Part shown: piece after piece, positions 1 to 23,004 of the stretch
Numbering within the stretch: position 1 is the stretch's first letter
Layout: the number at the start of each line of letters is the position of its first letter
IMG/VR virus record: IMGVR_UViG_3300031966_000003
Coordinates: 1-23,004 of that record
Reading direction: 5' to 3' (one strand)
Source of the DNA: a virus
Length of the DNA: 23,004 nucleotides
The notes under the pieces: model-generated
Seen by the model: only the letters and a program-made list of their open reading frames with translations
Told to the model about the DNA's origin: nothing
Database searches by the model: none
Position numbers and translations under genes: made by a program

Positions 1-2
1 TC

Positions 3-2453
3 GAGGCGCAGTTGCGTCTCACCGCCGCGCGGTACGGCTGGACGCTCGACAATACGAGCGACGCCGCGCGGTCGATCCGCGTCATCGGGTCGTACAACTG
101 GAAGCAGCGCCCGCAGAAGAAGCCCGTTGTTGTCATCAGCAATAGCGACCGTTACTACGATCTGTCCGACTTCGCCCAGTTCGCCCGGCGACCGCTCCTC
201 GCGCCGAAGCGCACCGGCGGCGCGGCGACGCGCGAGACAATCGAGACGCTGCTGAAGTACATCCCCGGCGACGGGCTGGAGTACAATATGTGGTTGGCAG
301 CGGTCTGGGCGATCCAGTCCGCGCTGCCGGAAACCGACGCGGCGGAGGTGTTGGACAAGTGGACGTACAACTGGGAAGCGCACCGGAAGCCCGATCACGT
401 CGAGAGCGGTATCGGCGTCCTCGTCAACCTCGCCCGACAGTACGGGTTTGAAGGGACGATCCCCGGCTTGCGCGGCGGGTACGTTACGTCGCCGGAACTG
501 CCCGACGCGATTCGTATCAACCAACGCTATCTGGATATTGAGATCGACCCGGATGACAACTACCCGAATATCGTTGTCATCCGATCCGCAAAAGGGACAG
601 GCAAAACACAGTGGTTGGCGGAAGCGGCAAAATGCTACAATAGGGTGTTGTCGGTGGGGCACCGCGTCTCGCTGGTGCGCCAGAGCGCGGCACGGCTGAA
701 CCTCACGCCGTACTACGAAGACGGGAAGTGGATTACGAACGCGCCGCGCGTCGCCACCACCATCCACAGTCTCGACAAAATCGAGACAGACGCGCCGTAT
801 GATCTTGTGATCGTTGACGAGATCGAACAAGTGTTGAAAGCAATCGTCAACGACCGCAATCTAAAGAGCCGAAAAGTCAGCGCGGTCGGGGCGCTGATGG
901 AGCACTTGCGCAAGGCGCGGCTAATCATTCTCGCCGATGCCGATGTGGGCGAGGCGACGCTGACGTTCATTCAGTCTGCGTTTCCCGACCAACCTATTGC
1001 TTACGTCGAAAATGAGTACGCGCATCGCGCAATCGATCATCTCGTACTACTGCCAACGCCGGAAGACGTACTCCAGAAGTCGCTGGAGTGGTACGAAACC
1101 AATGCGTGGAAAATCGCGCTTGCGTGCAACACACGCGCCGACGCCGACCGCGCCGAACTGTTCTACCGCCAGTTCGCGCCGGAAGCGCGGATATTGAAGA
1201 TTACGTCTGAAACAAGCGACAACAACAACGAAACGCTTGAGCGCATCAACGACATTCTCCGAGATGTTGATGTCTTCATCTACTCTCCGTCGGTCGGGAC
1301 GGGGGTTTCAATCGACATCGAGGGGTTCGCTTTGTTCGGCATCGCGCGCAACGGCGTCGGCGTGGGCGATGTGGATGATTTCCGTCAGCAACTCGGTCGT
1401 ATCCGCAACCCGCTCGAACGCGAGATCAACGTGTACGTCGAAACGAAGCGAATGGACGAACCGACCTCGCCCGACGCCTACCGCGACCTCGCCAAACTGC
1501 GCGAACTGGAGAACGACTTCCGCGTTTCGCGCGCGTCCGGCGCGGCGGAACCGGCGACGGAGTGGGATCGCGTCTACCTCGATCTGTACTGCGTTGTTCG
1601 AGCCAAAACCGCCGCGCAGAAGAATGCGTTTTTTGATAACTTCGTCGGCGCGTATGCGGCGGAAGGCGTAGAAGTCTGGGATGACCGCGACAAGCCGCAT
1701 CTGCCGGACGACCAACGCCGCGAACTGGCGAAGTCGTTGCGCGAGCAGCGCGAAGCGCAAGAGCGCGCCCGCGCCGAACGGATCGCCAACGCGCCCGCGC
1801 CGAACGACGCGAAGACAGATGAGGAAGAGCGCGACGCAGAGCGTAAAGCAGAACTTGAGGAACGCTACGGCATCACCGTTGACGCCGATCTTGTCCTTGA
1901 TGACGAACGCGGCGCATACGGACAGGCGCAGCGGTTCGCGGCGGTTGAGGACGCAGAGATAGCGAAGGCGCTGGACGAGATAGAGACGACGCGGCGCTTC
2001 AGTGCAGACCGCAACCGGTTCGCATTGTTCGCGATCTGGTTCAACGCGCTGCTCACCGCGCTGCGGCTGCGGATCGAAGAGGGTGCAGAAATTGCAATCA
2101 CCGAAGAGTTCCTCGACCTCGTAGAGCGCAACCGGCTGTTGATCCACGCCGCGCTGGGGATCAAGGTGCGCGCCGACTTCAGAGCGAAGCCGATGTCGTT
2201 CGTCGGCGCGCTCTTCCAAAGGATCGGCGTTGGGATTGAAGGGAAGCAGCAGCGGGTAGACGGCGGGAAGCGCGTGCGCGTCTACCGGCTGACGGGCGTT
2301 GACCGGGCGCGCCTGCGCACCACCGGCATCCGCAAGCGGCACGCGGAACGCGCCGCGCCGGTGTACGAGTTTCTCGGAACTGCTGTCACAACACATCATA
2401 GAAATAAAAGAAAGTCCGGCGTTGTGACGGCTGCTGCTGCTGCTGTACACTAG
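3..2453 (+). CDS. PrimPol/helicase-type replication initiator (5' partial)
   Basis: The reading frame is open to the left edge with no stop, so the true start lies outside; the TTG at 12 is only the first start-like codon inside. Numbering from that TTG, residues 20-30 (ARSIRVIGSYNWK) resemble the end of a primase-polymerase domain. Residues about 75-145 resemble a PriCT-type helical domain. A Walker A box (SAKGTGKT, 192-199) and Walker B box (VIVDEIEQV, about 267-275) follow. A late helicase region contains SPSVGTGVSI and RQQLGRIRNP. This order matches plasmid and phage origin-binding initiator helicases (CyRepA1-like), which unwind and prime the origin; the assignment is from motifs only. 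The C-terminal third (from about residue 540) is charged and unassigned. The last 23 residues are encoded by a 44-bp repeat and a GCTGCT tract. It heads the replication operon, 9 bp before the next gene. Confidence 0.72.
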   Translation, partial: EAQLRLTAARYGWTLDNTSDAARSIRVIGSYNWKQRPQKKPVVVISNSDRYYDLSDFAQFARRPLLAPKRTGGAATRETIETLLKYIPGDGLEYNMWLAAVWAIQSALPETDAAEVLDKWTYNWEAHRKPDHVESGIGVLVNLARQYGFEGTIPGLRGGYVTSPELPDAIRINQRYLDIEIDPDDNYPNIVVIRSAKGTGKTQWLAEAAKCYNRVLSVGHRVSLVRQSAARLNLTPYYEDGKWITNAPRVATTIHSLDKIETDAPYDLVIVDEIEQVLKAIVNDRNLKSRKVSAVGALMEHLRKARLIILADADVGEATLTFIQSAFPDQPIAYVENEYAHRAIDHLVLLPTPEDVLQKSLEWYETNAWKIALACNTRADADRAELFYRQFAPEARILKITSETSDNNNETLERINDILRDVDVFIYSPSVGTGVSIDIEGFALFGIARNGVGVGDVDDFRQQLGRIRNPLEREINVYVETKRMDEPTSPDAYRDLAKLRELENDFRVSRASGAAEPATEWDRVYLDLYCVVRAKTAAQKNAFFDNFVGAYAAEGVEVWDDRDKPHLPDDQRRELAKSLREQREAQERARAERIANAPAPNDAKTDEEERDAERKAELEERYGITVDADLVLDDERGAYGQAQRFAAVEDAEIAKALDEIETTRRFSADRNRFALFAIWFNALLTALRLRIEEGAEIAITEEFLDLVERNRLLIHAALGIKVRADFRAKPMSFVGALFQRIGVGIEGKQQRVDGGKRVRVYRLTGVDRARLRTTGIRKRHAERAAPVYEFLGTAVTTHHRNKRKSGVVTAAAAAVH
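2385..2428 (+). repeat. 44-bp inverted-end repeat, copy 1
   Basis: Ends GTCACAACAC and a degenerate CGTTGTGAC right arm enclose the core ATAGAAATAAAAGAA. It lies in frame near the 3' end of the initiator gene and is translated as VTTHHRNKRKSGVVT. It is followed by a GCTGCT tract coding for alanines just before the stop. Confidence 0.9.
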
Positions 2454-2462
2454 GGGGCGGCG

Positions 2463-2909
2463 GTGCGATCCTTTGACGAACAAGCCGCGTTCGGTCTGCC
2501 CTACGAACGCTTGATCGCGCAGGCGGCGGCGCTGCTGCTCTACCCGCAGCGTCTCGATCTGACGCTGGTGCGACTGGACGCCTACGCGCCGCTGGATTTT
2601 CTGATCGTTGACGGCGAGCGACCGGTCGCGGCGTTGGAGGTCAAGCGCCGGTCGATTCGATCCGATACGTACCGCACAACGATTATTCCGCAATCCGTCG
2701 TCGACGCGGCGCGTCGCTTGACAATCCCCGTCTATGCTGCTATTCTCTTCACCGACGGACTGGCAGTATTCGATGTGCTGCGCACGCCCTCAACCGCACG
2801 CTGGCTGCGCACGCGGCGTGGGGCGCTGCGGAAACATCGAGAATACGACATTTCAGAAAGGTTGGTGAAAGTTGAGGAAGTACATCAACGACAGAGACGA
2901 AGCGCGTGA
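2463..2909 (+). CDS. Small PD-(D/E)XK nuclease-like protein
   Basis: A 148-residue protein starting at GTG 2463, 9 bp after the initiator stop, with AGGGGG just upstream. Residues about 38-62 contain APLDFLIVDGERPVAALEVKRR: an Asp on one strand, then a turn, then E-V-K. That is the core of PD-(D/E)XK endonuclease folds and of the nuclease-like domains of restriction-type proteins. A short hydrophobic strand (IPVYAAILFTDGLAVFDV) follows, as in that fold. It overlaps the DNA polymerase gene by 38 bases and sits inside the replication operon, so a role in DNA processing or recombination is inferred. Specificity is unknown, and a non-catalytic nuclease-fold protein is possible. Confidence 0.6.
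   Translation: MRSFDEQAAFGLPYERLIAQAAALLLYPQRLDLTLVRLDAYAPLDFLIVDGERPVAALEVKRRSIRSDTYRTTIIPQSVVDAARRLTIPVYAAILFTDGLAVFDVLRTPSTARWLRTRRGALRKHREYDISERLVKVEEVHQRQRRSA
2718..2746 (+). promoter_or_regulatory. Possible internal sigma70 promoter before the polymerase gene
   Basis: TTGACA (2718-2723), a 17-base spacer, then TATTCT (2741-2746) preceded by TGC, an extended -10. It lies inside the upstream coding region about 125 bases before the polymerase start. The match may be chance within coding sequence. Confidence 0.42.
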
Positions 2910-5166
2910 TGCGGTTCAATCGCTGCTCGAATGCGAAGCGCTTGCGTTCGACATCGAGACGCAACCGCTGTTTCGCTATCCGAAAGAGCGAACAAAGACG
3001 GCGTACAAGGCGTACTTCGCGTATCTCAAGCGCAACCGGTGGGGCTTGGTTTATGATCCCGATCCCGACGATCTACCCGACCCGCTACCACCGCCGGTTG
3101 ACCGTCTCGCCGAGAAGCAGCGTCTTCGGCGTCTCCTCAACGACGCCCCGCGCGGCGGGAAGACCTCGGCGCGGCGCATCAACGATCTGGAGGACGCGCT
3201 TGCGGCGCTTGCCGACGAGGTTGTACCGGCGTGGGTGATGCGTCACATCGCCCGCTTGCTCTTATCCGGCGACTACGTCAACGACCCGGTGCGCCCCGGT
3301 CTCGACCCGCGTACTTCTCGTATTTTCCTCGTCCAGTTCGCAACGCCGGACGGCGACGCCTACTGCTTCAACGTGCGGCGTGTCGGTCTCGACGTTTTCA
3401 TTCCGATCTTCGAGCGCGTGCCGCTGGTCGGGGCGAACCTCACCTTTGATGTGCAGTTTGTGCTGCACACCGTCGGCGTTTTCCCGCGTGTCGCGTGGGA
3501 TGTCGTCGTAGCGGATCGCGTCATCACGCTGGGGCTGGACGTTCCGCACTCGCTCGCAGCAGTAACCGAACGCTGGACGGGTGAGACGCTCGATAAGAGC
3601 GTGCGCGAGACGTTCGCGGTTCCCGGCGCGCTTGAGCCGACGCCGGATCAAGTCGAATACGCGCTGAAAGATGTGCAAGTGCTATTCCCGATCCAACGCA
3701 GCCAGCAACAGCGCGCTGAGGCGCTGGGCGTGCCGGATGCGGTGCGGCTGTTCGTCAGCCTCACCGTCCCGACCGCCGCCGTCGAGTACTGCGGGCTGCG
3801 CATCGACGCCGCCCGCTGGAACGAGTTAGCAGATGAGGCGGAGCGACGGCTGCGCGCTGCGTCGGAGCATTTTGCGGAGTACCTCGGCGTCGAACCGAAC
3901 GAGTTGACGAAACGCGAACTGGTGAAAACCGCGGCGAAGATGCGTGGGGTGAACATCGATTCGCTCGATAAGCAAGAGTTGGGCGAAGTCGAACGCGAGT
4001 ACGAAGACGACCCGGAGCGGCGTCGGTTTTTTGAGTTGTACCGCGTCTGGTCGCACTGGCAGAAGCGCGTAACCACATACGGACGCGGCTTTCTAGCGCA
4101 CATCCACCCACTGACCGGGAGGGTGCACCCTCACCTCAAGATCGCGGGGGCGGACACCGGGCGGTTCGCGTGCGGGGAGCCGAATCTGCTCAATATCCCG
4201 CGCGGCGAGGGTGACGATCTGGACTACCGCAGTGCGTTCGTTGCGCCGGAAGGGTACGTCTTTGTGAACGCCGACTATTCGGCGATGGAACAGCGTATTG
4301 TTGCCGATCTGTCGAAAGACCCGGCGTTGCTGGCGCTGTTCGCGTCCGGCGGCGACAACCACAGCGTTACCGCAGCGTTGATGTTCCACATCAGGCGCGG
4401 GGACGTTGCGGAGCCGGAGCCGACCACGCTGACGTTCCAGCAGACGCCGGTCGAAGGGTACGTTATTCCGGCGGCGTGGGACGCCCGGCGAACGGTGCAG
4501 TTTGTGATCGAAAGCGGGTTGATGGAGGTCATCAGTACGAAGTATAAGAAGTCAACGCGGCAAGTCGCAAAGGTGGTTGCGTTCTTATACTTCTACGGCG
4601 GCACTCCCGTCGGGCTGGCGAAGAAGTTACACATAACGGCAGACGAGGCGGCGCAATTCTTCCGTGACTTCCGGGCGGTGTATCCGGTGTTGTCGAACTG
4701 GTTTGCGGATACCGCCCGCGCGCCGTTCGAGCAGTCCGCGCGGCGCGCCGACGGATCGACCGTCGGGTACATCACAACGTATGCCGGTCTGCGCCGGTGG
4801 TTCACGCTGCCGAAACCTACTGCGTCGAACAACGAGCAGTGGCGGCAGCGCGGGGCGATCCAACGGCAAGCGATGAACCACCCTTGCCAAGGTGGGAATG
4901 CGGTGATTATGGCGCAAGCGATGGCGGATGCCTTCCGGCTTTGCGAACCGCGCGAGGGCGGCGTTGAGGCGACGCTGGGGATCGAACGAATGATCGTCGC
5001 GCCGATCTATGATGAGGCGCTCGCTATCGTACCCGCGTCGCTGCCGGAAGAGGACGCACAGCGCTGGTTGGAGCAAGTAATGCTTGACGCGGCGCAGCGG
5101 TATATGCAGCGCTGCCCGCCTGCGGTCGAAGCAAACCCGATTTCAAAGAATTGGAGGAAATACTGA
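2872..5166 (+). CDS. polA-like: Family A DNA polymerase with 3'-5' exonuclease
   Basis: 764 residues. The start is TTG 2872, supported by AGAAAGG ten bases upstream. The proofreading domain shows Exo I (FDIET, D27/E29), Exo II (NLTFD, N189-D193) and Exo III (YALKD, Y263-D267). The polymerase domain shows TGRFACGEPNLLNIPR (429-444), motif A (DYSAMEQR, 468-475), motif B (R563, K567, F571, Y575-G576) and motif C (PIYDEA, 711-716). Motif C has Tyr where family A enzymes usually have His before Asp-Glu. About 110 residues rich in charge and proline (35-145) sit between Exo I and the next exonuclease strand, an unusual insertion. There is no 5'-3' exonuclease domain, as is common for phage replicases. 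It most likely copies the phage genome. The stop overlaps the next start by one base (TGATG). Confidence 0.95.
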   Translation: MRKYINDRDEARDAVQSLLECEALAFDIETQPLFRYPKERTKTAYKAYFAYLKRNRWGLVYDPDPDDLPDPLPPPVDRLAEKQRLRRLLNDAPRGGKTSARRINDLEDALAALADEVVPAWVMRHIARLLLSGDYVNDPVRPGLDPRTSRIFLVQFATPDGDAYCFNVRRVGLDVFIPIFERVPLVGANLTFDVQFVLHTVGVFPRVAWDVVVADRVITLGLDVPHSLAAVTERWTGETLDKSVRETFAVPGALEPTPDQVEYALKDVQVLFPIQRSQQQRAEALGVPDAVRLFVSLTVPTAAVEYCGLRIDAARWNELADEAERRLRAASEHFAEYLGVEPNELTKRELVKTAAKMRGVNIDSLDKQELGEVEREYEDDPERRRFFELYRVWSHWQKRVTTYGRGFLAHIHPLTGRVHPHLKIAGADTGRFACGEPNLLNIPRGEGDDLDYRSAFVAPEGYVFVNADYSAMEQRIVADLSKDPALLALFASGGDNHSVTAALMFHIRRGDVAEPEPTTLTFQQTPVEGYVIPAAWDARRTVQFVIESGLMEVISTKYKKSTRQVAKVVAFLYFYGGTPVGLAKKLHITADEAAQFFRDFRAVYPVLSNWFADTARAPFEQSARRADGSTVGYITTYAGLRRWFTLPKPTASNNEQWRQRGAIQRQAMNHPCQGGNAVIMAQAMADAFRLCEPREGGVEATLGIERMIVAPIYDEALAIVPASLPEEDAQRWLEQVMLDAAQRYMQRCPPAVEANPISKNWRKY

Positions 5167-5858
5167 TGAGCGGCTTTTTTGGAGTGAAGATACAACGACA
5201 ACAACCGCTCGTTGACGCGATCCGCAGTGTCGTCGCCGCAAAACGACGCCCGGTCGCGGCGCGGGATCGGGTGTACGCGAGCGAGATTTCCGGCTGTGAT
5301 CGGCGTATCACCTTCGGGCTGCTGGGCTGCGAACCGGACGCGCCGCGCGCAGACAGCCCTTCCGCACTGATCGGCGACGCAATCCACGCGCATCTCGAAG
5401 CGCTGCTGGTCGAGGCGTTTCCGGGGCGCGTCGAGACGGAAGTGCGGGTGGTGAGCGGCGCGATCTCCGGGCGGATCGACGCGCTGCTGGTCGAAGACGA
5501 CAACACGCTGACGGTGATCGACATCAAAACCGTCAGCGCGCGTGAGTGGGCGTCGCGGTCAAAGATCGAGGAGTATGTTGATCAGATCAGCGTCTATGCC
5601 GCGCTGGTCGAGGCGCAGACCGGCGTTGTGCTGCTGGTCAATAGAGACACCGGCGAGATGGAAGAACTCCGGTTCGCGGTTGACCGCGCCCGCGCGGAGG
5701 CGTTGTTGTATAAGGCGCTGCGACTGCAATCGCTGGCGCTGGAGGGGTATATTGCAGAAGCGACGGCGTGGGGAACGGAAGAGTGCCGGTGGTGTCCGTT
5801 CCGCAAGAGGTGCGAGTCGCTTGACAAAACGGGCGTTCTGGAGTATACTGCGGAGTAA
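5166..5858 (+). CDS. Cas4-like Fe-S PD-(D/E)XK nuclease
   Basis: 230 residues. The ATG at 5166 overlaps the polymerase stop and has GGAGGA at 5153-5158. Motifs in order: first cysteine C44 (ISGCDRR); H74 in GDAIHAHLE; D105 in SGRIDAL; D119-I-K121 (VIDIKT); Q140-x3-Y144; then a C-terminal cysteine triad C207-x2-C210-x5-C216. One early plus three late cysteines with the H-D-DxK-QxxxY series is the signature of Cas4/AddB-type RecB-family nucleases, which hold a [4Fe-4S] cluster and degrade or trim single-stranded DNA ends. No CRISPR array or cas1/cas2 is nearby, so this is a phage replication or recombination exonuclease, not an adaptation protein. All expected catalytic and cluster residues are present. 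Confidence 0.88.
   Translation: MSGFFGVKIQRQQPLVDAIRSVVAAKRRPVAARDRVYASEISGCDRRITFGLLGCEPDAPRADSPSALIGDAIHAHLEALLVEAFPGRVETEVRVVSGAISGRIDALLVEDDNTLTVIDIKTVSAREWASRSKIEEYVDQISVYAALVEAQTGVVLLVNRDTGEMEELRFAVDRARAEALLYKALRLQSLALEGYIAEATAWGTEECRWCPFRKRCESLDKTGVLEYTAE
5821..5849 (+). promoter_or_regulatory. Sigma70-type promoter for the SSB-like gene
   Basis: TTGACA (5821-5826), 17-base spacer, TATACT (5844-5849). Both boxes are near consensus. It lies at the 3' end of the Cas4-like gene and 46 bases before the SSB-like start, so it could give the ssDNA-binding protein extra, separate transcription. Confidence 0.65.
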
Positions 5859-5894
5859 GGCGAGAGCGCCGAAGTGATAGAAAGGAATGGAGGT

Positions 5895-6359
5895 ATGTTC
5901 AAGGAACTTATCCACAACGGAAACGGGCGTGAGCGCCCACAACTGAACGGCGCGTACATCGGGCGGTTTCTGGGCGTCAAAGAGCGTCAGCGTTCGACGT
6001 TTGAGACGCGGCTTAGCCCGGAGCCGGAACTTGAGGATGTTTTTGTGTTTGAGTTCGAGGTCGAGGACGATGACGGGAACCCGCTGCGTGTCTCAAAGTG
6101 GGTGCGGAAGCCAAAACGGTTGACGCATCCAAACGGCGGGAAGGTTACCAATCTCTACAAGACGCTGGCAGCGTTGTACGGCGTATCGGTGATGACGGAC
6201 GAACAACTCAACGCTGCTGAGGAGTTCGTCCAGAGCGCGGTCGGACGGGAATATCAACTCACAATCGAGACCAAGCCTAGCGGCTGGTACGAGATTGTGC
6301 ACATCGCCCCCGTTCGCGCGAGGCTGCGAAAGACGAAAGAAGATGAAGTCCCGTTCTAA
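5895..6359 (+). CDS. Putative single-stranded DNA-binding protein (SSB-like)
   Basis: 154 residues from ATG 5895. AAAGGA sits 8 bases upstream; a closer ATG at 5887 is out of frame. The protein is rich in beta-type segments (GAYIGRFLGVKE, EDVFVFEFEVEDDDGNPLRVSKWV, GREYQLTIETKPSGWYEIVHIAPV), compatible with an OB-like fold. It ends in an acidic hydrophobic tip EDEVPF (149-154), close to the DDDIPF tail through which bacterial SSB recruits partner proteins. A dedicated promoter at 5821 and its position among polymerase, nuclease and resolvase genes fit an abundant ssDNA-coating protein. I did not recognise a named family, so the function rests on tail, context and size. The last 17 bases overlap the next gene. 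Confidence 0.55.
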   Translation: MFKELIHNGNGRERPQLNGAYIGRFLGVKERQRSTFETRLSPEPELEDVFVFEFEVEDDDGNPLRVSKWVRKPKRLTHPNGGKVTNLYKTLAALYGVSVMTDEQLNAAEEFVQSAVGREYQLTIETKPSGWYEIVHIAPVRARLRKTKEDEVPF

Positions 6360-6759
6360 AAGCGAGCCACGGTGGAAGCGAAAGGAGCGTGACGCATTAC
6401 GGGCGTTGCAAGCCATCTTCGGGCGGGTGAGCGATCCGTCGCTTGCCCGCCTTTTGTCGTCGACGGGGCGTGTGGGACACCTCACGCGCTTCGGGGTTGA
6501 TGGATTTGTCGGCGACAATCCGGGATTTGCGGTAGAAGTGAAAGCGAGGCGAAAGATGTTGACCAAACCGACGCTCGACGCATTGCTTCAGACAATCGAC
6601 CGCGCGGCGCGCTTTGAGCGCATCCCGCTGTTCGTTTTGGTGTTCGGGGATGATGTGCCAACCCGAACCGAAAACGGCGCGCGCGTTGACCGCGAGTGGG
6701 TAATGATGCCCCGGCGCGTGCTTGATGAACTTGTCGGAAAGGAGCGGAAGGATGAGTGA
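6343..6759 (+). CDS. Putative Hjc-like Holliday junction resolvase (PD-(D/E)XK)
   Basis: 138 residues from ATG 6343, inside the end of the SSB-like gene. A basic N-terminus (KSRSKSEPRWKRKERD) supplies E15. This is followed by GHLTRFGVDGFVGD with D53 and by GFAVEVKARRK with E65 and K67, giving an E...D...E-x-K series. The layout (N-terminal Glu, G-x-D strand, E-V-K strand, total length near 140) is like archaeal-type Hjc resolvases and similar phage junction nucleases. A role in resolving branched DNA before packaging is inferred. Other small nucleases of the same fold cannot be excluded. It overlaps the next gene by 8 bases. Confidence 0.6.
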   Translation: MKSRSKSEPRWKRKERDALRALQAIFGRVSDPSLARLLSSTGRVGHLTRFGVDGFVGDNPGFAVEVKARRKMLTKPTLDALLQTIDRAARFERIPLFVLVFGDDVPTRTENGARVDREWVMMPRRVLDELVGKERKDE

Positions 6760-7120
6760 CGAAGCGGAACGCTTTGTGCGCTGGTACGCACATCTGGCAG
6801 CCGATGCGCCGCTCGACCGTCACGCCGCGCGCGCACTGCTGCGGCGGGCGCTGACGGATCGGGAGGCGCTGTCGGAGTATCTCTTGAACAACGAGTGCAC
6901 ACCCGCACTGCTGGGTGAGTTCATCAACCGCCACTGGAACGCCGCGTTGAGCGACGCACTCGACAGTGCGGCGCTGCGTCTTGCGCTGCGCGTGATGCAC
7001 GCGGTGTGGCGCATCGAAGACGACCGCGACCGGCGGGCGGTGCTCGTCTGTTTCCGGCGCGGGATTATCCCGAATACGAAGATAATGCGTCGATTGTGCG
7101 TGGTGGTCAGAAATGCGTGA
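6752..7120 (+). CDS. Unknown helical protein A of a tandem pair
   Basis: 122 residues from ATG 6752, with GGAAAGGAGCGGAAGG upstream; it overlaps the resolvase-like gene by 8 bases. I do not recognise a family. The sequence is almost entirely predicted helix, rich in Ala, Leu and Arg, with no cysteine motif, nucleotide-binding loop or membrane segment. Its layout (FVRWYAHLAADAPLDRHAARALL, then ALSEYLL, then LLGEFINRHW, then DRDRRAVLVCFRRG) can be laid alongside the following gene, suggesting an old tandem duplication. It is probably an accessory of the replication module, but this is only context. Confidence 0.7.
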   Translation: MSDEAERFVRWYAHLAADAPLDRHAARALLRRALTDREALSEYLLNNECTPALLGEFINRHWNAALSDALDSAALRLALRVMHAVWRIEDDRDRRAVLVCFRRGIIPNTKIMRRLCVVVRNA

Positions 7121-7547
7121 CGACGATCTGCGCGCCGCGATGTCGTTCTTCGCAGCGCGACTGCGCGGCGCGGAATTAGACGAGACGCGACTGCTGCGTT
7201 GGACGCGCCACAAACTGCGCAACGACGCGCAGGCGGTCGCCGAACTGATGTTGACCGTCGGGTACCGCCCGACGTTCATCAGATACTTTCTGCGCTACCA
7301 CATCCCGGCGCTCCGCGAGAGCGCGGCGGTCGGGGAAACGTACATCGATCCCGACGCGGCGGCTGAAGCGCATCTGGGGTTGTGCTGGCGTCTTGACGAG
7401 AACGTAGTTGCCGTTCTTTCCGATCTGCACACTACAGCAAAGCGATTGCGACAACCCTACCGCGACCTCGCGGCGGTCTGTCTGCGGTGGGGATACGTTC
7501 ACGAAACGGTGGTGCAGATGTTGGCGAAGGCGCTGGAGCGGAAATGA
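7113..7547 (+). CDS. Unknown helical protein B of a tandem pair
   Basis: 144 residues from ATG 7113, overlapping the preceding gene by 8 bases. No recognised family. It is all-helical in appearance: FFAARLRGAELDETRLL, AVAELMLTVGYRPTFIRYFLRYHI, then PYRDLAAVCLRWGYVHETVVQML. The order of charged and hydrophobic blocks matches the preceding gene, with about 25 extra residues in the middle (ESAAVGETYIDPDAAAEAH). No catalytic motif was seen. The stop overlaps the next start as ATGA, so translation is probably coupled. Confidence 0.7.
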   Translation: MRDDDLRAAMSFFAARLRGAELDETRLLRWTRHKLRNDAQAVAELMLTVGYRPTFIRYFLRYHIPALRESAAVGETYIDPDAAAEAHLGLCWRLDENVVAVLSDLHTTAKRLRQPYRDLAAVCLRWGYVHETVVQMLAKALERK

Positions 7548-7744
7548 ACAAGAGTATGTATCGTCTGTACCGTCGCTTCACCGCGTTCCGCCGCCTGCAA
7601 GCAGTGCGGGTTGCGGTACTGCCGGCGTGCGCGGGAGCAACCCGAAAACGCCCGCGTTGGGTGATGCCGCCGCTGGAAGCGGAGCGTCTGAGGAAGACGC
7701 TGTTGAAGATGAAGAAAGAGGGAGAAAATGTGGTGGAAGATTGA
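7544..7744 (+). CDS. Small basic protein, unknown
   Basis: 66 residues from ATG 7544, in an ATGA overlap with the gene before; GGAGCGGAA lies upstream. It is strongly basic (many Arg and Lys in YRLYRRFTAFRRLQAVR and RLRKTLLKMKK) with an acidic last few residues (ENVVED). No cysteine pairs or membrane segments that would give a function. A nucleic-acid-binding accessory is possible from charge alone. It overlaps the next gene by 17 bases. Confidence 0.55.
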   Translation: MNKSMYRLYRRFTAFRRLQAVRVAVLPACAGATRKRPRWVMPPLEAERLRKTLLKMKKEGENVVED

Positions 7745-7967
7745 ACCTATCCCACACCAAGAGTTAGAGGACTGGGAGCGCGCTCTCTTGCGGTGTGAGA
7801 ACAGAGCGAAGCGCGATCCGATGTCGCGCGCCGCCGGTGTTTTTGTGATCTTTGTGCGTGAGGGCGGAACGCGCCCGGAATACGCGCCGGGCGACAAAGC
7901 ACCGGACGGCGCGTATCTGGTGGGGAAGTGGACGTTGAAAAAGAAAGGGTGGATGTGGTATGAGTGA
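7728..7967 (+). CDS. Small unknown protein rich in Trp and Lys
   Basis: 79 residues from ATG 7728, with AGAGGGAG upstream. The N-terminus MWWKIEPIPHQELEDWERALLRCENRA is followed by AGVFVIFVREGG and a basic, aromatic end (GKWTLKKKGWMWYE). It looks like a small alpha/beta domain. No family recognised. It overlaps the preceding and following genes by 17 and 8 bases, so it belongs to the same transcript. Confidence 0.6.
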   Translation: MWWKIEPIPHQELEDWERALLRCENRAKRDPMSRAAGVFVIFVREGGTRPEYAPGDKAPDGAYLVGKWTLKKKGWMWYE

Positions 7968-8607
7968 CGTTATTGCCTGGATCATCGCGGGGGGCGTCAT
8001 CCTCGCCCTCGTCAACAGCAACGTCGCGGACGGACTGCTGAGCGCGCTTGACCTCAGCGACAACCTCAAACGCGCCGTCGATTGGGCGCGGGGGGTGCGC
8101 GGGGTTCCGGCGGGCGTGGCGTCGGTCTGTTTCTTCATTCTCGCGTATGTGTTCGGAGCACTGGCGTACCGCTACGACCTTGTACCGACCTGGCGGTTCA
8201 TTCAGCCGATAGCCGCCGACGTGCTCGCGACGGGGGCGGAATGGTTGACGCTGTTTGCGCTGTTCCTCACGCTGTTGCCGACGCTGATTGAGTTGGCAAC
8301 GGTCGGACTGGTGCAGCGCGACATTCGGGCGCTCCAGTGGATGGTGTACTTCTTCATCTTTTTTGATATTGTCACCGACTTCGGAGAAGCGGTCGCGTTG
8401 GTGGAGGTATGGCAGCGCGGCGGACTGTTTGCGCCGTTGCCGGACGCGCTGGAGGGCGCGGCGGCGGTGCTGGCGAAAGTCGGCTGGACGTTTGCCGCAT
8501 CGTTCGCGTTTGAGTTCCTCGCCGTTCTGTGCGCAGTAACGGCGTTGCTGCTCGCCGCGAATGTCCGCGCGTCCGGCGGCGGGGGCGGCGGAGGAGGCGG
8601 GAGGTGA
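7960..8607 (+). CDS. Multi-pass membrane protein with poly-glycine tail
   Basis: 215 residues from ATG 7960. Hydrophobic stretches at about 3-20, 50-70, 90-115, 122-140 and 168-198 suggest four or five membrane helices. The loops carry Arg and Asp. No enzyme motif was seen. The protein ends in SGGGGGGGGGR, encoded by the G-rich stretch that also forms the ribosome binding site of the next gene. It is translationally coupled (GTGA overlap) to the membrane-anchored FtsK-like ATPase, so the two may form a membrane complex; that is inference. Confidence 0.75.
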   Translation: MSDVIAWIIAGGVILALVNSNVADGLLSALDLSDNLKRAVDWARGVRGVPAGVASVCFFILAYVFGALAYRYDLVPTWRFIQPIAADVLATGAEWLTLFALFLTLLPTLIELATVGLVQRDIRALQWMVYFFIFFDIVTDFGEAVALVEVWQRGGLFAPLPDALEGAAAVLAKVGWTFAASFAFEFLAVLCAVTALLLAANVRASGGGGGGGGGR

Positions 8608-10253
8608 ACGTCAGCGGGAAAGCAGTATTTTTGATGCTGTTCGGCGTCGCGGTTGCGTTCAGCGTTGACCCGATTGCCGGCGTCTTCGCGTTCCTCGCGC
8701 TGGCGGCGGCGACCAACCGCGAGGCGGCGGTGCGCGTCTATCACGCATTGAACGACGCCGCGTATCGGGTCGAGCGGCAACTCGAACAGCGCGGCCGGCT
8801 GCCGACGGCGCTCGCCGGAAGTGTCACAACACCGCGTATAAATAAAGAAGAAGATACTGTTGTGACGGTTGATGAGCAAGCGCCCGCCGGTGCGGGCGCG
8901 GGCGTCGCAGCCCCCGCTGCCGCAGCCCCCGCTGCTGTCACAACACCGTATAGAAATAAAAGAGAAGATGATGTTGTGACGCTTCCTTCCCCATCACTGT
9001 TCAACCCCGCCGACCCGCGTCCGGCGCGCTTCGCGGTTCCGCTGGGTGTTGACCAGACCGGCGCGTTTCGTTGGTTGGACTTCGGGAGCGACGCGCTGCA
9101 TATTGGGCTGTACGGAACCAGCGGCTGCGGGAAGGATCACCTGCTGCGGCTGTGGTTCGCGACGCTGCTCAACGAGCGCGGGGTGCGCTGGGCGATCCTC
9201 GACGGCAAAGGCGACTGGTTGACGCCCAACCTCGCGCGGCTGCCGCAGATGTTGTTTCCTCCCGCGGGTGGCTACGGCGACGAGGGGCAGCAGCGGATAC
9301 TGAGCGCGATCGGTGCAATCAACGAAGAGGCGAAGCGTCGGTTCGGATTGCTGTTGAGCGCCGGGGTGCGCAGCGTCGAGGAGTACAATCAGACCGCGCC
9401 CGATCCGCTGCCGTTGCTGGTCGTACTCGCAACCGACATCATCGATGTGGTTGACGAGACCGAACGTTTGCTGATCGCGCTGGTCAGCAAAGCGCGGGCG
9501 TTGGGTATTCGGGTTATCGTCTCGATGCAGACGCCCACCGGCAAGCGGCTTGAGTGGCGGATGAACCTATCCACCCTCATCTCCGGCGCGCTGGTGGACG
9601 GAAGCCAGGACGCCCCGGCACTGGGGATGCGCGATCCGAAGGCGCTGGTGTACCGACCGTCGCAGTTGCCGCCGCCGCCCGGCGAGCGCGGGCTGTTCGT
9701 GGTGCGGCACAACAACGAGCAGTTTCTCGTCCGCACGCCGGTGTTGGTCGGAGACTTCGACGCGCTGATCAACGCGCGCAACGACGCAGCGCTGCTGGAG
9801 ACGCTGCTCTTCAGTGATGTCACAACACCGCGTATAAATAAAAGAAACGAATGTGTTGTGACGGCTGATACACAGACGCCCGTCCCGCGCGTCGGGGACG
9901 GAGTTGAGCCGTCCCCGCGTATTGTGACGCCGCAAATCGCCTCTAGCCCCGTCCCAGCGCGTGCTGATGCGGCGGGACGGCGGGGACGGGCGGATACGGC
10001 ATCAGAAAGGCTTGGGACGGGTGTTGTTCCGTCCCCGTCCCCAACCGTCCCCGTCCCGACCGTTCCCGAACCCGCAAAAATCGCCCAAATCGGGGAGTTT
10101 CGCGGGGACGGGGACGGCGGGGACGATGCGCTGCTCGCGGCGCTGGCGGCGCTCCAGCGCGCGGGCGTCAGTCGAGAGCAGGCGCGGGCGTTAGGGCTGC
10201 GGTTTCGTAACGGCGACTGGGCGCGCGCGGCGCGGTTGGCGGTTGTGGACTGA
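8604..10253 (+). CDS. Membrane-anchored FtsK/HerA-like DNA translocase ATPase
   Basis: 549 residues. The start is GTG 8604 (AGGAGG at 8592-8597), overlapping the previous stop. N-terminal hydrophobic segments (about 6-38) give one or two membrane helices. A linker (70-128) follows, translated through two 44-bp repeats. The ATPase core has Walker A GTSGCGKD (171-178), where Asp replaces the usual Ser/Thr; a D-G-K-G-D strand (200-204); a hydrophobic strand ending LLVVLATD (271-278); and VIVSMQTP (304-311), like the sensor strand of FtsK/HerA/VirD4 enzymes. A third repeat at 406-420, a Pro-rich linker and a small helical C-terminal domain (about 506-549) follow. This type of hexameric motor moves double-stranded DNA. 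It is uncommon in a lytic phage and could point to a conjugative or phage-plasmid-like life style. The Walker A change may affect ATP use. Confidence 0.8.
   Translation: MNVSGKAVFLMLFGVAVAFSVDPIAGVFAFLALAAATNREAAVRVYHALNDAAYRVERQLEQRGRLPTALAGSVTTPRINKEEDTVVTVDEQAPAGAGAGVAAPAAAAPAAVTTPYRNKREDDVVTLPSPSLFNPADPRPARFAVPLGVDQTGAFRWLDFGSDALHIGLYGTSGCGKDHLLRLWFATLLNERGVRWAILDGKGDWLTPNLARLPQMLFPPAGGYGDEGQQRILSAIGAINEEAKRRFGLLLSAGVRSVEEYNQTAPDPLPLLVVLATDIIDVVDETERLLIALVSKARALGIRVIVSMQTPTGKRLEWRMNLSTLISGALVDGSQDAPALGMRDPKALVYRPSQLPPPPGERGLFVVRHNNEQFLVRTPVLVGDFDALINARNDAALLETLLFSDVTTPRINKRNECVVTADTQTPVPRVGDGVEPSPRIVTPQIASSPVPARADAAGRRGRADTASERLGTGVVPSPSPTVPVPTVPEPAKIAQIGEFRGDGDGGDDALLAALAALQRAGVSREQARALGLRFRNGDWARAARLAVVD
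8823..8866 (+). repeat. 44-bp inverted-end repeat, copy 2
   Basis: Left arm GTCACAACAC; core GTATAAATAAAGAAG; right end TGTTGTGAC. It is translated in frame as VTTPRINKEEDTVVT in the linker between membrane helices and ATPase core. Confidence 0.92.
8937..8980 (+). repeat. 44-bp inverted-end repeat, copy 3
   Basis: Left arm GTCACAACAC; core ATAGAAATAAAAGAG; right end TGTTGTGAC. It is translated in frame as VTTPYRNKREDDVVT, 70 bases after copy 2, separated by an Ala/Pro/Gly-rich linker. Confidence 0.92.
9819..9862 (+). repeat. 44-bp inverted-end repeat, copy 4
   Basis: Left arm GTCACAACAC; core GTATAAATAAAAGAA; right arm GTGTTGTGAC. It is translated in frame as VTTPRINKRNECVVT directly after the ATPase core and before the Pro-rich linker. 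Confidence 0.92.
9890..10130. repeat. Cluster of GGGGACGG / CCGTCCCC motifs
   Basis: About ten copies of a GGGGACGG-like octamer lie in both orientations, for example near 9894, 9909, 9980, 10030-10055 and 10103-10125. They encode a low-complexity Pro/Ser/Thr/Val and Gly/Asp linker in the ATPase. The alternating orientation lets many hairpins form. Confidence 0.7.
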
Positions 10254-10268
10254 AAAAGGAGATGAGAA

Positions 10269-10538
10269 ATGGAAGAGATCGAACTCTGGGGCGGTATTCG
10301 AGGAAACACGTTTCGGAGTACGCATCTGGTGCGGTTCATCGGCGAGTATCTCGGTATGGTCACCATAGCGCACGCAGACGAGTGGGTAGAGCGGTGCGTC
10401 CTCTACCGCACCGAGGACGGGCGCGTTGCGGTGCACCAGATGCGGTTATCCCTCCTCGACGACGGGGTTGATGTTGCAGAAGTGTACGTCCTTCCCGCGC
10501 TGGACGCGGGTGAGGGGGAACGAGGGGAGCGTTTATGA
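10269..10538 (+). CDS. Small W-x-G / DGRVxVH family protein, member A
   Basis: 89 residues from ATG 10269, with AAGGAG at 10256-10261. Family marks seen here: an N-terminal E-L-W-G-G strand, GEYLG, the central block CVLYRTEDGRVAVHQMRLS, and AEVYVLPALDAG. The same layout occurs in the genes at 11960-12247, 12427, 13218, 13649, 15655-15954 and, more weakly, 16350. It looks like a small beta-rich domain of unknown role. Unlike most members it has no promoter of its own and lies between the ATPase and the PP-loop gene; its stop overlaps the next ATG. Confidence 0.7.
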   Translation: MEEIELWGGIRGNTFRSTHLVRFIGEYLGMVTIAHADEWVERCVLYRTEDGRVAVHQMRLSLLDDGVDVAEVYVLPALDAGEGERGERL

Positions 10539-11260
10539 AAACGGTTATATCCTACGGCGGCGGCGTGCAGAGCACCGCGCTGGTCGTACTGGCGATGCAG
10601 CGCGGGTGGCAAATAGACGAAATCGTCCACGTCGATCTTCTCGATGCTGAAGCGCCAAACACGCGCGAGTACGTCAAATGCTTCGCGGGTTGGCTGCGGG
10701 AGACGTACAACCGCAGCATCACAATCCTCCAGCGCGATCTGTACGGGGATATGCTTGCGCGTCCGGCGTTTACGCCCGCGCCGTGGCGCGCACGAGACGG
10801 CTCGTTTATGCTGCGCCGCCAGTGCACGCGGCAGTACAAGGTGGAACCGATCCGACGCTATCTGTACGACAAGTACGCGCGTGAGAAGATACAACTGATG
10901 CTGGGGATCAGCGTTGACGAGTTCCACCGTATGCGCGATTCCGGTTCTGCGCGCATCGAAAACGTCTACCCGCTGGTAGACGAGCGCCTTACCCGCAACG
11001 ACTGCCGCGCGATCCTCGAACGCGCCGGGCTTGCAACGCCGCCGAAATCGTCGTGCTGGTTCTGCCCGTACCGATCGGTGCGCAGCCAGGCGGAACTGCT
11101 CAGACAGTACCCGGCGCTGCGCGAGATGGGTGAGGAACTGGAGCGGCGCATCAACGAGGAGCGGCGGAAGCGCGGGAAAGACGAGATCGCGGTGTTGCGT
11201 GCGGACGCTGCGCTTGACGACCAAAGCGACTTCTGCGAGGAGGGATTCTGCGACGCTTAG
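10535..11260 (+). CDS. PP-loop ATPase, PAPS-reductase-like
   Basis: 241 residues from ATG 10535, in an ATGA overlap. The N-terminal SYGGGVQST (6-14) is the PP-loop (SGGxxST type) of the PAPS reductase / adenine nucleotide alpha hydrolase superfamily. Further marks: CTRQYKVEPIRRYL (C97), LGISVDEFHRMRDS (124-136), YPLVDERLTRNDC (C157) and KSSCWFCPYR (C174, C177). Two more cysteines are at 234 and 239. Phage proteins of this type are usually annotated as PAPS reductase family, but true sulfate reduction is doubtful. Adenylation-dependent sulfur or base chemistry on nucleotides, tRNA or DNA is the general capability of the superfamily. The cysteines could hold zinc or an Fe-S cluster. No dnd or other DNA modification partner is visible. 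Confidence 0.82.
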   Translation: MKTVISYGGGVQSTALVVLAMQRGWQIDEIVHVDLLDAEAPNTREYVKCFAGWLRETYNRSITILQRDLYGDMLARPAFTPAPWRARDGSFMLRRQCTRQYKVEPIRRYLYDKYAREKIQLMLGISVDEFHRMRDSGSARIENVYPLVDERLTRNDCRAILERAGLATPPKSSCWFCPYRSVRSQAELLRQYPALREMGEELERRINEERRKRGKDEIAVLRADAALDDQSDFCEEGFCDA

Positions 11261-11270
11261 GCGAGTGTTT

Positions 11271-11314
11271 GTCACAACACGCTATAGAAATAAAAGAAGA
11301 AGAGATGTTGTGAC
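11271..11314 (+). repeat. 44-bp inverted-end repeat, copy 5
   Basis: Left arm GTCACAACAC; core ATAGAAATAAAAGAA; right end TGTTGTGAC. It lies in the 72-bp gap between the PP-loop gene and the next membrane protein. It is intergenic, yet the same codon phase stays open through it. Confidence 0.92.
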
Positions 11315-11332
11315 GGTGAAGGAGATGTACTC

Positions 11333-11911
11333 GTGAAGTTCCGCATTCTCGCAACGCTATCGGTTCTGTTGCTCAGCGCCCCGTCCGCGCTGGGCGTCCA
11401 GCGCGCCCTCGCCCCGACGCGCGGCGAGTTGGCGGGCTGGCTGGCGGCGGTCGGGATTGAGTTGGCGTATCTGTCGCTGGCGTTTGCGGCGTTCGCAGAC
11501 CGGCAGCGCCAACGGTTGGCGGCGCGCGTGGCGCGGGCGGCGGTGCTCACTGCGATTACGCTCAACGTTCTGGCAGACTACGCCGCGCGCGTTCCGGCGG
11601 GGCTGAGCGGCGCGGCGCAGTTTCTTGCGTCGTTCGATTGGTTATTGCTGGCGCTGTCGGTGCTGGAGAGCGCGCCGCTTGCGACGCTGGCGTATACGCT
11701 TGCGACGTTGCTGCATACGCACAGCAGTTCGCATCCGCAACCGGATGCGTCGCATACGGCGCAGCATACGGCGCATACGGATACGCATACGGCGCATACG
11801 CAGCGCACTGCGTCGTACCGGTGCCCGCACTGCGGTGCGGCGCTGGCGAAGCAGCAGCAGTACGCGGCTGCGCTGCGGTACGGACATTGCGGGAAGTGTA
11901 AGGGAAAATAA
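11333..11911 (+). CDS. Membrane protein with His/Thr repeat and C-terminal zinc ribbon
   Basis: 192 residues from GTG 11333, with AAGGAGAT just upstream. The first 22 residues resemble a signal anchor (ILATLSVLLLSAPSALG). Hydrophobic helices follow at about 34-54, 68-84 and 100-127. Residues 128-157 are a low-complexity His/Thr/Ala stretch (HTAQHTAHTDTHTAHT) encoded by tandem GCATACG units. The end is a zinc-ribbon-like pair, CPHC (164-167) and CGKC (186-189). No known family recognised. Membrane anchoring plus a metal-binding tail suggests a scaffold or regulator, perhaps linked to the upstream membrane ATPase. It is the last + strand gene before a terminator. Confidence 0.72.
   Translation: MKFRILATLSVLLLSAPSALGVQRALAPTRGELAGWLAAVGIELAYLSLAFAAFADRQRQRLAARVARAAVLTAITLNVLADYAARVPAGLSGAAQFLASFDWLLLALSVLESAPLATLAYTLATLLHTHSSSHPQPDASHTAQHTAHTDTHTAHTQRTASYRCPHCGAALAKQQQYAAALRYGHCGKCKGK
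11749..11806 (+). repeat. Short GCATACG tandem repeats
   Basis: Units of GCATACGG/GCGCATACGG/GATACG repeat about six times imperfectly and encode the His/Thr-rich stretch of the membrane protein. Copy number may vary by slippage. Confidence 0.75.
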
Positions 11912-11914
11912 GAA

Positions 11915-11942
11915 GCCCCGTCCGTTGCCGGACGGGGTTTCT
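11915..11942. terminator. Bidirectional intrinsic terminator between convergent genes
   Basis: Stem CCCCGTCCG (11916-11924), loop TTGC, CGGACGGGG (11929-11937), then TTTCT. On the opposite strand the stem is followed by CTTCTTATTTT. It separates the long + strand operon from the convergent - strand gene. Confidence 0.85.
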
Positions 11943-11959
11943 GGGTTGCGGCGGGTCGT

Positions 11960-12247
11960 CTACTGAATGACGCCCGCCTTCTTCAGCACAAACCGGTACT
12001 CCTTAGCCGCTTCTTCAAGCGAGGGGTACTCGTAAATCTCGGCTTCTACGTAATGACCCTTTCGCTCGACGAAGAAGACGACAATATTCTCATCCCACTC
12101 GATGATGCGGTACTGAATGTCCGCTTCCTCGTCGTTGAACCGAACAGCGCCGAGTTCACGCGCGTCCTCATACGTCACTACTTCGTAATCGTTCTCTTCG
12201 TCCCAGTTCCAGTGCCGGTAGCCACGCCAAATGCTGATGGTTGCCAT
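11960..12247 (-). CDS. Small W-x-G / DGRVxVH family protein, member B
   Basis: 95 residues on the - strand, start at 12247, with AGAAAGGAAGG upstream. It shares the family layout: SIWRGY near the N-terminus, ARELGAV, a central block (YRIIEWDENIVVFFVERKG) replacing YRxxDGRVVVHEVR, and IYEYPSLEEAAKEYRFVLKKAGVI matching the YIFPSLDEAADAFRW end of member C. It is more acidic and less GC-biased than neighbours. It is driven by its own promoter and read away from member C across a shared divergent promoter region. Function unknown. Confidence 0.8.
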   Translation of the reverse strand: MATISIWRGYRHWNWDEENDYEVVTYEDARELGAVRFNDEEADIQYRIIEWDENIVVFFVERKGHYVEAEIYEYPSLEEAAKEYRFVLKKAGVIQ

Positions 12248-12292
12248 AGGATTGCCTTCCTTTCTCGTAGGGTGATTATTGTTTACGTCTCT

Positions 12293-12321
12293 ACTCTACC
12301 GCACACGTCGCGATTTGTCAA
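12293..12321 (-). promoter_or_regulatory. Promoter for member B (- strand)
   Basis: Read on the - strand: TTGACA (12321-12316), 17-base spacer, TAGAGT (12298-12293). GAAATTGGGGC lies just upstream, a block shared with the promoter at 13578. Confidence 0.82.
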
Positions 12322-12326
12322 GCCCC

Positions 12327-12353
12327 AATTTCGCGGAAATTCCGGCGAATTTC
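12327..12353. promoter_or_regulatory. Overlapping palindromes between divergent promoters (operator candidate)
   Basis: AATTTC-GCG-GAAATT (12327-12341) overlaps GAAATTC-CGGC-GAATTTC (12336-12353). The AT-rich palindromes lie exactly between the two -35 boxes (12316-12321 and 12358-12363), where a regulator could control both promoters. Confidence 0.5.
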
Positions 12354-12357
12354 CCGC

Positions 12358-12386
12358 TTGACAACCGGCGCGGGGTGTGGTAGGAT
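12358..12386 (+). promoter_or_regulatory. Promoter for member C
   Basis: TTGACA (12358-12363), 17-base spacer containing GCGCGGGGTGTGG, then TAGGAT (12381-12386) with TGG before it (extended -10). The leader continues to AGAAAGGAGG before the ATG at 12427. Confidence 0.8.
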
Positions 12387-12426
12387 ATGAGCGTAATCAC
12401 TTTCACTGACAGAAAGGAGGGCAACT

Positions 12427-12753
12427 ATGACTACGGTTAATCTTTGGAAGGGCGTCAAGAGGGTCGTTATGGGCAACGATTTGTCGGACTATGTAACGGT
12501 CGAGTTTGAGGGGGAGACCCTCGGCGCGGTTGAGGAAGAGAGCAATCATCGGGGGACGAGCACGGTCTTCTACCGCGCCGCCGATGGGCGGGTTGTCGCC
12601 CATCGGGTTCGATGGAGTCGGTGGGAAGGCGAGTGTGATTATGGGGAGGTGTATATCTTCCCCTCGCTGGACGAGGCGGCAGACGCCTTCCGCTGGGAGA
12701 TGGAGTGCGCGGGGATAATCCCCCGCCGGACGGTTACGCTTGATGAGTTGTAA
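12427..12753 (+). CDS. Small W-x-G / DGRVxVH family protein, member C
   Basis: 108 residues from ATG 12427, with AGAAAGGAGG 7 bases upstream. Family blocks in order: NLWKGV (5-10), VEFEGETLGAV (about 25-35), TVFYRAADGRVVAHRVRW (about 46-63), YGEVYIFPSLDEAADAFRW and the tail TVTLDEL. This is the clearest consensus member. Predominantly beta strands followed by one helix; no membrane segment, no cysteine motif, no catalytic motif. It is a single-gene transcript with its own strong promoter and a perfect terminator at 12764, unlike the head and replication operons. Function unknown; early accessory or regulatory protein is only a guess. Confidence 0.85.
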   Translation: MTTVNLWKGVKRVVMGNDLSDYVTVEFEGETLGAVEEESNHRGTSTVFYRAADGRVVAHRVRWSRWEGECDYGEVYIFPSLDEAADAFRWEMECAGIIPRRTVTLDEL

Positions 12754-12763
12754 TGAGTAGTTC

Positions 12764-12800
12764 GGGGCGATCCGGTTCACCGGATCGCCCCTTCGTTTTT
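12764..12800 (+). terminator. Strong intrinsic terminator
   Basis: Twelve perfect pairs GGGGCGATCCGG / CCGGATCGCCCC with loop TTCA, followed by TTCGTTTTT. It directly follows member C. Confidence 0.92.
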
Positions 12801-12816
12801 GTTAAGGAGGCAAGCG

Positions 12817-13143
12817 GTGAAACTCCAGTTTGAACGACACCCGCACGCCGTCTGCGCGGTGTTGACCGATGCGGGCGAGTGCGACCGGATCATCAACGTC
12901 GCCCGCGCGAGCGACGCCATCGACGCTCTCGCGCTTGACATCAACGCCGCAGCGTTTACGCCGCTTGACGCACTGTTCGCGCTGCCGCGTGTCGTCTGCG
13001 TCGAGATCGAGCGGCGCGCGGGCGGTTGGCGCGTCGAGGTCGCGTACTGGAACGGCGCGCTCGGCACGCTGGCGCAATACGAGACAGACGCGGCGACGCT
13101 CTCAGAAGCGCTCGCCCGCTGCGTGTGGGCGCTGGCGAGGTAG
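12817..13143 (+). CDS. Unknown 108-residue protein
   Basis: Starts at GTG 12817, with AAGGAGG at 12804-12810 directly after the upstream terminator. The protein contains strands such as AVCAVLTDAGECDRI, VVCVEIERRAGGWRVEVAYWNG and a last helix LSEALARCVWALAR. It resembles the neighbouring small proteins in size and in having a beta-rich start with a helical end, but lacks the W-x-G and DGRVVVH blocks, so I do not place it in that family. No promoter is evident; transcription may be read-through. A terminator follows 22 bases after the stop. Confidence 0.65.
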   Translation: MKLQFERHPHAVCAVLTDAGECDRIINVARASDAIDALALDINAAAFTPLDALFALPRVVCVEIERRAGGWRVEVAYWNGALGTLAQYETDAATLSEALARCVWALAR

Positions 13144-13164
13144 CGGTGCGGGTTGACGTTGTGG

Positions 13165-13196
13165 AGCGCCGGGCGAACGTCCGGCGCTTTTTTTTT
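13165..13196 (+). terminator. Strong intrinsic terminator with T9 tract
   Basis: AGCGCCGGGC (13165-13174), loop GAAC, GTCCGGCGCT (13179-13188), then a run of T to 13196. One G-T pair near the loop. Confidence 0.92.
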
Positions 13197-13217
13197 GTTT
13201 TAACAGAGGAGGTGGAA

Positions 13218-13568
13218 ATGATAACTATCTGGGGCGGCTACATCGCTGCGGGCGACGCGCGGGTGTACCTGATCTCCTTCGACGGCGAGCGGATCGGCGG
13301 GATGAGCGAGCGCAACGTTCAGCGAACGTTTTACCGCGTGCACGACGGGCGCGTTGTGGTGCACGAGGTGCGGATCGGAAGGCGGCGCGGCGGGATCACA
13401 TACGATCAAGCGCTGGTGTATGTATTCAGCAGCATCACCGAAGCGTGCGCACACCTCGCCGTCAACCCGCAGCACATCGCCCAGACGCGCGGCGACGCGG
13501 CGTTGCCGTCCGTCGAAGCGCCGACGCTCACGCCGGACGAGTGGGCGCGCGGGGTGGGAACGTACTGA
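13218..13568 (+). CDS. Small W-x-G / DGRVxVH family protein, member D
   Basis: 116 residues from ATG 13218, with GAGGAGGT at 13206-13213. Blocks: TIWGGYI (3-9), ISFDGERIGG, RTFYRVHDGRVVVHEVRIG, then QALVYVFSSITEA and a longer tail with TLTPDEW. It is closest to member E, also at the DNA level around the DGRVVVHEVR block, so these two are probably a tandem duplication. It sits between a terminator upstream and the member E promoter, 9 bases past its stop. No promoter of its own was identified. Function unknown. Confidence 0.8.
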   Translation: MITIWGGYIAAGDARVYLISFDGERIGGMSERNVQRTFYRVHDGRVVVHEVRIGRRRGGITYDQALVYVFSSITEACAHLAVNPQHIAQTRGDAALPSVEAPTLTPDEWARGVGTY

Positions 13569-13577
13569 AATTGGGGC

Positions 13578-13606
13578 TTGACAACGCGCGCGGGTTGTGG
13601 TATAGT
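13578..13606 (+). promoter_or_regulatory. Promoter for member E
   Basis: TTGACA (13578-13583), 17-base spacer CAACGCGCGCGGGTTG-like, TATAGT (13601-13606) with TGG before it. Preceded by GAAATTGGGGC as at the member B promoter. Best matched promoter in the window. Confidence 0.87.
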
Positions 13607-13648
13607 ATAACCGTAATCGATTTCACCAACACAGAAAGGAACACTGCT

Positions 13649-14062
13649 ATGGCTACGACTATTCGCGTGTGGGACGGGTATATATCAACAGTCGATGAGT
13701 TGGTTCGCTGGATCACCTTCGACGGCGAGCGGCTTGGCGGAGTTGTTTACAAGGGAGACGGCGACTCTCGCTTTAGCAGGATAGAGCGTACATTTTACCG
13801 GGCGACCGATGGCAAGGCGGTTGTTCACGAAGTTCGGTTCGGCAAGTGGGACGGTGGTTATGCGTGCGATCAGAGTTTTCTGTATATATACGCCAACATC
13901 GGCGATATGTACGAGAACATCGGCGTCAGCGCGCAAAACATCGATCTGGATTGCCGAAACGTCCGCTCGCTGCATATCGAACCACGCGAAACGCACGCAG
14001 AGATGACGCTGGATGAGTACATCTACAAGTTCGAGATTTGCATCACCAACCCATTCGCATAA
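13649..14062 (+). CDS. Small W-x-G / DGRVxVH family protein, member E
   Basis: 137 residues from ATG 13649, with AGAAAGGAACA upstream. Blocks: IRVWDGYIS (5-13), WITFDGERLGGV, RTFYRATDGKAVVHEVRFGKWDGG, FLYIYANIGDMYENIGV, then a C-terminal extension of about 45 residues with EMTLDEYIYKFEI. The TLDE(Y/L) tail recurs in members C and D. It has its own strong promoter and is followed by a terminator hairpin before the clamp-like genes. Function unknown. Confidence 0.82.
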   Translation: MATTIRVWDGYISTVDELVRWITFDGERLGGVVYKGDGDSRFSRIERTFYRATDGKAVVHEVRFGKWDGGYACDQSFLYIYANIGDMYENIGVSAQNIDLDCRNVRSLHIEPRETHAEMTLDEYIYKFEICITNPFA

Positions 14063-14072
14063 TACAACCCAG

Positions 14073-14106
14073 GCGCGGCTGCGAACCCTCGCACGCCGCG
14101 CTTTTC
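14073..14106 (+). terminator. Intrinsic terminator after member E
   Basis: GCGCGGC-TGCGA (14073-14084), loop ACCC, TCGCA-C-GCCGCGC (14089-14101) with one bulged base, then TTTTCT. It precedes the clamp-like genes, so these may depend on read-through. Confidence 0.8.
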
Positions 14107-14139
14107 TATTATCAGAAAGGAACGAAAATAGTAGACTCG

Positions 14140-14775
14140 ATGCTTGCTCAGTTTCTGAACGTCGCGCTTGACGTTCAGACGCCCGCCTATGCGGGCGTTC
14201 GTGTGGCGAACGGTACGCTGGTCGCTTCAGACGGCGTGGTGTTGGTTGCGTACCGTCTGAATTCCGAATACATTCGCGGCGAGGGGATGATCCCTCCCGC
14301 GACCGCGAGGGCGCTGGCGGCGCTCGCCAACGAGGTGTATCTGGACTACATCGAGGTTGACGGGACTGCTGTCAGTCTCGTTACGCGGGAACAGTACGAG
14401 GATCGCTCTGAGCGTTTGGTTGTGACGTTCCCGCCGTTCGCGTGTTACACTTTATGTATCGAGTCGTTTCTGCCGCGCTGCACGCCGCCGGACGCAACGC
14501 TGCTGTGTGAAGCGCCGTCGCTGAAACTTGTGAAAGCCGCGCGCAGTAACGATTTTGTTGAACTCGTCGATAACCCGGTGCGCGGCAGCGAGTTGTTCCA
14601 ACTCAAGTTGCCGGACGCGAAGGTCTGGTACAGCGTCCGGCAACTTCGGGAAGGGTTGCGGCTGTTCCGAGCGCGCGATACGGTCAGCGTGTTCTGGAAC
14701 GAGCAAGGCTGGCTGGCGTTCCGGGACGATTGGGGGAGACTATTCGCGGTAACGCCTTACGTCAAACGCGATTAG
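14140..14775 (+). CDS. Sliding-clamp-like protein 1
   Basis: 211 residues from ATG 14140. AAAGGA at 14116-14121 is 18 bases upstream, too far. The next gene, aligned, starts four codons earlier, where this gene has ATA (14128-14130), so an ATA start is possible. The N-terminal half has GTLVASDGVVLVAYRL and RGEGMIPPATARALAAL; the C-terminal half has WYSVRQLREGLRLF, VSVFWNEQGWLAF and the end LFAVTPYVK. These resemble beta-clamp elements (ATDGxRL, a Pro-led helix, and the final xVxPxxx strand). Its length suits a two-domain clamp such as T4 gp45 or PCNA, which tethers the polymerase to DNA. No domain search was possible. Homologous to the next gene throughout. Confidence 0.6.
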   Translation: MLAQFLNVALDVQTPAYAGVRVANGTLVASDGVVLVAYRLNSEYIRGEGMIPPATARALAALANEVYLDYIEVDGTAVSLVTREQYEDRSERLVVTFPPFACYTLCIESFLPRCTPPDATLLCEAPSLKLVKAARSNDFVELVDNPVRGSELFQLKLPDAKVWYSVRQLREGLRLFRARDTVSVFWNEQGWLAFRDDWGRLFAVTPYVKRD

Positions 14776-14797
14776 TGATCCAAGAAAGGAACGATAT

Positions 14798-15469
14798 ATG
14801 CCAAGTTCAGAATTAGCCCGCTTTTTGAACGTCGCCATCGACGTTCAAGCCCAGCCGTTCCCCGGCATTCACGTCGCAGACGGCGTGATACTGGCGACCG
14901 ACGGCGTAATGCTGGTCGCCAAGAAGTTCGACGTAGTGTTTATGCGCGGCGAAGGCGCGATTTCGCCGAAAGCCGCGCGGGTGCTGGAGGCGCTGGCGGA
15001 GGCGACGTGGATCGGAAGCGTCGCCGTTGTCGGGAACCGCGTGACCGCGACCGCGCAGACCACGCGGTACGACGAGCAGCTTGGCGCAGAGGTGGCGGGT
15101 GGGTATCGAGAGATTGAGTTGGAGTTCTATTGCCCGCGAGCGCCGGTCGCGCGGATGCTTGGGGTTTTGCACGACGAGAGTCGGGGTTGGCAGCAGATCG
15201 TTGAGAACCCGAACTTGAAGGCGCTGAAGGAGATGAGCGCGCGGGATTACGTCGCGTTGATAGACAACCCGCGCAACGGCGGCGAACTCTTCCGCCCGAA
15301 GGAAATCGACGACCCACACTGGTACAGCGTCGCCCAGTTGCGGCGCGGGCTGCGGCTGTTCGGCGCGCGGGCGCGTCTGAGCGTTCGCCGGAACGCCAAA
15401 GGCTGGCTGGCGTTCGAGGACGGGTATGGTCACACCTTCGCCGTCACCCCGTTTGTCAAACACAACTAG
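14798..15469 (+). CDS. Sliding-clamp-like protein 2
   Basis: 223 residues from ATG 14798, with AGAAAGGAACGA 6 bases upstream, a near copy of the leader of the preceding gene. Shared blocks with that gene: LARFLNVAIDVQ, GVILATDGVMLVAKKF, MRGEGAISPKAARVLEALAE, ALIDNPRNGGELFRP, WYSVAQLRRGLRLFGARARLSV and FAVTPFVK. ATDGVML resembles the ATDGYRL motif of beta clamps. The two genes, 22 bases apart, look like an old duplication and could form a mixed ring. It is not near the polymerase gene, but fits as its processivity factor. Alternative: a clamp-fold decoy or inhibitor of the host clamp. A terminator follows at once. Confidence 0.6.
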   Translation: MPSSELARFLNVAIDVQAQPFPGIHVADGVILATDGVMLVAKKFDVVFMRGEGAISPKAARVLEALAEATWIGSVAVVGNRVTATAQTTRYDEQLGAEVAGGYREIELEFYCPRAPVARMLGVLHDESRGWQQIVENPNLKALKEMSARDYVALIDNPRNGGELFRPKEIDDPHWYSVAQLRRGLRLFGARARLSVRRNAKGWLAFEDGYGHTFAVTPFVKHN

Positions 15470-15488
15470 CCCCCGACGCGAACGCCAG

Positions 15489-15521
15489 AACCGCCGGACG
15501 CGCGTCCGGCGGTTTCTGTTT
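15489..15521 (+). terminator. Perfect 26-bp palindrome, intrinsic terminator
   Basis: AACCGCCGGACGC (15489-15501) meets its exact complement (15502-15514), then TTCTGTTTG. It ends the clamp-like operon. The next bases (TTCAGCAGTGTCACAAC) lead directly into a 44-bp repeat, a join also seen at 16729-16758. Confidence 0.85.
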
Positions 15522-15531
15522 GTTCAGCAGT

Positions 15532-15575
15532 GTCACAACACCGTATAGAAATAAAAGAAGACGAGGTGTTGTGAC
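15532..15575 (+). repeat. 44-bp inverted-end repeat, copy 6
   Basis: Left arm GTCACAACAC; core ATAGAAATAAAAGAA; right arm GTGTTGTGAC. Intergenic, between the clamp-operon terminator and the terminator of the convergent - strand gene. Confidence 0.93.
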
Positions 15576-15601
15576 GGCAGCGCGGGCTTGGCGACGGCGG
15601 G

Positions 15602-15634
15602 GAAAAGAAAACCCCGCGCTTGTGATGCGCGGGG
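15602..15634 (-). terminator. Intrinsic terminator of the - strand member F gene
   Basis: On the - strand: CCCCGCGC, loop of seven, GCGCGGGG, then TTTTCTTTT (positions 15634 to 15602). It is 20 bases beyond the stop of member F. Confidence 0.88.
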
Positions 15635-15654
15635 GTTCGGGTCGGGTTCGTTGA

Positions 15655-15954
15655 TTAGAGCAGTCGCATCTCCTTCAGCGCCTGCTCGAAGCCGTCTGCC
15701 GCCGCCTCGCTCAGATCGCGGTATCGGTGGATTGAGCCGTAGCTAGGATCGCCGAGACCGGCTTCCTGAACCACGTGGATGATGATCTCACTTTCAGTGC
15801 GGTAGACGCTGTATGTTTTTCCCAACAAGCCTTCATCTGGTAATTCAATGAACCATCCGATATCCTCGGCGACAATCTCGATAACGGTGTACTTGCTGGC
15901 GTCGTCGCCGGGCAGAAATGTTCGCTCGCCTTGCCAAATCTTGTAGGTCTGCAT
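15655..15954 (-). CDS. Small W-x-G / DGRVxVH family protein, member F
   Basis: 99 residues on the - strand, start at 15954, with TAGGAGGAA 8 bases upstream. Blocks: KIWQGER near the N-terminus, VAEDIGWF, SVYRTESEIIIHVVQEAG in place of FYRxxDGRVVVHEVR, and YRDLSEAAADGFEQAL in place of VYVFPSLDEAADAF. It is a divergent member, acidic and less GC-biased, like member B, which is also on the - strand. Own promoter at 15998-16026 and own terminator make it an independent unit. Function unknown. Confidence 0.78.
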   Translation of the reverse strand: MQTYKIWQGERTFLPGDDASKYTVIEIVAEDIGWFIELPDEGLLGKTYSVYRTESEIIIHVVQEAGLGDPSYGSIHRYRDLSEAAADGFEQALKEMRLL

Positions 15955-15997
15955 TTTAGGTTCCTCCTATGTGATAGCGTTGATTTACTGTGACTAT

Positions 15998-16026
15998 ACT
16001 CTACCACACCCCGCGCCGTTTGTCAA
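15998..16026 (-). promoter_or_regulatory. Promoter for member F (- strand)
   Basis: On the - strand: TTGACA (16026-16021), 17-base spacer ending GGGGTGTGG, TAGAGT (16003-15998) with TGG before it. Preceded by GAAAATTGGG. Confidence 0.83.
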
Positions 16027-16032
16027 TACCCA

Positions 16033-16060
16033 ATTTTCGAGATTTTCGCTGCGATTTTGC
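16033..16060. promoter_or_regulatory. ATTTTCG repeats between divergent promoters (operator candidate)
   Basis: ATTTTCG at 16033 and 16042 and ATTTTGC at 16054, about one helical turn apart, fill the space between the two -35 boxes. AT-rich in GC-rich surroundings. Possible binding site for a shared regulator. Confidence 0.4.
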
Positions 16061-16063
16061 GGC

Positions 16064-16092
16064 TTGACAACCCGACGCGCGCGTGGTATACT
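16064..16092 (+). promoter_or_regulatory. Promoter for the 69-residue gene and member G
   Basis: TTGACA (16064-16069), 17-base spacer, TATACT (16087-16092) with TGG before it. The leader carries CAGAAAGGAG before ATG 16128. Confidence 0.85.
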
Positions 16093-16127
16093 GAGTGCGT
16101 AGTCAATCATCAGAAAGGAGTACTTCG

Positions 16128-16337
16128 ATGCCCAAACGACGCTCAGCCCCCGCACCGCGCCCCGCGCGTGAAATCGTCATTGAAGAAGGCAGCGACTACC
16201 GTATTCTGTTCGACCGCGAGTCGAAAGACTACGCGGTCGAGTACCGCGGACAGCCGGTCGGTTGGCGCGCGTCCGTGAGCGAGGCGCGGCGTCTGGTGGA
16301 ACAGTTGCGGTACGAGGACGCGCGGCGCGGTGAGTAG
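16128..16337 (+). CDS. Small basic protein, unknown
   Basis: 69 residues from ATG 16128, with AGAAAGGAG 8 bases upstream and a strong promoter. The N-terminus is basic and Pro-rich (PKRRSAPAPRPAR). The rest (YRILFDRESKDYAVEYRGQPVGWRASVSEARRLVEQL) looks like strands then a helix, a layout seen in small host-inhibition or toxin/antitoxin-type proteins, but no family is recognised. It is first in a two-gene transcript with member G, 12 bases apart, and faces member F across a divergent promoter. Confidence 0.75.
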   Translation: MPKRRSAPAPRPAREIVIEEGSDYRILFDRESKDYAVEYRGQPVGWRASVSEARRLVEQLRYEDARRGE

Positions 16338-16349
16338 AGGAGGAAAGCG

Positions 16350-16688
16350 ATGTTTCGAGACGTTACGATTATAAACGGCCCCGTCCCGAAGGACGGGGTT
16401 GCGGACTACGAAAGATTACGCATCAAGGCGCGTCCGCTTGGTCGTCCCTACACTTGGGACAACGGGCGGGCGTGGAATGACTATACAACAAACGGCGGGG
16501 TTGCTATCGTCTTCGAGGCTAAGGATGGGTCTATCTACATTCAGGAGATCGAGTGGGAAGTTGATCCCTACCCAGACGCGACGCCTGACCCGCGCACCTA
16601 CTACTACTACGAAGTGTACAACTCGCTCGATGAAGCGCGAGCAGGCTGGCGTGGGTGGTTGATAGAGTACGCGCTGGGAAACGAGTAG
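16350..16688 (+). CDS. Small family protein, divergent member G
   Basis: 112 residues from ATG 16350, with GAGGAAAG upstream. Weaker family likeness: VAIVFEAKDGSIYIQEIEWE aligns with TVFYRAADGRVVAHRVRWS of member C, and YEVYNSLDEARAGWRGWL with YIFPSLDEAADAFRW. The W-x-G start is replaced by TIINGPVPKDG. Rich in Tyr, Trp and acidic residues, with less GC-biased codons than neighbours. A terminator follows within 25 bases. Membership is my inference from two blocks; function unknown. Confidence 0.72.
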   Translation: MFRDVTIINGPVPKDGVADYERLRIKARPLGRPYTWDNGRAWNDYTTNGGVAIVFEAKDGSIYIQEIEWEVDPYPDATPDPRTYYYYEVYNSLDEARAGWRGWLIEYALGNE

Positions 16689-16709
16689 TTCCGCTCCGCC
16701 GTTCCCACA

Positions 16710-16733
16710 CCCCGCCGGCGTCGGCGGGGTTTC
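16710..16733 (+). terminator. Intrinsic terminator
   Basis: CCCCGCCG (16710-16717), loop GCGT, CGGCGGGG (16722-16729), then TTTCT. It ends the accessory zone before the head module. Confidence 0.88.
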
Positions 16734-16748
16734 TGGTTGTTCAGCAGT

Positions 16749-16792
16749 GTCACAACACTCGATCTTCTTTTATTTATACGCAGTGTTGTGAC
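16749..16792 (-). repeat. 44-bp inverted-end repeat, copy 7 (reversed)
   Basis: Perfect 10-bp ends. The core reads GTATAAATAAAAGAA on the - strand, opposite to all copies outside this gap. Confidence 0.93.
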
Positions 16793-16851
16793 ACCCGCCG
16801 CACAACCTGAAAGTAGTACTCCCCCGCGCCCGCTGTCGGATCATCAGCAGC

Positions 16852-16894
16852 GTCACAACACATCATCTTCTTTTATTATACGCAGTGTTGTGAC
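16852..16894 (-). repeat. 43-bp variant of the repeat, copy 8 (reversed)
   Basis: Perfect 10-bp ends. One base is missing in the core (ATAATAAAA instead of ATAAATAAAA on the - strand). With copy 7 it fills the 315-bp gap between member G and the head module, which contains no gene. Confidence 0.92.
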
Positions 16895-16944
16895 ACCCGC
16901 GCCCGCGCCGCGATCTGGCGTACGAAAATGCGGCGCGTTTCCGG

Positions 16945-16950
16945 TATAAT
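16945..16950 (+). promoter_or_regulatory. Possible -10 box before the head module
   Basis: A perfect TATAAT lies 54 bases before the first gene of the packaging module. No good -35 box is present at 16-18 bases spacing, so it may need a phage-encoded or activator-dependent start, if used. Confidence 0.35.
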
Positions 16951-17003
16951 GAGAATGGAGGGGTGAATAACGCCCCGCAGAGAGAGGAGTAGGAGGGCTT
17001 CAC

Positions 17004-17231
17004 GTGAATCTTCCCTTTTCGCAACCGCTGGATAAGATCACCTACGGCGCGCTCGCCGCTGCGACCGTCGTTATCCTCGCCTGGGCGCTGCGTGAATTCG
17101 CGGGGATCGATCTGCCGGCTGAAGTCCAGTCGGCGCTGGCGCTGCTTGTTGGTTTTGGCATCTCGTATTACGTTCCGCTGAGCGAGGTTGAGGCTGAAGC
17201 AATCGCTCGGAAGTACTACAAGTACAAATGA
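17004..17231 (+). CDS. Small membrane protein, holin-like
   Basis: 75 residues from GTG 17004, with GGAGGG 6 bases upstream. Two hydrophobic segments, about 14-30 (YGALAAATVVILAWAL) and 42-58 (VQSALALLVGFGISYYVPL), are joined by GIDLPAEVQ, and the C-terminus is charged (EAEAIARKYYKYK). This size and two-helix pattern with a PAEV loop is common among phage proteins called putative holins. Its place just before the terminase, away from any lysin, leaves the role open. ATGA overlap with the next gene. Confidence 0.62.
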   Translation: MNLPFSQPLDKITYGALAAATVVILAWALREFAGIDLPAEVQSALALLVGFGISYYVPLSEVEAEAIARKYYKYK

Positions 17232-17431
17232 CGACTGAAGAACTGCTGACAGATGAAGCCCGCGCCGCAGTGCTGCGTGCGCTGTTTATGATCGTTGTCA
17301 ACGACAGCGAGCCGGCAAGCGCGCGCGTCGCGGCGGCGCGGCTGTTTCTGTCGCAGTTCGATGAGCAACCGAACGCCGAACGGGACGTACTGGTGATCGT
17401 CGATGAGACGGCGTTCGTCAAGACGGTATGA
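17228..17431 (+). CDS. Small protein before TerL, possible small terminase subunit
   Basis: 67 residues from ATG 17228, overlapping the previous stop. Helical N-terminal part (LLTDEARAAVLRALFMIV, then ASARVAAARLFLSQF) followed by a short strand (RDVLVIVDETAFV). Position directly before the large terminase is where the small subunit usually lies, but 67 residues is short for TerS and no clear helix-turn-helix is visible. Assignment is by context only. Confidence 0.5.
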   Translation: MTTEELLTDEARAAVLRALFMIVVNDSEPASARVAAARLFLSQFDEQPNAERDVLVIVDETAFVKTV

Positions 17432-18614
17432 GGTACGTCTTCCACACCTCCACGCCGACCAGCGCGCCGTTGCGGAACAGACCCGCAACGCGCGGTTCGT
17501 GCACTTGCGCGCCGGGCGGCGGTGGGGGAAATCACATCTACTGGCGCGAATGCTCGTGGAAGCCGCGCTGGTGCGGCGACAGACGGTCGGGTATTTCGCT
17601 CCAACGTATAAGTTGATGCTGCCGGTCTGGGAACAAGTGCGGCGCGTGCTCCGCGCGCCGGTTGCTGATGAACACAAAGCAGAGCGGCGGATTGACACAA
17701 CGACCGGCGGGCGCGTCGAGTTCTGGTCGTTGGACAATGAAGACGCGGGGCGGTCGCGCGGGTACGATCTGATTGTGGTGGACGAGGCGGGGTTGGCGCG
17801 CAATCTCGAAACAATCTGGCGCGAAAACCTCATCCCCGCGCTACTTGACCGGCGCGGGCGCGCGATCCTCGCCGGGACGCCGAAAGGGCGAGGGGATTTC
17901 TGGCGTATCCACCAGAGCGCGCTTGACGACCCGCGCTGGGCGACGGTTCGGCGTTCGACCAACGACAACCCGCGTCTCGATCCGGCAGATATTGCGCTGC
18001 TGCGATCTGCAATGACCGAACGCGCCGCTCGTCAAGAACTCGACGCCGAGTTCTTAGATGACGGCGGCGCAGTGTTCCGCAACGTTCGCAGTTGTGTCGG
18101 CGAGATCGCACGCAGCGGCGAGGCGGCGATTATCGGCGTTGACTGGGGGCGCTACGAAGACGCAACCGTATTTGCCGCGCTCGATCCGCAGACGCGCTGC
18201 GTTGTTGACGTTGAGCGTCTGGTTGATGTGGATTTCGCAGCGCAGCGCCGCGCTCTGGTCGCATTCTGGAAGCGCAACGGCGGCGGCGCGGTGATCGCCG
18301 AAGCGAACAGTATCGGCGCGCCGAACATCGAAGAGTTGCAGCGCGCCGGGCTGCCCGTCCAGGCGTTTACGACGACCGCAGCGACAAAACCGCTGCTGAT
18401 TGACACGCTCGCGCTCGCGTTGGAGCAGCGAACGATTGTGCTGCCGGAATTGGACTGGCTGCTCAACGAACTGGAGATGTACAGCGTCGATATTTCCGCG
18501 TCCGGTCGCGCCCGCTACAGCGCGCCGGAGGGGTGTCACGACGACGGTGTGATCGCGCTGGCGCTGGCGGTGTGGGGCGCGTCGCAGAGCGCAGAGGTGC
18601 TGTTTGATGTCTAA
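17403..18614 (+). CDS. terL: Terminase large subunit (TerL)
   Basis: 403 residues from ATG 17403; no other start codon lies before the ATPase motifs, and the gene overlaps the preceding one by 29 bases. ATPase domain: Walker A AGRRWGKS (37-44), Walker B YDLIVVDEAG (121-130), coupling motif LAGTPKGRG (157-164). Nuclease domain of RNase H fold: D247 (GVDWGRYEDAT), E300 (VIAEANS) and D380-D381 (CHDDGVIAL). All key residues are present. TerL cuts concatemeric phage DNA and pumps it into the prohead at the portal. It overlaps the portal gene by 8 bases. Confidence 0.95.
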   Translation: MRRRSSRRYEVRLPHLHADQRAVAEQTRNARFVHLRAGRRWGKSHLLARMLVEAALVRRQTVGYFAPTYKLMLPVWEQVRRVLRAPVADEHKAERRIDTTTGGRVEFWSLDNEDAGRSRGYDLIVVDEAGLARNLETIWRENLIPALLDRRGRAILAGTPKGRGDFWRIHQSALDDPRWATVRRSTNDNPRLDPADIALLRSAMTERAARQELDAEFLDDGGAVFRNVRSCVGEIARSGEAAIIGVDWGRYEDATVFAALDPQTRCVVDVERLVDVDFAAQRRALVAFWKRNGGGAVIAEANSIGAPNIEELQRAGLPVQAFTTTAATKPLLIDTLALALEQRTIVLPELDWLLNELEMYSVDISASGRARYSAPEGCHDDGVIALALAVWGASQSAEVLFDV

Positions 18615-20517
18615 CCCGGTCGCACAACTCGTACTGTCGCCGTTTGAGCGCTACGACATCAAAGCGCTCAATGTTGAGGATTTCCTTCCGTCCGCCTGGA
18701 CGGGCGTATTCGGTGACGGCGACGCGGTTGATGTCGAGACGGCGTATGAGCGCGTCGCGGTGGTGCGGACGGCGGTGACGCTGCGCGCGAACGCCCTCGC
18801 GTCGCTGCCGTGGGAGATTACGACGCGGCGCGGTACGCTGGTCGCATTCGACGCCGAGCGACTGGCTGCGCTCATTCGCGGAATTGAGATCGATCTGTGT
18901 CTGTACGGCGCGGCGTATCTGCTGCGCGACCCCGCCGCGCCGCTCGGTCTCCGTCGTCTGCACCCGCGTACCATCACTCCGATCACCGACGCAAAACGCG
19001 GGCTGGTCGGGTTCACCCGCCGTGTGAACAACACAGAAGTGCGGCTTGAACCGGAAACAGAACTACTGCACATCTGGGAACCGTCGGTGAGGAGCGAGGT
19101 TGAACCCGGCGTCGGGTTGGTGACGACCGCGCTCACGCAAGCGCGCGCGCTGCTGGCTGCCGAGCGCTACCAGACGGCGTACTTCGAGCGCGGCGCGGTG
19201 CGTCCGACGGTGTGGATGTTCGCCCAGCGCCCCACCGACGCCGAGCGCTCGCGGTTTGAGCAGTGGCTGCGGCAACTCGTCAGCGGCATTCGCAATGCGT
19301 TTCGGCATCTCGCACTGTCGAGCGAGATCAAAACGGTGACATTGGGGGATACGCTCTCCGACGCGGTGCAACCGGAACTGCTCCAGCGCGCAGCGGAATT
19401 GATGTTGACGGCGTTTCAAGTCCCAATGTCGGTCGTCTTCAGCAACGCCAGCAACTACGCCACCGCTCAGCGTGATTATCAGACGTTTATCCTACTGACG
19501 ATCCTCCCCCGCACGCGCGAAATTGCAGCGATGCTGCAACCGCACTTTACTGCGTACAATCAAGTTTTGCGTTGTAGCGAAGCGCGCATTGACGCGGTGC
19601 AGAACTCGGAACTGGAAAAAGCGGAAGCGATCCAGAGACTCACCGGGCAGCCCGTTCTGACGCTGAACGAAGCCCGGGCGCGGCTTGACCTCCCGCAGTT
19701 CGTTGAGGACGCGGCAGACCAAGAACTGCTGCGGCTGCGCAACCGGCTGGCGATTGCGCGCGAGGCGGTGGCTGCCGGTCTCGATACGAGAACGGCGCTG
19801 CGGCTGGCGGGCGTCAACGGCGCGGTAAGTGAGGAGCCGGCGGACGTTGAAGCGAAATCGCTGAAGAAAGACGAAGCCGAACCGGAACTGATGCCGCACG
19901 AGGTGCAACTGTACCGCGACCTCAAGCGCGCGTTTCAGCAGTTGCGTCAGGTGATGCTCGACGGCGCAGATGAGATTACGGCGAAGGAGTTCAACGAGAT
20001 ACTGTACCCCGCAATGCGCCGCAATATCGAGACAATCGCACGTCTGTTCGCAGACGAGATGCGGGTTGAGGTCGGTGTCGCAGTCAACGTTGATGCGCTG
20101 CTGGCGGATTGGGCGGAAGAAGCGACGCGCCGCCAGGTGGAAGAATTGCTCTATCCGTACACGCGCGACTACATCGCCCGCGCGGTTGCTGCTTGGCGAC
20201 GGATGCCGGGCGCGGATCGCGCCGAACTCATCCAGATGATAGAACCGGTCGTTGGAGCGAAGCGTGCCGAGACCGTCGCGATTACCGCTGCAACCGAAGC
20301 GGCGACGGCGGGCGTGCGGGCGTACAGAGAAGGACTACGCGCCGAGCATAATCTGGAGTACGTGATGATCTGGGAGACCGCAAACGACGAGCGGGTGTGT
20401 CCGATCTGCGGCGCGCTCCACGGCAAGCGCGAAGACGAGTGGGGCGGACGGAGCGGGCCCCCGGCGCACCCGCGCTGTCGGTGCGGCGTCAGACTGGAGC
20501 GGGTAAATGCGGGTTAG
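18607..20517 (+). CDS. Portal protein fused to MuF-like head morphogenesis domain
   Basis: 636 residues from ATG 18607. Residues about 1-400 are an HK97-type portal (AYERVAVVRTAVTLRANALASLPWEI; LHPRTITPI; LLHIWE; AFQVPMSVVFSNASNYATAQRD), the dodecameric gate through which DNA enters. A charged linker (405-430) joins a helical region and a MuF/SPP1 gp7-like C-terminus: IWETANDERVCPICGALHG (588-606) and PPAHPRCRCGVRL (618-630), with C598, C601, H621, C624 and C626 as probable zinc ligands. In most phages these are two genes. The frame is continuous, so I take the fusion as real. Translation is coupled to TerL by overlap. Confidence 0.92.
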   Translation: MSNPVAQLVLSPFERYDIKALNVEDFLPSAWTGVFGDGDAVDVETAYERVAVVRTAVTLRANALASLPWEITTRRGTLVAFDAERLAALIRGIEIDLCLYGAAYLLRDPAAPLGLRRLHPRTITPITDAKRGLVGFTRRVNNTEVRLEPETELLHIWEPSVRSEVEPGVGLVTTALTQARALLAAERYQTAYFERGAVRPTVWMFAQRPTDAERSRFEQWLRQLVSGIRNAFRHLALSSEIKTVTLGDTLSDAVQPELLQRAAELMLTAFQVPMSVVFSNASNYATAQRDYQTFILLTILPRTREIAAMLQPHFTAYNQVLRCSEARIDAVQNSELEKAEAIQRLTGQPVLTLNEARARLDLPQFVEDAADQELLRLRNRLAIAREAVAAGLDTRTALRLAGVNGAVSEEPADVEAKSLKKDEAEPELMPHEVQLYRDLKRAFQQLRQVMLDGADEITAKEFNEILYPAMRRNIETIARLFADEMRVEVGVAVNVDALLADWAEEATRRQVEELLYPYTRDYIARAVAAWRRMPGADRAELIQMIEPVVGAKRAETVAITAATEAATAGVRAYREGLRAEHNLEYVMIWETANDERVCPICGALHGKREDEWGGRSGPPAHPRCRCGVRLERVNAG

Positions 20518-20863
20518 CGTCTCTGTCGATCTCGATAACGCATTGCGCAAACTGCTGCCGCGTGCAGCGCGGATCGAAGCCGCGCTTGACGCCGGCGCAG
20601 CAGCGGCGCACAGCGTGATGCAAATCTATCCGCCGCCGCCCGCCGGATCGCGGTATCGGCGAACGGGGAATCTGCGGCAGAAGTTGCGGATCAAGAAATT
20701 GTCGAAAACGTCGAGAATCGTTGAGAACACCGCGTCGTATGCGCGGTACGTCTACGGAATGCCGCAAGCGCGCGTCCATCGCGGGCGCTGGGCGTCGCTG
20801 AAAGACGCGGCAGAGGCGGCGCTGAAGGAAGCGCTTGCGGTGCTGAAGGAGAGGGGGAGGTGA
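20507..20863 (+). CDS. HK97 gp10-like head-tail / tail completion protein
   Basis: 118 residues from ATG 20507, overlapping the portal-MuF gene by 11 bases. The diagnostic stretch is GSRYRRTGNLRQKL (about 47-60), then VENTASYARYVYGMPQARVHRGRW (about 72-95) and a final helix. That pattern (R-T-G-x-L-R, then Y-A-x-Y-V-x-G, then a conserved H) is typical of the HK97 gp10 / gpG-like proteins that complete the neck or tail. It lies before the protease and capsid, whereas HK97 has it after the capsid gene. Family assignment is from motifs. Confidence 0.75.
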   Translation: MRVSVSVDLDNALRKLLPRAARIEAALDAGAAAAHSVMQIYPPPPAGSRYRRTGNLRQKLRIKKLSKTSRIVENTASYARYVYGMPQARVHRGRWASLKDAAEAALKEALAVLKERGR

Positions 20864-20866
20864 GAG

Positions 20867-21343
20867 ATGGAGTGGCAGACCGCGCCCGGCGCGGCGCTGA
20901 AAGCAGTCGAGAGCGGCGACGTTGAGGGATTGCTCGTGGTGTTCGGCAGCCCCGACGCCGTTGATCTCGAAAACGAGTTCTTCACGCGAGAAACCGACTT
21001 TGGACGCTTACGCGAAACTCCGATCTGGCTCAACCACGCGCAGCCGGTGAAAACCGCGTCGGGGATTATCCTCGTCGAAGAGCCAATCGGCTACGGCGCG
21101 TTGGAGATCACCGACGAGGGCGTTATCATACGCGGGTTGCTCGACGCGAAGTATCGCTACCTCGCGCAGATCGCGCCGGAACTGGGCTGGTCGAGCGGGA
21201 CGGCGGCGCATCTGGTGGTGCGTCAACCGGTCGGGAACGCGCTGCACATCAAACGCTGGCTTTTAGGGCTGGACGCGAGCATCACGCCGACGCCCGCCGA
21301 GCCGCGCACAATGATACGGAATTACCGGTTAGTTATCAGATGA
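20867..21343 (+). CDS. Prohead (capsid maturation) protease
   Basis: 158 residues from ATG 20867, with GGGGGAGGTG upstream. Layout matches the HK97-type prohead protease family: an opening strand EGLLVVFGSPDAVDLENEFF; PIWLNHAQP with H57; IGYGALEITDEGVIIRGLL; GWSSGTA with S109/S110; and LDASITPTPAEP (136-147), equivalent to the xxxSLVxxPANP strand. The likely catalytic pair is H57 and one of the two serines. These proteases cut scaffold and the capsid N-terminus during assembly. Its place next to the capsid gene supports the call; ATGA overlap follows. Confidence 0.85.
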   Translation: MEWQTAPGAALKAVESGDVEGLLVVFGSPDAVDLENEFFTRETDFGRLRETPIWLNHAQPVKTASGIILVEEPIGYGALEITDEGVIIRGLLDAKYRYLAQIAPELGWSSGTAAHLVVRQPVGNALHIKRWLLGLDASITPTPAEPRTMIRNYRLVIR

Positions 21344-21360
21344 AGGAGGAGACGAAGGAG

Positions 21361-22521
21361 ATGACGGAAATTGTAATGAACCAGGCGGAACTCGCTGCCG
21401 AAATCGCCGCGCGGCTGCGCGAGGAAGTCGCGGCGGCGGTGAAAGCGCAGAGCGTCGGCGTGGCGACCGGCGCGCCCGCTGCGGAAGACGGCGGATCGTT
21501 CGGCGACTTCTTGAAGTGCGTTGCAACCAACGACGTTCAGCGGTTGCGCGCGGTGTACAAGAGTACGAAAGCGCTGGATGAAACGACCGGCGCGAGCGGC
21601 GGGTTCCTTGTACCGACGCAGTTTGAGGAGCGCATCCGCGCGGTCGGCGCGCCGATGCTGTTCGACCAGTTAGTATCCGCCGGGAGGGGCCCGTTGATGC
21701 TGCGCACCAACGCGGCAGAGTTGGCGCTGCCGGTGTTGGAGCAAGACCAAGCGCCGAACGTTGAAAGCAGCGCGCTCGTCGGCGGGGTGCGGCTCATCTG
21801 GCGCGAACAGAGTGCGGATGTTGCAGAGAGCGAACCGAAGTTCGAGCAGCGCATTTTCCGCCCACACTCGGCGGATGCCTACGTTGCGGCGGCGACGGAA
21901 CTCATCACCGACGCGCCGCAGGCGCTTGAGGATACGCTGGTGTCGCTGTTCGGGCGCGCCTACGCGGTGCTGAAAGCGCGCGTGATGCTGCGGGGAACCG
22001 GCGTCGGGCAACCGCGCGGGATCGTTGGGCACCCCGCGTCGATCAGCGTGACGCGGGCAACGGGCGGCACGCAGGTCGAAAACGATACGAACACTATTCT
22101 GCAAATGATCCAGCGCTTGTTGCCCGGCAGCGCTACCGCGGTCTGGATTGCACACCCGTTCTGGCGCTCGCGCTTGATGGCGACGCGACTCAGCGAGACG
22201 CTGCTCTATACCGTCAACGGGCAGTCGTTGGTGTACGGCGATACGCTCGCAGGCATTCCGATTGCTTACAGCGAACATTTGCCAACAGTGACGAGCGCGG
22301 GATCGCTGGTGCTGGCGGATTTGTCGTACTACGCAATGGTGGAACGCGCAGCGTTCAGCGTCGCGTTCAGCGAACACGCGCGCTTCCTCAAGCGGCAGTC
22401 GGTGTGGTTGTTCGGTGTGCGGATCGACGGCGCGCCGCTCGTCAACGCGCCGCTTATTCTGGCAGACGGCGCGGGCAATAACACTGTTAGCCCGTTTGTC
22501 GAGATCGCGGCCGGATCGTAA
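21361..22521 (+). CDS. HK97-fold major capsid protein
   Basis: 386 residues from ATG 21361. An ATG at 21340 overlapping the protease stop would add seven residues, but has no ribosome binding site, while AAGGAGGAG (21343-21351) serves 21361. N-terminal residues up to about 60 are helical and charged (AELAAEIAARLREEVAAAVKAQ), the delta/scaffold-like region normally removed by the protease. KALDETTGASGGFLVPTQFEERI opens the mature shell domain. Further marks: ALPVLEQDQAPNV, ELITDAPQALEDTLVSLFGRAYAVL, LRGTGVGQPRGIVGHP, and FSEHARFLKRQSVWLFGVRIDGAPL near the end. Forms the icosahedral shell. Followed by a 364-bp gap rich in repeats. Confidence 0.95.
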   Translation: MTEIVMNQAELAAEIAARLREEVAAAVKAQSVGVATGAPAAEDGGSFGDFLKCVATNDVQRLRAVYKSTKALDETTGASGGFLVPTQFEERIRAVGAPMLFDQLVSAGRGPLMLRTNAAELALPVLEQDQAPNVESSALVGGVRLIWREQSADVAESEPKFEQRIFRPHSADAYVAAATELITDAPQALEDTLVSLFGRAYAVLKARVMLRGTGVGQPRGIVGHPASISVTRATGGTQVENDTNTILQMIQRLLPGSATAVWIAHPFWRSRLMATRLSETLLYTVNGQSLVYGDTLAGIPIAYSEHLPTVTSAGSLVLADLSYYAMVERAAFSVAFSEHARFLKRQSVWLFGVRIDGAPLVNAPLILADGAGNNTVSPFVEIAAGS

Positions 22522-22533
22522 TACAAGCGCAGT

Positions 22534-22577
22534 GTCACAACACATCTCTTAATTAAAAGAAGATGCTGTGTTGTGAC
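22534..22577 (+). repeat. 44-bp inverted-end repeat, copy 9
   Basis: Perfect 10-bp ends. The core is altered to TCTTAATTAAAAGAAG and includes the rare TTAATTAA. It starts 13 bases after the capsid stop. Confidence 0.92.
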
Positions 22578-22634
22578 GCTGCTACTGCTGATGACACCGG
22601 CGGCGGGGAGTACTACGTTTGGGTGAGGCGGGCT

Positions 22635-22678
22635 GTCACAACACTGCATAGAAATAAAAGAAGATGATGTGTTGTGAC
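22635..22678 (+). repeat. 44-bp inverted-end repeat, copy 10
   Basis: Perfect 10-bp ends with the consensus core ATAGAAATAAAAGAAGATG. In this copy the otherwise open codon phase meets TGA. Confidence 0.93.
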
Positions 22679-22711
22679 ACTGCTGATGACCAACCCGCGT
22701 CGGGCGCGGGC

Positions 22712-22721
22712 GTCACAACAG
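22712..22721 (+). repeat. Isolated left half-site of the repeat
   Basis: GTCACAACAG without core or right arm, 9 bases before copy 11. It may be a remnant of a lost copy. Confidence 0.6.
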
Positions 22722-22730
22722 TCGGGCGCT

Positions 22731-22774
22731 GTCACAACACATCATATAAATAAAAGAAGATGATGTGTTGTGGC
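22731..22774 (+). repeat. 44-bp inverted-end repeat, copy 11
   Basis: Left arm GTCACAACAC extends to ACATCAT, matched by ATGATGTGTTGTG on the right, giving the longest pairing of all copies. One mismatch at the very end (GTGGC). Confidence 0.92.
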
Positions 22775-22817
22775 GGCGACGGGATACGGATCAACGGTTG
22801 AATAGACAACGGGCGCT

Positions 22818-22861
22818 GTCACAACACTGTATAGAAAGAAAAGAAGATGCTGTGTTGTGAC
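22818..22861 (+). repeat. 44-bp inverted-end repeat, copy 12
   Basis: Perfect 10-bp ends. Core ATAGAAAGAAAAGAAG has one change from consensus. It ends 24 bases before the next start codon. No gene or promoter was seen in the 364-bp gap outside the repeats. Confidence 0.92.
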
Positions 22862-22885
22862 GGCGCACGAGAGGAGGAGCATACG

Positions 22886-23004
22886 ATGCTTGTTCAGGAG
22901 ACCATCCAGCCGCTCTTGCGGTTCTTCAACGCGAATGTGACGGCACCTGCGGACACGTCGGTTATCAGCATCGCAAACGCGCAGGCGGTGCGCATCGTTG
23001 CGCA
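22886..23004 (+). CDS. Head-module protein after the capsid gene (3' partial)
   Basis: Begins at ATG 22886 with GAGGAGGAG 6 bases upstream. The frame is open to the right edge, giving 39 residues starting MLVQETIQPLLRFFNANV, followed by TAPADTSVISIANAQAVRIV. Too short for a family call. Position after the capsid gene suggests a head-tail connector, decoration or tail gene. Confidence 0.7.
   Translation, partial: MLVQETIQPLLRFFNANVTAPADTSVISIANAQAVRIVA

Follow-up and report, generated by a model that had tools for sequence, protein, structure and literature searches.

Compact Clamps and Phage Clamps Described to Date

Sliding clamps of the T4 gp45 and PCNA type carry two clamp repeats in each subunit of about 220–260 aa. 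Phage T4 combines its gp45 with its own clamp loader and a family B polymerase. Several paralogous two-domain subunits can also be encoded by one genome, as in Sulfolobus, where PCNA1, PCNA2 and PCNA3 form a defined heterotrimer. Another group comprises DnaN-like phage clamps of phrog_947, "DNA polymerase processivity factor" (VpKK5 orf34, Pseudomonas phage Ab26 ORF27 and relatives). These proteins are of three-domain size, about 317–408 aa, and are encoded by single-copy genes directly beside the polymerase gene. In Vibrio phage VpKK5 the gene of the three-domain clamp adjoins that of a family A polymerase, and the same neighborhood is found in related phages. In the Thermocrinis Octopus Spring virus group (OS3173, GBS41), a PolA-type polymerase is accompanied by a single putative clamp of the Pol III beta type, and no loader is obvious (PMC7689252).

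Two proteins considered as precedents for a short phage clamp were rejected. Burkholderia phage AH2 gp20 (209 aa, annotated as a beta subunit) matches phrog_3007, which carries a RusA-like annotation, and has no relative beyond AH2's own records. The start of the 246-aa clamp of phage Seurat is probably misannotated, because its homologs are of three-domain size, about 317–408 aa.

A Tandem Pair of Clamp-like Genes

We analyzed a stretch of DNA of 23,004 nucleotides from a small uncultured phage (positions 1 to 23,004 of IMG/VR record IMGVR_UViG_3300031966_000003), referred to below as the window. Two consecutive open reading frames on its plus strand, separated by 22 nt, encode the sliding-clamp-like proteins P0001 (A-type, 14140–14775, 211 aa) and P0002 (B-type, 14798–15469, 223 aa). 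BLASTP aligns the two over their full length with 42% identity in 223 columns (154 bits, E 8e-52); judged by sequence, they are diverged tandem paralogs. A preliminary description of the locus had proposed two homologous tandem proteins of these lengths, and its coordinates proved exact. The clamp motifs that it quoted (DGV.LV, RGEG with a Pro-led helix, FAVTP.VK) are all present as well. The pair carries ASDGVVLV and ATDGVMLV, RGEG followed by a proline-started helix (residues 53–65 of the P0001 model and 57–69 of the P0002 model), and FAVTPYVK and FAVTPFVK, modeled as a strand in both proteins. The dN/dS ratio is 0.16 for P0001, measured against the ortholog from the related genome G009, and 0.24–0.29 for P0002, measured against orthologs from three relatives. 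On these values both appear to be real genes maintained by purifying selection.

The translation start of P0001 differs from that of its ortholog. In G009 (locus L010) the gene opens with ATG GTA GAC TCA ATG CTC (MVDSMLAQ...), 6 nt past a Shine-Dalgarno-like site. The window retains the same site, GAAAGGA (14115–14121, plus strand), and its matching stretch reads ATA GTA GAC TCG ATG CTT in the corresponding frame, with ATA (14128–14130, plus strand) in place of the first ATG. As read from the sequence, the window has thus lost the original start or retains it in weakened form, and translation of P0001 would have to begin at the internal ATG at 14140 (or at the ATA). This ATG lies 18 nt from the Shine-Dalgarno-like site, versus 6 nt in G009. 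P0002 has a Shine-Dalgarno-like site of its own, AAAGGAA (14785–14791, plus strand), and the output of P0001 may possibly be below that of P0002.

Fold and Family Membership

AlphaFold2 models of both proteins were built on a 19-sequence alignment (pLDDT 78.6 and pTM 0.73 for P0001; 74.8 and 0.67 for P0002). In both, the N domain is predicted to run helix, four strands, helix, three strands, and is followed by a less complete helix/strand set of the same kind, giving two clamp repeats. This topology, together with Foldseek matches extending over both domains, points to two copies of the processivity fold per modeled subunit. Overall confidence is moderate: pLDDT falls to about 39–58 in the linker region, the five models of P0002 spread in confidence from 46 to 75, and the outer edge strands, which make the ring interfaces in known clamps, have no clear prediction.

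Among the 50 PDB matches listed by Foldseek for each model there are only sliding clamps, DnaN and PCNA from many organisms (best E 7.6e-6 for P0001 and 1.9e-5 for P0002). Matches at E ≤ 1e-3 number 240 for P0001, with heterotrimeric archaeal PCNA subunits among its matches, and 44 for P0002. TM-scores by query length of 0.40–0.65 and rmsd of about 6–11 Å are read as matching domains whose inter-domain angle differs or is poorly modeled. A fold search of BFVD returned mostly phage DnaN-like clamps, the first being a 222-aa "DNA polymerase III beta subunit" of Xanthomonas phage Suba (A0A679K1N7), a protein of the same size with an identity of only 14%. The clamp-type fold anticipated by the preliminary description is therefore what the searches returned, and neither of the contrary outcomes looked for, a fold of another type or strong similarity to an unrelated family, was found. 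Its suggestion of a two-domain subunit rather than the three-domain bacterial clamp likewise agrees with the two modeled repeats and the length of 211–223 aa.

Similarity in sequence was sought at several levels. phrog_947 is matched by 9 of the 19 family members, weakly and partially (best E 0.0056; 0.012 for P0001), and no significant whole-length match to its profile was obtained. When the family was compared by hhalign with a profile built from twelve phrog_947-like phage clamps, the score was 36.8 and the probability 51–57% over about 45 columns; 60 column shuffles reached a score of at most 25.6. The N domain aligns to repeat 1 of that profile and a second alignment falls on repeat 2, both in register at the A(T/S)DG.(M/V)LV motif. 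The resemblance to phrog_947 clamps lies around their (A)TDG.MLV motif; the fold is shared with them, whereas the size is not. The hhalign score did not rise above noise when the comparison was with ten DnaN proteins from cells or plasmids. No Pfam family was matched at a useful level, those of T4 gp45 and PCNA included, and the likeness to these two-repeat clamps is one of fold only. Nor does the family have the three domains, the length of ~360–400 aa or the Pfam domains (PF00712, PF02767, PF02768) of bacterial DnaN; a PF02768 search of the phage records gave nothing, and the same model was detected in 11 control genomes. PDB sequence searches, whether started from one protein or from the profile, returned nothing useful, and no relative was found by tblastn in 50,697 GenBank phage records or by a scan of GTDB genomes. 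Support for the clamp fold is thus good from the models and modest from sequence; assignment to any named sequence family is not supported.

Copy Number and the Clamp Slot in Related Phages

Family searches yielded 20 further IMG/VR records, and all 21, the window included, were searched whole. A single family copy is present in 19 of them, 18 of the P0002 type and one (G009) of the P0001 type, although most of the 21 records are incomplete and a second copy elsewhere is possible there; G020, whose exact 118-bp terminal repeat marks it as a complete genome of about 32.3 kb, has one. The two tandems are that of the window, A followed by B, and that of G014 (locus L015, 1987–2658 and 2671–3333), where a B-type gene is followed by a third type, C. 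A single clamp gene is the norm in this phage group, and the pair is not.

P0002-type orthologs are 63–91% identical to P0002, the G009 clamp is 88% identical to P0001, and the C-type protein, which has a changed C-terminus (FAIAPFAD), is 53–54% identical to P0002. In the tree, P0001 and the G009 clamp form a fully supported group separate from the remaining sequences, and C sits on a long branch. Since some genomes have the A type as their sole family member and others the B type, neither should need a partner, and both probably work alone. The tandem resembles a doubled set of interchangeable clamp versions more than a new machine.

The clamp gene occupies a slot with recurring borders. A GC-rich leader hairpin followed by TTTTCTATT (14072–14101, plus strand) stands upstream of the pair; the hairpin, GGCGCGGCTGCGAACCCTCGCACGCCGCGC, precedes the A-type gene in G009 and, slightly changed, the B-type gene in G001, G002 and G020. 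The slot is closed by a terminator-like hairpin conserved in relatives (15488–15515, plus strand), and this terminator and a dispersed repeat lie downstream of the clamp in all single-copy loci compared. In the window the leader hairpin adjoins P0001 and the terminator adjoins P0002.

Replication Module and Clamp Loader

The window encodes a set of putative replication proteins on the plus strand: a helicase or origin-binding-type protein cut at the window edge (3–2453; phrog_4913 1.1e-43, Herpes_ori_bp 9.3e-10), a family A DNA polymerase with a 3′–5′ exonuclease domain (2872–5166; DNA_pol_A 3.6e-50, DNA_pol_A_exo1 1.1e-14), a PD-(D/E)XK Cas4-like exonuclease (5151–5858; PDDEXK_1 1.3e-12, phrog_1706 6e-25) and a probable ssDNA-binding protein (5874–6359; weak match to phrog_378, E 0.0032). 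Some 9 kb separate the clamp genes from the polymerase gene, whereas phrog_947 clamps are encoded directly beside it. The preliminary description regarded a family A polymerase with two clamps as unusual. VpKK5 and the Octopus Spring viruses provide precedent for the combination of clamp and polymerase; the tandem itself is indeed uncommon, at 2 of 21 records.

The clamp loader model PF13177 found nothing in 11 phage records, including the window and the complete G020, and was detected in 14 of 14 control genomes. A general AAA model gave no match over the cut-off in the same number of records; its single match below the cut-off lies in a large G009 open frame (988 aa). By these two Pfam models the phage has no recognizable clamp loader, although a diverged one may exist, and it is therefore likely that the host loader is used. 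In its family A polymerase and lack of a recognizable loader the phage differs from T4 and resembles the Octopus Spring virus group as described.

In all family members the two C-domain helices together carry a net charge of +4 to +7, whereas those of the N domain are close to neutral or negatively charged. Residues K141, R182 and R186 of P0002, which lie in the C-domain helices and are invariant or nearly so, would line the hole of the proposed ring.

Divergence of the Clamp

Among the same phages, identity to the window's genes is 85–90% for PolA, 88–96% for TerL, 93–97% for the portal protein and 85–97% for most other genes, as against 40–91% for the clamp. The mean clamp distance is 0.33, versus 0.06–0.13 for the remaining genes that were measured. 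In a comparison of nine genomes, clamp distances are correlated with the distances between PolA proteins (rho 0.72, permutation p 0.004) and between helicases (0.71, p 0.004), more weakly with those of the exonuclease (0.31) and TerL (0.35), and not with those of the portal (0.09) or capsid (0.08). With G009 left out, the values for PolA and TerL become 0.51 and 0.54, and the specificity of the correlation drops. These correlations fit a clamp belonging to the replication module and are taken as supporting evidence only. Such quick divergence is odd for a core replication part, and could reflect a conflict between clamp and host instead of, or besides, service to PolA.

Interpretation and Alternative Explanations

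We consider it most probable, at roughly two chances in three, that P0001 and P0002 are diverged versions of one compact clamp that forms homo-oligomeric rings, is loaded by the host and tethers PolA, the two versions having been paired by recombination. Each protein would form its own ring, probably a trimer with six clamp repeats, as implied by two repeats per subunit in analogy with gp45 and PCNA. We infer that the host clamp loader places this ring on the primer-template, because the phage has no recognizable loader of its own, and that the family A polymerase is the client held there. The usual state would be one clamp gene in a fixed slot, extending from a leader, often with a hairpin, to a terminator, with an allele unusually divergent between genomes otherwise 85–97% identical. 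The window would then be a merodiploid in which an A-type gene has come to stand ahead of a B-type one, probably via recombination.

Two adjacent, diverged copies could also make a mixed ring, as the preliminary description proposed, with P0001 and P0002 co-assembling like Sulfolobus PCNA1-2-3 and recruiting different clients through different subunits. The close spacing and shared direction of the genes, the purifying selection on both, the second tandem in G014 and the archaeal heterotrimer subunits among the Foldseek matches are in line with this proposal. It is weakened by the close relatives: unlike the Sulfolobus subunits, the A type occurs alone in G009 and the B type in 18 records. Neither is thus dependent on its partner, a point against a ring that must be mixed, and the G014 tandem pairs B with C, not A. 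A mixed ring is possible, though not required, and we regard it as unlikely. In a facultative form, which we hold equally doubtful, A and B subunits would combine in the window phage and offer a viral example of mixed clamp rings, in a group that swaps and doubles clamp versions between near-identical phages, perhaps matching the loaders of different hosts.

Slightly less plausible is a processivity factor that needs no loader, its monomers or dimers binding DNA directly without a ring, as do herpesvirus UL42 and UL44. A complete genome with no recognizable loader and the asymmetric basic face formed by the C-domain helices would suit such a factor; however, basic inner helices are also found in ring clamps, the overall charge is near neutral, and the host loader is an available alternative.

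We find it improbable that one copy, of the P0001 kind, has been turned on the host, poisoning the beta clamp or its loader or competing for clamp-binding host proteins; the preliminary description had raised targeting of the host clamp by one of the two. The excess divergence of the clamp is what conflict would produce, and loss of the original P0001 start codon suggests an altered dosage, but the A-type protein is the only clamp of G009 and presumably serves the phage replisome there, and its dN/dS ratio indicates overall constraint. Least probable of all is an assembly artifact joining co-occurring A-type and B-type strains, since, although such strains share the slot and its flanks and single-copy records dominate, the A/B junction has at most 12 exact bases in common with any other locus compared, which makes a k-mer-driven join unlikely, and a different tandem is present in G014.

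What is odd here is the compact size in combination with no recognizable loader, the fast divergence of the clamp, and clamp merodiploidy. Compact phage clamps alongside a family A polymerase, with no recognizable loader, appear to be an undescribed set, because no relative was found in the Pfam, GenBank-phage and GTDB collections searched. Taken alone, the result is a reliable identification of genes and not a surprising one. As a natural experiment, near-identical phages in which the clamp is far more variable than the other genes measured, and doubled in 2 of 21 records, allow one to ask how a phage clamp matches the host loader and the polymerase and whether paralogous subunits mix.

Other Features of the Window

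The window has five sigma-70-like promoters of nearly identical sequence, TTGACAA-N14-GGTANNNTA (17-nt spacer), at 12292–12321 (minus strand), 12358–12387, 13578–13607, 15997–16026 (minus strand) and 16064–16093; none is expected in shuffled sequences. Among those found on the plus strand, the third (TTGACA-17-TATAGT) is the closest upstream of the clamp slot, and in G005 and G014 a similar promoter stands directly before the clamp gene. The five precede several genes of small proteins around the slot. Diverged paralogs of about 90–140 aa with the pattern W.G....FYR..DGR.VVH.VR...Y.YPSLDEA are encoded in this region at 10269–10538, 11960–12247 (minus strand), 12427–12753, 13649–14062, 15655–15954 (minus strand) and 16350–16688, and probably near 13219–13568; those scanned had no significant Pfam or PHROG match.

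The dispersed repeat is about 46 nt long and has inverted arms, TGTCACAACAC-(A/T-rich, AAATAAAAGAAG)-GTGTTGTGAC. Twelve copies are distributed over both strands of the window, at 2380–2432, 8818–8870, 8932–8984, 9814–9866, 11266–11318, 15527–15579, 16743–16796, 16848–16899, 22529–22581, 22630–22682, 22726–22778 and 22813–22865, and the repeat was found in all 40 loci compared. Its exact pattern matched no GTDB genome and so gave no host assignment. Some copies lie in frame inside open reading frames, three of them in the FtsK-like gene, where they encode VTTPRINK...VVT, and one near the C-terminus of the helicase gene. The repeats could be repressor or stoperator sites, or a mobile palindrome tolerated by the proteins.

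The FtsK/SpoIIIE-like ATPase itself (8529–10253; phrog_1358 1.7e-17) is encoded in a phage of about 32 kb. Further downstream, a PAPS-reductase-like protein with a CWFCPYR motif is encoded at 10535–11260 (phrog_424 5.5e-33).
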